Positions 1 through 64,000 of a stretch of DNA of 64,000 nt are shown piece by piece (position 1 is the first letter of the stretch; the number at the start of each line of letters is the position of its first letter). Source of the DNA: Natronomonas salinimetallica (GTDB lineage: Archaea; Halobacteriota; Halobacteria; Halobacteriales; Haloarculaceae); assembly GCF_013839515.1 (NCBI RefSeq), contig NZ_JACDNQ010000004.1, positions 124,001 through 188,000 of the forward strand, given 5' to 3'. Below the pieces are notes generated by a model. It saw nothing but the letters and a program-made list of their open reading frames with translations. It did no database searches and had not been told where the DNA came from. Both the position numbers and the translations under genes were made by a program.

Positions 1-1314
1 GTTCGGCGTTTTCTAAACGCCCTCGGCGACCGGTTGGACGACCGCGTGTGCGACCACCTCGACGACGACCGGCCCCGGTGGCGCGAGGAGCTTCCGGATC
101 TCGAGGACCGCGAGATCCCGCTTCGGGACCCCGAACGGCCCGGAACGGACGAACTCACGCGGTGGGCCGAGCGTAACGGCTTCGACGCGCGGCTTTGGGG
201 CCGCGCCGAGACGGTCTGTGCGGTCGCGGGTCGGGTGCTCGATACGCTCGAATCGGCGGACAAACGCCGCGCCGCCCCGTCGGTCGGTCGGACGCTCGGA
301 CGGTGGTACGAGGCGGATCACACGGAGTTCTTCCGGGAAATCGAACTGGAGCGGACCTGGGACGACACCCGCCCCGAGGGGACCTGGAAGCGGGCCTACA
401 CCGCCACCTATAGCCTTCACAACTGTCTGCCCGCGGGCGCGATCGGCGAGCGCCTCGACGAGTTCGGCGGCGGGGTGTTGATGAGCGCGACGCTCGAGCC
501 ACTCGACGTCTTCGCCGAGGTGACGGGGCTCGAACACCTCGAATCGGAGGCCGGCCGCCCCGTCGTCGAACGGACCTACGGTCTCGAGTTTCCCGAGGAG
601 AACCGCGCGTCCTTCGCCCTCGCGGCCCCGAAGTTCACCTACGAGAATCGCGGCGGAACCGGAGAATCGACCCCGACGCGGCGCTCCCACGCCCGAGCGA
701 TCCGACAGGTCGCGGCCGCGCCCGGGAACGTCCTGGTCGGGATGCCCTCCTACCGGGAGGCCGAGTGGGCCGCCTCGACGCTCTCCGGGATCGAGAAACC
801 CGTTCTGCTCGACGAGGCGACCGACGACGTGGCGACCGAGCGACTGAAACGGGAGTTCTTCGAGGGGGAACCGAAGGTACTGGTGACGAGCCTTCGCGGG
901 ACGCTCACCGAGGGCGTCGACTACCGCGGTGATCGCCTCTCGGCCGCCATCGTCTGTGGGGTCCCGATCATCAACACCGCGAGTCCCCGGATCCGGGCGG
1001 TCCGAACCGCCTACGAGCGGGCCTTCGGGGACGCCTCCGGGCAGTGCCCGGATGGCTCCTCGGGCGCGTCGGCGTCCGACGCCGGGTTCAAATACGCGCT
1101 CGCGGTACCCGCCGTCCGAAAGGCCAGGCAAGCGATCGGTCGTGTCATCCGCGGCCCCGAGGAGTGCGGCGTTCGGGTACTCTGTGACGAGCGCTACGCG
1201 AAGCCCTCCTGGAACAGCGTTCGCGAACTGCTCGGGGAGGCAGAACGTGAGGAGTTCCGCCCCGTCGGAACCGAGATGTTCGAGTACGCCCTCGATGGCT
1301 TCTGGAACCGGTAG
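1..1314 (+). CDS. ATP-dependent DNA helicase, XPD/Rad3/DinG superfamily (5'-truncated by window edge)
   Basis: The reading frame is open from base 1, so this is the C-terminal 437 residues of a longer superfamily 2 helicase whose N-terminal half (Walker A, FeS region) lies outside the window. Visible signatures are VLMSATLEPLDVF near residue 159, the motif V region EGVDYRGDRLSAAIVCGVP near 304, and the motif VI sequence QAIGRVIRG near 377, with the arginine fingers typical of the XPD/DinG group. These enzymes unwind DNA 5' to 3' in repair or recombination. Haloarchaea carry several paralogs, so I cannot say which one this is. It ends about 350 bp before the next gene and no partner gene is visible. 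Confidence 0.9.
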   Translation, partial: VRRFLNALGDRLDDRVCDHLDDDRPRWREELPDLEDREIPLRDPERPGTDELTRWAERNGFDARLWGRAETVCAVAGRVLDTLESADKRRAAPSVGRTLGRWYEADHTEFFREIELERTWDDTRPEGTWKRAYTATYSLHNCLPAGAIGERLDEFGGGVLMSATLEPLDVFAEVTGLEHLESEAGRPVVERTYGLEFPEENRASFALAAPKFTYENRGGTGESTPTRRSHARAIRQVAAAPGNVLVGMPSYREAEWAASTLSGIEKPVLLDEATDDVATERLKREFFEGEPKVLVTSLRGTLTEGVDYRGDRLSAAIVCGVPIINTASPRIRAVRTAYERAFGDASGQCPDGSSGASASDAGFKYALAVPAVRKARQAIGRVIRGPEECGVRVLCDERYAKPSWNSVRELLGEAEREEFRPVGTEMFEYALDGFWNR

Positions 1315-1525
1315 GCCCGGACACGACGACCCGTCGCGGATCGACCGGCCGCTGGCGAGGCGACCGACCCGCAGGAACCGAGACGAACTCCGACCGCCCT
1401 CGCGGGTCACGTCCCGTCGTCCGGGCGTGCCCCTTCCCTTTTCCGGACGGGACACCGACTCGTGCCGGCGTATACGTCCGGTTGCAGGTCTCTATTTGGC
1501 GGATCGATATAAATAGGTGATGGCC

Positions 1526-1589
1526 GATGTCCCGCGTCGATATATCCCGACGGTACTGATGTCCCGCGTCGATATATCCCGACGGTACT
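1526..1589. repeat. 32-bp direct tandem repeat, two perfect copies
   Basis: Bases 1526-1557 and 1558-1589 are identical. Each unit contains CGTCG-ATATATCC-CGACG, an inverted repeat around an AT-rich centre, so the pair gives two evenly spaced operator-like sites 75-140 bp upstream of the dehydrogenase start. Regulatory function is inferred. Confidence 0.75.
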
Positions 1590-1637
1590 CGAAACGGAAC
1601 GCGACGACGGCCACGGGGCCGTGCCACCACGCGGATA

Positions 1638-1645
1638 TTTATATA
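1638..1645 (+). promoter_or_regulatory. TATA box of the D-2-hydroxyacid dehydrogenase gene
   Basis: TTTATATA is centred about 24 bp before the GTG start at 1665, the spacing expected for a leaderless archaeal transcript. Confidence 0.6.
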
Positions 1646-1664
1646 TCACCCGCGAACAGCCGGC

Positions 1665-2591
1665 GTGATCTCCACCATCGGAATCCACCGATCGGTCGAA
1701 GCCGTCTTTCCGCCGGAGAAACTCGAGACGGCGCTCTCCGATATCGAACCGGAGGTACGGACCGTCTCGACGGCGGAACTGGACGCCTGTGAGGCACTCG
1801 TCACGTTCGGCTACGACGAGCGGTTTCTCGAGTCGGGAATCGAGTGGATCCACTCGATCCAGGCCGGCGTCGACCGGTTTCCGTTCGACGACATCGAAGC
1901 CGAGGACGTCGCGTTGACGAACAGCACCGGCATTCACGGCGATACCGTCGGCGAGACGGCGCTCGGCTATATGCTCTCGTTCGCCAGGGGGCTCTACGTC
2001 TACCGGGACCGACAGCGGGAGGTCGAGTGGTCGAGACAGCCGTACGACGTCCCGTTCAGCCTCGGCGACTCCTCGGCCTGTGTGGTCGGATTGGGGACGC
2101 TCGGTCGGGGGATCGCCACCCGGGCGAACGCCCTCGGGATGGACGTCGTCGGGGTGAAACGGACGCCGACGCCGGTCGATGGCGTCGAGACCGTCTATCC
2201 GTCGGTGGAACTCGACACCGCGATCGCCGACGCCAAATTCGTCGTCCTCGCCGTCCCGCTGACCGACCGGACGGAGGGGCTGATCGGCGAGGCCGAGCTC
2301 TCGGCGATGCGCTCCGACGCCATCGTGATAAACGTCGCCCGCGGTCCCGTCGTCGAGGAGGCGGCGCTCGTCGAGGCGCTGGACGCGGACGCGATCGGCG
2401 GCGCGGCGCTGGACGTCTTCGAGACGGAGCCGCTGCCGCTGGAGTCGCCGCTTTGGCGGATGGAAAACGTACTCCTGACGCCGCACATCGCCGCCGCGAC
2501 CGAGGCGTACTACCGGCGGATCGCCCCGCTCGTCCGGGAGAACGCCCGCCGGTACGCCGAGGGCGAGACGCTCACGAACCGCGTCATATAG
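1665..2591 (+). CDS. D-2-hydroxyacid dehydrogenase (NAD-dependent)
   Basis: This 308-aa protein of the D-isomer-specific 2-hydroxyacid dehydrogenase family interconverts 2-oxoacids and D-2-hydroxyacids. The Rossmann motif VVGLGTLGRGIA lies near residue 142. The catalytic arginine is in NVARGPVVEE (about 224), the glutamate in DVFETEPLP (about 253) and the catalytic histidine in TPHIAAAT (about 273). Length fits the short haloarchaeal form. The GTG start is chosen because it opens with VISTIGIHRS and lies 24 bp after a good TATA box. The exact substrate cannot be read from sequence. Confidence 0.92.
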   Translation: MISTIGIHRSVEAVFPPEKLETALSDIEPEVRTVSTAELDACEALVTFGYDERFLESGIEWIHSIQAGVDRFPFDDIEAEDVALTNSTGIHGDTVGETALGYMLSFARGLYVYRDRQREVEWSRQPYDVPFSLGDSSACVVGLGTLGRGIATRANALGMDVVGVKRTPTPVDGVETVYPSVELDTAIADAKFVVLAVPLTDRTEGLIGEAELSAMRSDAIVINVARGPVVEEAALVEALDADAIGGAALDVFETEPLPLESPLWRMENVLLTPHIAAATEAYYRRIAPLVRENARRYAEGETLTNRVI

Positions 2592-2615
2592 AGGTCGGCC
2601 CCGCCGCCGCGACCG

Positions 2616-3134
2616 TCACAGCGGCATCGGGCCGCTGTTGCCGTCCCCGCCGGCCCCCGAACGGGCCCGCGAGAGCAACTCCGAGACCGGCGGCCGGTAC
2701 TCGTAGCCGGGGACGATCCCCTCCATGTACGTCCCCTCGACGTACTCGGTCATCGCCTTCGCCATCCCCGGGACGTGGTCCGCGTTGCCCCACTCGAACT
2801 CGAAGACGGCGACGGCATCGCCGGCTTCCTCGAGGAGTCGGTACTCGGCGAAATCGACGTCCTGTCGGACGGCCATCCCGGTGTCCTCGAGGCGCAACTC
2901 GTAGGTGTCGAACCAGCCGTCCTCGACGGCCGGACCCACGTCCCCTTCGATCGCATCCGAGAGCATCGGTGCCCGGACCTCGACGGTGTACGAGTGTGCC
3001 CACTCGTCGGTCTCTTCGGCCGTCACGCGTCCGTCGAATCTCGTCGTCGTTACCTCGAACCACCGTCCGTCGCGCTCGAAGGCATCGTGGCCCTCGAAGG
3101 CCCGAACGGCGCGGTCGGGGAGTTCATCGGTCAT
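2616..3134 (-). CDS. DUF5813-like conserved haloarchaeal protein
   Basis: This acidic 172-aa protein starts MTDELPDRA. I recognise it as resembling the haloarchaea-restricted DUF5813 family, with conserved blocks around GRWFEVTTTRFDG and the tyrosine-rich C-terminal segment GIVPGYEYRPPV. There is no signal peptide or membrane segment, and the function is unknown. It converges on the dehydrogenase gene with a 24-bp gap. The ATG at 3134 is preferred over the GTG immediately upstream because a TATA-like CTTTTTATCC sits about 27 bp before it on the minus strand. Confidence 0.75.
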   Translation of the reverse strand: MTDELPDRAVRAFEGHDAFERDGRWFEVTTTRFDGRVTAEETDEWAHSYTVEVRAPMLSDAIEGDVGPAVEDGWFDTYELRLEDTGMAVRQDVDFAEYRLLEEAGDAVAVFEFEWGNADHVPGMAKAMTEYVEGTYMEGIVPGYEYRPPVSELLSRARSGAGGDGNSGPMPL

Positions 3135-3156
3135 CACGCCCCCCTACGGGCGGTTG

Positions 3157-3166
3157 GATAAAAAGG
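3157..3166 (-). promoter_or_regulatory. TATA box of the DUF5813-like gene
   Basis: The minus strand reads CTTTTTATCC about 27 bp before the ATG at 3134, consistent with a leaderless transcript. Confidence 0.5.
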
Positions 3167-3292
3167 GCGTCGTGCGGACCCCGTCGAAGACCCCGTTCGG
3201 TCCGCGCGGTCGGACCCGTCGTTCCGGGCCACAGGGGGCCGAAGCGCCCCTCGCATACGCCACGGACGTCGCGAACGCGACGGACGGGACGA

Positions 3293-4048
3293 TCACTGAT
3301 ACATGCCCGCCGCCCGCGGCGGCTGCTCCTGTTGATTTTGGTACTGTTGGAGCTGTTTTGCGACCTGCTGTTTTTGGGCTTGAATCTCCTCGGCCTGTTC
3401 GAGGAGCTCCTGGGTGTCGATGTCGAACTCGACGAGCGGCTCCAGTGCGTTTTCGATTACCGCGCGTGCGGCCCCGGGATCGGGAATGTAGGGATTCGAG
3501 CGGACGATGAGTACCGCCGCCGGGACGCCGCCCTGATAACAGTCGGCCAACAGCGCACCGGTGACGCCGCCGATGACGCCCGATCCGTCGGCCAGAGTGA
3601 TGCCCGCGTCGGTGAGTTCGGCCTCCAGACGGTCGGTCGTGGCCACGCCGACGATCTCGCCGATCTGGTCTTCGGACTCCGCGGGCGCGCCGGCGAGGAA
3701 GATCGCCTGTTCGAACTCCTCGGCGACGTCGTCCAGGACGCATTGGCTCAACGATTTGACCGATCCCGGCGGGATCGGGACGTCGCTCTGTAGCGTCATC
3801 ACGGCCGGGTCAATACCGGCGTAGACACGGACCGCGTTCCTGACCCGACCGTCCTCGAACGCCGCGACCGGCGGAAAATCGTCGGAGACGATCGTTCCGT
3901 GCTGGTCCAACCCCAGCTGTGCCGTGATCTGATCGACCGCGATCGATGCGACCAACCCGAGCCCTGGAAGCCCCTCGATGAGTGTCGGCGATTCGGCCTG
4001 TAGCTCGGTCGTCTTTTCGAAACGCGTAGATGTGTTCTCTTGAGACAC
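3293..4048 (-). CDS. PAC2-family proteasome assembly chaperone
   Basis: This 251-aa protein is related to eukaryotic PAC2 and archaeal PbaA/PbaB-type proteins that help assemble or adapt the 20S proteasome. The family signature is the segment after the start, LIEGLPGLGLVASIAVDQI, followed by a Rossmann-like alpha/beta domain (GVIGGVTGALLADCYQGG). The C-terminus is a glutamine-rich coiled coil (EEIQAQKQQVAKQLQQYQNQQ). The GTG start (VSQENTSTRF) is chosen because the frame further upstream runs into a mobile repeat and encodes a basic, non-conserved peptide. A MITE copy begins 42 bp upstream and may contribute the promoter. Confidence 0.85.
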   Translation of the reverse strand: MSQENTSTRFEKTTELQAESPTLIEGLPGLGLVASIAVDQITAQLGLDQHGTIVSDDFPPVAAFEDGRVRNAVRVYAGIDPAVMTLQSDVPIPPGSVKSLSQCVLDDVAEEFEQAIFLAGAPAESEDQIGEIVGVATTDRLEAELTDAGITLADGSGVIGGVTGALLADCYQGGVPAAVLIVRSNPYIPDPGAARAVIENALEPLVEFDIDTQELLEQAEEIQAQKQQVAKQLQQYQNQQEQPPRAAGMYQ

Positions 4049-4084
4049 GCAACGACACCTACGCGACCGCTCGTACGTCCGGGG

Positions 4085-4092
4085 GTTAATAC
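4085..4092 (-). promoter_or_regulatory. Candidate TATA box at the MITE junction, upstream of the PAC2 gene
   Basis: The minus strand reads GTATTAAC across the MITE end and its target duplication, 40 bp before the PAC2 GTG start. It is the best TATA-like sequence in the short upstream region and would give a leader of about 14 nt. This is inference from spacing only. Confidence 0.35.
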
Positions 4093-4197
4093 TGACGGAC
4101 AAAAGAATGTACACACGACGCACGAGGATCACGCCGTTCGACGGAGCGAACGGCGGATCACTCGTGAGTCGGTTTCATTTGAATTCGTCCACCAGTA
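4090..4197 (+). mobile_element. MITE-like element copy 1 (108 bp) with TAA target duplication
   Basis: This is a non-coding 108-bp element with imperfect terminal inverted repeats (TACTGACGGACAAAA / TACTGGTGGACGAAA) and a central perfect hairpin CGCCGTTCG-ACGGAG-CGAACGGCG. It is flanked by TAA on both sides (4087-4089 and 4198-4200). It differs by one base from the copy at 51069 and by three from the copy at 63538. No transposase is encoded, so it would move only with a transposase supplied elsewhere. Confidence 0.85.
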
Positions 4198-4283
4198 TAA
4201 GTACCACTCTGGGTTCCAGATCGTGAGAACCACGCGCGCGGCGTCGACGCCCTCCCGTCCGAACCGACGGGCTCCGGCGAACC

Positions 4284-5204
4284 TCACGCGACGATCTGCG
4301 TTCCCGCATCCGCCGCCAGCGCGTCCAGAAGCCGCTCGGGCGAGGTGATCACGGCCCGCTCGCCGCCCGATTCGACGAACCGGATGCAGGCTTCGACCTT
4401 CGGGCGCATGCTTCCCGCACCGAACTCGCCGGCATCGAGACGTGTCCGCATGTCCTCGGCGGTCACACGCCGAAGCGGTCTCCGGTCCGGGGTACCGTAG
4501 TCCGCGTAGGCGTATTCGACGTCAGTCAGGATGACGAGCGTGTCGGTCCCGAGCGTCGATGCGAGCAGACTCGAGGAGCGGTCCTTGTCGACGACGGCTT
4601 CGACGCCGCGGAGTCCATCCTCGCGTACGACGGGGACACCGCCGCCGCCACCGCAGATCACAAGCCCGCCCCGCTCGACGAGGCGAGCGATCTCGTCCTC
4701 TTCGACGAGTTCGATGGGGGCGGGCGAGGCCACGACGCGACGGTACGGGCGGGGGGCATCCGACACCCGCCGCGTCTCGAAGGGCTGCTCTGCAGCCCGC
4801 GATTCGGTATAGCAGGGGCCGATCGGTTTCGTCGGTTCCTCGAACGCCGGATCGTCGGCGTCGACCACGACCTGCGTGAGGAGCGTGACGAAATCCGTCG
4901 GGGTCGAGACCTCGTTGTCGAGCGCCTGTTGCAGCAGATACCCGATCTGGGCCTGGGTCTCGGCGACGAGCACGTCGAGCGGAAGTCGGGGGCTCTCCGT
5001 CGTGTTCTCCTGTTGGAGGAGCAGGTTTCCGACCTGCGGGCCGTTTCCATGCGTGAGAACGACGTCGTATCCGGCGTCGATAGCGCCCGAGATCCGCCGC
5101 GCCGTCCGCTCGATCACGTCGAGTTGTTCCTCGATCGTCCCCGAACCGTGCTCGCCCAACAACGTGTTGCCGCCCACGGCTACGACGACCGGATCGGTCC
5201 CCAT
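4284..5204 (-). CDS. arcC: Carbamate kinase
   Basis: This 306-aa amino-acid kinase family protein transfers phosphate between carbamoyl phosphate and ADP, the last ATP-yielding step of arginine fermentation. Diagnostic blocks are VAVGGNTLLGEHG at the N-terminus, HGNGPQVGNLLLQQE, VICGGGGGVPVV and VDKDRSSSLLA. Length is typical. The start MGTDPVVVAVGGN is chosen by family alignment; an in-frame ATG 30 bp upstream (MNYHRSE) is possible. The other arginine-deiminase genes are not adjacent. It is divergent from the cDPG-synthetase-like gene, whose start is 53 bp away. Confidence 0.92.
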   Translation of the reverse strand: MGTDPVVVAVGGNTLLGEHGSGTIEEQLDVIERTARRISGAIDAGYDVVLTHGNGPQVGNLLLQQENTTESPRLPLDVLVAETQAQIGYLLQQALDNEVSTPTDFVTLLTQVVVDADDPAFEEPTKPIGPCYTESRAAEQPFETRRVSDAPRPYRRVVASPAPIELVEEDEIARLVERGGLVICGGGGGVPVVREDGLRGVEAVVDKDRSSSLLASTLGTDTLVILTDVEYAYADYGTPDRRPLRRVTAEDMRTRLDAGEFGAGSMRPKVEACIRFVESGGERAVITSPERLLDALAADAGTQIVA

Positions 5205-5257
5205 GTGGGTGATCTCTGACCGGTGGTAATTCATTCTTCCGGCGGCAGGTCCCTCCC

Positions 5258-6598
5258 ATGAGCCGGGCAAAGATCGTACTCATGGGCGCGGCGGGTCGGG
5301 ACTTCCACGACTTCAACACCGTCTTCAGGGGCGACGCGGACAGCGACGTCGTCGCGTTCACCCACACCGCCTCACAGAACATCGGCGAACTCGAAGAGCC
5401 CCCGGACCGACGCTATCCGCCCGAGTTGGCGGGTACCCACTACCCCGACGGTATCCCGATCCGTCCGGAGCGCGACCTCGAGACCGTCATCGACGAGGAG
5501 GACGTCGATACCGTCGTGTTCTCGTATTCGGACGTCTCCCACGAACAGGTAATGCACCAGGCGTCACGCGCGCTCGCGGCCGGGACCGACTTCCGGATCA
5601 TCGGCCCGGACCGAATGATGCTCGAGGCGGCCGTTCCCGTCGTCGCCGTTGACGCGGTCCGGACCGGCTGCGGAAAGTCCCAGACGGCCCGCAAACTCGC
5701 GGACGTGCTTCGGGAGCGCGGCGCGGACGTCGTCGTCGTCAGAGAACCGATGCCGTACGGCGACCTCCTCTCACAGCGGGTGCAGCGCTTCGAGACGATG
5801 GCCGACCTCGACGAGAGCGGCGTCACGATCGAGGAACGCGAGGAGTTCGAGGGCCACATCGAACGCGGGCACGTCGTCTACGCCGGCGTGGATTACGAGG
5901 CGATCCTCGAACGCGCCGAGGCGGAGGCCGACGTCATCGTCTGGGACGGCGGCAACAACGAACTTCCCTTTTATACGCCCGACGTCCACGTCGTCGTGGC
6001 CGATCCCCACCGATCCGGCGCGGAGGTCCGGTTTCACCCCGGAGAGACCAACCTCCGACTCGCCGACTACGTGGTGATCAACAAAGAAAACACCGCCGAT
6101 GCGGACGGGATCGAAACGGTCGAGGACAACGTCCGTCGGGGGAATCCCGACGCGGAGATCATCCACGCGGACTCGACGATCACCGCGGATCGGGACTCGA
6201 TCGCGGGCAAGCGCGCCCTCGTCGTCGAGGACGGGCCGACGCTCACACACGGTGACGCGCCCTGCGGTGCCGGGTTGCTCGCGGCGAAAACATACGGTGC
6301 CGCCGAGATCCTCGACCCGGGACCGGCGGCCGTCGGAACGCTCGGGGACGTTTTCGAGACGTACGACCACATCGACGACGTCCTCCCGGCGATGGGATAC
6401 AGCGACGACCAGATCCGGGACCTAGAGGAGACGATCCGTGCCGTAGACCCAGAGGTCGTCGTCTCGGGGACGCCCCACGACCTCGGCCGGGTGGTCGACG
6501 TCGACGTTCCGGTCGTGCGGGTTCGCTACGAACTCGAAGAGAAGAACCTCACCCTCGATACCGTAGTGGAACGCCACCGGGGAGCGTTAGGAATATAA
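5258..6598 (+). CDS. Cyclic 2,3-diphosphoglycerate synthetase-like P-loop protein
   Basis: This 446-aa protein has an N-terminal Rossmann-like domain (KIVLMGAAGRDFHDFN) and a P-loop GCGKSQTARKL near residue 137. Later segments such as VIVWDGGNNELPFY and VVADPHR are shared with archaeal proteins annotated as cyclic 2,3-diphosphoglycerate synthetase. True cDPG synthetase belongs to thermophilic methanogens, where cDPG is a thermoprotectant, so in a halophile the substrate may differ. The gene is divergent from carbamate kinase, which suggests a related role in nitrogen or energy metabolism. Family assignment is firm; the reaction is not. Confidence 0.75.
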   Translation: MSRAKIVLMGAAGRDFHDFNTVFRGDADSDVVAFTHTASQNIGELEEPPDRRYPPELAGTHYPDGIPIRPERDLETVIDEEDVDTVVFSYSDVSHEQVMHQASRALAAGTDFRIIGPDRMMLEAAVPVVAVDAVRTGCGKSQTARKLADVLRERGADVVVVREPMPYGDLLSQRVQRFETMADLDESGVTIEEREEFEGHIERGHVVYAGVDYEAILERAEAEADVIVWDGGNNELPFYTPDVHVVVADPHRSGAEVRFHPGETNLRLADYVVINKENTADADGIETVEDNVRRGNPDAEIIHADSTITADRDSIAGKRALVVEDGPTLTHGDAPCGAGLLAAKTYGAAEILDPGPAAVGTLGDVFETYDHIDDVLPAMGYSDDQIRDLEETIRAVDPEVVVSGTPHDLGRVVDVDVPVVRVRYELEEKNLTLDTVVERHRGALGI

Positions 6599-6677
6599 GA
6601 TGGTGTGCTGACACGGCGATACCGAACGGGGGACGTCCTCCGGCTCTTTGCCCCATACATATACACTTTGCGAAAGG

Positions 6678-6685
6678 TTTATAAG
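6678..6685 (+). promoter_or_regulatory. BRE/TATA element upstream of tfb
   Basis: CGAAAG (6671-6676) followed by TTTATAAG (6678-6685) is a good archaeal promoter and predicts a transcript starting near 6708. A second AT-rich box, TATATAAAA, lies at 6765-6773 just before the preferred GTG start. Confidence 0.5.
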
Positions 6686-6785
6686 TTAATAAGACTTACA
6701 TAGGGTGAAGTATGCCCGAAAGGGGGATGCCGCGTCCCTCCGCTCTCCACCGGCCGACCGTCGGTATATAAAAACACCCTTCACC

Positions 6786-7829
6786 GTGACTCAACAACCC
6801 ACCATCTCGACGCACGCACGAACCGATGACGAAACCACCTCGACAACCGATGACGAAACCACCTCGGCCGACGAACGCGAACGCGGGGACGAAGCCGAGC
6901 GCGAACGGACGTCGCTGACCTGCCCCGAGTGTGACGGTAGGCTCAAAAACAGCGGCTCGGAGACCGTCTGTGCCGAGTGTGGGCTCGTCGTCGAGGAGGA
7001 CGAGATCGACCGCGGTCCCGAATGGCGGGCGTTCGACGCCAACGAACGTGACGAAAAGAGCCGTGTCGGTGCGCCGACGACGAAGATGATGCACGACGAC
7101 GGGCTCTCGACCAACATCGGCTGGCAGAACAAAGACGCCTACGGGAACTCGCTGTCGGGCAGCCAACGGAAGAAGATGCAGCGACTGCGGACGTGGAACG
7201 AACGGTTCCGCACCCGAAACAGCAAAGAGCGCAATCTCAAGCAGGCCCTCGGCGAGATCGAACGGATGGCCTCGGCGCTCGGGCTTCCCCAAAGCGTTCG
7301 GGAGACGGCGTCGATGATTTACCGGCAGGCGCTGAAAAACGACATGCTCCCGGGCCGATCGATCGAGGGCATCGCGACGGCGTCGCTGCACGCCGCCGCA
7401 CGGATGGAGGGAATCCCCCGATCCATCGACGAGATCGCGGCCGTCAGCCGCGTCGATGCCGAGGAGTTCAAACGCGCCTACCGCTATATCAACCGCGAAC
7501 TCCGACTGGAGATCCAACCGCCGGACCCAAACGAATATCTGCCGCGGTTCGCAAGCGATCTCGACATCGACGAGGAGACCGAGCGACGCGCCCGTGAACT
7601 GCTCGAAACCGGAAAACAGGCCAATCTCCACTCGGGAAAATCGCCCGTCGGCCTCGCCGCCGCCGCGATCTACGCGGCCGCACGGTTCACCCCCGAGACG
7701 CTCACCCAAAGCGAGGTCTCGGCGGTAACCGACATCTCGGAGGTCACCATCCGGAACCGGTATCAGGAACTGCTCGAGGCCGAGGGAACGCGGCCCACCG
7801 GTAACGGCGAATCACCGCTGGCCGCCTGA
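6786..7829 (+). CDS. tfb: Transcription initiation factor IIB (TFB)
   Basis: This 347-aa general transcription factor recruits RNA polymerase to TBP-TATA complexes. The N-terminal zinc ribbon uses CPEC and CAEC, followed by the B-finger/linker (EWRAFDANERDEKSRVGAPTT) and two cyclin-fold repeats marked by GRSIEGIATASLHAAAR and GKSPVGLAAAAIYAAAR. Haloarchaea keep several TFB paralogs. The GTG start (VTQQPTIS) matches the usual short acidic N-terminus, which here carries a duplicated DDETTS motif. An upstream in-frame GTG at 6705 would add 27 basic residues and lies near the predicted transcript start, so the start is not certain. Confidence 0.93.
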   Translation: MTQQPTISTHARTDDETTSTTDDETTSADERERGDEAERERTSLTCPECDGRLKNSGSETVCAECGLVVEEDEIDRGPEWRAFDANERDEKSRVGAPTTKMMHDDGLSTNIGWQNKDAYGNSLSGSQRKKMQRLRTWNERFRTRNSKERNLKQALGEIERMASALGLPQSVRETASMIYRQALKNDMLPGRSIEGIATASLHAAARMEGIPRSIDEIAAVSRVDAEEFKRAYRYINRELRLEIQPPDPNEYLPRFASDLDIDEETERRARELLETGKQANLHSGKSPVGLAAAAIYAAARFTPETLTQSEVSAVTDISEVTIRNRYQELLEAEGTRPTGNGESPLAA

Positions 7830-7856
7830 TACCGCCGTGGCCGCCCGATACCACCG
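7819..7856. repeat. 19-bp tandem duplication containing the tfb stop codon
   Basis: Bases 7819-7837 and 7838-7856 match at 17 of 19 positions. The first unit carries the TGA stop (7827-7829); the second has CGA there. A further near-duplication (CGAGACTGACCGC twice) follows. Confidence 0.7.
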
Positions 7857-7936
7857 ACGAGACTGACCGCGCACCGCCAGCGAGACTGACCGCACGCGGT
7901 TCCACCCCCGTGGTTTGAGACCGAGGATGTCACGTA

Positions 7937-9505
7937 TTATCCCCGCCATCGACCGAAGACGTAAGCGATCAAAAAGCCGACAGCGAGCGCGATCGCCGGG
8001 ATCTCGTAGGGGCGTTCGTGAAACGTCAACACCGACGCGGCCACGATCGACGCCCCGGCGAGCACCGCGATACCGGCGTTTCGGTCGGCCCGATGGTGTG
8101 TCCCGACGGGATCGGTCCGGACGACCAATTCGCCGCGTTCGAGCCGCTGTAACGTTCGCTCGAACCGGGCTGGAACGCGTGCCAGCGCCGGGATCGATCC
8201 CCGGACGTCCCTCCACGTCTCTTCGATGACTGCTTCGAGTTCGGTCTCGATGAGCCCCTCCTCGATGAGAAACGACCGGACGGCAGCGAGGAAGTCGAAC
8301 TCCGGGTCGAGCTGTCGACAGACACCTTCACCAATGGTACCGACCCGCAGGAGCAACATCACGTCGGGGGGGATGCGAAACGGGAAGTCCCGGAGCATCG
8401 TGGTCAGCTCGGTGAGTATTATTCGCCAGGTAACGTCCGAACGGCCCTCGAGGTTTTTGACGACGAGTTCGAGGACGCGACCGACCTCGGCCCGGTTGAC
8501 GCTCGGTTCGAGCACATCGAGCGCGATCAGCGCGTCGACGAGCGCGTCGACGTCGCGCCGGACGAGTGCCCGATACAGCCCGATAATGTCCTCTCGAACC
8601 GTCGTCGGGAGCCGTTCGCTCATCCCGAAATCGAATAGCAACAGCCGTCCCGCGTCCGTCACCGCGAGGTTACCGGGATGGGGATCGGCGTGGAAGACGC
8701 CGTCGACGAGACCCATCTCGAGGTAGACGTCCGTGATGCGGGTCGCCATCTCGTGCGGTCCGACGTCGACGTCGTCGAAGGCGTCCGCCGCGGTTATGTT
8801 CCGTCCCGTCCGGTACTCCATCGCCAGCACGCGTTCCGAGGAGAGTTCCTCGTGCGTCTCGGGGATAACGACCCGGTCATCGTCGGCGAAGTTCCCACCG
8901 ACCTCGGCCATGATCTCCCGTTCCCGCTCGAAGTCGAGTTCGTCCAGAATGACGTCCTCGAAGTCGTCGGCCGCGTTCCGGACCGAGTACTGCTGGCGCT
9001 CGCTCGCGGCGACGCTGACCAGGGGGACCAGCCCACGGATGACCCGGAGGTCACGTTCGACGTGGGATTTTATGCCCGGACGCCGCACCTTTAGGGCGAT
9101 CCGCTCCCCCCCGTGGACGACCGTGTACACGAACGCGAGGGAGCCGCCGGCGATCGGTTCGAGCGTCGAGAAATCGAGATCGTCGCCGAGTTCCGCCCGC
9201 AGGACCGTCTTCGGATCGCCGCCCACGTCCTCGGGGACCTCGTCTTGGAGCGTCGCGAACACCTCGGCATAGACCGGCGGCACGACGTCCGGACGCGTCG
9301 AAAGCACCTGTCCCATTTTGATGAACGCCGGGCCGAGTTCCAGCATCGTCTCGCGTATCCGCTCGGCTCGACGCCGGTGTGTCCCGTCGTCGACCCCCCT
9401 GGCCGGGCCGAAAAGCAGGTACCGCCGTCTATCCCGAAGGAACGCCACGGCGAAGGGGAGAAACCGGAGGACGACCCGGACGTATCGGCGACAGAACCCG
9501 CTCAT
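7937..9505 (-). CDS. ABC1/AarF/UbiB atypical kinase family protein
   Basis: This 522-aa atypical protein-kinase-like ATPase has the KxGQ motif (FIKMGQVLSTRPD), the alanine/glycine-rich loop AGGSLAFVYTV, the invariant lysine in IALKVRRPG, the catalytic loop HADPHPGNLAVT and the metal motif LFDFGMSE. Two hydrophobic helices near the C-terminus (GIAVLAGASIVAASVLTF and AIALAVGFLIAYVFG) should anchor it in the membrane. The family supports quinone or isoprenoid lipid metabolism. A possible TATA box (GGTTATATATACG) lies on the minus strand near 9570-9583, implying a leader of some 40-60 nt. Confidence 0.92.
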   Translation of the reverse strand: MSGFCRRYVRVVLRFLPFAVAFLRDRRRYLLFGPARGVDDGTHRRRAERIRETMLELGPAFIKMGQVLSTRPDVVPPVYAEVFATLQDEVPEDVGGDPKTVLRAELGDDLDFSTLEPIAGGSLAFVYTVVHGGERIALKVRRPGIKSHVERDLRVIRGLVPLVSVAASERQQYSVRNAADDFEDVILDELDFEREREIMAEVGGNFADDDRVVIPETHEELSSERVLAMEYRTGRNITAADAFDDVDVGPHEMATRITDVYLEMGLVDGVFHADPHPGNLAVTDAGRLLLFDFGMSERLPTTVREDIIGLYRALVRRDVDALVDALIALDVLEPSVNRAEVGRVLELVVKNLEGRSDVTWRIILTELTTMLRDFPFRIPPDVMLLLRVGTIGEGVCRQLDPEFDFLAAVRSFLIEEGLIETELEAVIEETWRDVRGSIPALARVPARFERTLQRLERGELVVRTDPVGTHHRADRNAGIAVLAGASIVAASVLTFHERPYEIPAIALAVGFLIAYVFGRWRG

Positions 9506-9613
9506 TCACGGCTGCCGCCGAAACAGGTCGATCATCCGCTGTCGGTCCATACCGGACGTTCGGGGAACGCGTATATATAACCGCGTGACGCCGCGTCGGC
9601 CTCGGATCTCCCA

Positions 9614-9677
9614 TCCGGTGGCGGTCGCCTCCGGCCGGCCTGTTCTCCGGTGGCGGTCGCCTCCGGCCGGCCTATTC
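9614..9677. repeat. 32-bp tandem duplication containing the carB stop codon
   Basis: Bases 9614-9645 and 9646-9677 match except for one position. The second copy includes the carB TAG stop (9672-9674 on the minus strand), so the last carB codon and stop plus 3' flank are duplicated downstream. Confidence 0.8.
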
Positions 9678-12600
9678 GCCCCAGTTGCGCCGTTCCGTGG
9701 GACGTTCCCCGAGCGCCACCACGTCGAGGGGTTCGTCTCGGGTCTCGATGGCTTCGACGGTCGCTCGCGCGCTCGGCACTGTCGAGAAGTAGGTGATCCC
9801 CTCCTCGACGGCGATTTCGAGGATGTCGCGGTCCCGCGAGAAGACGACGTCGATCTCGCCGCCACGCAGCGCGCCGGCGAGGTCGTCGACGTCGTCCGGC
9901 GTGTAGACCTCGAAGTGGCGTTCGGCACCCTCGCGGACGTCGGTGATGTCCTCGTTCTTTTGGGACATACCCCGGAGGGTCTCGAGGTCGACGATCGCCG
10001 TCCCCTCCGTCGGGATCCCCTTGTTGGTCGCCGATTGGGCCTTCAGATACGCCTTTCCGAACGAGCGGGCCGTTCCCATCACCTCGCCGGTCGATTTCAT
10101 CTCCGGGCCGAGCCGCGGATCCGATCCCGGAAGCCGATCGAACGGGAGGACGACCTCCTTTACCGAGACGTGTTCGGGGATCTGTTCGTGAGTCCGGAGT
10201 TCGGCGAGCGACTGGCCCGCCATGACCTTCGCCGCCAGTTTCGCGATCGGGACGCCGGTCGCCTTCGAGACGAACGGGACGGTTCGCGAGGAGCGGGGAT
10301 TGGCCTCCAGGACGTACACCTCGCCGTCACGGACGGCCAACTGGACGTTCAAAAGCCCCTCCGTCTCGAGCGCGCGGGCGATATCGAGCGTGACCTCCCG
10401 GACCCGTTCGAGGACCTCCTGGGACAACGAGCGCGGTGGGATCATACACGCCGAGTCGCCGGAGTGGACACCGGCGGCTTCGACGTGCTCCATGATCCCG
10501 CCGATGAGGACGTCCTCGCCGGAGCGGGACCCACTCCCGTTTGCAGGCGCGTGTGACGCGCCGACGTCGGCGACGGCGTCCACGTCGAGTTCGACCGCGT
10601 CGGCGAGGAAGTCGTCGACGAGAATCGGCTTGTCGGGGGCGACCCGAACCGCCTCCTCGATGTACTGGGCGAGTTCCTCGTCGGAGTAGACGACGTCCAT
10701 CGCCCGTCCGCCGAGGACGTAAGAGGGGCGAACCAAAACCGGGTAGCCGATCTCGTGGGCGAGATCGAGCGCCTCCGACTCGCTCGTTGCGGTTCCGCCC
10801 TCGGGCTGGCTGATCCCTAACTCGTCCATGAGGACGTTGAAGCGGTCGCGGTCCTCGGCGAGGTCCATCGCCCCGACGGAGGTCCCGAGGATCTCACAGT
10901 CGAGTCCGCGGCGTTCGAGTTCGTCCTTGAGTGGCTCGCCGACGTTGACGGACGTCTGGCCACCGAACTGGACCATCACGCCGTCCGCACCGGTCTCCTC
11001 GACGACGTCGGCGACCTCCTCGGCCGTGATCGGCTCGAAAAAGAGCCCATCGGAGGTGTCGTAGTCCGTCGAAACCGTCTCGGGGTTGTTGTTGACGACG
11101 TGGGCGTCGATGCCGACCTCACGCAGCGCGCGGACGGCGTGGACCGCACAGTAGTCGAACTCGACACCCTGGCCGATCCGGATCGGGCCGCCGCCGACCA
11201 CGACGACGGACTCCATCTCGCGGTCGACTTGAACCTCGCTGCCCCCGCGCCCCGTCGGTGGCTCGCGCGCGGAGTAATAATACGGGGTCGACGCGCGGAA
11301 CTCGCCGGCACAGGTATCGACCTGCTTGTACGTCCGCCGGGAGGTGTCGGCTTCGACGTCGTCGACGGTCGTCCCCGACCCGTCGGGTTCGACCGGCTGG
11401 CCGGCCTCGGTATCCCCCTCCGCGACGTCCGAGGGGATCCAGGAGGCGTGGGTATCGTTGAACGCCCCGCCGGCCATCGCCGTGATCTCTTGGTTGGTAA
11501 AGCCGGCGTCGGCCGCGGGCTGGAACTCGCCGTTCCGCGCGGCCTCGGCGGCCTCGACGATCCGACCGAAGCGTTCGAGATACCACTCGTAGATCCCGGT
11601 TAGCTCCTGGATCTCATCGAGGGTGTACCCGCGGTCGAACGCCTCGAAGATCGCGTAGGGGCGATCCGGCGTCGGCCGTTCGAGGTACGCGGTTTGGAGT
11701 TCGTCGTCGCCCACGTCGACCCAGTCGACGGCGGGGTCGTACTCGGAGGACCGAAGCGCCTTCAGGAGCGACTCCTCGAACGTCCGGCCGATCGACATCG
11801 CCTCGCCCGTCGATTTCATCGCCGGCCCGAGTTCGAACTCCACGTCGGAGAATTTGTCCTTCGGCCACCGGGGTACCTTCGTGACGACGTAGTCGATCGC
11901 CGGTTCGAACGCGGCGGTCGTCTCGCCGGTGATCTCGTTGTCGATCTCGTGGAGCCGCTTGCCCAACGCGACCTTCGCCGTGACGCGGGCGATCGGGTAG
12001 CCCGTGGCCTTCGAGGCCAAAGCCGAGGAGCGCGAGACACGGGGGTTGACCTCGACGACGCGGTACTCCCCGGAGGGCGTGCCGTCGTCGCGCCAGGCGT
12101 GTTGGATGTTACAGCCGCCCTCGATACCCAACTCGCGGATGACCTTCAGCGCCGAATCGCGCATCTCCTGGTGGGCCTCGTCGGGGATGACCTGCGAGGG
12201 GGTGACGACCGTCGACTCACCGGTGTGGATCCCCATCGGGTCGATGTTCTCCATGTTACAGATGATGATACAGGAGTCGTCGGCGTCGCGCATCACCTCG
12301 TATTCGAGTTCGACCCAGCCCGCGATCGATTCGGTGATCTGGACCTCGTGGTTCCGCGAGAGCTGAAAGCCCTTGCGCGCGATCTCTTCGAGCTCCTCCA
12401 TGTCGTCGACGACCCCGGACCCGGACCCGCCGAGCGTGTAGGCGGTGCGGGCGATGACGGGCAGGCCGCCGACCGACTCGACGGCGTCCTCGAGTTCGTC
12501 CATCTCCGAGATGGTCTCGGAGCGACAGACCGGCTCGCCGATCTTCTTCATGCGCTCACGGAAGAGATCCCTGTCCTCGGTCGCGTAGATGGTGTCCAGC

Positions 12601-12950
12601 GGCGTTCCCATGATATCGACGTCGTACTCCTCGAGGACGCCCTGTTCGGCGAGTCCGGCGGTGACGTTGAGCCCGGTCTGCCCGCCGAGGCCGGCGATGA
12701 CGCCGTCGGGTTCTTCTTTCCGGACGACCTCGGCGATGGCCTCGGTCGTGATGGGTTCGACGTAGACTTTGTCGGCCATCTCCGGATCGGTCATGATCGT
12801 CGCCGGATTCGAGTTGACGAGGACGACCCGAGCGCCCTCCTCCCTGAGCGCCCGGCACGCCTGTGCGCCCGAGTAGTCGAACTCCGCCGCCTGTCCGATC
12901 TGTATCGGCCCGCTGCCGATGAGCAAAATAGTACGGTCCTCGTCTGGCAT
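9672..12950 (-). CDS. carB: Carbamoyl-phosphate synthase large subunit
   Basis: This 1092-aa synthetase makes carbamoyl phosphate for arginine and pyrimidine synthesis, using ammonia delivered by CarA. It has two homologous ATP-grasp halves: the first begins ILLIGSGPIQIGQAAEFDYSG, the second VVVVGGGPIRIGQGVEFDYC. A C-terminal MGS-like domain (YTPDDVDDLAGALRGG) follows. A poorly conserved acidic linker (AEGDTEAGQPVEPDGSG) separates the halves and accounts for the extra length. The start MPDEDRTILL is chosen by homology; the longer frame adds a non-conserved stretch. carA is not next to it. Confidence 0.96.
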   Translation of the reverse strand: MPDEDRTILLIGSGPIQIGQAAEFDYSGAQACRALREEGARVVLVNSNPATIMTDPEMADKVYVEPITTEAIAEVVRKEEPDGVIAGLGGQTGLNVTAGLAEQGVLEEYDVDIMGTPLDTIYATEDRDLFRERMKKIGEPVCRSETISEMDELEDAVESVGGLPVIARTAYTLGGSGSGVVDDMEELEEIARKGFQLSRNHEVQITESIAGWVELEYEVMRDADDSCIIICNMENIDPMGIHTGESTVVTPSQVIPDEAHQEMRDSALKVIRELGIEGGCNIQHAWRDDGTPSGEYRVVEVNPRVSRSSALASKATGYPIARVTAKVALGKRLHEIDNEITGETTAAFEPAIDYVVTKVPRWPKDKFSDVEFELGPAMKSTGEAMSIGRTFEESLLKALRSSEYDPAVDWVDVGDDELQTAYLERPTPDRPYAIFEAFDRGYTLDEIQELTGIYEWYLERFGRIVEAAEAARNGEFQPAADAGFTNQEITAMAGGAFNDTHASWIPSDVAEGDTEAGQPVEPDGSGTTVDDVEADTSRRTYKQVDTCAGEFRASTPYYYSAREPPTGRGGSEVQVDREMESVVVVGGGPIRIGQGVEFDYCAVHAVRALREVGIDAHVVNNNPETVSTDYDTSDGLFFEPITAEEVADVVEETGADGVMVQFGGQTSVNVGEPLKDELERRGLDCEILGTSVGAMDLAEDRDRFNVLMDELGISQPEGGTATSESEALDLAHEIGYPVLVRPSYVLGGRAMDVVYSDEELAQYIEEAVRVAPDKPILVDDFLADAVELDVDAVADVGASHAPANGSGSRSGEDVLIGGIMEHVEAAGVHSGDSACMIPPRSLSQEVLERVREVTLDIARALETEGLLNVQLAVRDGEVYVLEANPRSSRTVPFVSKATGVPIAKLAAKVMAGQSLAELRTHEQIPEHVSVKEVVLPFDRLPGSDPRLGPEMKSTGEVMGTARSFGKAYLKAQSATNKGIPTEGTAIVDLETLRGMSQKNEDITDVREGAERHFEVYTPDDVDDLAGALRGGEIDVVFSRDRDILEIAVEEGITYFSTVPSARATVEAIETRDEPLDVVALGERPTERRNWGE

Positions 12951-13115
12951 TACCCGATCGGAGTCCGTACATCGTAATAAGCCCGGCGAAAGAGTACGGA
13001 ATTCGTAATTCCAGTTCGAATTTCGAACCACCGGCGGCTACCGTTCGCGGGAATCCGGCGGTGTCACCGACGTCCGTCGATCGTTCGGCCCCGTCACCGT
13101 CGGGCCGTCCCGCGC

Positions 13116-13490
13116 TCAATCGATCAGCTCGATCGTATCGTCGCCGTTGGGAACCGCACACAGGAACGCCCCCGTCCCATCGCCGTCGTTTCGATACCAA
13201 TGGACCGTTCCGGCGGGGATCAAAAGCGAATCGCCCGCCCTGACGGTGTGCTCCTCGTCGTCGATTCCGACGACGTATTCGCCCTCGAGGACGTACTGTT
13301 CGTGTTCGACCTCGTTGGTGTGTTTCGGCACCGACGCCCCGGATTCCAACTCGAAGCGACGGATCGCGAGGTTCGGCGCTCCGTCGTCGGGGCCGACGAG
13401 GACGCGCTTCGAGAGCCCGTCACCGGCCTCGACGGTGTGCTGTTCGATCGAGTCCGCGCGCTTGAGGAGCGGCTGTGGGGTCCCGGACAT
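13116..13490 (-). CDS. Cupin domain protein
   Basis: This 124-aa single-domain cupin has motif 1, PKHTNEVEHEQYVLEGEYVV (HxnHEQ..EGE metal ligands), and motif 2, AGDSLLIPAGTVHWYRN (the second histidine ligand). It probably binds a metal in a beta-barrel; the substrate cannot be predicted. The ATG start MSGTPQPLLKR is preferred over an ATG 13 codons upstream. It lies on the same strand as the CinA-like gene upstream with a gap of about 70 bp. Confidence 0.85.
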   Translation of the reverse strand: MSGTPQPLLKRADSIEQHTVEAGDGLSKRVLVGPDDGAPNLAIRRFELESGASVPKHTNEVEHEQYVLEGEYVVGIDDEEHTVRAGDSLLIPAGTVHWYRNDGDGTGAFLCAVPNGDDTIELID

Positions 13491-13558
13491 ACGCCCGACT
13501 ACGGGGGTCGCCGACTTGGAACTGTCCATCCATCGGGGGCCGATCCCGGCCCCGCCCG

Positions 13559-14272
13559 TCACTCCGAGAGGACGACCCGCTCGCGGAGCCACGCGTCCGC
13601 CTCGGCGAGCGTCTCGTCGTCGGTGGCGCTGATCTTGAGGCGGTTGTGTCCCGCCTCCCGATCGGGATAACAGCCCACCCGGACGCCGAAGCGCTCTCTG
13701 ACCCCGTCGAGGCGCTCGATGAGATTCGCCTCCGGCTCCTCGGTGTAGAGGTACCGCGAATCGACGTCGCCGTCGAACTCGTCGGCCACCCCCTCGAACA
13801 TCCCCCTCATCTCCGAGGGGATCCCCGGCAGCACGTAGGTGTTCTCGACGACACATCCCGGCGACAGCCCGACCTGATTTATCAGTGGCCGCGATCCGGC
13901 CGGGATCGCCGCCTCCCCGGAGACGTCGACGTCCAGTTCGGGGTACTCGTCGGCGATCGCCTCGAGGTGGCGCTCGACGGCCGCGCGGGCGAGGTCGTTC
14001 TCGACGAGGTCGCGATCGAACGCCGCCGCCACGCCCTCCATCGTCACGTCGTCGGGCGTCCCCCCGAGGCCGCCGGTCACGACGAGGGCGTCGAAGCGCT
14101 CGCTGTAGCGTCGGGTCGCCTCGGCGATCACGTCCGTCTCGTCGGGGACGGTCAACACCCGCTCCGTGGTCACGCCGCGGTCGGCGAGTTCCGCGGCGAG
14201 CCACCTCGCGTTCGTGTTCGTCGTGTCCCCGGCAAGGAGTTCGTCGCCGACCGTCAACAGGGCCGCGTTCAT
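13559..14272 (-). CDS. CinA/MoaB-type molybdopterin-binding domain protein
   Basis: This 237-aa protein has the MoCF_biosynth fold seen in the N-terminal half of CinA: MNAALLTVGDELLAGDTTNTNARWL at the start, then VVTGGLGGTPDDVTMEGVA and the loop SPGCVVENTYVLPGIPSEM. It lacks the C-terminal nicotinamide-nucleotide amidase domain of bacterial CinA. ADP-ribose or cofactor recycling is the likely area. The start at MNAALL is fixed by the family; the longer frame reads through the 19-bp repeats upstream. Confidence 0.88.
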   Translation of the reverse strand: MNAALLTVGDELLAGDTTNTNARWLAAELADRGVTTERVLTVPDETDVIAEATRRYSERFDALVVTGGLGGTPDDVTMEGVAAAFDRDLVENDLARAAVERHLEAIADEYPELDVDVSGEAAIPAGSRPLINQVGLSPGCVVENTYVLPGIPSEMRGMFEGVADEFDGDVDSRYLYTEEPEANLIERLDGVRERFGVRVGCYPDREAGHNRLKISATDDETLAEADAWLRERVVLSE

Positions 14273-14386
14273 ATCGGTGGTTCGGTCGCGGTGCTCAAAA
14301 AGTCGCCGCACGTGCCGCAGTACGGCCTCTCGTTGTCCGATGGCTCGGCGTCGACCCCGGTGGACGCGTTCGCGTGGCGAATACGG

Positions 14387-14462
14387 CGGTCGCTCGCAAA
14401 TCCGTCGGTCGCTCACAAATCCGTCGGTCGCTCACAAATCCGTCGGTCGCTCGCAAATTCAG
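14387..14462. repeat. 19-bp tandem repeat, four units
   Basis: There are four head-to-tail units of CGGTCGCTC(A/G)CAAATCCGT at 14387, 14406, 14425 and 14444, the last one degenerate. They lie between the CinA-like gene and tRNA-His. There are no spacers, so this is not CRISPR. Confidence 0.85.
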
Positions 14463-14502
14463 CAGTCGCTCGCGGTGTACCGTTCGTGTAAATAATCTGT
14501 CA

Positions 14503-14574
14503 GTCCGGGTGCGGGAATTGAACCCACGTCCCAGCCACCACAAGGCTGGAGGATACCACTACCCCAACCCGGAC
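14503..14574 (-). tRNA. tRNA-His (GTG anticodon)
   Basis: The minus strand folds into a full cloverleaf. The anticodon stem CAGCC/GGCTG encloses loop TTGTGGT, giving anticodon GTG. The T arm holds GGGTTCAATTCCC. With T1-A72 as the first acceptor pair and the conserved A14, G18, G19 and A21 in register, the 5' G is position -1 and pairs with C73, the histidine identity element; here it is encoded in the DNA. No CCA is encoded. Confidence 0.95.
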
Positions 14575-14715
14575 ACGCATGAACAACTACGCGGGCTCCG
14601 AGTAATATACGTTTCGGACTTCAGAGATGTATGGAATGCGAGACCACACGGTTCCTGCGAACGCATCTCACCCGCTGTCCGTGGGTTTTTCACTCCCGAC
14701 CGACTACCGGTAGCC

Positions 14716-15171
14716 GTGGCGATCACGGACAAGATCTACGTCAAAAACCACCGCCAGCTCGCCTCGCAGTTGGACACGAGCTTCCCGAAGAGCGCCTTCT
14801 CCGGCGCGACGCTCGATATCCTCTTTTCGGGCGACGGGATCGCAAAGCTCGACGAGGCCTCCCGCGACCGGGTGTTGGATTTCGCGGAGGACTTCCTCGA
14901 TTGTGGCTGTCAGGGACACCCACACTGCGGCTGCCCCGAGCGGAAGTTCGTCTCGTATCTGCTCGAACTCCGAGCGCAGGGGCTCGGCCCCGACGCCATC
15001 GTCGACGTGATGGGCGACGACTACCTGCTGTACGCCTATCCGGGCGATGTGCTCTCGTTTCTGGACGACGCGGTCCGGACGCTGGAGGCGGCCGAGCGAC
15101 TCGCCGACGTCGACGGCCGTCCGGAGGCCGAAGGTCGGATCGGGCGGCGAAAGCGACAGCTCTCGCGGTGA
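14716..15171 (+). CDS. DUF5814-like conserved haloarchaeal protein
   Basis: This 151-aa protein begins with GTG (VAITDKIYVKNHRQLASQL). It contains a cysteine/histidine cluster DCGCQGHPHCGCPERKF near residues 71-87, a likely metal-binding site, followed by helical segments (GPDAIVDVMGDDYLLYAYPGDVLSFLDDAVRTLE). The sequence resembles the haloarchaeal DUF5814 domain, sometimes found next to or fused with DEAD/DEAH helicases. Its function is unknown. It starts about 140 bp after tRNA-His on the opposite strand. Confidence 0.78.
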   Translation: MAITDKIYVKNHRQLASQLDTSFPKSAFSGATLDILFSGDGIAKLDEASRDRVLDFAEDFLDCGCQGHPHCGCPERKFVSYLLELRAQGLGPDAIVDVMGDDYLLYAYPGDVLSFLDDAVRTLEAAERLADVDGRPEAEGRIGRRKRQLSR

Positions 15172-15286
15172 AAACACGGTCCCGGGACCGGTGCCGCCGA
15201 CGGCGTCGTGCTGTTGGCTGTCCCCAGTGCACGCGAGTCACGACCTCGGGATGTGAAAAGCGAGTCACGACGGACGGACGGTAGTA

Positions 15287-15712
15287 TCAGCCCAGCCGGA
15301 ACGGCTCCTCTTCGTTCCCCTCGCTGTCGAGGTCCTCGAGTTGGATGACCTCGTCGGCCTCCTGGGCTTCGACCTGCTGGCTGAGTTTCGTGACGTACTG
15401 TTTGTACTCGTCGAGCTGTTCGCGGAGGTGTTCGGCCTCCAGCTCGAGGCGTTCGTGCTCGCGGACGAAGCTCTTTGGAACCTCGACCTTCGGCGGGAAG
15501 CTCTCGGCCGCGGAGGTGGTCTCGGAGGCGCTACCGCCTTTGAGTTCGTGTTCCGGGACGACCCGGACCTGCCCGTCGTGAGCAACGAGGGTGTCCACGT
15601 AGTCGCGGAACACGGCCGAAAGCGAGATGTCACGCTCCTCGGCGATCTCCCGGAGGGTCTCGAACGCCTCCTCGTTCACCCGAAAGGAGATCGTCTTGTT
15701 CTTGTTGCCCAT
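15287..15712 (-). CDS. Ribbon-helix-helix (CopG-type) protein with C-terminal coiled coil
   Basis: This 141-aa protein has an N-terminal ribbon-helix-helix fold ([34 protein letters not shown]), expected to dimerise and bind DNA. An acidic linker follows, then a coiled coil ([31 protein letters not shown]) and an acidic tail. No toxin partner is adjacent, so a chromosomal regulator or architectural role is more likely than an antitoxin. The start [10 protein letters not shown] is preferred over an ATG three codons upstream. Confidence 0.85.
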
Positions 15713-15859
15713 AGTTGTCACTATTCGTGCGCCGTCGTATTTAAACGTTCGTCAGACGCGCGTCCGTCAGCCGCCGCGCCGCGGGCGTCTCATGGGTCGC
15801 CGGCCCCCGCCGGGAGTCCAAGGAAAAGGCCTATGCGGCGAAACGACGACCGTTCGATA

Positions 15860-16222
15860 ATGAGCGTCGATCTCGCCTTCGAGGAAAACGAACTGCTGCC
15901 GGCGGTCGCCCAGGACGCCGACTCCGGCGAGGTGTTGATGCTGGCCTACGTCACGCGGGAGGCCCTAGAGCGGAGCCGCGAGACCGGGGAGGCCCACTAC
16001 TACTCCCGGAGTCGCGAGGAACTGTGGCACAAAGGATCCACCAGCGGTCACGTCCAGCGCATCGAGGGGATCCGCGTCGACTGCGACGGCGACGCGATCC
16101 TCTATCTCGTCGACCAGGAGGGCGGGGCCTGCCACACCGGCTACGAGAGCTGCTTCCATCGGACGATCGACGGCGAGATCGTCGGCGAGGAGGTCTTCGA
16201 TCCCGACGCGGTGTACGAGTAA
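15860..16222 (+). CDS. hisI: Phosphoribosyl-AMP cyclohydrolase
   Basis: This 120-aa single-domain HisI catalyses the third step of histidine synthesis, opening the adenine ring of phosphoribosyl-AMP. Key motifs are [13 protein letters not shown], the block [16 protein letters not shown], the zinc/magnesium-binding [11 protein letters not shown] and the cysteine-containing [11 protein letters not shown]. No HisE domain is fused, as usual in archaea. The coiled-coil gene starts 7 bp downstream, so the two are probably co-transcribed. Confidence 0.95.
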
Positions 16223-16229
16223 CCGAACG

Positions 16230-17366
16230 ATGGCTGAACCCAACGACCCGACGGCCGCCGACGAACTCCGTGCCGCCAGAACGCGCGTCGAGGACCTCCG
16301 ATCGCGGCTGGCGGGGACGGCGCTGGACCGGTCGGCCCTGGAGACGGTCGCCAACGCCTACCGATCGGTCGAGACGGTCCTCGATCGCTGGGAGGAGCGC
16401 GCGACCGACTGGGACGACTTCGAGGGGTACGTCAAGTTCAGGGACGATCTGGCGGAGACCCTCGAATCGGTCCCCGACGACGTCCCCGAGCGGGAGGCGT
16501 TCCTCGACGCCGACGACCACGTGACGACGGGCGGCGTCTCGAAGTCCCTCCGGACGGACGATTTCGACGCCGCCCGCGAGGCGCTCGCTCCGGCGCGGGA
16601 GTACGCGGACCTCCGCGCCGACCTCGAGTCCGCGATCGAAGCCCGCGAGGAGGCGAGACAACGGGCCGAGCGTCGAAAAGCGGACCTCCGGGCCCGGATC
16701 GAGACGCTCGACGAGCTCCTCGAACTCGGCGAGGCGGACCTCGACGCGCCGATAGAACGGCTCGAAGGGCCGATACGGGCGTACAACGAGGCGATCGAGG
16801 ACGCCTTCGAGACGTTTCGGCGCGAGGCGTCCACGGAACGGCTCCTCGGGTTCGTCGAGCGGGCCGCCGAGACCCCGTTCGTCGAGTACGAATCCCCCCC
16901 GGCGGACCTCCTCGGGTACGTCCGGACGCGGGAGGCGGGCGGGCACCCCGTTGGGACGCTGCTCGAGTACGCCGACTACTCGACGTCGAAGCTCTCGCAT
17001 TACGTCGACGACGTCGACCTGTTGAAACGCCGCGTCGCGACGAACCGGACGTACCTCGAGGGGCTCTCCGCGGACCCGCTGTCGATCGAGTGGCCCCCCG
17101 AGCCGGCCGAATCGCTCCGCTTTCGGATCGAGGAGCTGCTCGGACTCGTCGGCACGATCGCCGGGGCGTCGACCGTCTCGACGCTCCGGGAGGTCCGTGA
17201 ACTGACCCGCGAGGACGACTACAAACGGCTCCGGGAGGCCGCCCGCGCCGACGCCGAACTCGCCGACGAGGAGCGACGCAAACTCGAACGCGGCGAGATC
17301 GAGGCCGAGCGCTCGGCCGCCCGGGAGGAGCTCGAACGCCTCGAGGCGCTCCTCTCGGGGCGCTGA
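16230..17366 (+). CDS. Conserved haloarchaeal coiled-coil protein of unknown function
   Basis: This 378-aa, highly charged protein is rich in Glu, Arg and Ala and dominated by long helices (residues about 120-180 and 330-378 have heptad-like patterns). There are no membrane segments or catalytic motifs I recognise. It follows hisI by 7 bp, so an operon is likely, but nothing in the sequence links it to histidine synthesis. Its heptad structure suggests a structural or scaffolding role. Confidence 0.75.
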   Translation: MAEPNDPTAADELRAARTRVEDLRSRLAGTALDRSALETVANAYRSVETVLDRWEERATDWDDFEGYVKFRDDLAETLESVPDDVPEREAFLDADDHVTTGGVSKSLRTDDFDAAREALAPAREYADLRADLESAIEAREEARQRAERRKADLRARIETLDELLELGEADLDAPIERLEGPIRAYNEAIEDAFETFRREASTERLLGFVERAAETPFVEYESPPADLLGYVRTREAGGHPVGTLLEYADYSTSKLSHYVDDVDLLKRRVATNRTYLEGLSADPLSIEWPPEPAESLRFRIEELLGLVGTIAGASTVSTLREVRELTREDDYKRLREAARADAELADEERRKLERGEIEAERSAAREELERLEALLSGR

Positions 17367-17414
17367 CCGCGGACAGGCCGTCCACGCCGGGGACCGACCG
17401 GAGACCGGCGTCGG

Positions 17415-18794
17415 CTACCGCCCCTCGGCCACCGCCTCGTAGACGCCGTCGAGCAGCGCCTCCGCGCGGCCGTCCTCGCGCGCCTCGGCGTAGAGCCGAA
17501 CGAGCGGCTCGGTGCCGCTGGGCCGGACGAGTACCCATCCGTCGCCGTAATCGAGGCGGTAGCCATCGATGGTCCGCAACTCGGCGTCGGCCTCTCGAGC
17601 GTACGATTCGGCCGCCCCGAGCATCGCCTCGCGTTCGTCGGGGTCGTCGTACGTGAGGTTCCGACGGCGGGTGACGTAGCCGTCGTACTCGGCGGCGATT
17701 CGGCTCGCCGGCCGATCGACGAGGAGGTCGAGAAACCGCGCCGCCGTGTACGCCCCGTCGCGGGCGATCCGAACGTCGGGAAAGAGGACGCCCCCGTTGC
17801 CCTCGCCCGCGATCGGGACCGCCCGCCCGGCCCCGCGGAGCGCTCGGATCCGCGTGATGAGATAGGTACTCCCGATCGGAGTCAACTCCAGGCCGGCCCC
17901 CGCCGCCTCGACGACGTCGACGAGCCGCTGGGAGACGTTGACGGCCGAGACCGCGGTGTCGCCGCCGTCGAGTTCCGCGGCCGCCAGCGCGGCGAAGGAG
18001 GCCTCCCCGTCGACGTGGTTTCCGTCTTCGTCGACGAAGACGGCCCGGTCGGCGTCGCCGTCGTGGGCGATCCCCACGTCGGCGTCGCTCGCACGGACGA
18101 GCCGTCTGAGGTCCGCGAGGTTGTCGGCGACCGGCTCGGGCTCCCGTCCCGGGAAGTGGCCGTCCGGCTGTGCGTTGACGGTCACGACCCGACATCCCAG
18201 CTCGCGGAAGAACGCCGGGCTGGTGAGACAGCCGGCACCGTGGCCGGGATCGAGCGCAACGGTGAGCCCGCTCCCGGCGATCCGGTCGCGCCGCCCCTCG
18301 TCCTCGAGCGTCTCGAGGAGTTCACGGACGTAGCTCTCGCCCGCACCCTCGATCGACCGACTGTGCCCGACCGACGCGTAGCCGACGGTCCCGTCGCCGT
18401 CGCTTCCGTTCCCGTCCGAGAGCCGCCCTTCGATCCGCTCGAGCGTCGGCTTCGGGAGTTCGACTCCGTCGCTCCCGATCAGTTTGATCCCGTTGTACGA
18501 CGCCGGGTTGTGGCTGGCGGTAATCACGACGACTGCGACCCCGTTGCGGTCGGCGTACGCCTGCGCTCCCGGCGTCGCGAGAACGCCGAGGCGATCGACG
18601 TCGACGCCGACCGAGGCGAGCGTTCCGGCCGCGACGTCGGCGAGCATTCGACCGGTGGTCCGCGTGTCGCGCGCGACCGCGACGGTATCGGCGTCCAGTA
18701 CCGACCCGGCGGCCGAGACGATGCGACCGACGAACGCCGGCGTCAACCCCTCACCGACGACGCCACGCACCCCGCTCGATCCGAATACGTCCAT
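17415..18794 (-). CDS. Phosphohexomutase (phosphoglucosamine/phosphomannomutase family)
   Basis: This 459-aa alpha-D-phosphohexomutase contains all four active-site loops: the phosphoserine nucleophile in TASHNPASYNGIK, the magnesium loop GDADRAVFVD, the sugar loop GEGNGGVLFP and the phosphate-binding RPSGTEPLVRLYAE. It interconverts the 1- and 6-phosphates of glucosamine, mannose or glucose for glycan precursors; substrate preference cannot be decided. The start MDVFGSSGVRG matches the GlmM-like N-terminus. It is convergent with the upstream coiled-coil gene. Confidence 0.92.
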   Translation of the reverse strand: MDVFGSSGVRGVVGEGLTPAFVGRIVSAAGSVLDADTVAVARDTRTTGRMLADVAAGTLASVGVDVDRLGVLATPGAQAYADRNGVAVVVITASHNPASYNGIKLIGSDGVELPKPTLERIEGRLSDGNGSDGDGTVGYASVGHSRSIEGAGESYVRELLETLEDEGRRDRIAGSGLTVALDPGHGAGCLTSPAFFRELGCRVVTVNAQPDGHFPGREPEPVADNLADLRRLVRASDADVGIAHDGDADRAVFVDEDGNHVDGEASFAALAAAELDGGDTAVSAVNVSQRLVDVVEAAGAGLELTPIGSTYLITRIRALRGAGRAVPIAGEGNGGVLFPDVRIARDGAYTAARFLDLLVDRPASRIAAEYDGYVTRRRNLTYDDPDEREAMLGAAESYAREADAELRTIDGYRLDYGDGWVLVRPSGTEPLVRLYAEAREDGRAEALLDGVYEAVAEGR

Positions 18795-19095
18795 GTTCGT
18801 CCTCTCCGGCGGAGCCGACAAATGGGTTCCGACGGCGATGCGGTCCGCGAACGGATTTCCTGCCGGCGTTGGCGGTTCGACCCCGGCCGAACGGTGATGG
18901 AGGACCCCGAGACGGCCGCGAGATCAGGGCCGGAGAACGGAGGGATACCGCGCCAGCGGGCGATTCGACGGACGGAGCCCGGATACTTCAGATTACACCC
19001 CACACGGCGTATCGCTCCCCGAACGCTGTTCGTCTTCTCGGATTCGTCTCGATAAGCGAAACATTCACTTCGGAGGGGTCGAAACAACCGGGAAA
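18795..19095. other. Intergenic region without recognisable features
   Basis: I see no gene, tRNA or repeat in this roughly 300-bp divergent gap between the phosphohexomutase and the HTH regulator. It must hold both promoters, but no strong TATA box stands out. Confidence 0.5.
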
Positions 19096-19869
19096 ATGGA
19101 TCGATCGGAGGGGTCCTCCCGCGACGTCGGCAGGGTCGTCGACCTCCTGTGTAAGCGCGCTCCGCTTTTGAGACTGCTCGCGGACGGCCCCCGCGACCAA
19201 CGCGACCTCCGGGACGACCTCGGCGTCTCACGCTCGACGGTATATAAATCCCTCCAGGAACTCCGGGACGCCGGCCTCGTCGCCGACCGGAACGGTACCT
19301 ACGCGCTCACCGGGTTCGGCCGACTCGCGTGGCGGCGCCACGACGACTACGTCGCGCGCCTCCGGCGGCTCGATACCGGACGCCGGCTTCTCGAGACCCT
19401 CCCGGCCGACTGGCGGTTTCCGCTGGCGCTCTTCGAACACGGACGGATCACGGTTCCCGGCCGACACGCCCCCGAGCGGCCGCTCGATCGGCTCTCGGAA
19501 CTCGGCGAGGAGGCTGACCATCTCCGGTCGCTGTCCCCCTCGGGGATGCCGCGGCTTCTCGCCGACCTCCACGCCAACGTCGAGGCGGGCGAGCAGACGG
19601 CGACGGTCGTCGTCGAATCGGACGCGATGTCGCGGCTGCGGTCCGGATACGACCGCTTCGAGGTCGCCGCGGACGCAGACGGCCTGGAGATCCGCAGCGT
19701 CCGACACGAACTGCCCGTCGCCGTCGTCCTCTTCGACGAGGAAGGGATCGGGCTCTTCGGATACGAGGAGGGACTGCTCGTCGGGGCCGTCTTCAGCGCC
19801 GATCCGGACGCCTTCGCGTGGGGGGAGGCCGTCTTCGAGCGCGCCCTCGCACGCTCGGAAAAAACGTAA
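19096..19869 (+). CDS. Winged helix-turn-helix transcriptional regulator
   Basis: This 257-aa protein has an N-terminal winged HTH (DLRDDLGVSRSTVYKSLQELRDAGLV, about residues 36-61). Its C-terminal domain is of the type found in haloarchaeal regulators, with a central block TATVVVESDAMSRLRSGYDRFEVA and a sensory-looking end (VAVVLFDEEGIGLFGYEEGLL). It probably binds promoters as a dimer; no ligand can be inferred. It ends 32 bp before the beta-propeller gene on the same strand. Confidence 0.85.
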   Translation: MDRSEGSSRDVGRVVDLLCKRAPLLRLLADGPRDQRDLRDDLGVSRSTVYKSLQELRDAGLVADRNGTYALTGFGRLAWRRHDDYVARLRRLDTGRRLLETLPADWRFPLALFEHGRITVPGRHAPERPLDRLSELGEEADHLRSLSPSGMPRLLADLHANVEAGEQTATVVVESDAMSRLRSGYDRFEVAADADGLEIRSVRHELPVAVVLFDEEGIGLFGYEEGLLVGAVFSADPDAFAWGEAVFERALARSEKT

Positions 19870-19901
19870 ACGCTTTCGGCGTCGGAGCGGCGATAGAACC
19901 C

Positions 19902-20678
19902 ATGAGCGACGAGGACATCAGTCTCACCGAAAAGCGCGTCTACGCCGGCGGCGACGACACGACGACGGCGTTCGTGGCCTCGGAGGTCGGCCTCGCCCGG
20001 GTTTCTCTCTCCGACGACATTGTCGGGGAGTTCTCGCTCGAACGGCGGGGGCGGACGACGGACGTCGCCGCCGGGGACGGACGGCTCGCGATCGGGACGC
20101 CCGAGGACGTCCTCGTCGGTACCGACGACGGGTTCGAGGAGACCGGCTTCGGGCCCGCCGCCGCCGTCGGCTACCACGACGGCCTGCTCGCTGCCGACGA
20201 CGACCGTATCGCCCGCTACGACGGCGGGTGGCGGACACTCGCGGACGTCGAGGGAGTCAGATCGATCGACGGCGGGATGGTCGCCGCCGACGCCGGGATC
20301 CACCGGCTCGACGGAACCCACGTCGGCCTGGCCGGTGCCGCGGACGTCTCGACGGCCGACACGCCGCTCGCGGCGACCGACGACGGCCTGTACTACCTCG
20401 CCAACGGCTGGGTGCGTGCGCTCGAGGGGGCTTTTCGGACCGTCGCCGGCGACAGCGAGTGTGCCCACGCCGCGACGGCCGACGGCTTCTATGAACGCTC
20501 CGGGGACGGGTCCTGGACCCCAGTCGAGCTCCCGGTCGACGGCCCCGTCGTCGACGTCGCCTACGACGGCGGGGTCTACGCCGTGACGGCCGACGGGGTC
20601 TGTCTCGCGAACGTGGGGGACGGCTGGCGACACCGTTCGATCGGCCTCGCGGGCGTCGCCGGCATCGTCGTGGTGTGA
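19902..20678 (+). CDS. HVO_0234-like beta-propeller protein
   Basis: This 258-aa protein is built of short repeats with alternating beta strands and DDG/GDG turns (FVASEVGLARVSL, LVGTDDGFEETGF, LLAADDDRIARYD and similar), the pattern of a beta-propeller. It resembles a small haloarchaeal family named after HVO_0234. There is no signal peptide, so it is cytoplasmic. Function is unknown; propellers of this kind often mediate protein contacts. The ATG start MSDEDISLTEKRVYAGG is preceded by an AT-rich box about 30 bp upstream. Confidence 0.75.
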   Translation: MSDEDISLTEKRVYAGGDDTTTAFVASEVGLARVSLSDDIVGEFSLERRGRTTDVAAGDGRLAIGTPEDVLVGTDDGFEETGFGPAAAVGYHDGLLAADDDRIARYDGGWRTLADVEGVRSIDGGMVAADAGIHRLDGTHVGLAGAADVSTADTPLAATDDGLYYLANGWVRALEGAFRTVAGDSECAHAATADGFYERSGDGSWTPVELPVDGPVVDVAYDGGVYAVTADGVCLANVGDGWRHRSIGLAGVAGIVVV

Positions 20679-20741
20679 CCCTCGGAGTGTCCGCCCGATC
20701 ACACGCCCCCTGTCCGTTTCGGGCCGGGGACGACCGAGCGG

Positions 20742-21833
20742 TCATCCGGCGAGCTCGGAGTCCTGCTCCCGCGGGTACCGCTGTTCGGCGACGGCGAACG
20801 CGAGCGTGCTCGCCAACCCGAGAAACGTCCCGGTCGTCAGCGTCACCGCGAGATACGACAGCTCGGCGAACGGGCGCGCGAGGACGAACGCGCTCACGCC
20901 GTGGAGGACGATCGCGATGGCGACCACGTAGAACGGGGCGTTGAGATACCGCCATCGGAAGCCGCCGGCGATGTACTCGTCGGTGATCCGACCCAGGGCG
21001 GCGACGACGCCCGCGGCGGCGGCCCACTGGACGGCCCCGTAGACGAACGCCGAGACGGCCTGGACCGGTTCGGGCTCGGCGTCGGTGAGCGTCCCGGCGG
21101 CGTCGAGGCCTCCGACGCTGCCGACGACGACGAGCGCCGCCGCCACGACGTACGTGATGAGTTGGACCCGTCCCGAAAAGAGGCCGACGCGGACCCGCTC
21201 TAGGGTCTCGTCGATCGTCTCTTCGAGTCCCAGCCCGCGGAAGAGGACGTACAGCCCCAAGAGCGCCGAGATGACACCGAGCGTCGATCCCGGCAGGCCG
21301 ATCACCTCCGCGAGGATGGAGATCGGGTAGATCAAAAGCAGGATACCGAGCGGGATGAGGATCGTACCACGCGTCTCGGGGTCGGCGAGCACCTGCTTGA
21401 ACGTGTAGTACATCGACTCGAGGTCTTGGGCTTGCCTGACGACGACCCGGCGAACGCCGTCGATCGGGACTCTGGACCGGATGACCGGTAGGACGCTCTC
21501 GTCCTGTGCGCCGTCCGTGACGACGATCGCCTTGACGTCCTCGCCGGTCGACAGCGACGCGAGGACGGTGTCGACCTCCTCACCGACCTTCCGGTTCGCC
21601 GAGACGTCGGCCTTTGCGGTCCCGGTGACGACGGCCACCTCGACGGACTCGTCGTCGATGCTGTCGTGGACGTGGACGCCCTGAAAACAGACGTTGACGT
21701 CGGAGTCCTCGGGGTCGGCGGTCGCGAGGGCGACGGCGGCCGCCTCGACGGCGTCCCGGCCGACGACCGGGGTCTCGAACCCGGTCTTCCGGCCGAGGTC
21801 GTCGTCGAGGTCGACACAGAGGATCAACAGCAT
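20742..21833 (-). CDS. DUF373 family membrane protein
   Basis: This 363-aa archaeal DUF373 protein has a soluble N-terminal domain (MLLILCVDLDDDLGRKTGF, then VAVVTGTAKADVSANRKVGEE) followed by about six membrane helices (for example TILIPLGILLLIYPISILAEV, STLGVISALLGLYVLF, LITYVVAAALVVVGSV). The family is widespread in archaea and has no known function; the conserved aspartates of the N-terminal domain suggest nucleotide or metal binding. The start MLLILCVD is fixed by the family. The longer frame upstream overlaps the nreA 3' end and is not conserved. Confidence 0.9.
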   Translation of the reverse strand: MLLILCVDLDDDLGRKTGFETPVVGRDAVEAAAVALATADPEDSDVNVCFQGVHVHDSIDDESVEVAVVTGTAKADVSANRKVGEEVDTVLASLSTGEDVKAIVVTDGAQDESVLPVIRSRVPIDGVRRVVVRQAQDLESMYYTFKQVLADPETRGTILIPLGILLLIYPISILAEVIGLPGSTLGVISALLGLYVLFRGLGLEETIDETLERVRVGLFSGRVQLITYVVAAALVVVGSVGGLDAAGTLTDAEPEPVQAVSAFVYGAVQWAAAAGVVAALGRITDEYIAGGFRWRYLNAPFYVVAIAIVLHGVSAFVLARPFAELSYLAVTLTTGTFLGLASTLAFAVAEQRYPREQDSELAG

Positions 21834-21915
21834 CGCTCGTTGGAAGGCGTTTTGTGCGGTGGGGTAAGTCTCTTCTCCCCGTCGGCGTGCGGTCGGTCGG
21901 CGAAGCGGTCCGCTG

Positions 21916-23193
21916 TCACGGCCCGACCCCGCCGCCGAACGCCGAGAGGTCGCTTTGGATCCCGGCGGCGAGCGTCGACGTTCGGCGGAGCGTCGACATC
22001 GAGACCGGCAGCCGCGGGACGAGTTCCCGGACCGCACCGTGGAAGCTCTCGGCGACGGCCGCCTCGCCGTCGACCGCATCGCGTATCGATTCGCGGATCT
22101 GCCAGACGCCGACGGGGGCCCAATAGCCCTCGGTCGCGTGTCGGATGACGAACACCTTCGCCTGCCGGTCGCGCTCGGCGAGCGCCTCGAGGACGCCGAG
22201 TCGGGCGGCGTAGTAGGCCCCGGAGGTCTCCTCGACGTACTCCGTCCGCCCCTCGTACCCCTCGCTGTCGGCGGCCGTATACAGCCGGCCGTTCGGGTCG
22301 GGGTTCCAGATGCTGCCCGGCGCTTTCAATTCGAGAAGCTCGAACTCCCACTCGCCGGGGGCGGCGACGACCCAGTACTCGTTGCCCATGTACTCGGTGT
22401 GCCACACGAGCGTCCGGTCGATCGTGGGGGCGTTCCGGATCGTTCCGTGGAGGTACTGCCCGATCGTGTCGTCGACGGCGGTGATCGACCACCGGGTCGG
22501 GACGAGCCGTCTGTTTTCGCCCCGTCCGAGCGCGCCGACCGAGAGCACGTTGTTGATCTCGTAGACGTCGAGCCCCCGGCGATAGAGGTAGGTCATCGCG
22601 CCCGTCGCCCGCCAGTCGTCGTCCGAGAGCGTCTTCTCGATCGCCCGCGGAACAGAGGGGTTCTCGGTCACGCGGGCGGTATCCGCGCCGACGCGAGGGC
22701 CGCGGGGCGCGGCGATGTCCTCCAGGGAGCCGTCGAGCGCGAACCCGGGACGGTCCTCGAGGCCGAGTTCGACGTCGACCGGGCGGTCGGCGATGGCGAC
22801 CTCCCGTTGGGTGCCGACGAAGCCATCCCAGACGTCGTGGACGTCGACGTTCGAGCGCCGCGTGGAGTTCAACAGGCCGGTTCGGCGCTCGAAGACGTCG
22901 TCGATGCCGTACCCCTTCTCGTACCACGTGCCCGTCGTGGCGTAGTCGGCGGCGTCGTCCTCGTCGCCGACGGGGGCGAGGAGGCCGGCCGAGACCCGCG
23001 GGTAACTCGACCGCCCGACGAACACGGAGGGTGCCGTCGAACCGACGAGCGTCTCCCCCGAGAGCGTTTCGTCGAAACGGGTCCTGGCGTCGTCGATGTA
23101 CTCGGTAACGGCGTAGGACTTCTCCTCGGCGAGCCTCCGGAGTTCGACCGACTCGTCGCGGTCGAGGTCGTCGACGTACTCGTCGAGGCGCAT
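21916..23193 (-). CDS. nreA: DNA repair protein NreA
   Basis: This 425-aa NreA is an archaeal protein that takes part in repair of DNA damage and works with PCNA. Its sequence carries the family blocks VFVGRSSYPRVSAGLLAP and NNVLSVGALGRGENRRLVPTRWSITAVDD. The C-terminus ends with QSDLSAFGGG, which fits the PCNA-interacting peptide pattern Qxx(h)xx(F) at residues 413-420. The start MRLDEYVDDLDRDES is chosen by homology. It is divergent from rnhA, whose start is about 150 bp away. Confidence 0.92.
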   Translation of the reverse strand: MRLDEYVDDLDRDESVELRRLAEEKSYAVTEYIDDARTRFDETLSGETLVGSTAPSVFVGRSSYPRVSAGLLAPVGDEDDAADYATTGTWYEKGYGIDDVFERRTGLLNSTRRSNVDVHDVWDGFVGTQREVAIADRPVDVELGLEDRPGFALDGSLEDIAAPRGPRVGADTARVTENPSVPRAIEKTLSDDDWRATGAMTYLYRRGLDVYEINNVLSVGALGRGENRRLVPTRWSITAVDDTIGQYLHGTIRNAPTIDRTLVWHTEYMGNEYWVVAAPGEWEFELLELKAPGSIWNPDPNGRLYTAADSEGYEGRTEYVEETSGAYYAARLGVLEALAERDRQAKVFVIRHATEGYWAPVGVWQIRESIRDAVDGEAAVAESFHGAVRELVPRLPVSMSTLRRTSTLAAGIQSDLSAFGGGVGP

Positions 23194-23341
23194 ACCCGCC
23201 GTTCGGGGTCGGCGTTGAAATGTCATTCGGGCGGGGCGGCCGTCGGCCGGGGGACGGCGATCCGCCGCCGCCGTCGTTTCGCCGCCGACGCGGTCGGCTC
23301 CGACCGGAATCCCTATCCTCGCCCGTCCGGGAGCCGAACGT

Positions 23342-23932
23342 ATGCCGGTTATCGACTGCGACCCCGACCGCGCCAGGGAGCGTCTGGAGTCCGAGGGCGT
23401 CGAGATTCGCCCCGGGAACACCGACCACGAGCTGTGGCGGGCCGACCGCGAGGGCGCGACGGCGGTCGCCTACGAGGATTCGATCGTCGTCCAGGGGAGC
23501 GACCCCGCCCGACTCGCCGGAATCATCGAGGACGGCGGCGGACGCGCCCACGTCTACTTCGACGGTGCCTGTCGCGGCAACCCCGGTCCGGCCGCCATCG
23601 GGTGGGTGATCGTCACCGACGACGGAATCGTCGCGGAGGGATCCGAGCGGATCGGCCGCGCGACGAACAACCAGGCCGAGTACGAAGCGCTGCTCGGCGC
23701 GCTCGAAGCCGCCGTCGAGTACGGCTTCGACGAACTCGTCATCAAAGGAGACTCACAGCTCATCGTCAAGCAGGTCCGCGGTGAGTGGGACGCGAACGAT
23801 CCGACGCTGCGCGAAAAGCGGGTCCGTGTCCGGGAGCTGTTGCGCTACGCCGAGGAGTGGACTCTCGATCACGTTCCGCGAGAAATAAACGATCGCGCCG
23901 ACGAACTGGCAAACGAGGCACTCGATGGTTGA
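23342..23932 (+). CDS. rnhA: Ribonuclease HI, archaeal type
   Basis: This 196-aa enzyme cleaves RNA in RNA-DNA hybrids. The RNase H fold starts near residue 69 with VYFDGACRGNPGPAAIGWVI, and the catalytic carboxylates are visible: Asp in YFDGAC, Glu in NNQAEYEALLGALE, Asp in IKGDSQLIVKQV and Asp in NDRADELANEA. A haloarchaeal N-terminal extension of about 65 residues precedes it. It overlaps the next gene by 8 bp (ATGGTTGA), indicating translational coupling. Confidence 0.94.
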   Translation: MPVIDCDPDRARERLESEGVEIRPGNTDHELWRADREGATAVAYEDSIVVQGSDPARLAGIIEDGGGRAHVYFDGACRGNPGPAAIGWVIVTDDGIVAEGSERIGRATNNQAEYEALLGALEAAVEYGFDELVIKGDSQLIVKQVRGEWDANDPTLREKRVRVRELLRYAEEWTLDHVPREINDRADELANEALDG

Positions 23933-24497
23933 CGAGACCCCACACCCGGATGACGAGTCACCCCTCCCCGACGACGTGCTCGACCGCGCGGAGACGCTGA
24001 CGCGGCGGATACGGGACGCGGTCGACGGGAACGAACGGTCGGCGTATCGACGCGAGCGCGCGGACCTGCTCGATGCCCACGGCTACGACGTACGGGTCCG
24101 GGAGGGCGAAACCGGCGAGACGCTCGTGTTACACCCCGCCGAGTGGGTCGAGGACGGAACGATACGGATGGACCGGGTCGACGACACCGACCGCGCGGTC
24201 GAACGGCCGCTTTCGGGTCCCGGATCCGGCGCGGACTGGGCCGAAATCGACGAGCACAATCGCGCGATCGCGGCCCGCGTCCGGGAGCGACACGGCGAGG
24301 TCCACGGCGAGACCGCCGAGGCGTTCGCGGATTTCATGAGCAACCACTACGCGAAGCCGATCGAGCGTGCGACCCCGGCCGAGCGCGAGGAGTTCCGCAC
24401 CGAATATTTCCGGCGGAACGCATGGCCGACCGACGAACAGCGCGACCGGCTCGCGGAGTCGGTCCGGCTGACCATCGGCGTGGCCGAGGACGCCTGA
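23925..24497 (+). CDS. Conserved 'rnhA operon' protein
   Basis: This 190-aa acidic, helical haloarchaeal protein of unknown function is consistently found behind rnhA. It starts inside the rnhA stop (ATGGTTGA overlap), so the two are co-translated. The conserved C-terminal block is FADFMSNHYAKPIERATPAEREEF. There are no catalytic motifs or membrane segments. Its last codons and the stop lie within the first unit of a 24-bp tandem repeat. Confidence 0.82.
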   Translation: MVDETPHPDDESPLPDDVLDRAETLTRRIRDAVDGNERSAYRRERADLLDAHGYDVRVREGETGETLVLHPAEWVEDGTIRMDRVDDTDRAVERPLSGPGSGADWAEIDEHNRAIAARVRERHGEVHGETAEAFADFMSNHYAKPIERATPAEREEFRTEYFRRNAWPTDEQRDRLAESVRLTIGVAEDA

Positions 24498-24578
24498 TCC
24501 GAGACCGCCGAGGACGCTTCGTCCAGGACGGCCGAGGACGCTTCGTCCAGAACCGCCGAGGACGCTTCGTCCAGGACG
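24483..24578. repeat. 24-bp tandem repeat, four units, with the stop codon in the first unit
   Basis: Units start at 24483, 24507, 24531 and 24555; the last three are nearly identical, the first degenerate. The TGA stop of the rnhA-operon gene (24495-24497) sits in unit one where the others read TCG. The frame stays open through the repeats, encoding TAEDASSR three times after the stop. Confidence 0.85.
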
Positions 24579-24629
24579 GCCGCGGTCGATGTCGAAAGCT
24601 CTTTGCGACCCTCGGGCACAACCTCGAAT

Positions 24630-25169
24630 ATGGCTGGAGCCAACCTCTGGGAAGACCTCGAAACGGGTCCGAACGCGCCCGAAGAGATCTACGCGGTCGT
24701 CGAGTGTCTCAAGGGTAAGCGGAACAAATACGAGTACGACAAGGACATCCCGGGCGTCGTCTTGGACCGGGTGCTACACTCGAACGTCCATTACCCCTCC
24801 GACTACGGGTTCATCCCGCAGTCGTACTACGACGACGAGGATCCCTTCGATGTGCTCGTGTTGGTCGAGGATCGGACGTTCCCCGGCTGTGTGATCGAGG
24901 CCCGCCCGGTCGCGCTGATGAAGATGGACGACGACGGCGAGCAAGACGACAAGGTCATCGCCGTCCCCACCGAGGACCCCCGCTATGACCACATCGAGGA
25001 CCTCGGCGACGTCCCCCAACAGCAACTCGACGAGATCGACGAGTTCTTCAAGACGTATAAAAACCTCGAGGCGGGCAAGGAGGTCGAAACGCAGGGCTGG
25101 GAGGACAAACAGGCGGCGATGGACGCGATCGAGCACGCACAGGACCTCTACGAGGAACATTTCGAGTGA
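24630..25169 (+). CDS. ppa: Inorganic pyrophosphatase (family I)
   Basis: This 179-aa soluble pyrophosphatase hydrolyses PPi to drive biosynthesis. The family I signature is intact: YEYDKDIPGVVLDRVLHSNVHYPSDYGFIP, the metal-binding DEDPFDVLVLVED and the acidic EDPRYDHIEDLGDV. Length is typical of archaeal hexameric enzymes. The start MAGANLWEDLETG is chosen by homology; an in-frame ATG nine codons upstream is not conserved. Confidence 0.96.
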   Translation: MAGANLWEDLETGPNAPEEIYAVVECLKGKRNKYEYDKDIPGVVLDRVLHSNVHYPSDYGFIPQSYYDDEDPFDVLVLVEDRTFPGCVIEARPVALMKMDDDGEQDDKVIAVPTEDPRYDHIEDLGDVPQQQLDEIDEFFKTYKNLEAGKEVETQGWEDKQAAMDAIEHAQDLYEEHFE

Positions 25170-25323
25170 TACAACGGCCGCCGGCGACGGCCCCCGGGTC
25201 AGCGGTCGTCCGGCGTGATTACCATCGGTCATCGAACGACCCCTCTGCAGTCGGGTGATTTACCGAATCGTATTACCTTCAAGAATACCGGCAGTCGGTC
25301 CGGATTCGTTATGATTATGGGTT

Positions 25324-25331
25324 GATATATA
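25324..25331 (+). promoter_or_regulatory. TATA box before a small acidic ORF
   Basis: GATATATA is centred 28 bp upstream of the ATG at 25356, ideal spacing for a leaderless transcript. No other gene start is close. Confidence 0.5.
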
Positions 25332-25355
25332 CGTCCGAGTCCCCTATCACCGTGT

Positions 25356-25502
25356 ATGCGCACCGACGATACCGACGGTACCGGCGACATCGACGGTACC
25401 GGCGACGCCGACGACGTCGGCCGCCTCGGTCTCCGACATCCGACGGTCGTCCCGGAGAACTTCGAGCCGTCCGGGGCCGACGCCGCCCCGGACGAGGGGT
25501 AG
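25356..25502 (+). CDS. Small acidic ORF (48 aa), possible gene
   Basis: A 48-residue frame starts MRTDDTDGTGDIDGTGDADD and ends GADAAPDEG. It is preceded at 28 bp by a clear TATA box, the arrangement of leaderless haloarchaeal genes. The composition (Asp/Gly-rich, no lysine) fits a haloarchaeal protein. The N-terminus contains a duplicated GACGGTACCGGCGA(C) block. No homolog is recognised, and the transcript could instead serve the phosphatase-like gene 104 bp downstream. Existence of the protein is uncertain. Confidence 0.4.
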   Translation: MRTDDTDGTGDIDGTGDADDVGRLGLRHPTVVPENFEPSGADAAPDEG

Positions 25503-25606
25503 GTCGCTCGCGTCCGGTCGGCGTCTCGCTTGCCGGTTTCGGCGACCCCTGTCGTCTTTGTCCGTCGAAACGAAACTTCTTGTAGCCGCCTCTCTCAAAA
25601 CGAGGC

Positions 25607-26941
25607 ATGGGACTGTTCGATCGGCTTCGTGGCGGGGGCGGACCGCGAGTCGCTTTCTTCGGCATCGACGGCGTACCGTATTCGCTGATCGCCGACAACG
25701 AGGGGACGTTCGAGAACCTCCATGCGTTCGGATCGGGCGGCGAAATCGACTCGATCGTACCGCCCGAATCGAGCGCGTGTTGGCCGGCCCTGACGACGGG
25801 AGTCAACCCGGGGACGACCGGGGTGTATGGTTTTCAGGACCGCGAGGTCGACAGCTACGAGACGTACGTCCCGATGGGACAGGACGTCCAGGCGACGCGG
25901 CTGTGGTCGCGCGTCGACGACGCGGGCGGGGAGGCAACGGTGATGAACGTCCCCGTCACGTTCCCGCCGGATCGGGACGTCCAGCGAATGGTCAGCGGCT
26001 TCCTCTCGCCGGGCGTCGAAAAGGCCGCCTACCCCGACGAGCTCCGCGAGACGCTCGAAGCGCTCGAGTACAAGATTGACGTCAACGCGAAACTCGGACA
26101 CAAAGACGACAAAGAGGCGTTCATCGAGGACGCCCACCGGACGCTCGACGCCCGCTTCGAGGCGTTCAAACACTACCTCGAGGGGGACGACTGGGACCTG
26201 TTTTTCGGCGTCTTCATGACGACCGACCGGGTGAATCACTTCCTGTTCAAAGACTACGCACAGGACGGCGAGTACAAAGCGGAGTTCATCGAGTTCTACG
26301 CGAAACTCGACCGGTATCTCGGGGAGCTACGCGGGATGCTGGACGAAAAGACGACGATGGTCGTCGCCTCCGACCACGGGTTCACCTCGCTCGACCACGA
26401 GGTCAAATGCAACGTCTGGCTGGAGAACAACGGGTGGCTCTCCTTCGAGGACGACGACCACGACAGCCTCGGCGACATCGCCGACGATACTCGGGCGTAC
26501 TCGCTCATTCCCGGGCGTTTCTATATCAACCTCGAGGGCCGCGAACCCCGCGGGTCGGTCCCCGAAGACGAGTACGAGGCAGTTCGAAAGGAGCTCAAAG
26601 CCGACCTGGAGGCGCTCGAAGGCCCCGACGGACGTCCCGTCGCCGACCGTATCGTGACCAAAGAGGACGCCTTCCGCGGCGAGCACGACGAGATCGCTCC
26701 CGACCTCGTCGTCATCCCGAACGACGGGTTCGACCTCAAATCCGGCTTCCGCGGCGGCGAGTCGGTGTTCGACGTCGGGCCACGGAACGGGATGCACAGC
26801 TTCGAGAACGCCTGCCTGTTCGTCGACGACGCCGATGCGACGGTCGAGGACGCCGACCTCTACGATATCGCACCCACGATACTCGACCTCCTCGATATCG
26901 GGATCGACCGCGGCGAGTTCGACGGCGCGTCGCTACTGTGA
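25607..26941 (+). CDS. Alkaline phosphatase superfamily protein (nucleotide pyrophosphatase/phosphodiesterase-like)
   Basis: This 444-aa protein has the metal-binding frame of the alkaline phosphatase/NPP superfamily: FFGIDGVP (first Asp, about residue 20), the nucleophile region ESSACWPALTTGVNPG (about 47-62), TTDRVNHF (Asp/His), VASDHGF (Asp-His) and the C-terminal HSFENACLF. It should hydrolyse phosphate mono- or diesters; the substrate is unknown. The residue preceding WPA is Cys where Thr or Ser is common, so the nucleophile needs checking. No signal peptide is seen, suggesting a cytoplasmic enzyme. Confidence 0.87.
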   Translation: MGLFDRLRGGGGPRVAFFGIDGVPYSLIADNEGTFENLHAFGSGGEIDSIVPPESSACWPALTTGVNPGTTGVYGFQDREVDSYETYVPMGQDVQATRLWSRVDDAGGEATVMNVPVTFPPDRDVQRMVSGFLSPGVEKAAYPDELRETLEALEYKIDVNAKLGHKDDKEAFIEDAHRTLDARFEAFKHYLEGDDWDLFFGVFMTTDRVNHFLFKDYAQDGEYKAEFIEFYAKLDRYLGELRGMLDEKTTMVVASDHGFTSLDHEVKCNVWLENNGWLSFEDDDHDSLGDIADDTRAYSLIPGRFYINLEGREPRGSVPEDEYEAVRKELKADLEALEGPDGRPVADRIVTKEDAFRGEHDEIAPDLVVIPNDGFDLKSGFRGGESVFDVGPRNGMHSFENACLFVDDADATVEDADLYDIAPTILDLLDIGIDRGEFDGASLL

Positions 26942-26942
26942 A

Positions 26943-27000
26943 CGGGTCGCGCGGGGAATTCACGGTCGCGTGGGGGATTCACGATCGCGCGGTAAGTTCG
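26943..27000. repeat. Degenerate 19-20-bp tandem repeat (three units) right after a stop codon
   Basis: Units at 26943-26962, 26963-26981 and 26982-27000 share the pattern CGGTCGCG(C/T)GGGGGATTCA with several differences. The array starts 2 bp after the TGA of the phosphatase-like gene. Confidence 0.55.
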
Positions 27001-27022
27001 TCGCTTTGGCCCCGAGCGTCCG

Positions 27023-28057
27023 TCACTTGATCGTGACGTGGCCGCTGTCTTTGTTCAACGCGAGGTTTGTCGCTATCTCGGCGTTTCGGGCCGCATACTG
27101 GGCGGTCTGGCCGAGGCTGACGAGAACCTCGCGTACGCGGAGCAGATCCTCGTTGGGCATCTCCTCTAGGTCATCGAGGATCTCGATCTCGCGGTTCCGG
27201 ATCTCCGCAAAGAGGTTGCGGGTCTCGATGGCCATGTCGTAATCGCGGTTGACCGCGGCCTGGACGCCGAGTTCGGTGATCTCGTTGACCTGATCGGTGA
27301 ACTCCCGAATGCGCCGCATCGCCCCGCTGTCGACGTTCAGGGTGTGGCCCTCGGTCTCGAGGACGATCTCGGCGATGTCCTCGGCGTTGTCGGCGGTCAA
27401 TTCGAGGTTCTTCGCGATCGAGCGGTAGCCGATGAGCGGAAAGCCCGAATCGAGGCCGACCGACCGTGCCAGGTTCGGGTTTTGATAGGCGGTGAAAATG
27501 AGCCGCAACAGGAGGACGAAGATCTTGTTCGCCTGCCGTTCGCGGTTCAACGCCCGCTGTGCGAGGTCGGGATTGCCGTGGGCGAGCGCTTTGATTCCCT
27601 CGTTTCGCATGGTCGAACCGGTCGATTCGAGCCGTTCGAGGAGGTTATCGAGCGTGAAGTCCTCGGGATCGACGGAACACCGGATTGCGATCCGTTCGGG
27701 CGTCTCCTCTATGACGCCGAGCCCCATCAGCTGGGTTTCGGCGTTGTAGACCGCGTTGATCTGTGCGGAATCGAGCGTGCCGCCGCTCCCGACCTCGACG
27801 TGGATGATCCGGCGTCCGAGCACGTACTGGGCGACGATCGCGCGTTCGACGGAGTCGGCATCGAGGTTCTGTGCGTGGATGACCGCCTCGCTTTCTTCTT
27901 TTTGAACGGACTCGGGTAGGACGGTCAGCGTTCCCTTGCTGCCCATCCGAAGCGACACCTCATCGCCCTTCTCGACGTTTTGATCGCTGGCCCACTCCGC
28001 GGGCAGCGTCATCGCGAGCGTCGAGGGTCCCAGCCGTTGTACCTTGCGTGTCTCCAT
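27023..28057 (-). CDS. PhoU domain protein with AbrB-type DNA-binding domain
   Basis: This 344-aa protein has an N-terminal SpoVT/AbrB-like domain (VQRLGPSTLAMTLPAEWASDQNVEKGDEVSLRM) joined to two PhoU three-helix domains (about residues 115-220 and 225-335). The architecture is typical of archaeal regulators of phosphate uptake. No pst transport genes are adjacent. A TATA-like ATATTAAG lies on the minus strand about 28 bp upstream of the ATG, with a second AT-rich stretch (TATATATA) behind it. Confidence 0.88.
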   Translation of the reverse strand: METRKVQRLGPSTLAMTLPAEWASDQNVEKGDEVSLRMGSKGTLTVLPESVQKEESEAVIHAQNLDADSVERAIVAQYVLGRRIIHVEVGSGGTLDSAQINAVYNAETQLMGLGVIEETPERIAIRCSVDPEDFTLDNLLERLESTGSTMRNEGIKALAHGNPDLAQRALNRERQANKIFVLLLRLIFTAYQNPNLARSVGLDSGFPLIGYRSIAKNLELTADNAEDIAEIVLETEGHTLNVDSGAMRRIREFTDQVNEITELGVQAAVNRDYDMAIETRNLFAEIRNREIEILDDLEEMPNEDLLRVREVLVSLGQTAQYAARNAEIATNLALNKDSGHVTIK

Positions 28058-28276
28058 ATTACTTCAATCGTTGTGCGAGGACTTAATATTCACTATATAT
28101 ACACTATTATTCGCGCACGCTCTTATACAATACCGAAGACCCCCCGGCTGATTGCGAGGACGGCCCCTCGATCGGCCCCCGAAATCGGGCGTCCGTCCCC
28201 GACGAACACCGGGGTCGGGGCTCGGACGCCGAGGGGACTCCCGGAACCGGGATCGGTCTCGGTTCGCTCCCGTGCG

Positions 28277-28284
28277 ATTATATA
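28277..28284 (+). promoter_or_regulatory. TATA box of the double CxxC/HTGH protein gene
   Basis: ATTATATA is centred about 26 bp before the GTG start at 28307, which decides that start over the much longer frame. Confidence 0.55.
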
Positions 28285-28306
28285 CGTTCCCGACGAAGGT
28301 GGGGGC

Positions 28307-28663
28307 GTGTCAGACCAGTTCGATGGCGGCCCGCTCGAACCCGACGATATCGACGATACGCCGACGGTGACCTGCAGTCGCTGCGACGGCGAGTGGGACC
28401 TCGGCTACGAACTCGACACCCTACGCGTCGGAAACCGAGCGCTCGAACGGTTTGCCTTGGACCACAAACGCCACACCGGCCACTTTCCCGACGACGTTCA
28501 GCCCTGGCGTGTGGCCTGCGAGGCGTGTCCGGACGCCGACGAATTTTTGACCGAGCGGCCTGCCCGCCGCTGGGCGGAGACCCACGCCCGCCACACCGGC
28601 CACGACGTATCGCTCGGCCACGCCGATGGCGGCTCGACGACGATCGAAGCGGAACCACGGTGA
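28307..28663 (+). CDS. Small protein with two CxxC...HxxHTGH putative zinc modules
   Basis: This 118-aa acidic protein starts with GTG (VSDQFDGGPLEPDD). It carries two similar modules: CSRC followed 28 residues later by HKRHTGH, and CEAC followed by HARHTGH. Each can supply two cysteines and two to three histidines for a zinc ion, so it looks like an internally duplicated zinc-finger protein. No named family is recognised. A DNA- or RNA-binding or protein-contact role is possible. The leaderless start is supported by a TATA box 26 bp upstream. Confidence 0.72.
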   Translation: MSDQFDGGPLEPDDIDDTPTVTCSRCDGEWDLGYELDTLRVGNRALERFALDHKRHTGHFPDDVQPWRVACEACPDADEFLTERPARRWAETHARHTGHDVSLGHADGGSTTIEAEPR

Positions 28664-28726
28664 CTGGACGCCGATGTCGTCCCGTGGCGGCTCGGACTCT
28701 GCGTCCGCCCATCGTCGGATCCGCGC

Positions 28727-30484
28727 TCACTCGTCGCGTCTGACGCCGGGGTTCGTGACCGCGCCGTTGGCGGCGGAGCCGAACGCGTCGCCGTACTTTC
28801 TGAGCACGCCGCCGTCGTAGGCGGGGTCGGGCTGTTCCCACGCGTCGAGGCGGGCTTGGAGTTCCGCCTCGGAGAGGTCGACGTCGAGGGTTCGCTCGGG
28901 GATATCGACGGTGATGTGGTCGCCGTCCTCGAGGGCGGCGATCGGACCGCCGACGAACGCCTCGGGGGCGACGTGGCCGATCATCGGACCGCGGGTACCG
29001 CCCGAGAAGCGGCCGTCGGTGAGCAACGCCACGTCGTCCTCGTGGCCGGCACCGACGACGGCCGCGGTGACGCCGAGCATCTCGCGCATCCCGGGACCGC
29101 CTCTCGGCCCCTCGTTGCGGATGATGATCACGTCGCCGGACTCGATTTCGTCCTCCTGGACGTAGGCCATCGCGTCCTCCTCGTTCTCGAAGATCCGTGC
29201 GGGGCCTTCGTGGTAGAACTCGTCGTCACCGGTCACCTTGAGCACGGCACCCTCCGGTGCGAGGTTCCCCTCGAGGATCTTGATCGCGCCCTCCTCCTGT
29301 TTTGGCTCGTCGATCGTATAGAGGAAGTCCGCCTCGATCTCGTCGTCCGTGGGGAGGGCGTGTTCCTCCTCGAGGAATTCGAGCTCCTCCGCGATCGTCC
29401 GGCCGGTGACCGTCATGGCGTCGCCGTGGAACAGCCCCGCGTCGAGCAGTCGCCGGATGACGACCGGGACGCCGCCGATCTCGTGGAGGTCGTTCATCAC
29501 GCGGTCGCCGCCGGGCTGGAGGTCGGCGATCTTCGGCGTCCGCTGGGAGACCCTGTCGAACTCCCCGATCGAGAGATCGACGCCCGCCTCGGCGGCGAGC
29601 GCGAGCAGGTGCAACACGCCGTTCGTCGAGCCGCCGATCGCGGTCTGGAGGGCGATGGCGTTCTCGAAGGACTTCTTCGAGACGATATCGGAGGGGCGTC
29701 GGTCGGCCTCGACGACCTCGACGGCGAGTTCGCCGGCACGGCGCGCGACCGCGTAGCGCTCGTGGTCCTCGGCTGGGGGAGAGGCGCTCCCCAGCGGCGC
29801 GAGCCCGAGCGCCTCGGCGATGGATGCCATCGTGTTCGCGGTGAACATCCCGCCACAGGAGCCGGCACCCGGACAGGCGTTGCGTTCGAGATCGTCGAGC
29901 TCGTCGCCGCTCATGTCGCCTTGGGCGTAGGCACCGACGCCCTCGAAGACCTGGACGATCGTCACGTCGCGGCCCTCGTGTTCGCCGGGCATGATCGACC
30001 CGCCGTAGAGGAACACGGAGGGGAGATCGGTCCGGATCGAAGCCATCATCATGCCGGGGAGGTTCTTGTCACAGCCGGCGACGGTCACGAGGGCGTCCAT
30101 TCGCTCACCGAAGGAGACCAACTCGACGGAGTCGGCGATGACTTCCCGGGAGATGAGGCTGGCTTTCATCCCCTCGGTCCCCATCGAGATGGCGTCGGAG
30201 ATGGTGATGGTACCGAACTCGATCGGCATCCCGCCGGCTTCGTCGATCCCCTCGATCGCCGAGTCGGCCACGTCGTCGAGGTGGACGTTACAGGGCGTGA
30301 TGTCCGCGGCGGGGTTCGGGACCCCGATGATCGGCGAGGAGAAGTCCTCGTCGTCGAAGCCCATCGCACGGAACATCGCCCGGTGGGGGGCGCGGTCGGG
30401 CCCCTCGGTCACGTCGCGGCTCCGGAGATCCTCGTCCTTCTCGTAGTCGCCAGGCTCTCGCTCGGACGGTGTCTGCTGGCTCAT
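28727..30484 (-). CDS. ilvD: Dihydroxy-acid dehydratase
   Basis: This 585-aa iron-sulfur enzyme of branched-chain amino-acid synthesis dehydrates 2,3-dihydroxy-isovalerate and -methylvalerate to the 2-oxoacids. Cysteines for the cluster are visible in [15 protein letters not shown] and [17 protein letters not shown], with the N-terminal cysteine in [11 protein letters not shown]. The C-terminal segment [15 protein letters not shown] is family-typical. A minus-strand TGGTTAAGTC box lies about 25 bp upstream of the ATG. No other ilv genes are adjacent. Confidence 0.96.
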
Positions 30485-30572
30485 ACCGGTGCGTGGCAGC
30501 CCACCGACTTAACCATCCGCATCTCGCTCCCGTCCGCCGGGCGAGGACGCCGTCCGCCCACCGTTATATGTC

Positions 30573-30586
30573 GTATGGTTACATAC
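30573..30586. promoter_or_regulatory. Palindrome between ilvD and a small zinc-ribbon gene, candidate operator
   Basis: GTATG-GTTA-CATAC is a perfect inverted repeat in the divergent intergenic region. It lies about 30 bp upstream of the TATA-like GAATTAATAC of the zinc-ribbon gene and about 60 bp upstream of the probable ilvD TATA box. Operator function is inferred. Confidence 0.35.
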
Positions 30587-30638
30587 TACTAGGGATATTA
30601 GGGTTTGAATTAATACCTTCCAAACTCTTCCGCAATAT

Positions 30639-30779
30639 ATGCGCCCGAAGACGACAATAAAAACAATAGAATTGTACGAGTGTCCGAAATGTGGGGACCG
30701 TCCCGAGACCGACGTGACCGGGCGGTGTGTCGCGTGCGGCGAGGAACTGATACATCTGGGCCGTGCTCGGGACCTGTGA
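30639..30779 (+). CDS. Small zinc-ribbon protein (46 aa, rubrerythrin-like / zinc-finger micro-protein)
   Basis: This 46-residue protein has the two-knuckle pattern CPKCG ... CVACG (ELYECPKCG, then RCVACGEELIHLG), characteristic of the very small zinc-ribbon proteins common in haloarchaea. It probably binds one zinc ion and works through protein or nucleic-acid contacts; no enzymatic role is expected. A TATA-like GAATTAATAC lies about 28 bp before the ATG, consistent with leaderless transcription. Confidence 0.75.
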   Translation: MRPKTTIKTIELYECPKCGDRPETDVTGRCVACGEELIHLGRARDL

Positions 30780-30917
30780 CGGCTGCGGCCTTTGCGGTGC
30801 TCGATGTCGGGCCACGGGCTCCGTATCGAGCCCCCCACGGCGGGTGACCGACAGCGAACGTGACGAGAAATCCCCGCTGTCGAAACCCACAACAGCCCAC
30901 TCGTCGTACGGCGGGTA

Positions 30918-31940
30918 ATGCGCGTCCGCGTCGACGTCGGTGGCAGACTGCACGTCGGCTTCCAGAACCTCTCGTTGGCACACGAGCGTCTCTACGGTGG
31001 GGTCGGCATCGCGCTCGATTCCCCGCGGGTCGTAGTGGAGGCCGAACCGGCCGATCGGATCGTCGTGACGGCCAAACGCGCCGGTACCGCCCCCCCGGCC
31101 GATCGGCACACCCGCGACGTCGGCCTCGTCGAAACGTACGCAGAGCGAAGTTGTGCGCTGTTCGGCGTCGACGGCGTCGCTGTCGATGTCATCGAGACGC
31201 TGCCCCGACACATCGGGTTGGGAAGCGGTACCCAGACTGCGCTCGCGACGCTCGCCGCCGTCGGGCGGGCATACGGCCGGTCGCCGGACGTCCGAGCGCT
31301 CGCCCCCTCGCTCAACCGCGGTGGCCGAAGCGGCGTCGGCGTCGGTACCTTCGAGTCGGGCGGGTTCGTCGTCGACGCCGGGCATCCGACCGAACGGTTC
31401 ACGACCGCTCCGCCGGACCCCGGCGAGTGGAGCGTCCCGGCGGTCACCGCCCGCCACGACCTTCCCCCGGCGTGGCGGTTTCTGGTCGTTCTGCCCGACG
31501 CCGAGGCCGGACGAAGCGGCGAGGGCGAAGACGAGAGCATGCGCAGCGTCGTCGAGACCGCCGACCCGTCGGTGGCCGATTCGCTCGCGGCGCTTTTGAC
31601 GCGCCGGCTCCTCCCGGCCGTCGCGGAGGGGCGTCTCGAGGCGTTCGGGGATGCGGTCGGCGAGTTCGGCCGTCTCAACGGCGCGTGGTACGCCGACGAA
31701 CAGGGCGGGGTGTACCGGCCGCCGGCGGGGCGGCTCATCGACGAACTGGCGGACTCACACGCCGTTCGGGGTATCGGCCAGTCATCGTGGGGGCCTGCGG
31801 TGTACGGTGTCACGGACGCCTCGCTGGCCGAGGAGGCGCACACCGCGGCCGAGGCCGCCCTCACGGCGACCGGGGTCGGCGGCGAGGTCCGAGCCGTCAC
31901 CCCCCGGAACGGGGGCGCACGGATCACGCGGCTCCGGTAA
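30918..31940 (+). CDS. Beta-ribofuranosylaminobenzene 5'-phosphate synthase family protein
   Basis: This 340-aa GHMP-kinase-fold protein opens RVRVDVGGRLHVGFQNLSLAHERLYGGVGIAL and has the GHMP phosphate-binding motif LPRHIGLGSGTQTALATL near residue 93. In methanogens this family condenses 4-hydroxybenzoate or p-aminobenzoate with PRPP in methanopterin synthesis; halophiles use folate-type cofactors, so the substrate here is open. The C-terminal GIGQSSWGPAVYG block is also family-specific. It ends 33 bp before the RecA/KaiC-like gene and may be co-transcribed. Confidence 0.87.
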   Translation: MRVRVDVGGRLHVGFQNLSLAHERLYGGVGIALDSPRVVVEAEPADRIVVTAKRAGTAPPADRHTRDVGLVETYAERSCALFGVDGVAVDVIETLPRHIGLGSGTQTALATLAAVGRAYGRSPDVRALAPSLNRGGRSGVGVGTFESGGFVVDAGHPTERFTTAPPDPGEWSVPAVTARHDLPPAWRFLVVLPDAEAGRSGEGEDESMRSVVETADPSVADSLAALLTRRLLPAVAEGRLEAFGDAVGEFGRLNGAWYADEQGGVYRPPAGRLIDELADSHAVRGIGQSSWGPAVYGVTDASLAEEAHTAAEAALTATGVGGEVRAVTPRNGGARITRLR

Positions 31941-31973
31941 CCGTTTTAACCCTACCGCCGCCGATGTACACGC

Positions 31974-32810
31974 ATGGATCGCATCCCCTTCGGGATCCGG
32001 CGGCTGGACACGACCATCGGCGGCGGGGCACCGTCGGGAAGCGTCGTGTTGCTCTCCGGGGAGGCCGGAGCCGGAGCCCGGGAGTTCGTCTATACCGCCG
32101 CGTTGATGAACGGGCTCGTCGAGAGCGATCCCGATCTCTTCGAGTTGTATTACGGTACTCTCCCCGACGGGACGAACCCGCCACCCGAAGTGCATTACGT
32201 CTCCTTTACCTCCCGGAAGCGACAACTCCGCCGGGAGATGTCGCTCGCGATGGACGAGGACATCGTGGACGCGGCCATCGGCTCGATCACGTTTCACGAC
32301 CTCTCGAACGAGTACTTTCGTCTCAGCCCCGTTCCACGCGAGTGGTACACAGGGGAGACGAGCCGGATCTCGGACCTCGGCGAGGACCAGGCCCGGACGA
32401 CCGTCCCCGAGGCTCTCGGCGACACGCTGACCGACCACGCCCCCGGAAACCTCGTCGTCATCGACTCGATCGCGGACCTCATCGACGCGCCGACCGACGA
32501 CCTCGAATGGGACGACGTCCCGGTCCTCTTGAAAGGGATTTCCAGGGTCGCGTTCGGATGGGGCGGAATGGTGTTGGTCCACGTCAACCGCGAGTCCCTC
32601 GACGACGCCCGGCACGGACAGTTGGTAGACGCCGCCGACGGCACCCTGCTGTTTAGATGGGAGAGCGGCGGATCGACGCGGGACCGGACGATGGTCGTCA
32701 AACAGTTCCGGGGAGTGCTCTCGCGGATCGAAGACGAGGACATCGTTCAATTCGAGACCGAAATCGGCGAGTCCGGCTTCGACATCAGCGACGTCCGGAA
32801 GATCCGGTGA
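31974..32810 (+). CDS. RecA/KaiC-superfamily ('HTR-like') protein with degenerate P-loop
   Basis: This 278-aa protein is related to archaeal RecA/KaiC-like ATPases: FGIRRLDTTIGGGAPSGSVVLLSGEAGAGAREF corresponds to the region around Walker A, and NLVVIDSIADLID to Walker B. The usual GKT/GKS lysine is replaced (GEAGAGAREF), so ATP hydrolysis is doubtful. The haloarchaeal family is known as HTR-like because it is linked to transducer genes in some genomes. No transducer gene is nearby here. Function is unknown. Confidence 0.78.
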   Translation: MDRIPFGIRRLDTTIGGGAPSGSVVLLSGEAGAGAREFVYTAALMNGLVESDPDLFELYYGTLPDGTNPPPEVHYVSFTSRKRQLRREMSLAMDEDIVDAAIGSITFHDLSNEYFRLSPVPREWYTGETSRISDLGEDQARTTVPEALGDTLTDHAPGNLVVIDSIADLIDAPTDDLEWDDVPVLLKGISRVAFGWGGMVLVHVNRESLDDARHGQLVDAADGTLLFRWESGGSTRDRTMVVKQFRGVLSRIEDEDIVQFETEIGESGFDISDVRKIR

Positions 32811-32897
32811 GACGGACCCTCTCACACCGTCGAGCGCCCGGCCCGGGTTCGGCAATCGCCGGCATACGACGTCAACAGTCCGTATAACCGACCAAAT

Positions 32898-32905
32898 GCT
32901 TAAAC
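32898..32905 (+). promoter_or_regulatory. TATA box of the coiled-coil/zinc-ribbon gene pair
   Basis: GCTTAAAC is centred about 28 bp upstream of the ATG at 32930 and should drive both overlapping genes. Confidence 0.5.
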
Positions 32906-32929
32906 CTGCGCTGGACGTAGTATGCCGTA

Positions 32930-33715
32930 ATGGCTACCGAGTCGGCCGCTGATCCGGAACTATCAGTAACGCTCCCTCCGTCGTTGTCCGAGTGGCTCGA
33001 GGAGCGGGCGGCGACGCTCGGGATGGACCGCGACGCGCTGTTGGCACACTTACTCGAGACACATCGGTCGGCGGCCGACCTCGACGAGAACTGGCTCGAT
33101 ACCGTGGACGAACGGATCGAGAGCATCGACGCTCGCACCCGAAAGACCGAACAGCGGGTCGGTGACGTCGAGACGGAACTCGCGGACAACGTCGAGGACA
33201 TCCGCGAGCGCGTCCTCCAGTTGCGGGACGCGATCGAGGGCCGAGCACCGGCGGATCACTCCCACGAGGAGTTCCGGATGCTGACCGACCGCCTCGATGA
33301 CGTCTCGGCGGAACTCGACGTGGTCGAAGACTCGATCGAACGGTTCGACGAGGAGTTCGGCTCCACCCACGAGCGCTTAGAAACCGCCGAAGACAGACTC
33401 GATCGGCTTGCCCGCGCCGTCGTCGCCCGCAAGCGCCGCGACGAGGCCGACGCCGAGGCCGACGCCGATCTGGGCGAGATCCGGCGTGCCGCCAACCGGA
33501 GTGGGGCCCTCGAAGCGAACTGCGACGGCTGTGGCGAGGCGGTCCGGATCGGACTGCTATCCGATGCCACCTGTCCGCACTGTGAGCGCCGGCTCTACGG
33601 CCTCGAGGAGCCGACGTCGGTGCTCCGGTGGTTCAGACAGCCGACGCTTCTCACCGAAGAAGGTACCGACGACGGCCCGGACGCCGAACCGAGGGACGAA
33701 GACGGCGATGAGTGA
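32930..33715 (+). CDS. Coiled-coil protein with C-terminal zinc ribbon
   Basis: This 261-aa acidic protein begins with a short ribbon-helix-helix-like segment (LSVTLPPSLSEWLEERAATLGMDRDALLAHLLE). A long coiled coil follows (about residues 55-175, heptad patterns such as ERIESIDARTRKTEQRVGDV), then a zinc-ribbon-like end CDGCGEAVRIGLLSDATCPHC with four cysteines. It overlaps the next gene by 8 bp (ATGAGTGA). The family appears haloarchaeal; function is unknown. The coiled coil and its coupled partner suggest a complex. Confidence 0.8.
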   Translation: MATESAADPELSVTLPPSLSEWLEERAATLGMDRDALLAHLLETHRSAADLDENWLDTVDERIESIDARTRKTEQRVGDVETELADNVEDIRERVLQLRDAIEGRAPADHSHEEFRMLTDRLDDVSAELDVVEDSIERFDEEFGSTHERLETAEDRLDRLARAVVARKRRDEADAEADADLGEIRRAANRSGALEANCDGCGEAVRIGLLSDATCPHCERRLYGLEEPTSVLRWFRQPTLLTEEGTDDGPDAEPRDEDGDE

Positions 33716-34445
33716 GGAAGAGGATTCCGCCGACGATCCCTTTGCGGAGTTGGACGATGAGGATTCCGCCGACGATCCCTTTGTGGAGTTAGAGGGGGAG
33801 AACGCCGACGATCCCTTTGCGGAGTTGGACGATGAGGATTCCGCCGACGATCCCTTTGCGGAGTTGGACGATGAGGATTCCGCCGACGATCCCTTTGCGG
33901 AGTTAGAGGGGGAGAACGCCGTTACATCTACCGGCGTGGACGACACCGACCGCCGGGATGATACGTCAATCGGGACGGACAGCCCCGACGTTTCTGATAG
34001 CCCCGACGTTTCTGATAGCCCCGACGTTTCTGACAACCCCGACGTTTCTGACAACCCCGACGTTTCTGACAACCCCGACGTTTCTGACAACCCGTTTACG
34101 GAGCTGGATGCTTCCGATCCGTCCAGTGCGGAGGTCGAGGACTTCTTCGAGGAGATGGAGCCCGCGAATATCGACGAGGAATCGCTCTGGGACGCGGTCC
34201 TCGAAGGCTCGTCCGAGGCCGAACCGGAACCGGAACCGAACGCGGACGACGGGGCCGACGCCGTCGTCCCGACGGAACAGTACTGTAAGAAGTGTGAATA
34301 CTTCGCCGAACCTCCCGAGACCGCCTGCACGAATTCGGGCACCGAAATCGTCGAGTTGGTCGGTACCGACCGGTTTCGGCTGCAGAACTGCCCCGTCGTC
34401 GCGGAACGCCAGCGTGCGAAGACGGTGTTTCCCGACGAGACCTGA
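33708..34445 (+). CDS. Acidic repeat protein with C-terminal cysteine motif
   Basis: This 245-aa protein begins within the stop of the previous gene (ATGAGTGA). Residues 5-72 are five copies of a 12-13-residue acidic repeat (SADDPFAELDDED or SADDPFVELEGEN). Residues 92-127 are six copies of the hexapeptide (S/N)PDVSD. The conserved part is the C-terminus: a helical DPSSAEVEDFFEEMEP segment and a four-cysteine motif CKKC..C..C (YCKKCEYFAEPPETACTNSG, then NCPVV). The repeats are probably disordered spacers that vary in number between strains. Confidence 0.82.
   Translation: MSEEEDSADDPFAELDDEDSADDPFVELEGENADDPFAELDDEDSADDPFAELDDEDSADDPFAELEGENAVTSTGVDDTDRRDDTSIGTDSPDVSDSPDVSDSPDVSDNPDVSDNPDVSDNPDVSDNPFTELDASDPSSAEVEDFFEEMEPANIDEESLWDAVLEGSSEAEPEPEPNADDGADAVVPTEQYCKKCEYFAEPPETACTNSGTEIVELVGTDRFRLQNCPVVAERQRAKTVFPDET
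33981..34088. repeat. 18-bp in-frame tandem repeat, six units
   Basis: Three AGCCCCGACGTTTCTGA(T/C) units followed by three AACCCCGACGTTTCTGAC units encode SPDVSD and NPDVSD. They are nearly identical at DNA level, so they expanded recently. Confidence 0.9.
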
Positions 34446-34520
34446 CGAGACCTGACGAGACCAGACTGACGGCGTATTCGGGACCGACGGACGGCGTATT
34501 CGGGACCGACGGACGGCGTA
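34434..34520. repeat. 10-bp repeat across a stop codon followed by a 22-bp repeat
   Basis: GACGAGACCT is repeated three times (34434-34463); the TGA stop (34443-34445) spans the first junction. Two 22-bp units GACGGCGTATTCGGGACC.. follow at 34468 and 34490, with a partial third at 34512. Confidence 0.75.
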
Positions 34521-34596
34521 CCGGTCGCCGCGCGTACGGTTCGGCCTGGTCCCCCCGTTCGGCCGAATCCCACCGCCGCTCCACCGAGTCCGTGAG

Positions 34597-34604
34597 CTTT
34601 TATT
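34597..34604 (+). promoter_or_regulatory. TATA box of the transcription factor S gene
   Basis: CTTTTATT is centred 26 bp upstream of the ATG at 34626. Confidence 0.55.
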
Positions 34605-34625
34605 TCCGAGGGTCCTTTTTTCCCC

Positions 34626-34949
34626 ATGCAGTTCTGTGACGAGTGCGGCTCGTTGATGCACGCCGACGACGGCGAGATGGTCTGTTCGTCCTGCGGCGTC
34701 CGGCAACGGAAGGACGAGGCCCGCGCCGAGTCCTTCGTCAGCACCGAAGCCCAGACGGACGGCGACGTCATCGAGTCCTCGCCGGACGCTGACTTCGAGG
34801 GAAAACCGACGTCTGACGACGTAATCTGTGAGGAGTGTGGCCACGACACGGCGTGGTATACGATCAAGCAGACGGGGGCCGCCGACGAACCGCCGACGCG
34901 GTTTTTCAAGTGCCAGGAGTGTGGCCACCGCTGGCGGGAGTACAGCTAA
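34626..34949 (+). CDS. Transcription factor S (TFS), RNA polymerase cleavage factor
   Basis: This 107-aa two-ribbon protein is homologous to TFIIS and RPB9. The N-terminal zinc ribbon is CDECG...CSSCG and the C-terminal ribbon CEECG...CQECG. The acidic hairpin that reaches the polymerase active site is present as TGAADEPPTRFFKC (DE dipeptide). It rescues backtracked RNA polymerase by stimulating transcript cleavage. A leaderless promoter lies 26 bp upstream. Haloarchaea often carry more than one TFS. Confidence 0.93.
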   Translation: MQFCDECGSLMHADDGEMVCSSCGVRQRKDEARAESFVSTEAQTDGDVIESSPDADFEGKPTSDDVICEECGHDTAWYTIKQTGAADEPPTRFFKCQECGHRWREYS

Positions 34950-35170
34950 CGGCAACAGGAGGCCCGGTGCGGCCTTCTCACGGGGCGCAGGCCCGTTCGG
35001 ATGGCCAGCGGGGTCGCTGCTCGCGGCGGTGGCGCTCGCTTGTTCCGAGCCTTCCCTTCAGTCAGGCTCGCCGATCCCACACGACGTGAAAGCGGGGCCT
35101 CCGTCTCGGAAGACGGTGATCGTGGCCCCGACACATCAACGGTTAACTACCGTCCCCCCGAGCGACCCGT

Positions 35171-35998
35171 ATGAGCAATCGGACGGTACTGATCACGGGC
35201 TGTTCGTCCGGCATCGGCCGGGCGGCCGCCTACGCGTTCGTAGACGAGGAGTGGCGGGTGTACGCGACCGCGCGCAATCCAGCCGACATCCAGACGCTCG
35301 GCGATGCCGGCTGCGACATCGGCACCATCGACGTTCGCAACGACGAGGACGTCCAACGGGTCGTCGACCGGATCATCGACGAGGCGGGCCGCCTCGACGC
35401 CGTCGTCAACAACGCCGGCTACGGCCAGCACGGCCCGATCGAGGACATCGACGCCGACAGCCTCGAACGGCAGTTCGACGTGAACGTCTTCGGACCCCAC
35501 CGGCTCGTCCGCGCGGCGCTGCCGCACATGCGTGAGCGAGCGGACGGGACGATCGTCAACGTCTCCTCGCTCGCCGGCCGGATCGCCGCACCGGGGATGG
35601 GGCCGTACTCGGCGTCGAAACACGCGATCGAAGGCTACAGTGACTCGCTTCGGCGCGAACTCGACCCGTTCGGGGTCGACGTCGCCGTCGTCCAACCCGG
35701 TCCCGTCGAGACGGGATTCCGCGACCGGGTCGAGGACGAGCTGGGGCGGCTCGACCGAACCGACGCCTACGGGGACCTCTACGCGTTCCAGGAGGACGCG
35801 ACCCTGCTCGGCGGTGAGAGCCCGATCGCGGTCCATCCCGCCGAAGTCGCCGAGGCGATCGTCGAGGCGGCGGTTTCGACCGATCCCGAGCCGCGGTACG
35901 TTGTCGGCCGCGCCGCACAGTTGCTCGCGTACGCGAACTACTTGCCCGACCGGGTCACGGACCACCTATTCGGTGCGATCCGACGGCTTAGCTCCTGA
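35171..35998 (+). CDS. Short-chain dehydrogenase/reductase (SDR)
   Basis: This 275-aa classical SDR has the cofactor motif TGCSSGIGR near residue 9, NNAGYGQHG near 79, the catalytic serine in VNVSSLAG (about 132) and YSASKHAIEG (Tyr/Lys, about 148-152). Specificity is not deducible; related proteins act on oxidised lipids or sugars. It ends one base before the glycerate kinase gene, so the two are probably one operon. Confidence 0.9.
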   Translation: MSNRTVLITGCSSGIGRAAAYAFVDEEWRVYATARNPADIQTLGDAGCDIGTIDVRNDEDVQRVVDRIIDEAGRLDAVVNNAGYGQHGPIEDIDADSLERQFDVNVFGPHRLVRAALPHMRERADGTIVNVSSLAGRIAAPGMGPYSASKHAIEGYSDSLRRELDPFGVDVAVVQPGPVETGFRDRVEDELGRLDRTDAYGDLYAFQEDATLLGGESPIAVHPAEVAEAIVEAAVSTDPEPRYVVGRAAQLLAYANYLPDRVTDHLFGAIRRLSS

Positions 35999-35999
35999 T

Positions 36000-37298
36000 A
36001 TGTTCGAACGCTCCGCGGCGTCCTCCGGTGGATCGGCGGCACACACACTGGTACTCGGATGTCTCGAAGCGGGAATCGAGGCTGCACACCCGCGACGGGC
36101 CGTCGAACGGCACTGTTCGGTAGATGCCGAGACACTCACGATCGGGGACGCAACCTACGACCTCTCCGCTCACGGGACGATCCTCGTCCTCGGCGGCGGA
36201 AAGGCGGCGGACGAACTGGCGGCGGCGTTCGAGCGGATGCTCGGCGATCGGGTTACGGACGGTACCGTCGTGACGAACGAACGGACCGCCGATCCCGATC
36301 GTATCGACGTGTCGATTGGTGAACACCCCGCTCCCGGCGATGGGAGCGTCTCCGGTGCGCAGGCCGTCCTCGATCGGGCGGCGACGGCCGACGACCGAAC
36401 CCTCGTCATCGCGGCAGTCGCCGGCGGCGGAAGCGCGCTTCTGTGTGCACCCGCGGCCGGGCTCTCGGTCGACGACCTGCGCGGGGTCTCCACCGGTCTC
36501 CTCGACGCCGGGGCGTCGATCGAGGAACTCAACGTAGTTCGGCGGGCCTGCTCGTCGATCAAGGGCGGTGGCCTCGCGGCCGCCGCCGCGCCGGCCACGG
36601 TGGTCGGCGTCCTCGTCAGCGACGTCGTCGGCGACGACCCCGCCGTCATCGCGAGCGGGCCGACGGTCCCGACCGGGGTCGATCCCGAAGCCGCCCTCGA
36701 GGTGCTCGATCGATACGGGCTCGATGTGCCGGCGGTCAGGTCCCACCTCGCCGATCTCGCCCCGAGCGACCCCGCCGCCGTCGCCGTCGACAACCACGTC
36801 ATCACCTCCGGCCGGGACGCGGTCGACGCGGCACGGGCGCATGCGGCCGACCGCGGCTATCGGACCTGCGTCCTCTCGACGCGGATCGAGGGCGAGGCAG
36901 CGCCGGCCGGCCGGGTCCACGCCGCGATCGGAGCCGAGGCCGCCGACAGCGGGGATCCCGTCGAACCGCCCGCGGTGGTTCTCTCCAGCGGCGAGACGAC
37001 CGTCCACGTGACCGGCGACGGGATTGGCGGCCCGAACCAGGAGTTCGCCCTCGCGGCCGCAGCCGAACTCCCCGATGGCGTGGTGCTCGGCGCTGTCGAT
37101 ACCGACGGCGGCGACGGCAGCACCGACGCCGCCGGCGCGCTCGTCGACGGAGGGACGGTCGACGACCCGGAGGTCGCTCGGGCGGCGCTAGCGGACAACG
37201 ACAGCTATCCGCTCTTGGATTCGGCCGACGCCCTCCTGCGAACGGGGGCGACCGGTACGAACGTCAACGATCTCCGAGTACTCGTCGTACCGGCGTAG
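36000..37298 (+). CDS. Glycerate 2-kinase (GckA/MOFRL family)
   Basis: This 432-aa class II glycerate kinase makes 2-phosphoglycerate from D-glycerate. Family blocks are VLGGGKAADELAAAFE, SIGEHPAPGDGSV, GGGSALLCAPAAG, NVVRRACSSIKGGGLA and the C-terminal MOFRL region GDGIGGPNQEFALAAAAEL with VDTDGGDGSTDAAGA. The ATG at 36000 begins one base after the SDR stop; upstream in-frame starts lie inside the SDR gene and are rejected. Confidence 0.92.
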   Translation: MFERSAASSGGSAAHTLVLGCLEAGIEAAHPRRAVERHCSVDAETLTIGDATYDLSAHGTILVLGGGKAADELAAAFERMLGDRVTDGTVVTNERTADPDRIDVSIGEHPAPGDGSVSGAQAVLDRAATADDRTLVIAAVAGGGSALLCAPAAGLSVDDLRGVSTGLLDAGASIEELNVVRRACSSIKGGGLAAAAAPATVVGVLVSDVVGDDPAVIASGPTVPTGVDPEAALEVLDRYGLDVPAVRSHLADLAPSDPAAVAVDNHVITSGRDAVDAARAHAADRGYRTCVLSTRIEGEAAPAGRVHAAIGAEAADSGDPVEPPAVVLSSGETTVHVTGDGIGGPNQEFALAAAAELPDGVVLGAVDTDGGDGSTDAAGALVDGGTVDDPEVARAALADNDSYPLLDSADALLRTGATGTNVNDLRVLVVPA

Positions 37299-37311
37299 TC
37301 GGGCCGGCGCG

Positions 37312-38373
37312 TCAATCGAGACAGCGGCCAACGATCGCCAGCATCGCCTCGCCGTGAACCGCCTCCGCGAACAGCGGTACCCGCTTTACGTCCCGGCCAC
37401 GGAACAGCGCCTGAGCCTGCGTGAGGGCATCGCGCTGGACGTCCCAGCGGCGGCGGCAGAACTCACAGTTCTCGGTGTCCGGAGCGACGAACCAGTCGGC
37501 GTCGAGGCCGGCAGTCGAGGCGAGGTCCTCGCTGACCCGGTTGACGACGACGGTCCCGACGGGGATCCCGAACCCCTCCAGGCGCTCGATCAGCCGTCCG
37601 CTCTCGGTGACGCTCATCTCCTCGGGGATCATGACGACGCGGAAGTCGGTCCGTTCGGGGTCTTCGAGGGCGGCTCGGAGGCGCTCGATCCGTTCGGAGA
37701 GCGCCGTGAGGCTCTCGGTGCCGGCCTCGGCCGAATCGTCGCCCCCGAAGAGACCGCCGATGTTTCCGACCATCCCCGAGACCGACTCCCGCATCGAGAG
37801 CAGCCGACCGAGCATCGAGTCCATTACCTCCGGGAGTTCGAGCAGCCGGAGGGTGTGGCCGGTCGGTGCGGTGTCGACGACGACCCGCTCGAAGCGCGGA
37901 TCGTCGAGGTACTCGATGAGCAACTGCATCGCGGCGGCCTCGTCGGCTCCGGGCATCGCCCCGCCGGCGAGGGGGTGGCCGCCCTCGCCCAACAGGTCCC
38001 CGAGCCCTCCGAGCCCGCCATCGCCCGGAGTATCGTCGGTCCACGGGCCCGTGTCGGCCCCGGGGGCGAAGGGGCCTTCGGTAGCCGATTCGGGATCGAT
38101 CTCGACGCCGAAAAGCGGGGCGTCGTTGCTGATCTCGGTCGGCTCCGCGGGGATATCCGTCCCGAGGGTATCCGACAGCGAGTGGGCCGGGTCGGTCGAG
38201 ACAACGAGCGTCGGCGTGCCGCCGCGAGCGCTCGCCAGCGCGGTCGCGGCCGCACAGGTCGTCTTGCCGACGCCGCCTTTGCCGCCGTAGAGAACGTACT
38301 CCGGGGCATCGACACCGGCGGGGAGCTCCGCCCCCTCGAGGGAGTCGACCGCCTCAACGGTGAGTTCGCTCAT
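37312..38373 (-). CDS. Get3/ArsA family ATPase
   Basis: This 353-aa deviant-Walker-A ATPase carries GGKGGVGKTTCAAATALA near residue 31, switch motif VVSTDPAHSLSDTLG and VVDTAPTGHTLRLLELP. A CxxC motif in NCEFCRRRW near residue 303 resembles the zinc-binding motif by which eukaryotic Get3 dimerises. A role in tail-anchored protein targeting is more likely than arsenite export, because no arsB or arsR gene is near. The central acidic/glycine-rich insert (GDGGLGGLGDLLGEGGHP) is typical of haloarchaeal members. It converges on the glycerate kinase gene with a 13-bp gap. Confidence 0.9.
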   Translation of the reverse strand: MSELTVEAVDSLEGAELPAGVDAPEYVLYGGKGGVGKTTCAAATALASARGGTPTLVVSTDPAHSLSDTLGTDIPAEPTEISNDAPLFGVEIDPESATEGPFAPGADTGPWTDDTPGDGGLGGLGDLLGEGGHPLAGGAMPGADEAAAMQLLIEYLDDPRFERVVVDTAPTGHTLRLLELPEVMDSMLGRLLSMRESVSGMVGNIGGLFGGDDSAEAGTESLTALSERIERLRAALEDPERTDFRVVMIPEEMSVTESGRLIERLEGFGIPVGTVVVNRVSEDLASTAGLDADWFVAPDTENCEFCRRRWDVQRDALTQAQALFRGRDVKRVPLFAEAVHGEAMLAIVGRCLD

Positions 38374-38440
38374 ACCGGCCGTGGGGGACGACCGCTTGTG
38401 TACCCGTCGGTACGGCGCGTGGGCGCGAAAACAAAGAGAT

Positions 38441-38484
38441 GGTGTCGACCGATCAGGCGCAGGTGGTGTCGACCGATCAGGCGC
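38441..38484. repeat. 20-bp direct repeat (24-bp period) containing a stop codon
   Basis: GGTGTCGACCGATCAGGCGC occurs at 38441-38460 and 38465-38484. The second copy spans the TGA stop (38477-38479, minus strand) of the phasin-like gene. Confidence 0.75.
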
Positions 38485-39088
38485 TGAGCTCGGCGGTCTC
38501 GGAGGCGGCCTCCTGGACGTTCTCGGTCACGTCCTCGAGTTGCTCTTGGATCGTCTCGGCCTGCTCTTGGAGCTGCTCTTGCATCTCCTCGCCGCGGGCT
38601 TCGACTTCCGCTTGCATCTCCTCGATGCTGTCCTCGAGTCCTTCGAGTGCCTCGAGCGTCTGGCCTTCGACGTCCTCGTGTGCCTCGAGCAGGCTCGTGA
38701 CCTGCTCGTCGAGCGCTCCGAGGAACTCATCGAGCATCTCCTCGGTCGATTCGGTACCCTCATCGAGGCTGTCCTCGAGTTGGTCGATGACGTCGTATTG
38801 GCTCTCTTCGAGCATATCGAGCTGCTCGTGCATCATCTCGTGGACCTCGTCGACTCCGCTGCCGGCGGGGAGCACCGCATCGACGGCGTCGAAGTAGTTG
38901 TCGACGCTCGTGCGGGCGAAGTCGGTGCTGCGCTCGGTTGCGTCTCGGGCGGGGTCGAAACTACCGACCATCGCGTCGCCGAACTGTTTTTGTACCTGGA
39001 CGCCGCTCTCGATGGCTCCGTGGGCACCTTCGACGGCGCTGCGCTGGAACTCGAATGCGGCAGACATTGGGGAGCTGTATTCGCTCAT
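38477..39088 (-). CDS. Phasin-like coiled-coil protein
   Basis: This 203-aa acidic, almost entirely helical protein has no predicted membrane span. The N-terminal part (FEFQRSAVEGAHGAIESGVQVQKQFGDAM) looks like the amphipathic segment of phasins. The C-terminal 120 residues are a continuous coiled coil (EEMQAEVEARGEEMQEQLQEQAETIQEQLEDV). Phasins coat polyhydroxyalkanoate granules, but no pha genes are adjacent, so the assignment is tentative. A minus-strand TATA box CTTATATG (39114-39121) lies about 29 bp before the ATG, supporting the start MSEYSSPMSAAFEF. Confidence 0.72.
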   Translation of the reverse strand: MSEYSSPMSAAFEFQRSAVEGAHGAIESGVQVQKQFGDAMVGSFDPARDATERSTDFARTSVDNYFDAVDAVLPAGSGVDEVHEMMHEQLDMLEESQYDVIDQLEDSLDEGTESTEEMLDEFLGALDEQVTSLLEAHEDVEGQTLEALEGLEDSIEEMQAEVEARGEEMQEQLQEQAETIQEQLEDVTENVQEAASETAELSA

Positions 39089-39113
39089 TGTATCCGAATC
39101 AACGCCTCGCGGA

Positions 39114-39121
39114 CATATAAG
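39114..39121 (-). promoter_or_regulatory. TATA box of the phasin-like gene
   Basis: The minus strand reads CTTATATG, centred 29 bp upstream of the ATG at 39088. Confidence 0.55.
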
Positions 39122-39611
39122 AGTGTCGGTGAATACCATCAGATACCATCGAAACCCAAGTGATGTCTGAAATGGGGGAGATATCCGGGCACGTGCGTGT
39201 ATCGGGTGTCGCTATTGCTCGTCGATTGCTCGTCGATAGCTACTCCGATACAGTCGAAACAGCGGTGGCCGCCCGGCGCTTTTTGTCTCCTCGACCCCCA
39301 CCGTCTTCGTCAGGGACTCATACTGCCGGACGTACGTTCGTGAACACCCGAACCGGTATATCTCCAAACCGCCGGTCGAACGTGCGTGTCGACTGCCCCG
39401 CGATTCAAGTCGGTACGTCCGGCAGTATCAGACGCCGACGGTCGCGTGGGAACAACGCGGAGGACTGTCCTGTTCGCCTCGATTCGCTCGACTGTGCGGC
39501 TGCGACGTCCGAGCACCCGCTCGCCGGACTGCGATCTCGCCTACGGGCTCAATCGCTGTCTGTCCGACGAGACTCGCTTCGCTCGTCTCGTTGGCTCCCA
39601 ACGTCTTCGCC
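39122..39611. other. Long intergenic region with hairpins near the aspS stop
   Basis: I see no credible gene in these roughly 490 bp. Two inverted repeats lie at the aspS side: ACGAGAC (39567-39573) with GTCTCGT (39585-39591), and CCAACGTCT (39598-39606) with AGACGTTGG (39622-39630). The second spans the aspS stop codon. They may help end or stabilise the aspS transcript; this is inference. Confidence 0.5.
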
Positions 39612-40916
39612 CTACGGGCTCAGACGTTGGCGATCACGCGGGAACAACACCGCTTCACGGATATTGTCCAGATCCAGCATCGTCATAACGAGTCGCTCGC
39701 CACCGAGCCCCCAGCCAGCGTGCGGCGGCATCCCGTATTTGAACATCTTCGTGTAGTACTCGAAGGCTTCCGGATCGAGCCCCTGGGCTTCGAAGCCCTC
39801 GATGAGCTGCTCGCGGCGGTGCTCACGCTGGCCGCCCGAGACGAGCTCCATCCGGGGGTGCATCATGTCGAAGCCCGTCGAGAGCGTCTCGTCGTCGTCG
39901 TGGTCCATGATGTAGAACGGCTTGATCTCGGCGGGCCAGTCGGTGATGAAGTAGTGGCCACCGACATCGTCGCCCAGCGCCTTCTCGCCCTCTGTCGGCA
40001 GATCGTCGCCCCACACGAGCTGTTCGTCGAGCTCGCCCGTCGCGTTGATCCGTTCGATGGCCTCTTCGTACGCCAGCCGGGGAAACGGGGTTTCGGGAGT
40101 CTCGAACGCCTCGGCCAACTCGAGCGCCTCGAGCGCCTCCTCGCAGTTCTCGGCGACGGCCTCGTAGGCGGCGACGACGACCTGCTCGCAGACGTCCATC
40201 GCGTCGTGGTGATCACAGAACGCGCCCTCGAAGTCGATCGATGTCGCCTCGTTGAGATGCCGCGGCGTGTTGTGTTCCTCGGCGCGGAAGATCGGGCCGA
40301 TCTCGAAGACGCGCTCGACGTTCGAGCCCGCGACGAGCTGTTTGAAAAGCTGGGGGCTCTGATTCATGAACGCCTCCTGGCCGAAGTACGTGATCGGGAA
40401 CAGCTCGGTTCCGCCTTCGGTCCCCGTCGCGACGATCTTCGGCGTGTTTATCTCGGTCGCGTCCGCCGCGCGGAACGCCTCGCGGGCGGCCCGCAGTACC
40501 TCGCTTCGGATCTCGAAGATCGCCTGGCCCGCCTCCCGACGGAGGTCCAACGTCCGGTTGTCGAGCCGCGTCGACAGCTCCGCGTCGACCTTCTCGGTGG
40601 GATCGAGCGGCAACTCGGTGTCGGCCGCCGACAACACCTCGAGGGAGTCGGGGACGACTTCGACGTCCGTCGGCGCCCGCGGCTCCTCTTTGACCTCGCC
40701 GGTCACCGAGACGACGGACTCCCGAGAGAGCCCCATGCCCGTCTCGACCATCGCCTCGTCCATCTCCTCTTTCTCGAATTTGATCTGGATTCGCCCGCTC
40801 GTATCGCGCAGAATGAGGAAGGCGATCCCGCCCAGGTCACGGATCTCGTGGACCCACCCGGCGACGGTCGCCGTCTCGCCCGGTTCGGCATCGGCCGTAT
40901 ACGTTCTGTCGTCCAT
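39612..40916 (-). CDS. aspS: Aspartyl-tRNA synthetase, archaeal type
   Basis: This 434-aa class II synthetase has an N-terminal OB-fold anticodon-binding domain ([23 protein letters not shown]) and a catalytic domain with motif 2 ([21 protein letters not shown]) and motif 3 ([16 protein letters not shown]). The C-terminus [10 protein letters not shown] is family-typical. Archaeal enzymes of this type can be non-discriminating and also charge tRNA-Asn, with GatCAB correction; this cannot be decided here. A minus-strand GCTTAAGTC box (40938-40946) lies 26 bp upstream. Confidence 0.96.
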
Positions 40917-40937
40917 ACACCGGATTCTCGGCGATCG

Positions 40938-40946
40938 GACTTAAGC
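40938..40946 (-). promoter_or_regulatory. TATA box of aspS
   Basis: The minus strand reads GCTTAAGTC, about 26 bp upstream of the ATG at 40916. Confidence 0.5.
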
Positions 40947-40993
40947 GCGGGGAAACGCGACGGCTCCACGGTCGGGCGGACTCCGCGGACGGG

Positions 40994-41566
40994 CTACTGG
41001 AAGCCGATATCGGTGCGCGGACACACCTCGCCGAAGAGCCATTCGGCGTGTTCGAGGGCGTACTCGCGGTGGTCAGCCTCTATCGCGCCGATGGCGTCCA
41101 CCAGGAGGATCGGACGGTAGTCCCGTAGTCCCGCCGATCCGGCGGTATGGAGCACACAGACGTTCGCGAGCGTCCCACAGATCACGAGGTCGTTGATCCC
41201 GTGGCTTTCGAGCCATCCTTCCAGTTCCGTCCGGTAGAAGGCGTCGTAGGTGTGCTTGACGACGACGAGGTCATCCGCCTCGGGCGTCAGTTCCTCGACG
41301 AGTTCGGCCTCCCACGAGCCCTCGAGGACGTGTTGGCCCCACCGATCGAACTCGTCGTAATAGTGGTTCTCCTCGAACTGCGCGGACGGGTGGACGTCGC
41401 GGGTGAAGACGACCGACGCGCCGGCAGCCCGCGCGTCCGCGACGGCCCCGGCACAGGGTTCGACTGCTGCCTCGCTACCGGGCGCGTACAGCGAGCCCTC
41501 GGGGTGACAGAAGCCGTTCTGCATATCGACGACAACGACCGCAGTCTCGTCCGGATCGAGTCGCAT
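40994..41566 (-). CDS. Isochorismatase-family cysteine hydrolase (nicotinamidase-like)
   Basis: This 190-aa alpha/beta hydrolase of the isochorismatase/nicotinamidase family has the catalytic triad in place: Asp in VVVVDMQNGF, Lys in VVVKHTYDAF and Cys in CGTLANVCVLHTA. Metal ligands of true nicotinamidases may be supplied by DVHPSAQFEENHYY. Nicotinamide recycling to nicotinate is the most likely role. The start MRLDPDETAVVVV is preferred over an in-frame ATG ten codons upstream because the family begins just before the catalytic Asp. Confidence 0.85.
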   Translation of the reverse strand: MRLDPDETAVVVVDMQNGFCHPEGSLYAPGSEAAVEPCAGAVADARAAGASVVFTRDVHPSAQFEENHYYDEFDRWGQHVLEGSWEAELVEELTPEADDLVVVKHTYDAFYRTELEGWLESHGINDLVICGTLANVCVLHTAGSAGLRDYRPILLVDAIGAIEADHREYALEHAEWLFGEVCPRTDIGFQ

Positions 41567-41658
41567 ACGTATCCGTTCGGCAGGGAGGGTCAAAACCGTT
41601 TTTGCGGCACTGGCGGGCGCTCGCTTCGACGCGAAAAAGTCGGCGGCCGGTGGCCCGA

Positions 41659-42528
41659 TCAGTAGAACTCGCGGACGAGGTCCATCGCGTCCTCGGGCGC
41701 GCCGTCGGGGATGTCAGTCATCGGCTCTTCGACGCCCTCTCGCGTCTCGTAGCCGACGGAGCTTTCGTCTTGGTAGATGACGCCCTGATACTCCTTGTCG
41801 CGATCGAGGATGAGGTCCTTTGCGTCGTCGTAGTCCGTCCGATCGTGGTCGAACTCCTCGTCGCCGACGTCGACGATCGTATCGCGGAAGTAGTCGTAGG
41901 TGTCGACGTCGTTGAACGTCACGCACGGCGAGTAGACGTTCACGAAGCCGAAACCGTCGTGTTCGATGGCTTCCTGGACGATTTGGGCGTGACGCTGGGA
42001 ATCCGACGAGAAGGACTGTGCGATGAACGTCCCGCCTGCGGCGAGCGCCAGCGCAAGTGGATTGACCGGCTGTTGGTTCGTCCCGTCCGGCGAGGTCGAC
42101 GTCTCGAAATCCTCCCGAGAGGTCGGCGAGAACTGCCCCTTCGTCAGCCCGTAAATCCGGTTGTCCATGACGACGTAGGTCATGTCGACGTTCCGGCGAA
42201 CCGCGTGGACGAAGTGGCCGGCTCCGATCGAGTAGCCGTCCCCGTCGCCGCCCGCGACCATCACTTCGAGTTCGGGATTGGCGATCTTGACGCCCGTGCC
42301 GACGGGCAGCGCGCGGCCGTGGACGCCGTGTAGCGCGTAGCTGCGCATGTACGTCCCGATCTTGCCCGAGCAGCCGATTCCGGCGACCACGAACGTGTTG
42401 TCGGGGTCGTTGCCGGTCTCGGCGAGGGCTTTCATCATGCCGTTCATCGTCCCGAAGTCGCCGCAGCCGGGACACCACGTCGGTTGCTTATCCGATTTGA
42501 AATCGGTGAATCGAACGTTTGAGCTCAT
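41659..42528 (-). CDS. korB: 2-oxoacid:ferredoxin oxidoreductase, beta subunit
   Basis: This 289-aa thiamine-diphosphate-binding subunit works with KorA to oxidise 2-oxoglutarate or another 2-oxoacid to its acyl-CoA with ferredoxin as acceptor. Signatures are WCPGCGDFGTMNGMMKAL (FeS/TPP region), CSGKIGTY and the TPP motif GGDGDGYSIGAGHF with MDNRIYGLTKGQ. The alpha subunit gene ends 2 bp upstream on the same strand, so the two form a tight operon. Haloarchaea use such enzymes in place of dehydrogenase complexes. Confidence 0.94.
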   Translation of the reverse strand: MSSNVRFTDFKSDKQPTWCPGCGDFGTMNGMMKALAETGNDPDNTFVVAGIGCSGKIGTYMRSYALHGVHGRALPVGTGVKIANPELEVMVAGGDGDGYSIGAGHFVHAVRRNVDMTYVVMDNRIYGLTKGQFSPTSREDFETSTSPDGTNQQPVNPLALALAAGGTFIAQSFSSDSQRHAQIVQEAIEHDGFGFVNVYSPCVTFNDVDTYDYFRDTIVDVGDEEFDHDRTDYDDAKDLILDRDKEYQGVIYQDESSVGYETREGVEEPMTDIPDGAPEDAMDLVREFY

Positions 42529-42530
42529 TG

Positions 42531-44294
42531 TCAGGCCTCCACCTCCGTCGGTTCGCCGAGGGCGGCTTTGACTTCCTCGGCGAGTTCGTCCGCTTTGAAC
42601 CGCACGCCGCTGTACTTGTTGATGCGTTGCACCCGCGAAAGCGTGTCGTGCTCTATGAGGTCAGCGAACTGCCCCGTCGAGTTACACTCGATGACGATCG
42701 TCTCCTCGGCGGCTTCGACCTCGTCGGTGAGGTCCGGACGCGGGAAGATGTACGGCACCGAGATGAGTCGTACGTCGATGTCGTCCTCGGCGAGCATCCC
42801 GATCGCCTCCCGCATCGCGCCCTCGTTCGAGCCCCACGAGAGGATCAGCGTATCCGCCTCCGCGTCGCCGAACTCCCGGTAGCCCCAGTCCTCGCGCTCG
42901 CGGGCGGTGTCGACTTTCCGATCGCGTTTGTCGACCTGCTCGATCCGCATATCCGTGTCCTCGGTCCGCCGGCCCAACTCGTCGTGTTCGAGGCCGGTCG
43001 ACATGTGGGCACCGCCGTCGGTCCCGGGGAACGAACGGGGGCTGATCCCGTCGTCGGTGATCGCGTGCGGTTTGAACTGCCCCTTCTCGTTTTGCCACTC
43101 CCCGATCGTCTCCTCGTCGACGACCTTCCCGCGGTCGATTTCGACGGCCTCCATATCGAACTCCTCGGGTTCGAACGTCTGCTCTGTGACCGCAAGCGAG
43201 AGGTCGCTGGTCAAGTATACCGGGAGCTGATACTTTTCAGCGAGGTTGAACGCCTCGACTGCCTTGTGGAAGCACTCGGCGATGTTCGTCGGGGCGAGGA
43301 CGAACCGCGGAATCTCGCCGTGGCCCCCGTAGAGCATCTGATTGAGATCGCCTTGCTCCTGTTTGGTCGGCATCCCCGTCGACGGTCCCGAGCGCATGAC
43401 GTTGCAGATGACGAGCGGCGTCTCGGAGGTGGCGACGAGACCGAACGTCTCCGTCATCAGATCGATCCCCGGCCCGGACGTCGCGGTCATCGCCCGCGCA
43501 CCCGCACGGGCCCCTCCGAGGGTCATGTTCACCGCGGAGAGCTCGTCCTCGGCCTGGACGACGATCCCGCCGTAGTCCTCGATCCGGCCCTTCAGATACT
43601 CCATTACGTCCGTCGCGGGCGTGATCGGGTAGCCAGCGTAGAACCGGCAACCGGCGGCCAACGCGCCCATCCCGATCGCCTCGCCTCCGTTCAACAGGAC
43701 GTAGTCGTTGTCGGTGGTTTCGAGGTCGTACGGTGCCGAGAAGTCGTACTCCTCTTCGACGTACTCCGCGCCGGCTCGTGCCGCCGCTTTGTTGTTGTCG
43801 ACGATCGCTTCGCCTTTGCCGCCGAAGCGCTTTTCGAGCGACTCGTCGAGATACTCGATGTTGAACCCCGAGACGGCACAGGCCGCCCCCAGGGCGACGA
43901 TGTTCCGCATGATCGCCCCGCCGGCGTCCTCCGCGAGCCGTTTCAACGGGACGTCGAGCCCGATCGTCTCGCCGGGGGTTTCGAAGTCCGACATCATCGA
44001 CCGCTCGCCGTCGTAGATGATGATCGAGTCGTCGTGTAACTCGTCGAGGTTCTCGTCGACGGTCCGTTGTGTGAGCGCGATCAGGATGTCGAGTCTGTCA
44101 ACGACGCTCTCGACGCGGTCGACCGACGTCCGTACCTTATAAGCGGTGTACCCGCCCCGGATTCGTGATGCGAAATCCTTCGAGGTAAAGACGTGGCGCC
44201 CCGCACGGGAGAGCGCCTGGGCGAAGATCTTCCCGGTCGAATCGATCCCATCGCCGGCTTCGCCGCCGACGGCCCAGTTTAAGTCCTCTGGCAT
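42531..44294 (-). CDS. korA: 2-oxoacid:ferredoxin oxidoreductase, alpha subunit (gamma-alpha fusion)
   Basis: This 587-aa protein begins with the gamma domain (LNWAVGGEAGDGIDSTGKIFAQALSRAG), which is fused to the pyrimidine-binding alpha domain (GYPITPATDVMEYLKGRIEDYGGIVVQAEDELSA) and a C-terminal transketolase-like domain. Together with KorB it forms the 2-oxoglutarate or pyruvate:ferredoxin oxidoreductase of the citric-acid cycle; I cannot separate the two specificities. The start MPEDLNWAVGGE is chosen by homology. A minus-strand AGGCTTAACG box lies about 30 bp upstream. Confidence 0.93.
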   Translation of the reverse strand: MPEDLNWAVGGEAGDGIDSTGKIFAQALSRAGRHVFTSKDFASRIRGGYTAYKVRTSVDRVESVVDRLDILIALTQRTVDENLDELHDDSIIIYDGERSMMSDFETPGETIGLDVPLKRLAEDAGGAIMRNIVALGAACAVSGFNIEYLDESLEKRFGGKGEAIVDNNKAAARAGAEYVEEEYDFSAPYDLETTDNDYVLLNGGEAIGMGALAAGCRFYAGYPITPATDVMEYLKGRIEDYGGIVVQAEDELSAVNMTLGGARAGARAMTATSGPGIDLMTETFGLVATSETPLVICNVMRSGPSTGMPTKQEQGDLNQMLYGGHGEIPRFVLAPTNIAECFHKAVEAFNLAEKYQLPVYLTSDLSLAVTEQTFEPEEFDMEAVEIDRGKVVDEETIGEWQNEKGQFKPHAITDDGISPRSFPGTDGGAHMSTGLEHDELGRRTEDTDMRIEQVDKRDRKVDTAREREDWGYREFGDAEADTLILSWGSNEGAMREAIGMLAEDDIDVRLISVPYIFPRPDLTDEVEAAEETIVIECNSTGQFADLIEHDTLSRVQRINKYSGVRFKADELAEEVKAALGEPTEVEA

Positions 44295-44320
44295 GCTATA
44301 TCGGGGTTCTACACGGCGGA

Positions 44321-44328
44321 CGTTAAGC
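44321..44328 (-). promoter_or_regulatory. TATA box of the korAB operon
   Basis: The minus strand reads GCTTAACG, about 30 bp upstream of the korA ATG at 44294. Confidence 0.5.
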
Positions 44329-44460
44329 CTTCTGAATATTGCCGTTCGCCACCGTATCACCGGGAAAATCGGCTCTACGGGAGGTATTAAGGGAGTACGA
44401 TCCCGGAACGGAACAGCCGGCTCCGAAAGCGCCTTGCGGCCGGGAGGGCCTACATCACGT

Positions 44461-45108
44461 ATGGACCCCATCGAGACGACTGTCGCCGCCGTCCGTGACG
44501 TCGGTACCGATGCCGTCGCCATCGAAATAGAGACGCCGTCCGGGTTCGACGCCCTTCCCGGCCAGTTCGTCAAGCTTTCGGCGACGATCGGCGGCGAGTC
44601 GGTCGGTCGGTTTTATACCATCTCCTCGCCCGACACGGACGGCACCTTCGAACTCACGGTCAGCTACGACCCGGACGAAGGAGGGGCGTTTAGCGAGTAC
44701 TTGCTCTCGATCGTCCCCGACGATCCGATCACCATCTCCGGGCCGTTCGGAAACGACTATTACGAGCACGAACGACGCGTCGTCGTTCTCGCGGGCGGCC
44801 CCGGCGTCGGCCCCGCAGTCGCGATCGCCGAACGAGCGATCTCGGATGGAGGTGACGCGGCCGTCGTCTATCGGGACGACGATCCGCTTTACGAGGGCCG
44901 TCTCGCGGCGCTCGCGGCCGCCGGAGCGGACGTATTCGTCCTCACCGAGGCGACAGCTCTCGACGACAGCGTCGCCGACGTCCGTACCGGGGGCGGCGAC
45001 GAACAGCTGTTCGTCTACGGGTTCGCCGACTTCCTCGGGGACGCCGAGGCCGCGATCGAGGCGGCAGGCGGTGACCCCGACAGGGTCAAATCGGAGAACT
45101 TCGGCTGA
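44461..45108 (+). CDS. Ferredoxin-NADP reductase-like FAD/NAD(P)-binding oxidoreductase
   Basis: This 215-aa protein has a small FAD-binding barrel (ALPGQFVKLSATIGGESVGRFYTISSPD, where RFYT is the flavin motif) followed by an NAD(P)-binding domain (VVVLAGGPGVGPAVAIAERAI). It resembles short reductases that pass electrons between pyridine nucleotides and ferredoxin or other carriers. It is divergent from korAB, which makes reduced ferredoxin, so a functional link is plausible but inferred. The ATG at 44461 gives the conserved N-terminus. Confidence 0.85.
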   Translation: MDPIETTVAAVRDVGTDAVAIEIETPSGFDALPGQFVKLSATIGGESVGRFYTISSPDTDGTFELTVSYDPDEGGAFSEYLLSIVPDDPITISGPFGNDYYEHERRVVVLAGGPGVGPAVAIAERAISDGGDAAVVYRDDDPLYEGRLAALAAAGADVFVLTEATALDDSVADVRTGGGDEQLFVYGFADFLGDAEAAIEAAGGDPDRVKSENFG

Positions 45109-45264
45109 TCGGCCGACCCGACCGCGGTTTTATATACGGGCACGCGGCCATCCGGCGTATGGTCTAAGCGCCGACCGCGGCCCGCCCGGGCGAGAGCGTG
45201 GCACACGGGCTGCGGAGCGAACGCGTGCCGCCTGTTCGCCACTACCGGTCCGAGAGCGAAGCCG

Positions 45265-45648
45265 TCAGTGCTCGACGAACTCGATCAACACGCCCCCGGT
45301 CGACCCCGGATGGAGGAAGGCGACCCGGTGGCCCCACGCCCCCTGCCGTGGCTCCTCGTCGATCAACTCGACGCCGACGGACTCGGCGGTGTCGAGCGTC
45401 GCCTCGATATCGTCCGTCTCCAAGGCGACGTGGTGGAGGCCTGCGCCGTGCTCGTCGAGATACCGCGAGATCGTCCCATCGCCGTGGGGCTCGAGCAACT
45501 CGAAGTAGCCGTTTCCGAGTTCGAGGAAGATGACGTTCAACTCCCCGAAACGCTCTTCGTGGGCGATCTCACAGCCGAACAGGTCCGTATAGAGGAACGC
45601 GAGCCCCTCGGCATCGTCGGTCGCAACGCCGGCGTGGTCGAAGTTCAT
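45265..45648 (-). CDS. mce: Methylmalonyl-CoA epimerase
   Basis: This 127-aa vicinal-oxygen-chelate protein interconverts the (R) and (S) forms of methylmalonyl-CoA. Metal ligands can be seen in NFDHAGVAT, GLHHVALETDD and the C-terminal GGVLIEFVE. It lies 93 bp downstream of the mutase gene on the same strand, which supports the assignment. The start MNFDHAGVAT is preferred over an ATG three codons upstream. A minus-strand AT-rich box (GTTTTTCATC) suggests it may also have its own promoter. Confidence 0.92.
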   Translation of the reverse strand: MNFDHAGVATDDAEGLAFLYTDLFGCEIAHEERFGELNVIFLELGNGYFELLEPHGDGTISRYLDEHGAGLHHVALETDDIEATLDTAESVGVELIDEEPRQGAWGHRVAFLHPGSTGGVLIEFVEH

Positions 45649-45741
45649 ACCGGTCACTCGACTGGAGGGATGAAAAACGCGGGGGAAACGCCCCCGACGC
45701 AGTTCGGGACATCATTGCCCGATCCCGATGCGGCATCTCGG

Positions 45742-47412
45742 TCAGCCCTGGTACTCGCCGAAGACGTCCCGCATCGCGTTGCAGATCTCCCCGGTCGTCG
45801 CGTACGCTTTCACCGCGTCGACGATGTAGGGCATGACGTTATCGCTCCCCTCGGCCGCGTCTCTTAGCGCCGCCAGGGCGTCCTCGACGGCCTCGTTGTC
45901 GCGGCTCTCGCGTAGCTCCTGAACCCGCTCGCGCTGTTGGCGCTGTTCTTCCTCGCTTACTTCCTCGATGTCCTCCTTCGGCTCCTCGTCGACCTCGAAC
46001 TCGTTGACGCCGACGATGATGCGCTCGCCGGTTTCGATCTCGCGCTGGCGGTCGAAGGCCACGTCCTGGATCTGTTTTTGCACCCACCGGTTCTCGACGG
46101 CCTGTCGCATCCCGCCGCGTTCGTCGACCTCCTCGAGAAGGTCGAACGCCTCGGCTTCGAGTTCGTCGGTCAGGCTCTCGACGTAGTACGAGCCCGCCAG
46201 CGGGTCGATCGTGTCCGCAGCACCGGACTCGTGTGCGAGGATTTGCTGGGTCCGAAGCGCCGTCCGAACCGACTCCTCGGTCGGCAGACTAAGCGCCTCG
46301 TCCTTTCCGTTAGTGTGGAGACTCTGTGTGCCACCCAACACTGCCGCCAGAGCCTGGTAGGCCACGCGGACGACGTTGTTCTCGACCTGTTGGGCCGTCA
46401 GCGTCGATCCGGCCGTCTGGGTGTGGAACTTCAGCTGTTTCGACGCCGGTTTCTCGGCGTCGAAGTGCTCGTCCATCAGTTTGTACCACATCCGACGTGC
46501 GGCCCGGAACTTCGCGACCTCCTCGAGGACGTTGTTGTGGGCATTAAAAAAGAACGAGAGCTGTGGGGCGAAGTCGTCGACGTCGAGGCCGGCTTCGACC
46601 GCGGCTTCGACGTACTCGAGCCCGTCGCCGAGCGTGAAGGCGAGTTCTTGGGCCGCTGTCGCGCCCGCCTCCCGGATGTGATACCCCGATATCGAGATCG
46701 TATTGAAGTTCGGGACCTCCTCGGTACAGAACTCGAAGATGTCGGTGATAATTCGCATCGAGGGTTCCGGCGGGAAGATGTAGGTGTTTCGGGCGATGTA
46801 CTCCTTGAGAATGTCGTTTTGGATCGTTCCCCGAAGTTCCTCGCGGTCGACGCCCGTCTTGTCGCCGACGGCGATATACATCGCGAGCAATACGGACGCG
46901 GGGGCGTTGATCGTCATCGACGTCGACACCTCGTCGAGCGGGATCCCCTCGAAGACGGTCTCCATGTCGTCGAGTGAATCGATCGCGACCCCGCTCTTGC
47001 CGACCTCTCCTTCGGCCATCGCCGAATCCGAATCGTAGCCCATCTGTGTCGGCAGGTCGAACGCCATCGAGAGACCGGTTTGGCCCTCGTCCATGAGGTA
47101 GTTGAACCGATCGTTCGTCTCGGCTGCGGTCCCCATCCCGGCGTACTGCCGCATCGTCCACAGCCGCCCCCGGTACATGGTCGAGTAGACGCCCCGAGTA
47201 TAGGGCTGCTCGCCGGGGTACCCGAGGTCCTCCTCGTATTCGAGGTCGGATACGTCGTCGGGCGTGTACAACGGATCGACGGTTTGTCCCCCCGTATCGG
47301 TCGTGAACGCCTCGTTTCGCTCGCCGAACCGGTCAACCGTCGGGCCGTACGTCTCGGCCTCCCACTGGTCGTACCCCGCACGGATCTCATCGAGGTCGTC
47401 AGCGTCGAACAT
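45742..47412 (-). CDS. Methylmalonyl-CoA mutase, catalytic (alpha) subunit
   Basis: This 556-aa large subunit has the substrate-binding barrel ([21 protein letters not shown] and [18 protein letters not shown]) but no C-terminal cobalamin-binding domain, so it needs a separate small B12-binding subunit, which is not in this window. With the epimerase it converts methylmalonyl-CoA to succinyl-CoA in propionate and odd-chain metabolism. A minus-strand CTCTTAAG box lies about 28 bp upstream of the ATG. Confidence 0.94.
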
Positions 47413-47435
47413 TATCGATCGATACGGACCCGCCG

Positions 47436-47443
47436 GCTTAAGA
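47436..47443 (-). promoter_or_regulatory. TATA box of the methylmalonyl-CoA mutase gene
   Basis: The minus strand reads CTCTTAAG, about 28 bp upstream of the ATG at 47412. Confidence 0.5.
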
Positions 47444-47466
47444 GTTGGCGGGATGCGGCCGCTCGG

Positions 47467-48192
47467 CTACGCGCCTTCGACTGGTTCGGATTTCGCCTCA
47501 CGGACGCCCTCGACGGTCTCTTCGACCGCATCGACGCCCTCCTCGTGGACGAGGTCACCGACGACGATCGTGTCCGCGTGGTGGCCCATCTCGTAGGCCG
47601 ACCCGTAGTCGTGGATACCGCCGCCATAGAAGATCGACGCCTCCTCGACGGCGCCGGCGGCGGCCCGGACCATCTCGGGATCGCCGAACGTCCCGGAGTA
47701 CTCGACGTACACGATGCGCTGGCCGAACATCCGTTCTGCGACCTCGGCGTAGGCGGCGACCTCGTCGGCATCGATCTCACAGTCCGCTTCGGTGTACGTC
47801 GCGACCGACGAGTCGGGATTGAGAACGAGGTAGGCCTCCGAGAAGGTCCGGTCCCAGTCGATGTCGCTGTCGAGGCGCGCCCACTCTTTGTGTGCCCCGG
47901 TCACCCAGAAGGGATCGCCGGCGTTGAGGACGATCGGTACGAAGTAGCCGTCGAGGCCGTCACGGTGGACGACCGCGCCGACGTTCGACGGCTCGATGTA
48001 CACCGGTATGTCGTAGGCGGTCGTCGCCTCGACGACCCGTGCCATCTTCTCCTCGGTCATCCCTGTGGTTCCGCCGATCTCGAGAGCGTCGGTTCCGGTC
48101 GCACAGACGTCTTCGAACGTCTCGCCCTCGGCGAGCGTCTTGTCGGGATCGATCTTGACGATGTGATCCCACGTTGCCCACGGCGCGCTCAT
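47467..48192 (-). CDS. Geranylgeranylglyceryl phosphate synthase
   Basis: This 241-aa TIM-barrel enzyme joins geranylgeranyl diphosphate to glycerol-1-phosphate, the first committed step of archaeal ether lipids. Family blocks are [11 protein letters not shown] at the N-terminus, [47 protein letters not shown] and the phosphate-binding [12 protein letters not shown]. Length is typical. It follows topA on the same strand with a 127-bp gap that contains its own AT-rich box. Confidence 0.94.
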
Positions 48193-48319
48193 ACACCATC
48201 TGTCACGGGGGGTAGCTAAAACCGCTTCGACATCCTGTATGGGTCGTCGTCACAGAGTACCGGCCGGCGTCCGATCGGGTTCGGTGCCCGTCGGGACCCG
48301 ACGACGACGACAGCCCGCA

Positions 48320-50866
48320 TCAATCCGCGACCGCACCGGCGTTGACCTCCGCTTGCCATTCGCGGAGGCGGTCCTCGGAGACGCCCTGAACGTCGTCTGC
48401 GACGGCCGCGGCGTCGGCGCTCCGGAGGTCGTCGATCGATTCGATGCCCGCCGCGGCGAGCTTTTTTGCGGTTTTCCCGCCGATGCCGTCGATATCTTCG
48501 ATCTCCGAGGCGGCCTGTCGCTCCCTGTATTCGGCGTAGTTACAGATCGGACAGCCGAGCTCCCAGGGATCGTCGTCGTCGGCACCGTCCGTGACGAGCA
48601 GGTGTGGCAGGCCGTGCTCCGAGCAGATCTCCTCTGTCACCTCGATGTCTCCGCGGCGCGGCAGCGGCAGCGAGTACTCACACTCGGGATACCGCGTACA
48701 CCCGACGAGCCGCGAGCCGTTTCGGAGCTGTTTGATCGCGAGTTCGCCGCCTTTGCTCCCGTCGGTCCCGTTCTCCGACGCCCCCGGCTCCGCCGTACCC
48801 TCGCCACACTCCGGACACGGACCGATGATCTGATCGTCGGCCTCGTCGGCCTCGTCGGCCTTGCACTGCGGGCAGCCGTGTACAAACGTGCTCCGGCCGG
48901 CGAGCATCTTTACGCCCTTGAGACCGTGTTCCTCGCAGGTCTCGTCGATCACCGTCGGCTCGCCCTTGTTCGGCAGCGGCAGGGTATACTGACAGTCCGG
49001 AAACCCATCGCAGCCGACGAAGTACGAGCCCTGCCGCGAGCGGCGGACGAGCAGGCTCTCGCCGCACTCCGGACACGGCCCGAGCGTCCGATCCGCCTTC
49101 ATCGACTCCCGGAGGTGCTCGCCGATGTCAGATCTGGAGTCGTGCAGCTCCTCGAAGATCCGATCGAGGATCGCCCTGGACTCGTCGGTCACCGCCTCGA
49201 AGCTCTTCTCGCCGTCCGCGATTGCGTTCATATCCGCTTCGAGTTGCGCCGTCATGTCCTCGTCGACGATCCGATCGGCGAACGTCTCGGCGGCCTCGAC
49301 GACCGCCATCGCGAGCTTCGTCGGCCGCGGGGGATCGCCCTCGATGTAGCCGCGGTCATAGAGCTTCTCGATCGTGTGATGTCGTGTCGACTTCGTCCCG
49401 AGCCCGCGGGACTCGAGTTCCTCGATGAGTCGGGACTGGCCGCGGCGGCGTGGCGGCTGGGTCTGTTTCGCCTCGATGCGGGCGTCCTCGATATCGACGA
49501 TCTCGCCCTCGTCGACGTCCGGAACGTAGCTTTCGCTCGTCGATCGGTACGGATACACTTCGTGGTAGCCCGGATCGAGAAGCCGCTTGCCATTGGCTTT
49601 CAACGGACAGCCGTTGGCGTCGGCGACGACTTTCAGGTGCTCCCACTCCGCGGGGTCGGCGACCGTCGCAAAGAAGTGCCGGACGACGAGTTCGTAGGCC
49701 TCCCACTCGTCCTCCGAGACGTCCGCTTTCGTCGGGATCTCGCCCGTCGGATGGATCGGCGGGTGATCGGTCGTTTCCTCGTCGCCCGCGGTCGGCTCGA
49801 TGGTATCGGCCGCGAGGAGCGACGCTGCGTCCTCGCCGAAGAGATAGTGCTCGGCGAACTCGTCGAGAAGCGCGTCGGGGTCGAGATCGTCGGGATAGAC
49901 GGTGTTGTCTGTCCGTGGATAGGTGATATAGCCCGCGGTGTAGAGCTCCTCGGCGATGCTCATCGCCTTCTGGGCGGACAGCCCGATCGAACTCGCCGAA
50001 CTGATGTATTGGGTCGTATTGAACGGCTCCGGGGGCTCGTCAGTCCGGCGGCGGCGGCGGACGGAGTCGACGATCGCCTCGCGGGCACCCGCCAATCGGT
50101 CGAAGGCTTCGTTCGCGTCGGCTTCGTCCCAGACGCGTTCGGCCTCCGTACCGTCCTCGCGATAGAAGTACTGGGCCTCGAAGACGGTATCCCCCTTCAG
50201 CAGATCGGCGAACAGCTCCCAGTAGTCGTCGGGATCGAACGCCTGGATCTCGCGTTCACGGTCGACAATGAGCTTCAGCGTCGGCGACTGGACGCGGCCG
50301 ACGGAGATGAAGTCCTCGCCCAGCTGCTTTGCCGACAGCGAGAGAAATCGGGTCAACGCCGCCCCCCAGAGCAGATCGACCACCTGTCTGGCCTCCCCGG
50401 CGGCCGCCAGATCGAAGTCCAACTCGTCGGGGTTCGAAAACGCCTCCCGGACCTCGTTTTCCGTGATCGAGGAGAACCTGACGCGGTCGATCGGCGCGTC
50501 CGTCTCCTCGCGGGCGAGTTCGTAGGCTTCCTTGCCGATCAACTCCCCCTCCCGGTCGTAGTCGGTCGCGATCGTGATCCGATCCGCGTCGGCGGCCAAC
50601 TCCTTTAGCGTCCGGACAATGTTCTCCTGAGTCGGTGTCTTGACCACGTCGGCCTCGACCAACTCCGCGGGCTGGACGTCCCGCCAGTCGGCGTACTCGG
50701 GCGGAAAATCGACGCCGACGACGTGTCCGGAGAGCCCGACGCAGCGTTTGTCCCCCCATCGGTAGACGTTGACGCCGTACTGTCGGTCGGTCGAGGCGCT
50801 GTCGCCGGAGAGAATCCCGGCAATCCGGCGCGCCGCGTTGTCCTTTTCGGTGACGATGAGTTCCAC
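48320..50866 (-). CDS. topA: DNA topoisomerase I (type IA)
   Basis: This 848-aa type IA topoisomerase relaxes negatively supercoiled DNA. The N-terminal TOPRIM domain begins MELIVTEKDNAARRIAGIL and contains ATDYDREGELIG. The active-site tyrosine lies in AGYITYPRTDNTVY. Four cysteine-rich zinc ribbons occupy the C-terminal third (for example CPECGESLLVRRSRQG and CPQCKADEADEADD). A helix-hairpin-helix tail (IEDIDGIGGKTAKKLAAAGIESIDDL) ends the protein. It starts with GTG. Immediately upstream begins the accessory island. Confidence 0.95.
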   Translation of the reverse strand: MELIVTEKDNAARRIAGILSGDSASTDRQYGVNVYRWGDKRCVGLSGHVVGVDFPPEYADWRDVQPAELVEADVVKTPTQENIVRTLKELAADADRITIATDYDREGELIGKEAYELAREETDAPIDRVRFSSITENEVREAFSNPDELDFDLAAAGEARQVVDLLWGAALTRFLSLSAKQLGEDFISVGRVQSPTLKLIVDREREIQAFDPDDYWELFADLLKGDTVFEAQYFYREDGTEAERVWDEADANEAFDRLAGAREAIVDSVRRRRRTDEPPEPFNTTQYISSASSIGLSAQKAMSIAEELYTAGYITYPRTDNTVYPDDLDPDALLDEFAEHYLFGEDAASLLAADTIEPTAGDEETTDHPPIHPTGEIPTKADVSEDEWEAYELVVRHFFATVADPAEWEHLKVVADANGCPLKANGKRLLDPGYHEVYPYRSTSESYVPDVDEGEIVDIEDARIEAKQTQPPRRRGQSRLIEELESRGLGTKSTRHHTIEKLYDRGYIEGDPPRPTKLAMAVVEAAETFADRIVDEDMTAQLEADMNAIADGEKSFEAVTDESRAILDRIFEELHDSRSDIGEHLRESMKADRTLGPCPECGESLLVRRSRQGSYFVGCDGFPDCQYTLPLPNKGEPTVIDETCEEHGLKGVKMLAGRSTFVHGCPQCKADEADEADDQIIGPCPECGEGTAEPGASENGTDGSKGGELAIKQLRNGSRLVGCTRYPECEYSLPLPRRGDIEVTEEICSEHGLPHLLVTDGADDDDPWELGCPICNYAEYRERQAASEIEDIDGIGGKTAKKLAAAGIESIDDLRSADAAAVADDVQGVSEDRLREWQAEVNAGAVAD

Positions 50867-51067
50867 TGTTGGACGTGGATACGCCGACTCCGGATTTCAA
50901 CCTTTCGTCGGGCCGGGAGTAAAACCGCGTGAGAGCGCGCCTACGGGCGCGCGACGGGTCGGGCGTACGCGTGAGCTACACCGCAGCGTGAGCTACCCGT
51001 TTTATAAAATATCGAGGAGAAACCCCACGACGTCAGCCGTGGAAGGATGTCGCGGGGGAGGGCCCTA
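50867..51067. other. Border of the accessory island: hairpins, IS200/IS605-like end
   Basis: This stretch has no gene. It contains a GC hairpin (GCGCGC at 50935-50940 with 50947-50952). At 51023-51052, CCCCACGACGTCAGCCGTGG followed by AAGGATGTCG resembles the 3'-end hairpin of haloarchaeal IS200/IS605 (TnpB-type) elements. No transposase is left. The MITE copy follows at once. Confidence 0.45.
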
Positions 51068-51068
51068 A

Positions 51069-51176
51069 TACTGACGGACAAAAGAATGTACACACGACGC
51101 ACGAGGATCACGCCGTTCGACGGAGCGAACGGCGGATCACTCGTGAGTCGGTTTCATTTGATTTCGTCCACCAGTA
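51069..51176 (+). mobile_element. MITE-like element copy 2 (108 bp) with TAA target duplication
   Basis: This is the same element as at 4090 (one mismatch), flanked by TAA at 51066-51068 and 51177-51179. It ends 4 bp from the stop codon of the helicase/nuclease gene and separates that gene from the hairpin remnant next to topA. Confidence 0.85.
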
Positions 51177-51180
51177 TAAA

Positions 51181-54100
51181 TCAAGAGATCTGAACGCCTG
51201 CGTCCTGAAGGATCCGCTTCAAATATCCCTCCTCCTGGAAGTAGACGTTATGGTCTTCGTACGTCTCCACACAGACGTCCCGCGACTCCCGCAATGTAGT
51301 CTCCTCCGTGACAGAGATCACATAAGAGTGCATCTCGATATCGGGGTCATGTAACCGATCTTCGAGGACCTTGACTCGGTCATTCAGCTTCACCTTGTTC
51401 GATTTTTCGATGTCTTCCGGTTCGAAGACCATCCCGTGTGGATCTAAAAAGAGAACGGTTTGCTTATCAGCGGACTTGATCCAGAGGATGAAATCAGGGT
51501 ATCCACCCTGTTGGAATCCAATCCCCCTGCCTCGGGGGTTTCTGAGTAGGTAGACGTCCTGACGTCTGAGGTGTCCTGTTTTGACGATGGCGTCCAGCCG
51601 TTCGACCAGCCGCCGTTCGTCTTCGTTGAGCGACTGCGATGGCGCTTTCAACTGCTCTTGGGGGCCCGCCGCTTCGATTTGTTCCTTGACGAATAGGGGG
51701 GTGTAGAGGCTCCGATCGAAGTCGAGTGTGTACTCATTCGACGACGAGCCGTTCGCGGAGAGTATCCCATCGACCGTTTCGAGGAGCTCCGGTTCATCGG
51801 GCACCCGGAACGTCAACTCGAAGCGTAGTTCTGTGTCGTCCGGCCGAAGCAGTTGATACTCGCGGCGTCTGTCCTCCCAATCGGATTTCTTAGCGTTGAA
51901 CGCGTTGTCGACGTACGATCGGAGGATGGTGCGGACGATTTCTTCGGTTTCGGCTTTCGCCTCGATCGGGTCGTCGAGGGAAACGCGGGACGTGGGACAT
52001 TTTAGCGCGAAGTAATCGTTCTGAACGACTGCCTTGAGGCGAGCCACGTCGAGAACGAGATTCGAGTATTCCTGTCGTTCTTTGTACTCGATTAGGTCGA
52101 TGAGGAGCCGATCCCAGTCGACCAACTGGAGATCCAAGTCGTCACTCCGGGCGTTGTTCTTCTCCTTGGCGAGCGCCTGTGTGTCCGAGCTCCGGAGGGT
52201 TTGGACCTCGGAGTACAGATCAACGGCAGGGGCGTGATCTTCGGAGAGTGGGAGTCTCAGACTAGTTGACGAAACGTACTCCGTATCCTCCCGCTTCCGG
52301 GGGACGTTCAGCCCGTTTTCGACGAGATCCGCTCGTACGTCTGTTTCGACGGTCCGTTCGACGAACCCGGTTGGGATATCTTCTTTCTCGAGCTGTGTCT
52401 CAAATTCTTTGATGTAGTCCGCTTTGATGCCGAACACGTTCAGGCGCTCCAGGACGTCGATGTGTTCCGGTAGGTCGGACTGAGAGACGTCTACGTGCGA
52501 TGTCCGCTTGAGGGAGTTGTTCATCCCGCGAAGGCGGATACCGCGGCCGAAGAGCTGAATGATCTCGGAGCCTTCGCTGCGTCCGACCCGCATGAGCCCC
52601 ATGCTCGCCACGCGGTAGCTGTCCCAGCCTTCGGTGAATTTCTTCGCTCCGATGAGGACGGTCACGTTCGAGCTGTCCGAGTTCAGTTCCGAGAAGAGAG
52701 CCCGCTTGAACTCCTGTTCGTCGGTCGATATCTCGGTGTGTTCCTCGATACGGGTGATGAATTTCCGCGTGGAGCCGATATTGATGAGACCGAAGTAGTC
52801 CTCGTTCCGGCCGACTCGTAGTCCAATCTCGTCGTCGGCGTTCTTCAAGTGAACGACGCTCAGTTCGGCGTCGGTGGACGCGTTGAAGACGATGTCGAGT
52901 ATCTCGTCGTATATCTCCGCTGCCGAGAGTGCGGACTCCTCGAGATAATTGAACTTGTCTTCGAAGAGACTACGGCCGTCCTCGTCCAGGAAACCCGTCC
53001 CGGACAATACATCACCGATCTCGTCGATTACTGCATCACGTTCCCGGAGGAACCGAGCAAGGAATCGGACGACCGTTTCGACGTCCGAGGCTTTGTCTTT
53101 CTTCGTAATAGCCCGGCCGCTGACGGCGTTGACCGTTTGTCCAACGAAGATCCAGAGCGGGTCGTCGATCTCGAAGGGCTCTAGCTCGTCCTCGTTCTCC
53201 GTGTAGTACTTTTTTTGCTCGTAGAATGTGAGCAGGTTTGCGGTGAGGTATGCATCGCGGCGTGACTCTGTTTCTTCGGCGAGGTTGAGGACGTCGTACT
53301 CCTTTCCGAAGCCATCGATGTGGAAGTTCCGGAACGAATACTCGAAGATAATCGACTGGACGTACCGATTTTGGAGTTGTTCGTTGTCGATCGAGCTCAG
53401 TGCTTGCCCGAATGTAGCGCTATATTCGAAGGAAAATCCGTCATCGCCGATTACGTGCTCTCGGTACGTGATCCATCGGTCCCCTTGAGCGCCTTTGTGG
53501 CCCTCGTCTACGAAGACGAGGTTGTCCCCTTCGAACGTGTCTACGGAGTACGTTTTCTCCCCGGTTTCGTCACTGATTTTGTGGATGTCTAAGACGTTAA
53601 TCGTTGTCTCAGAAGTGGGGTTCCGCTCCGGACTGAACCGTCGTGCATCGATGCCACTCGCTTCGAACTCGTTTAGGTGCTGGTCGGTCAGGCCCTCGTT
53701 CGGCGTGATCAATAACAGGTTTTCCGGCTCTTGGTCACTGTAGTGTTGGAACTGCCAGAGGTTCGCGTGCATGATCAGGGTCTTTCCGGAGCCGGTTGCC
53801 ATCCAGTAGGCGAGTTTGCTGAGGTTGTCCTCCTCTAACGGGTAGAGGTCCTCGACGCTGAGTTCGGTTCGTTTGTCCTCGATTAGAGCGCTAAATTCCC
53901 CCTGCAGTTTCTCTTCGTGGTTGTGGTAGAGATCGAGGTAAATCTCGGTGAAAAGCAGTGACAGGTACTGGAAATACTTGAGACGGATGTCCTCCTCGCG
54001 GTTCTCCGCTAGCCGGTGTTCGTACGCAGCGATGTTTCGGTCGTACTGCTCGATGCGCCGCCAGAGCCACTCGGTCGGCTCCAGTTCGGTCGTGAGTTCT

Positions 54101-54240
54101 TCGATGAATCTGCTTCGGTTATCCGGCTTGAATCCTTCCTTTGCGTCGTTGAGCGCGTCTCGGAATTCGTCGAAGCTGGTTGCGCCGAACTTGCTATACA
54201 GATATTCGGTTAAGACGAGCTTCTGGCTGAAGTCATCCAT
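51181..54240 (-). CDS. DEAD/DEAH-box helicase with C-terminal nuclease-like region (type III Res-like)
   Basis: This 1019-aa superfamily 2 helicase has Walker A MATGSGKT (147-154), DEGH box (245-248), motif III SATFG (274-278) and motif VI QLFGRGIRLRG (562-572). Near the C-terminus GGYPDFILW (913-920) and VLFLDPHGM (929-937) sit where type III restriction subunits have a PD-(D/E)xK nuclease; the last residue here is His rather than Lys. It follows the methyltransferase gene by 3 bp, so the pair is one operon. GC content is clearly lower than in the neighbours. Likely role: DNA translocation and cleavage of unmodified foreign DNA. Confidence 0.88.
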   Translation of the reverse strand: MDDFSQKLVLTEYLYSKFGATSFDEFRDALNDAKEGFKPDNRSRFIEELTTELEPTEWLWRRIEQYDRNIAAYEHRLAENREEDIRLKYFQYLSLLFTEIYLDLYHNHEEKLQGEFSALIEDKRTELSVEDLYPLEEDNLSKLAYWMATGSGKTLIMHANLWQFQHYSDQEPENLLLITPNEGLTDQHLNEFEASGIDARRFSPERNPTSETTINVLDIHKISDETGEKTYSVDTFEGDNLVFVDEGHKGAQGDRWITYREHVIGDDGFSFEYSATFGQALSSIDNEQLQNRYVQSIIFEYSFRNFHIDGFGKEYDVLNLAEETESRRDAYLTANLLTFYEQKKYYTENEDELEPFEIDDPLWIFVGQTVNAVSGRAITKKDKASDVETVVRFLARFLRERDAVIDEIGDVLSGTGFLDEDGRSLFEDKFNYLEESALSAAEIYDEILDIVFNASTDAELSVVHLKNADDEIGLRVGRNEDYFGLINIGSTRKFITRIEEHTEISTDEQEFKRALFSELNSDSSNVTVLIGAKKFTEGWDSYRVASMGLMRVGRSEGSEIIQLFGRGIRLRGMNNSLKRTSHVDVSQSDLPEHIDVLERLNVFGIKADYIKEFETQLEKEDIPTGFVERTVETDVRADLVENGLNVPRKREDTEYVSSTSLRLPLSEDHAPAVDLYSEVQTLRSSDTQALAKEKNNARSDDLDLQLVDWDRLLIDLIEYKERQEYSNLVLDVARLKAVVQNDYFALKCPTSRVSLDDPIEAKAETEEIVRTILRSYVDNAFNAKKSDWEDRRREYQLLRPDDTELRFELTFRVPDEPELLETVDGILSANGSSSNEYTLDFDRSLYTPLFVKEQIEAAGPQEQLKAPSQSLNEDERRLVERLDAIVKTGHLRRQDVYLLRNPRGRGIGFQQGGYPDFILWIKSADKQTVLFLDPHGMVFEPEDIEKSNKVKLNDRVKVLEDRLHDPDIEMHSYVISVTEETTLRESRDVCVETYEDHNVYFQEEGYLKRILQDAGVQIS

Positions 54241-54243
54241 CGT

Positions 54244-57200
54244 TCACCACATCCGGGTTTCGAAGGCCTTCTCAATCGAGCGCGTCTCGGGGAGCGCACT
54301 ATCGCGGTTGATATAGACGACGTCCTCGTCGGCGAGGACGTCCTCCGTGAGGAAGTCCCGTTCGCTCTCAAAGAAGTCCTCGCCGTCATCGTCGTATACA
54401 GGACGCCAGACGACCCGTACGTCGCCATCCTGGTTCGTCCCGTGAACGACTCGGTACTCGCGGTCGAGTCGCTCGTAGCGGCGGATTCGGGAGACGCGCA
54501 GGCCGAGTAGGTAATTGAACGTTTCGACCATATTGATAAAGGTGTCTTTCAACTCGTCGTCCTGTCGGATCTGCATCTGGTATTCGAAGGGGGTTCGTAG
54601 CTCGTCGAGATCAAGCAACGAGGGGCCGTCGAGTTCGAATTCGAGGAAGTATTTCAGGTAGCTTCCGGTAAACTCGTCTACTTTGCTCTGCTGGCCATGG
54701 GATTCGAGATTGTCGAGCGTGTCTTCGTACTGCTCAAGAGAGACGTATTTGAAGACGTGAGAGACGCCCCGCGAACCCTCCGTCGTTGGTTCCCCGTCCT
54801 CCCACTCGTCGCTGTATACCGATTTAATGATGCGGGGTTTCAGGACGTCTTGGAAGTGTTCGCCCATGTCCACTACGATGTACTTTCGATCGGTGCCTTC
54901 CTCTTCGTTCAGTTGGATCGTCGCTTCAGCGGTCGTCCCGGATCCCGCGAAGAAATCCAGAATGTAATCGTCGGATTGGGTGCCCAGTTTTGCGAATCGT
55001 TTGACGAGAGCGACGGGCTTCGGGTTGTTGAACAGGCCCCGCTCACCGAACATGTCCCGGAGGTAGGTTGTGGCGTTAGTCGTCGTATCGAGATCGTCCC
55101 AGAGCGTGGTGGGCGTAGTGCCTCGGTCTTTCGCTTCGCTCAGGAAGCGTTTTCGCTTCGGACGGCCGGTTCCCGACTTCCCGAAGACGATCCGGTCGTC
55201 CTCTTTCAGTTGCTGGAAGGTTTCGTAGTCGTTCTTCCAGCTGTTGCCCTCCTTTGGCGTGAAGGTTTCGCCCGTTTCTGGGTTCGTGATCTCGTATCGC
55301 TGGTTCGGTCGTTCCCCGCCTACTTCGAAGGGGTCTGCTTTCCATGGCCCGCGCGGATCGTCATCCGGATTCTCGAAGCCCTCCGTGATCGCGGGTAGTC
55401 GGAATCGGTCTTTGTTGTTCTTGAACGTCTCGCTGTCCTTCGCGAAGAACAGGTTGTGCGTATGGGCGGTCGAGATCGGGGCAGGGTTCGTCACCGATTT
55501 GGTCGAGTTCCAGATGATGTCCGAGACGAAGTTTTCTCGACCGAACACGTCGTCGAGGGCTTTCTTCAGGTTCGAGAATTCGTCGTCGCTAATGGAGACG
55601 AACAGTTTGCCGTTGTCACCGAGTAGCTGATTGGCGAGTGAACTCCGATCGTACATCATCGACAACCAACTGGAACTCTGGAAGCTGTCTTTGTAGACGA
55701 ACCCTTCGTCGTCACCGGTGTTGTATGGCGGGTCGATGTACGACGCCGCAATGCTGTCACCGAACGTCGGTTCCAGAAGATTCAGTGCGTGGACGTTTTC
55801 GGATTGGATCGCTAAGCCATCGACTGTCTCGTCCAATGGTTCGATTTCTGCCAGAATATCGAATACGAACTCGGTGGCAAAGTACTGCGTGTCCAGCATC
55901 ACCGACGGGTTGTTTTCGAGGAACGTCCCGTCGATAACCTCTCCTTCGGTGAATCTGGATAAGCCTTCGCCCTCGCTGTCGTCGATCGCGTACAGATCCT
56001 TCCACGCTGCGATCTGTTCGTCGTTGTCGAGAATCCGCGGGTAATACTCCTCGGGGATGTGGTCTAATGTGATACAGTAGTCACTATCGACGACGAACTT
56101 CTGTTTCTCGAATAGGCGTTTCTGGAAATCCTCGATTTCGGAGACGAGGTCGATGATCTCTGTGGCGATGTGCTCGACGGCGTTGAGCCGTGCGCGGACG
56201 TGAAAGGGAATTTCACCGCGCTCGTTGGTGATCTCCTTCCAGGAGAAGACCTCATTTTTCAGGTAGAATTCGAGTTCCCGCTGGAGGAACCCTTTCAGGT
56301 CCTTGTGGATGAAGTAGTCACTCTCGTTTTTCGTCCGGTAGTTCCGCAGGTGGCGCTGGAGGACCGTGCTGTCACTCCGGTCGACGTCAGAATCTTGTCG
56401 GAGTGTCTCCTCGAGCTGGGTGCTTGCGTGGGAAAGAATCCGATCCTCGATTACGCCCTGGATGTCTCGTCCTTTCGTTCGGGAGCCTTCCGACAGGTCG
56501 TACGTGTCGTAGTCCTCGGGTGTGAGTGCTCTATATTCGAAGTGTACAGCGACATCACGACCGTCTTGGCTGACTGGGTCGGACTCCCGGAGCACGAAAT
56601 ATTTCCCGTCGTCCTTGCGGTCGTTTCGCTTGATCTGGGCGTCGTGAAGTCTGAACGTGATATCGTAGGCGTCCTTACGGAAGGTGTAATCGTTGAACGC
56701 CTCACTCGTTTTGACGAAATACTGCTGTCGGTTAGCCCAGTGGAGTTTGACCTCCTCACCGTTGTACGGGATCGCGTATTTTTCTTGGTTGGCCGCTCGA
56801 CGCTGTGGAACGAAGTCGCCGTCCTTGTAGTAACGCGTAAAGAATCGGTACAGGTCTTGGTAGATGGCCGCCTCGGTGCGTTCTGTGATCTCCGCTTGTT
56901 CTACCTCTTGTTTGGCGTCGTAGTAGGCCTTCGCTCGGTCTTTGACGATTCCTTGGGCGTCCTCTGGGATCGCCTCTTCGTCGATATTTCCGTGGTCGTC
57001 GATCCAGTTCGGGAATTCGTCTCGGATTTGGGCTTTGACTTCGTCGAGCCGGCGTTCCGCTTTCCGTCCTTTGGCGGATTGGGACGCCGCTAATTCGGTC
57101 TCGACGCGTTCGGGAAGGCCCTCGTCGAGAAACGCGCTGATTTCGTCGCGTTTCTCGTTCATGATCCGGTAGATACCGAAATCGAGATCGGCGCTCTCGA

Positions 57201-57459
57201 ACTGGAAGAGTTTCTCGAGAAGTTCGCGGAACCGTTCGTATTTCTCCGTTCGTTCCGGCTTCGTTCTCAGGTCGTGTTCTTCCAAAAATGTCAGCAGTGT
57301 CCGTCGTTTAGCGGGTGATTTGATGCCGCGAATGTCCCCCAGTTCCTCCCACGTGATACCTCGAAGATCTTCGAGTTCTTCGTAGCCTGCATCTCTGAAA
57401 TTCTCTATCTTAGACGGACCGAATCCTCGTAGATTTTCGATGTCCGCGAGTTCAGCCAT
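54244..57459 (-). CDS. Type III-like (beta-class) DNA adenine methyltransferase with N-terminal helix-hairpin-helix domain
   Basis: In this 1071-aa protein the catalytic motif DPPYNTG (576-582) precedes the SAM-binding motif FFAGSGTT (836-843), the order of beta-class amino-methyltransferases such as type III Mod. Residues 1-60 carry two helix-hairpin-helix-like motifs (LRGFGPSKIENFRDAGYEEL and LRGITWEELGDIRGIKSPA). Residues about 65-540 form a large extra helical region not found in classical Mod proteins of about 650 aa. The target-recognition region lies between the two catalytic motifs. A TATA box sits 27 bp upstream; the helicase gene starts 3 bp downstream. Confidence 0.88.
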   Translation of the reverse strand: MAELADIENLRGFGPSKIENFRDAGYEELEDLRGITWEELGDIRGIKSPAKRRTLLTFLEEHDLRTKPERTEKYERFRELLEKLFQFESADLDFGIYRIMNEKRDEISAFLDEGLPERVETELAASQSAKGRKAERRLDEVKAQIRDEFPNWIDDHGNIDEEAIPEDAQGIVKDRAKAYYDAKQEVEQAEITERTEAAIYQDLYRFFTRYYKDGDFVPQRRAANQEKYAIPYNGEEVKLHWANRQQYFVKTSEAFNDYTFRKDAYDITFRLHDAQIKRNDRKDDGKYFVLRESDPVSQDGRDVAVHFEYRALTPEDYDTYDLSEGSRTKGRDIQGVIEDRILSHASTQLEETLRQDSDVDRSDSTVLQRHLRNYRTKNESDYFIHKDLKGFLQRELEFYLKNEVFSWKEITNERGEIPFHVRARLNAVEHIATEIIDLVSEIEDFQKRLFEKQKFVVDSDYCITLDHIPEEYYPRILDNDEQIAAWKDLYAIDDSEGEGLSRFTEGEVIDGTFLENNPSVMLDTQYFATEFVFDILAEIEPLDETVDGLAIQSENVHALNLLEPTFGDSIAASYIDPPYNTGDDEGFVYKDSFQSSSWLSMMYDRSSLANQLLGDNGKLFVSISDDEFSNLKKALDDVFGRENFVSDIIWNSTKSVTNPAPISTAHTHNLFFAKDSETFKNNKDRFRLPAITEGFENPDDDPRGPWKADPFEVGGERPNQRYEITNPETGETFTPKEGNSWKNDYETFQQLKEDDRIVFGKSGTGRPKRKRFLSEAKDRGTTPTTLWDDLDTTTNATTYLRDMFGERGLFNNPKPVALVKRFAKLGTQSDDYILDFFAGSGTTAEATIQLNEEEGTDRKYIVVDMGEHFQDVLKPRIIKSVYSDEWEDGEPTTEGSRGVSHVFKYVSLEQYEDTLDNLESHGQQSKVDEFTGSYLKYFLEFELDGPSLLDLDELRTPFEYQMQIRQDDELKDTFINMVETFNYLLGLRVSRIRRYERLDREYRVVHGTNQDGDVRVVWRPVYDDDGEDFFESERDFLTEDVLADEDVVYINRDSALPETRSIEKAFETRMW

Positions 57460-57675
57460 CGTAATACCTCATCAACCAGGCGCTAATAATCATTCCGTGT
57501 TCAACATGTTTCGGGGTGGAATCCACGGCCGCACGTCGTGAGGGGTCGGCAATCACGGTCATAATGCAACAGGTCAAGGGCTACTTCTCGCGTCACCTCC
57601 GCGGCGAAGTAGAGTAACTGGCTGGCTCCCGCTGCGCGTACGCTACGCTCGCAGGCATTTGAACCGTGAGTGTAA
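57460..57675. other. Island border with decayed hairpin sequence
   Basis: No credible gene. Bases 57518-57545 read, on the minus strand, CCTCACGACGTGCGGCCGTG and further bases, resembling an inverted and decayed version of the IS200/IS605-like hairpin at 51023-51052. A minus-strand frame across this area and the tRNA fragments is the familiar spurious translation of tRNA-flanking sequence. Confidence 0.4.
57481..57490 (-). promoter_or_regulatory. TATA box of the restriction-modification-like operon
   Basis: The minus strand reads ATTATTAGCG, centred about 27 bp before the ATG at 57459. Confidence 0.5.
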
Positions 57676-57699
57676 TGCCGCCTCCCGGATTTGAACCGG
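57675..57699. repeat. 25-bp duplicate of the tRNA-Phe 3' end (putative att site)
   Basis: These 25 bp are identical to 57787-57811, the T arm and acceptor 3' strand of tRNA-Phe plus one flanking base, in the same orientation 112 bp away. Such partial tRNA duplications mark integration sites of archaeal integrative elements. Confidence 0.75.
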
Positions 57700-57787
57700 A
57701 GGAAGACTCACTTCGTTCGTCTTCCAGGGCACAAATCCGTCCGGCGTCGTTCCTGTTGCTCGTCACTTCGCCCGTCACAACAGAATA

Positions 57788-57861
57788 TGCCGCCTCCCGG
57801 ATTTGAACCGGGGACAGCTCGATCTTCAGTCGAGTGCTCTCCCAGTCTGAGCTAAGGCGGC
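57788..57861 (-). tRNA. tRNA-Phe (GAA anticodon)
   Basis: The minus strand gives a complete cloverleaf: acceptor GCCGCCT/AGGCGGC with A73, anticodon stem TCGAC/GTCGA region with loop CTGAAGA (anticodon GAA), and T arm CCGGTTCAAATCCGG. No CCA is encoded. Its 3' end is duplicated 112 bp further on, next to the accessory island. Confidence 0.95.
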
Positions 57862-57974
57862 TCGCACCTCAACCGACACGTAGGGCATCAAAAAGGGTTT
57901 CGAAAGCCGCCGATGGCCGCGGGTTCGCGACGCGTACCGCATCGGCGGGGCTGCGGAGCGATTGCCGAAGGGGA

Positions 57975-58732
57975 TCAGTCGGCCCCAGCCGCCACGTCGG
58001 TTGCCGCACTCGTAGCGTCGCCGGCGGCGTCGAGGACGTCACGGCTCGACAGGAGGATGATGCCGAAGCCGACCTTCGCGACGATGTCGAGTACCATGAA
58101 CCCGGCCGTTTCGGGGTAGAGACCGATGATTCCGAGCCCTTCCGTCCCGACGATCCACCACACCGGATAGACGAGCCAGACGACGACGATGAGGTTCCGG
58201 AGGGTAGTAAACGTGGATTTGGCGGCCCCTGACAGTTGGCTCGCCTCCTCGGTCAGCGTCCCGAAGAGGAAATACACCAACACGAGCAAAAAGCCCGTGG
58301 AGACGCCCCACCAGATGATTCGATCCCCGACGGGGGAGAGCATGACACCGGCCGTCGACAGCGTCGCCACGGCACCGGTACCGATCATCAGCGCATCGAG
58401 ACCGACGAGCGTGGCGATCTGGTTTCGATTCGCCCCGGCGAGCAACCCGAGGTCGATGAGCAAAAGCGGCGTCGTGAACAGCCAGTCGGTGTATCTGGCC
58501 CAGTATATCGGGAGCTCTTCGCCGCCGACTTCGACCGTGGTTAGGCCGAAGCCGAGCGCCATACTGAGATAGTTCACGAACGCGATCGCGGTGATAAATA
58601 TCGTGACGATGTAGAACTCCTGACGGCGTCTGTTTTTTCGCCCCAACCGCGGGCGATGAAATACAGCATGCCGAGGAACATTCCCGCCGTGCCGATCCAC
58701 AGCCACAGTGACTCGCTGCCTGGTTGTGCCAT
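57975..58732 (-). pseudogene. Bacteriorhodopsin-like proton pump gene, interrupted by a single frameshift
   Basis: Helix A ([20 protein letters not shown]) is in one frame and helices B-G in another. The switch falls in an A6 run at about 58631-58636; one extra A gives a clean 252-aa opsin and accounts exactly for the 758-bp length. All pump residues are kept: Arg80, Asp83 and Asp94 in [19 protein letters not shown] (bR Arg82, Asp85, Asp96), Glu198, Glu208, Asp216 and the retinal lysine Lys220 in [10 protein letters not shown]. It would be a light-driven outward proton pump. It may be a fresh mutation, a sequencing error or a slippage site. The start [10 protein letters not shown] is chosen from the position of the upstream activating site. 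Confidence 0.85.
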
Positions 58733-58776
58733 GAGTACGTATCGTACTATGGGCTCGTTGGTCATGTAGAACGCAC

Positions 58777-58790
58777 CTAACTAGTATGGT
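58777..58790 (-). promoter_or_regulatory. bop-type upstream activating sequence (UAS)
   Basis: The minus strand reads ACCATACTAGTTAG, matching the Halobacterium bop-regulon UAS consensus ACCcnactagTTnG at all but one position. It ends about 45 bp before the preferred rhodopsin start (58732), close to its place in the bop promoter, and implies control by a Bat-type activator under low oxygen or light. Confidence 0.65.
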
Positions 58791-58793
58791 TTC

Positions 58794-58868
58794 ACTGCCG
58801 CCGTATTCGTGAAGGCCGACTGCCGCCGTATTCGGGAAGGCCGACTGCCGCCGTACTCGGGGGGATCA
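58794..58868. repeat. 25-bp tandem repeat, three units
   Basis: Units at 58794, 58819 and 58844 read ACTGCCGCCGTATTCGGGAA and so on; the third is degenerate. The array lies between the rhodopsin UAS and the trkH promoter. Confidence 0.8.
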
Positions 58869-58954
58869 CAGCGTCCCCGTGGCGGCTACCTCCGACTACG
58901 GTCTGTCCTCCCTCTCGTCCGACCTATCGTCAACGCGAGTTGTGTTTTCGATAG

Positions 58955-58962
58955 TTTGATAC
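58955..58962 (+). promoter_or_regulatory. TATA box of the first trkH gene
   Basis: TTTGATAC is centred about 27 bp upstream of the ATG at 58986. Confidence 0.4.
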
Positions 58963-58985
58963 GCCCGACAGGATTCCACAACGCT

Positions 58986-60524
58986 ATGGCGTGGCGAGTA
59001 CGTTGGAAAGCGAGTGTCGGGCTTCTCGGCACCGGATTGAAATATCTCGCAGTCACGATGTTCGTCCCCCTGGTCGTCGCCGTGGTGTACGCCGAAGATA
59101 TCTGGGTCTTCGCCCTCTCGATCGGTATCGTTACGGCGGCGGGACTCGCGCTCGAGCAGGTCGACGCCGACCCCGAACTCGGGCCGCGGGAGGCACTCTT
59201 GTTCGTCTCCTTGGCCTGGCTCATGGCCGCTTTGGTCGGCACCGTCCCGTATCTGTTGGCGGGGTACGGGACCGCGTCGACGCTCGCCCATCCCGTCAAC
59301 GCGCTGTTCGAGTCGATGAGCGGCTTTACGACGACCGGTGCGACGGTCATGGGGGAGATCAGCCTCGAGCGACACTCCCACGCCGTGTTGATGTGGCGAC
59401 AGCTCACACAGTGGCTCGGCGGGATGGGGATCATCGTTCTGATGATCGCGATCCTGCCCGAAGTCGCCGTCAACGGCGCACAGCTGATGGCGTCGGAGGC
59501 CCCCGGGCCGGAACTGCAAAAGCTCACCCCCAAGATCGCGGAAACCGCACGTGTTCTCTGGTTGATCTACTTCGGGTTCACCGTCGTGTACATCTGTTTG
59601 CTCTACGGCCTTCACCTGGCCGAACTGGCACCGAACATGGACCTGTACAACGCCATCGCGCACGGCTTTAGCACGCTCCCGACTGGCGGGTTCTCACCGC
59701 AGGCCGACAGCATCGCCGCGTTCTCGGCCATCGTCCAGTGGGTCGTGATCCCGTTCATGATCGTCGCGGGCGTCAATTTCGCGCTGTTTTGGCACGTCCT
59801 GAAAGGTGAGGCGGAGGTCATGCTCGAAAACGCCGAATTCCGCTTTTACGCCGGAGCGATCGCCGTCTTGGTCGCCGTGTTGACGTTTCTGTTGGTCCGC
59901 GGAGCCGCGCCACCGACCGAACTGGGTGGCGTAACGGACGGGCTCACGGAGAACACCCTCCGTCAGGCCGCATTCCAGGTCGCATCGCTCATGAACTCGA
60001 CCGGGTACGCGACGGCGGATTTCGCACAGTGGGACACGCACGCACAGGTGTTTTTGCTGTTCGCGATGTTCGTCGGCGGCTCGGCCGGATCCACCGGTGG
60101 CGGGGTCAAAGTCGTTCGGTGGCTGGTCGTGTTGAAAACGATCCGGCGTGAACTGTTCACGACGGCACACCCCGACGCCGTCAAACCGGTGCGGCTCAGC
60201 GGTAGTGTCGTCGACGAGGACGCGGTCCGGGGTATCATCGTCTTTACGGTCCTGTACATCCTGTTGTTCGGGTTCGCAGCGGTGTTTCTCTCGCTCGATA
60301 CGGCCCGGATCGGGATCCAGATCTCGACACTAGAGGCGATCAGCGCATCCCTCGCGACGCTCGGAAACATCGGGCCGGGCTTCGGCCGACTGGGACCGTT
60401 CGGCAGTTATCTGTTCTTTTCGATCCCGTCGAAACTACTCATGATCTTTCTCATGTGGGTCGGACGGCTGGAGATCGTTCCCGTCTTGGCGATCTTCGTT
60501 TCGGCGCTCGACAACCGGCACTGA
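58986..60524 (+). CDS. trkH: TrkH family potassium uptake protein
   Basis: This 512-aa polytopic membrane protein forms the K+ pore of a Trk system. The four P-loop regions typical of TrkH/KtrB are visible: SMSGFTTTGATVM, GFSTLPTGGFSPQ, SLMNSTGYATADF and LATLGNIGPGFGRLG, each with the selectivity glycine. The C-terminal IPSKLLMIFLMWVGRLEIVPVLAIF is family-typical. The start MAWRVRWKASVG has a promoter-like box upstream; the longer frame reads through the 25-bp repeats. A second trkH converges on it from the other side of the 18-bp repeat array. Confidence 0.94.
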   Translation: MAWRVRWKASVGLLGTGLKYLAVTMFVPLVVAVVYAEDIWVFALSIGIVTAAGLALEQVDADPELGPREALLFVSLAWLMAALVGTVPYLLAGYGTASTLAHPVNALFESMSGFTTTGATVMGEISLERHSHAVLMWRQLTQWLGGMGIIVLMIAILPEVAVNGAQLMASEAPGPELQKLTPKIAETARVLWLIYFGFTVVYICLLYGLHLAELAPNMDLYNAIAHGFSTLPTGGFSPQADSIAAFSAIVQWVVIPFMIVAGVNFALFWHVLKGEAEVMLENAEFRFYAGAIAVLVAVLTFLLVRGAAPPTELGGVTDGLTENTLRQAAFQVASLMNSTGYATADFAQWDTHAQVFLLFAMFVGGSAGSTGGGVKVVRWLVVLKTIRRELFTTAHPDAVKPVRLSGSVVDEDAVRGIIVFTVLYILLFGFAAVFLSLDTARIGIQISTLEAISASLATLGNIGPGFGRLGPFGSYLFFSIPSKLLMIFLMWVGRLEIVPVLAIFVSALDNRH

Positions 60525-60635
60525 GATCGACGTCAGTAGCTCACGGAGCTCACTTGAGACGGAGCACTCAAGAGAGGGGGTTCCGAACCGATAAAAGTCG
60601 TACAGGAAACGCAAAGCGGATTTTGAACGGGGGGT

Positions 60636-60700
60636 TCCGCGTCACGGCCGAACGCGTCCCGCGTACGTCCTCCGGGAAGATCGTGAATGGAGAGCTATAG
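60636..60700 (+). pseudogene. Possible C-terminal remnant of an AMP-forming acyl-CoA synthetase
   Basis: The last 20 codons of a short open frame read RVTAERVPRTSSGKIVNGEL followed by a stop. PRTxSGKI with its lysine is the conserved A10 motif near the end of AMP-forming acyl-CoA synthetases. Nothing upstream in any frame continues the homology, so if real it is a small fragment. The match is short and may be chance. Confidence 0.25.
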
Positions 60701-60762
60701 CAGAGATCGGAAAACAAGACACACTCGACCGCACGGCGGCAGTGCGATCGATGTGTACATCG

Positions 60763-60852
60763 TTGTGATGTTTACTATAGTTGTGATGTTTACTATAGTT
60801 GCGATGTTTACTATAGTTGCGATGTCTACTATAGTTGCGATGTCTACTATAG
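60763..60852. repeat. 18-bp tandem repeat, five units
   Basis: Five head-to-tail units of TTG(T/C)GATGT(T/C)TACTATAG start at 60763, 60781, 60799, 60817 and 60835. Variants progress stepwise from the first to the last unit. The AT-rich array sits between the 3' ends of the two trkH genes. Confidence 0.92.
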
Positions 60853-60977
60853 CGAACTGACCCCCGACATCTACGTCAGGACGTCCCTGTCCCGGTGCCG
60901 TGCGATCGTCACGAAACGATGGTCGACAGTGTCAGGTCGGCGGAACTGCCGATGCGTTGTGAGGTACTGGGGGTCGT

Positions 60978-62528
60978 TCACTCCCGATACAGATCGAGGC
61001 GGCCGAGGATCGCACCGAGTACCACCGCGATCGGTATGATCTCTAGGCGACCGACCCACATATTGAGGATCAACATCCCCTTCGTGATCGTCGGCATTTC
61101 GGGCCCGGTGATGCCGGCGTCGAGGCCGACGTTGCTCTGTGCACTCATCACGTCGAACACGATGTACTCCAGGGGATAGGCGGACGGTAGCGCGTACAGG
61201 AAGACGGCGACGCCGAGACAGAGAAAGGCGAGCCACAGAATGAACACGACCGTCGCCTCGGTATACTCACGCTGGAGTTGTTTTTCGCTGAGCCGTCGGT
61301 CCCCGATCCGGAGATATCGGACCGCGGTTTCGGGCACGAACACGCTCTCGACCTGCCATACCGTACCCTTGATGAGTGTGATCACACGGATGAGTTTGAT
61401 ACCGCTCACCGTCGAACCGGCGGCAGCGCCGGTGAGCATTCCGAGACACATAAACAACGTCGCCCCGGCGTTCCAGACGCGTCCCGTCCCCGTCCCGACT
61501 GCCGCCGTCCCGAACCCGGCGTTCGAGGTGGCGGAGACGAACTGAAACAGCGCGATCCGGAACGTCTCCTCGACCGATCCGTACTGTCCGTTTCCGTACA
61601 GAATTCCGGTCAGCACGAGCGATCCGGCCGTAAACCAGATCAAAACCCACCGCGTCTGCAGGTCGGTATAAAAGTTGTGCAGTTCGCCTTTGAATATCAG
61701 GTAGTGGATCGGAAACGCGATACTCCCGGCGATCATGACCGGGACGACCGCATACTCTATCAGCGGACTGTTATAGTGGCCGATCGAGTCGGCGTGAACG
61801 GAGAATCCACCGGTCGCGATACCGGTCATGCCGTGGTTGATCGCGTCCCAAAGCGGCATTCCGACCGAAAAAAACAGCAGGATGGATCCGATCGTAAGAC
61901 CGAGGTAGATCTTCCAGATCTCCTGGACGGTCGAGACGATGCTCGGATGGATCTTCTCGGAGCGGGCCTCGCTCTCGTACAGCGTGAACGACCCGCTTCC
62001 GGGACGTGCGAGGATCGCGACTGTCAACACGATCACGCCCACACCGCCGATCCACTCGGTGAACGACCGCCACCAGTGAAGCGACCGCGGGAGGTTCTCC
62101 TCGACGGCGGCCATCGTCAGGCCGGTCCCGGTGAAGCCGCTCATGCTCTCGAACACCGAATCGAGCGGGTGGAGAAATATCGCCGTCGTCTCGTCCAGCG
62201 GTGGCGTGTGTGCCCACACCGGGAGCGGATCGAGCGCGATCGTCCATGCGACCAGCAGAAACGGGATCCCTCCGAGCAGTCCGGTCGCCCCCCACGCACT
62301 GGCGGCGGTAACCATCGCTTCGAGTTTCCCCGGCGGCTCCGCATCGCGATAGGCCCGGACGAGGGCGGTCCCGATGCCGGCCACGACGAGCGACGAGATA
62401 CCGAAAGCCGGAACCGCGTAGTATTCTCGGTGGCCGACGGCGACCGCGATCGAGACGACCAACATGAGCGAGACCGCCTGAAGGATACGACCGACGTCCC
62501 GCCCGACCGTTCGGGTGTTTACCCGCAT
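60978..62528 (-). CDS. trkH: TrkH family potassium uptake protein, second copy
   Basis: This 516-aa TrkH paralog is clearly diverged from the one at 58986. P-loop regions are SMSGFTGTGLTMA, GMTGIATGGFSVH, ATSNAGFGTAAVG and SAQSNVGLDAGITG; the protein ends with the family-typical MLILNMWVGRLEIIPIAVVLGAILGR. It lies downstream of trkA on the same strand, with a 181-bp gap filled mostly by a 27-bp tandem repeat and no obvious promoter, so trkA and this gene may be co-transcribed as a channel-regulator pair. Confidence 0.93.
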   Translation of the reverse strand: MRVNTRTVGRDVGRILQAVSLMLVVSIAVAVGHREYYAVPAFGISSLVVAGIGTALVRAYRDAEPPGKLEAMVTAASAWGATGLLGGIPFLLVAWTIALDPLPVWAHTPPLDETTAIFLHPLDSVFESMSGFTGTGLTMAAVEENLPRSLHWWRSFTEWIGGVGVIVLTVAILARPGSGSFTLYESEARSEKIHPSIVSTVQEIWKIYLGLTIGSILLFFSVGMPLWDAINHGMTGIATGGFSVHADSIGHYNSPLIEYAVVPVMIAGSIAFPIHYLIFKGELHNFYTDLQTRWVLIWFTAGSLVLTGILYGNGQYGSVEETFRIALFQFVSATSNAGFGTAAVGTGTGRVWNAGATLFMCLGMLTGAAAGSTVSGIKLIRVITLIKGTVWQVESVFVPETAVRYLRIGDRRLSEKQLQREYTEATVVFILWLAFLCLGVAVFLYALPSAYPLEYIVFDVMSAQSNVGLDAGITGPEMPTITKGMLILNMWVGRLEIIPIAVVLGAILGRLDLYRE

Positions 62529-62568
62529 TGCTCTCGTCCGCCCGCCGATCCGGACACTGTCAGGGCGT

Positions 62569-62670
62569 CCCCCTGTGCGTGGGTCGGCCTCCTGGCCCTC
62601 TGTGCGTGGGTCGGCCTCCTGGCCCTCTGTGCGTGGGTCGGCCTCCCGGCCCCCTGTGCGTGGGTCGGTC
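62569..62670. repeat. 27-bp tandem repeat, nearly four units
   Basis: Units start at 62569, 62596 and 62623 (CCCTCTGTGCGTGGGTCGGC and seven more bases), with a partial fourth from 62650. The array fills the trkA-trkH gap. As 27 is a multiple of three, it is open in several frames, but the peptides look spurious. Confidence 0.88.
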
Positions 62671-62709
62671 TACACGCCAAACGGACGGGAGACCGGGCGA
62701 TACCGTAGG

Positions 62710-63390
62710 TCATCGGTCCTCATGGTGCCCGAACAGGTCCGTGAGTTCCGGATCCGCACCGAACGCCGAATAGACCGTCACCAGATCGCCGGGCTTGATT
62801 TCGGTGCTCCCTCGCGGCGTGATCGGCGATTCGAGGTCGGCGCGTTCGACGGCGATGATGAGGACGTCGTCCGGGAGGACCCCCTCGTGGACCGCTTGCT
62901 CGACCGTCTTGCCGGCGATCGGCGCGTCCTCCGTGATCGTTATTTCGAAGACCTCCGCCGTCTCGCCGATCCGCAGATAATCGACGATCGCCGGGCGGGC
63001 GACGGACCGATACAGGTACTCCGCGATGAGCTGCTGGGGGTTCTCCATCGTGTTGACGTCGATCTGCCGGTACAACTGCATGTGTTCGGGATTGTGGACG
63101 ACGGATACGATCATCGGTATCTCGAGTTCCTTCGCGAGCATACAGACCATGATGTTCGTCGCGTCCTGGTCGGTGGTCGAGACGATGGCGTCCGCCTGCG
63201 TCGCACCCGCGTCCTCCAGAACGCCTTTGCTTGTTGCGTCCGCCTGGAGCACCAGACAGTCGTGTTCGCTGGCCACCCGATCCGCTTTCGCCTCGTCCTT
63301 TTCGATGACGACGACCTCGTTGCCCGACCGAATCGCGATCTCGATCAGGGGTGTTCCGATGTCCCCGGCGCCGACGACGACGATATACAT
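62710..63390 (-). CDS. trkA: TrkA family potassium uptake regulator
   Basis: This 226-aa cytoplasmic gating subunit has an N-terminal RCK/Rossmann domain (MYIVVVGAGDIGTPLIEIAIRSGNEVVVIEKDE, the acidic residue selecting NAD(H)) and a C-terminal TrkA-C domain (VFEITITEDAPIAGKTVEQAV). It should bind TrkH and control K+ flux in response to nucleotides. A minus-strand TTTATTTG box lies about 26 bp upstream of the ATG. K+ uptake is central to osmotic balance in haloarchaea. Confidence 0.95.
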   Translation of the reverse strand: MYIVVVGAGDIGTPLIEIAIRSGNEVVVIEKDEAKADRVASEHDCLVLQADATSKGVLEDAGATQADAIVSTTDQDATNIMVCMLAKELEIPMIVSVVHNPEHMQLYRQIDVNTMENPQQLIAEYLYRSVARPAIVDYLRIGETAEVFEITITEDAPIAGKTVEQAVHEGVLPDDVLIIAVERADLESPITPRGSTEIKPGDLVTVYSAFGADPELTDLFGHHEDR

Positions 63391-63411
63391 GTGTTATCCG
63401 GTTTACCCCCA

Positions 63412-63420
63412 TCAAATAAA
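63412..63420 (-). promoter_or_regulatory. TATA box of trkA
   Basis: The minus strand reads TTTATTTGA, about 26 bp upstream of the ATG at 63390. Confidence 0.5.
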
Positions 63421-63537
63421 AAAGCGTACCGTCCGCCCTCCGGTCGGGGACCGTGGGGCTCCCGTACGTGGCCCGTCGATCACGGCCCGGAGACGCGGCG
63501 CGACACGGCCTTCGCCCCCGGCGAGACGGTATAGTGA

Positions 63538-63645
63538 TACTGGTGGACGAAATCAAATGAAACCGACTCACGAGTGATCCGCCGTTCGCTCCGTCGAACG
63601 GCGTGATCCTCGTGCGTCGTGTGTACATTCTTTTGTTCATCAGTA
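63538..63645 (-). mobile_element. MITE-like element copy 3 (108 bp, inverted) with TGA target duplication
   Basis: This is the same element as at 4090 and 51069 but in inverse orientation, with two mismatches to copy 2 (both close to one terminus). It is flanked by TGA at 63535-63537 and 63646-63648. It lies between trkA and the small gene at 63764. Confidence 0.85.
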
Positions 63646-63763
63646 TGAGTTGTGAAACGAGGGGGTCGCCGACCGGAAGCCGTTCCGAATCGAGGGCACC
63701 GACGCTGCGGTCCGGCGGTATCACACACGAACGTTGACGTGGGGCGGTAGCGAACCGTCACGT

Positions 63764-64000
63764 ATGGATACCACCGACTCCGCCCGGCGGGGACAACGAC
63801 TGAAGCGGATGGTACGGAGTGAAGTCGAGAGCCGGGAGGACGTAGTCAACTACGAGATCGCACAGACCGACGACCCCGGCATTCATCTGATCATCGAGAC
63901 GGACAGCGACGTCAGCCACTACCACGTCGCACTCGAGCGCCACCCCGAGGGAACGGTGAAGACAAACTGGCAGTATCTGGGTACCGAAGGGGACGATTGA
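63764..64000 (+). CDS. Small conserved haloarchaeal protein of unknown function
   Basis: This 78-aa acidic protein starts MDTTDSARRGQRLKRMVRSE and ends exactly at the window edge with a TGA stop. It has a basic N-terminal helix followed by alternating strands (HLIIETDSDVSHYHVALERHPEGTVKTNWQYLG), suggesting a small alpha-beta fold. I do not recognise a named family. It lies downstream of a MITE copy on the opposite strand from trkA. No clear TATA box is seen. Confidence 0.7.
   Translation: MDTTDSARRGQRLKRMVRSEVESREDVVNYEIAQTDDPGIHLIIETDSDVSHYHVALERHPEGTVKTNWQYLGTEGDD

Follow-up and report, generated by a model that had tools for sequence, protein, structure and literature searches.

A high-copy 108-bp MITE family with TNA target duplications in Natronomonas salinimetallica and its sister families in haloarchaea

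Three nearly identical 108-bp sequences lie in a 64-kb stretch of the Natronomonas salinimetallica genome (the window, meaning the whole stretch of DNA that was analysed), raising the question of what kind of element they are and by what means they spread. An earlier note, made from the sequence alone, had described them as a MITE family with TNA target duplications that moved recently in trans, and had remarked that TNA duplications are known for some IS5-group DDE transposases. Here we examined the element, designated MITE-A, in the window, in the whole genome and in related haloarchaea.

The element in the window and in the genome

The sequence agreed with the note on all three elements, each exactly 108 bp long and placed between identical triplets. 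The first copy (4090–4197, plus strand, 99% identical to most other copies) is flanked by TAA at 4087–4089 and 4198–4200. An inverted-repeat search located its left terminal inverted repeat TACTGACGGACAAAA at 4090–4104 (plus) and its right one, TACTGGTGGACGAAT, at 4183–4197 (minus), and sequence and folding together placed a central hairpin, CGCCGTTCG-ACGGAG-CGAACGGCG, at 4132–4155. The second copy (51069–51176, plus) has TAA at 51066–51068 and 51177–51179 and ends 4 bp from the stop codon (TCA, 51181–51183) of a minus-strand ORF at 51181–54240. The third (63538–63645, minus) is intergenic, with TGA at 63535–63537 and 63646–63648 on the plus strand. Beside the second copy are two large adjoining minus-strand ORFs, 51181–54240 (1019 aa) and 54244–57459 (1071 aa); the product of the former was restriction-type helicase-like, judged by eye. 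The count of three thus held for MITE-A in the window, but the family is far larger and a different fourth element had been missed. This separate 107-bp element, with ends TACTGCCGGACGTAC, lies at 39321–39427 between TCA triplets at 39318–39320 and 39428–39430, and is the one copy in the window of a third family of this genome, MITE-C.

MITE-A is short and non-coding, with TACTG ends. As the note had proposed, the two ends, TACTGACGGACAAAA / TACTGGTGGACGAAA, form imperfect inverted repeats, and the end pattern had 6 matches in the window versus 0.32 expected. One strand folds into a single long hairpin (−32 kcal/mol as DNA, z = −6.7). Matching of the core pattern showed about 67 copies in the 2.78-Mb genome (G000), while a reversed control pattern had 0 matches genome-wide; a full-length search of the whole genome gave 40 scored matches. 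Among 63 complete copies, 61 were exactly 108 bp and most had 0–2 differences from the consensus. In three copies (L026, L068, L085) the central palindrome is flipped relative to the ends.

Target duplications and empty sites

Identical TNA triplets were found on both sides of 58 of the 63 complete copies (32 TCA, 12 TGA, 9 TAA and 5 TTA). Matching flanks have a chance of 1/64 per copy, giving p of about 1e-98 for this count. The preferred site was C-TNA-G/A, and TCA prevailed over TGA by 32:12 in element orientation. Two of the remaining five copies had TNA triplets with differing N, and three were located at CTA/TA. One CTA/TA copy showed a clear 2-bp TA duplication within a repeat of ~84 bp, so the stagger may vary. 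This fourth short repeat (TATAGTAGACATCG...TCTACTATA; L063, L083, L087, L092, L051) is itself a target of MITE-A insertion, and end-to-end insertions, with MITE-A in a TNA abutting another element's end, were seen at L033, L072 and L091.

The note had also suggested comparing orthologous loci for empty sites, and such sites were found. The orthologue of copy L027 in another genome of the genus (G003) lacked the element and had a single target (TCG; TCA in G000). Another MITE-A copy was inserted within a member of a second family, MITE-B, at TCA (TGA/TGA from the MITE-A side), where intact MITE-B copies have a single TCA. With its terminal inverted repeats, target duplications and empty sites, MITE-A is a MITE-type non-autonomous DNA transposon that has undergone a burst in this genome. 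The uniform length and low divergence of its copies agree with recent movement, but one insertion (L012 in G000, L047 in G003, flanks 87% identical) is common to two species of the genus. Either the insertion is old or the site was hit on two occasions; the copies are not all new, and activity has not been only recent.

Insertion at stop codons

For insertion statistics, every TNA site of the same flanks served as background and stops were called by a coding-statistics test. Twelve of 58 MITE-A insertions were exactly at a coding-like stop codon, compared to 134 of 3876 background TNA sites (OR 7.3, p 9e-7). Stops were also enriched relative to intergenic sites (11 vs 34 insertions, against 99 vs 1640 in the background; OR 5.4, p 5e-5), while coding sequence was avoided (13 of 58 insertions, OR 0.2). 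Nine of the ten tested proteins of these stop-codon-insertion genes had Pfam family matches, and the genes included those for ribosomal protein S8e (rps8e), Trm56 (trm56), a universal stress protein, aspartate-semialdehyde dehydrogenase (asd), photolyase, an IclR regulator and MsrA (msrA). At one locus (L067, G000:C26:128500-135000), a 4-kb segment held four MITE-A copies, and three of these lay precisely at the stops of rps8e, trm56 and an adjacent gene.

Each of the four TNA triplets reads as a stop on one of the strands (TAA and TGA directly, TTA and TCA on the other strand), so the duplication rebuilds the stop and leaves the gene intact. Tolerance through selection suffices to explain the enrichment. 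Active targeting of stop codons or transcript ends appears rather unlikely, even though stops were hit about fivefold over intergenic TNA sites and the right end of the element faced the gene in 10 of the 12 cases (p = 0.04). The numbers are small, the sequence around stops may just happen to fit the preferred C-TNA-G site, and insertions elsewhere would be removed by selection.

Relatives in other haloarchaea

Of 60 related genomes, only G003, a complete genome from the same genus, contained the element at its full 108 bp, so that the case that would have spoken for a conserved element, the same loci occupied in distant genera, was not encountered. The family in G003 is an older version of its own (58 candidates, of which 14 were scored at 87–94% identity, with further copies at 83–87%). 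One diverged copy was present in G017, and two further genomes had short partial matches.

Sister families shared the TACTG ends and TNA duplications of MITE-A but differed in their interiors. MITE-B (107 bp, ends TACTGTCGGACGTAA) had at least 11 intact copies in G000, and the TNA duplication was present in 11 of the 11 found. Across the family and order, same-end patterns were detected in Halomarina halobia, Salinibaculum litoreum and Halostella pelagica, in Salinirussus and Halovenus MAGs, and in the QS_4 and SW_7/SW_10 Halobacteriales MAGs. These elements fell into size classes of about 40, 76–79 and 107–108 bp, with TNA on both sides in nearly all. A comparison of twelve 78-bp elements drawn from different genomes showed that compensatory changes have kept both the terminal and the central stem: 8 pairs had changed on both sides, a number reached by 0 of 500 shuffles. 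Such covariation could also come from palindrome repair at the DNA level.

The covariation across genera and the position at gene ends are also what a conserved structural RNA or regulatory element would show. We regard this reading as extremely improbable given the target duplications, the empty sites, the insertions into other repeats and the differing loci in different species; in addition, Rfam matched only two tRNAs in the window.

Many 108-bp elements in the SW_7/SW_10/QS_4 MAGs lacked one terminal repeat of ~14 bp and were otherwise intact (L362, L375, L377, L379, L389, L408, L410, L425, L430, L431), reflecting either an assembly effect or one-ended events. Arrays of ends were also observed. 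Five tandem 23-bp units, each the right end plus TGA, lie at a contig break beside an IS end in G000 (L062:61-190, G000:C3:61-190), and similar 25/19-bp arrays occur in G361 (L155, G361:C44). Because nesting of this kind is directly visible in a MAG, the most likely reading of the arrays is nesting, with elements inserted into a TNA that lies just within the end of another element.

Search for the mobilizing enzyme

MITE-A was found split by an IS at element positions 83–90, with an 8-bp duplication, GTTTCATT. The splitting IS appears to be IS5-like and related to PF01609 elements. Judging from contig ends, the split element occurs in the same orientation at at least two loci with differing TNA triplets, which suggests that the TACTG ends are probably competent to carry cargo. 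The sequence GGCTCTGTTGAA beside some copies was assigned to an unrelated IS, whose 8-bp duplication lies within the element or adjacent to it.

The note had proposed searching for an IS with the same TACTG ends. None was found among the matches listed for G000, G003 and the family and order genome samples, many of them draft assemblies, and no transposase with matching ends appeared there, which counts against the best explanation given below. PF01609 (IS5-type) loci, 4 in G000 and 16 in G003, included none with TACTG ends. DDE_Tnp_1_2 (PF13586), which we take to be the DDE domain expected in TNA-duplicating IS5 relatives, was absent from all 12 carrier genomes. Where checked, unpaired ends and large inverted pairs turned out to be short elements or pairs formed by chance. 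In G436, an inverted pair of 1249 bp resembled an autonomous IS, but it encloses a regulator-like ORF with a truncated element on one side and a second element on the other, and its flanks are TCA/TAT; larger inverted pairs in MAGs enclosed ordinary genes (aminotransferase-like and ABC-transporter ORFs). In viral contigs the ends had chance matches only, with no TNA-flanked pairs, and plasmid and phage records yielded nothing.

The TNA duplication, present in both MITE-A and MITE-B, agrees with mobilisation of the IS5 type, but an IS5-group partner is putative. TNA duplication is on record for IS5 relatives, and MITE-A may be an ordinary MITE whose partner IS, of the IS5 type and with matching ends, either dropped out of the draft assembly or was collapsed there. 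We hold the case for this origin to be evenly balanced. G000 is in 30 contigs, and multi-copy ISs break contigs; against this, the TACTG ends listed near contig ends of G000 were all explained by a MITE or a MITE::IS composite, searches of the complete genomes G003 and G419 yielded no IS with these ends, and PF13586 was missing from the carriers.

A REPIN/RAYT-like arrangement, with a single host gene lacking TACTG ends that maintains and moves hairpins over long vertical descent, was also considered and is unlikely. Common to the two systems are hairpins that persist through vertical descent although no autonomous copy accompanies them. No such copy was found among the matches listed despite hundreds of elements in many genera, G000 and G003 have separate species-specific families with one common site, and the pairing of both stems is maintained across genera. 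However, the 3-bp TNA duplication is near universal in these elements, whereas known RAYTs are HUH (Y1) enzymes, which are not known to leave a duplication, and no candidate gene was identified for MITE-A. Quite unlikely too, in our view, is a DDE counterpart of the REPIN/RAYT partnership, in which a host-encoded or highly diverged DDE transposase without TACTG ends would maintain the size-classed hairpin superfamily of haloarchaea and place hairpins at TNA stops, which the duplication would rebuild.

Proposed mechanism

While the target site, its duplication and the burst were observed directly, DDE chemistry and an enzyme acting in trans are what we infer from them. A DDE-type transposase supplied in trans would recognise the TACTG..GGAC ends and cut TNA with a 3-bp stagger, after which gap repair would produce the TNA duplication. 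One variant burst recently in G000 to about 67 copies. MITE-A belongs to a set of sister families (about 40, 78 and 108 bp) with common ends and target but not interior, and insertions persist mainly between genes and at stop codons. The enzyme may have been lost recently, may reside on an IS with unrecognised ends, or may be encoded by a gene without such ends. Taken as a whole, a trans-acting DDE transposase working on shared ends at TNA, a recent MITE-A burst, sister families and survival between genes and at stops form a highly probable account, with the three copies at CTA/TA rather than TNA counting against it.

Under this account, dozens of unrelated-looking short haloarchaeal repeats would belong to a single system that shares its ends and its target, which gives the hunt for the missing enzyme a clear aim. 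It also shows how a transposon whose target equals a stop codon can multiply in gene-dense genomes while leaving genes unbroken. Since the ends appear cargo-competent, knowledge of the enzyme could turn them into a small genetic tool for haloarchaea.

Comparison with known systems

The kind of element is known, and no published description of MITE-A was found in the literature searched, whose scope excluded most subscription journals and ISfinder; an orphan, size-classed, stop-codon-tolerant superfamily appears to be undescribed there. Like MITEs of the IS5 group and PIF-Harbinger (TNA or TWA duplication), MITE-A is short and non-coding, with terminal inverted repeats, a 3-bp T-N-A duplication and high copy number; it differs from them in that no partner IS was found, no DDE_Tnp_1_2 was detected in the 12 carriers, and sizes are discrete at about 40, 78 and 108 bp. 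RUP of Streptococcus pneumoniae is a 107-bp high-copy MITE that uses TA and has the partner IS630-Spn1 (PMC2229807). Its size and copy number are similar to those of MITE-A, whereas MITE-A uses TNA and no partner was found.

SMR-A of Haloquadratum walsbyi is about 110 bp long, with up to 54 copies, inverted repeats unrelated to known transposons and unknown mobilisation; it makes no target duplication and aims at PATEs / IS605 elements (PMC3119063). Compared by description only, MITE-A resembles SMR-A in size, prominent inverted repeats, high copy number and the lack of a known mover, but differs in its TNA duplications and its sites between genes and at stop codons. The Haloquadratum catalogue separates MITEs, which share ends with a transposon, from SMRs, which are orphans without duplication (PMC3119063). 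In these terms, the MITE-A family lies between MITEs and SMRs.
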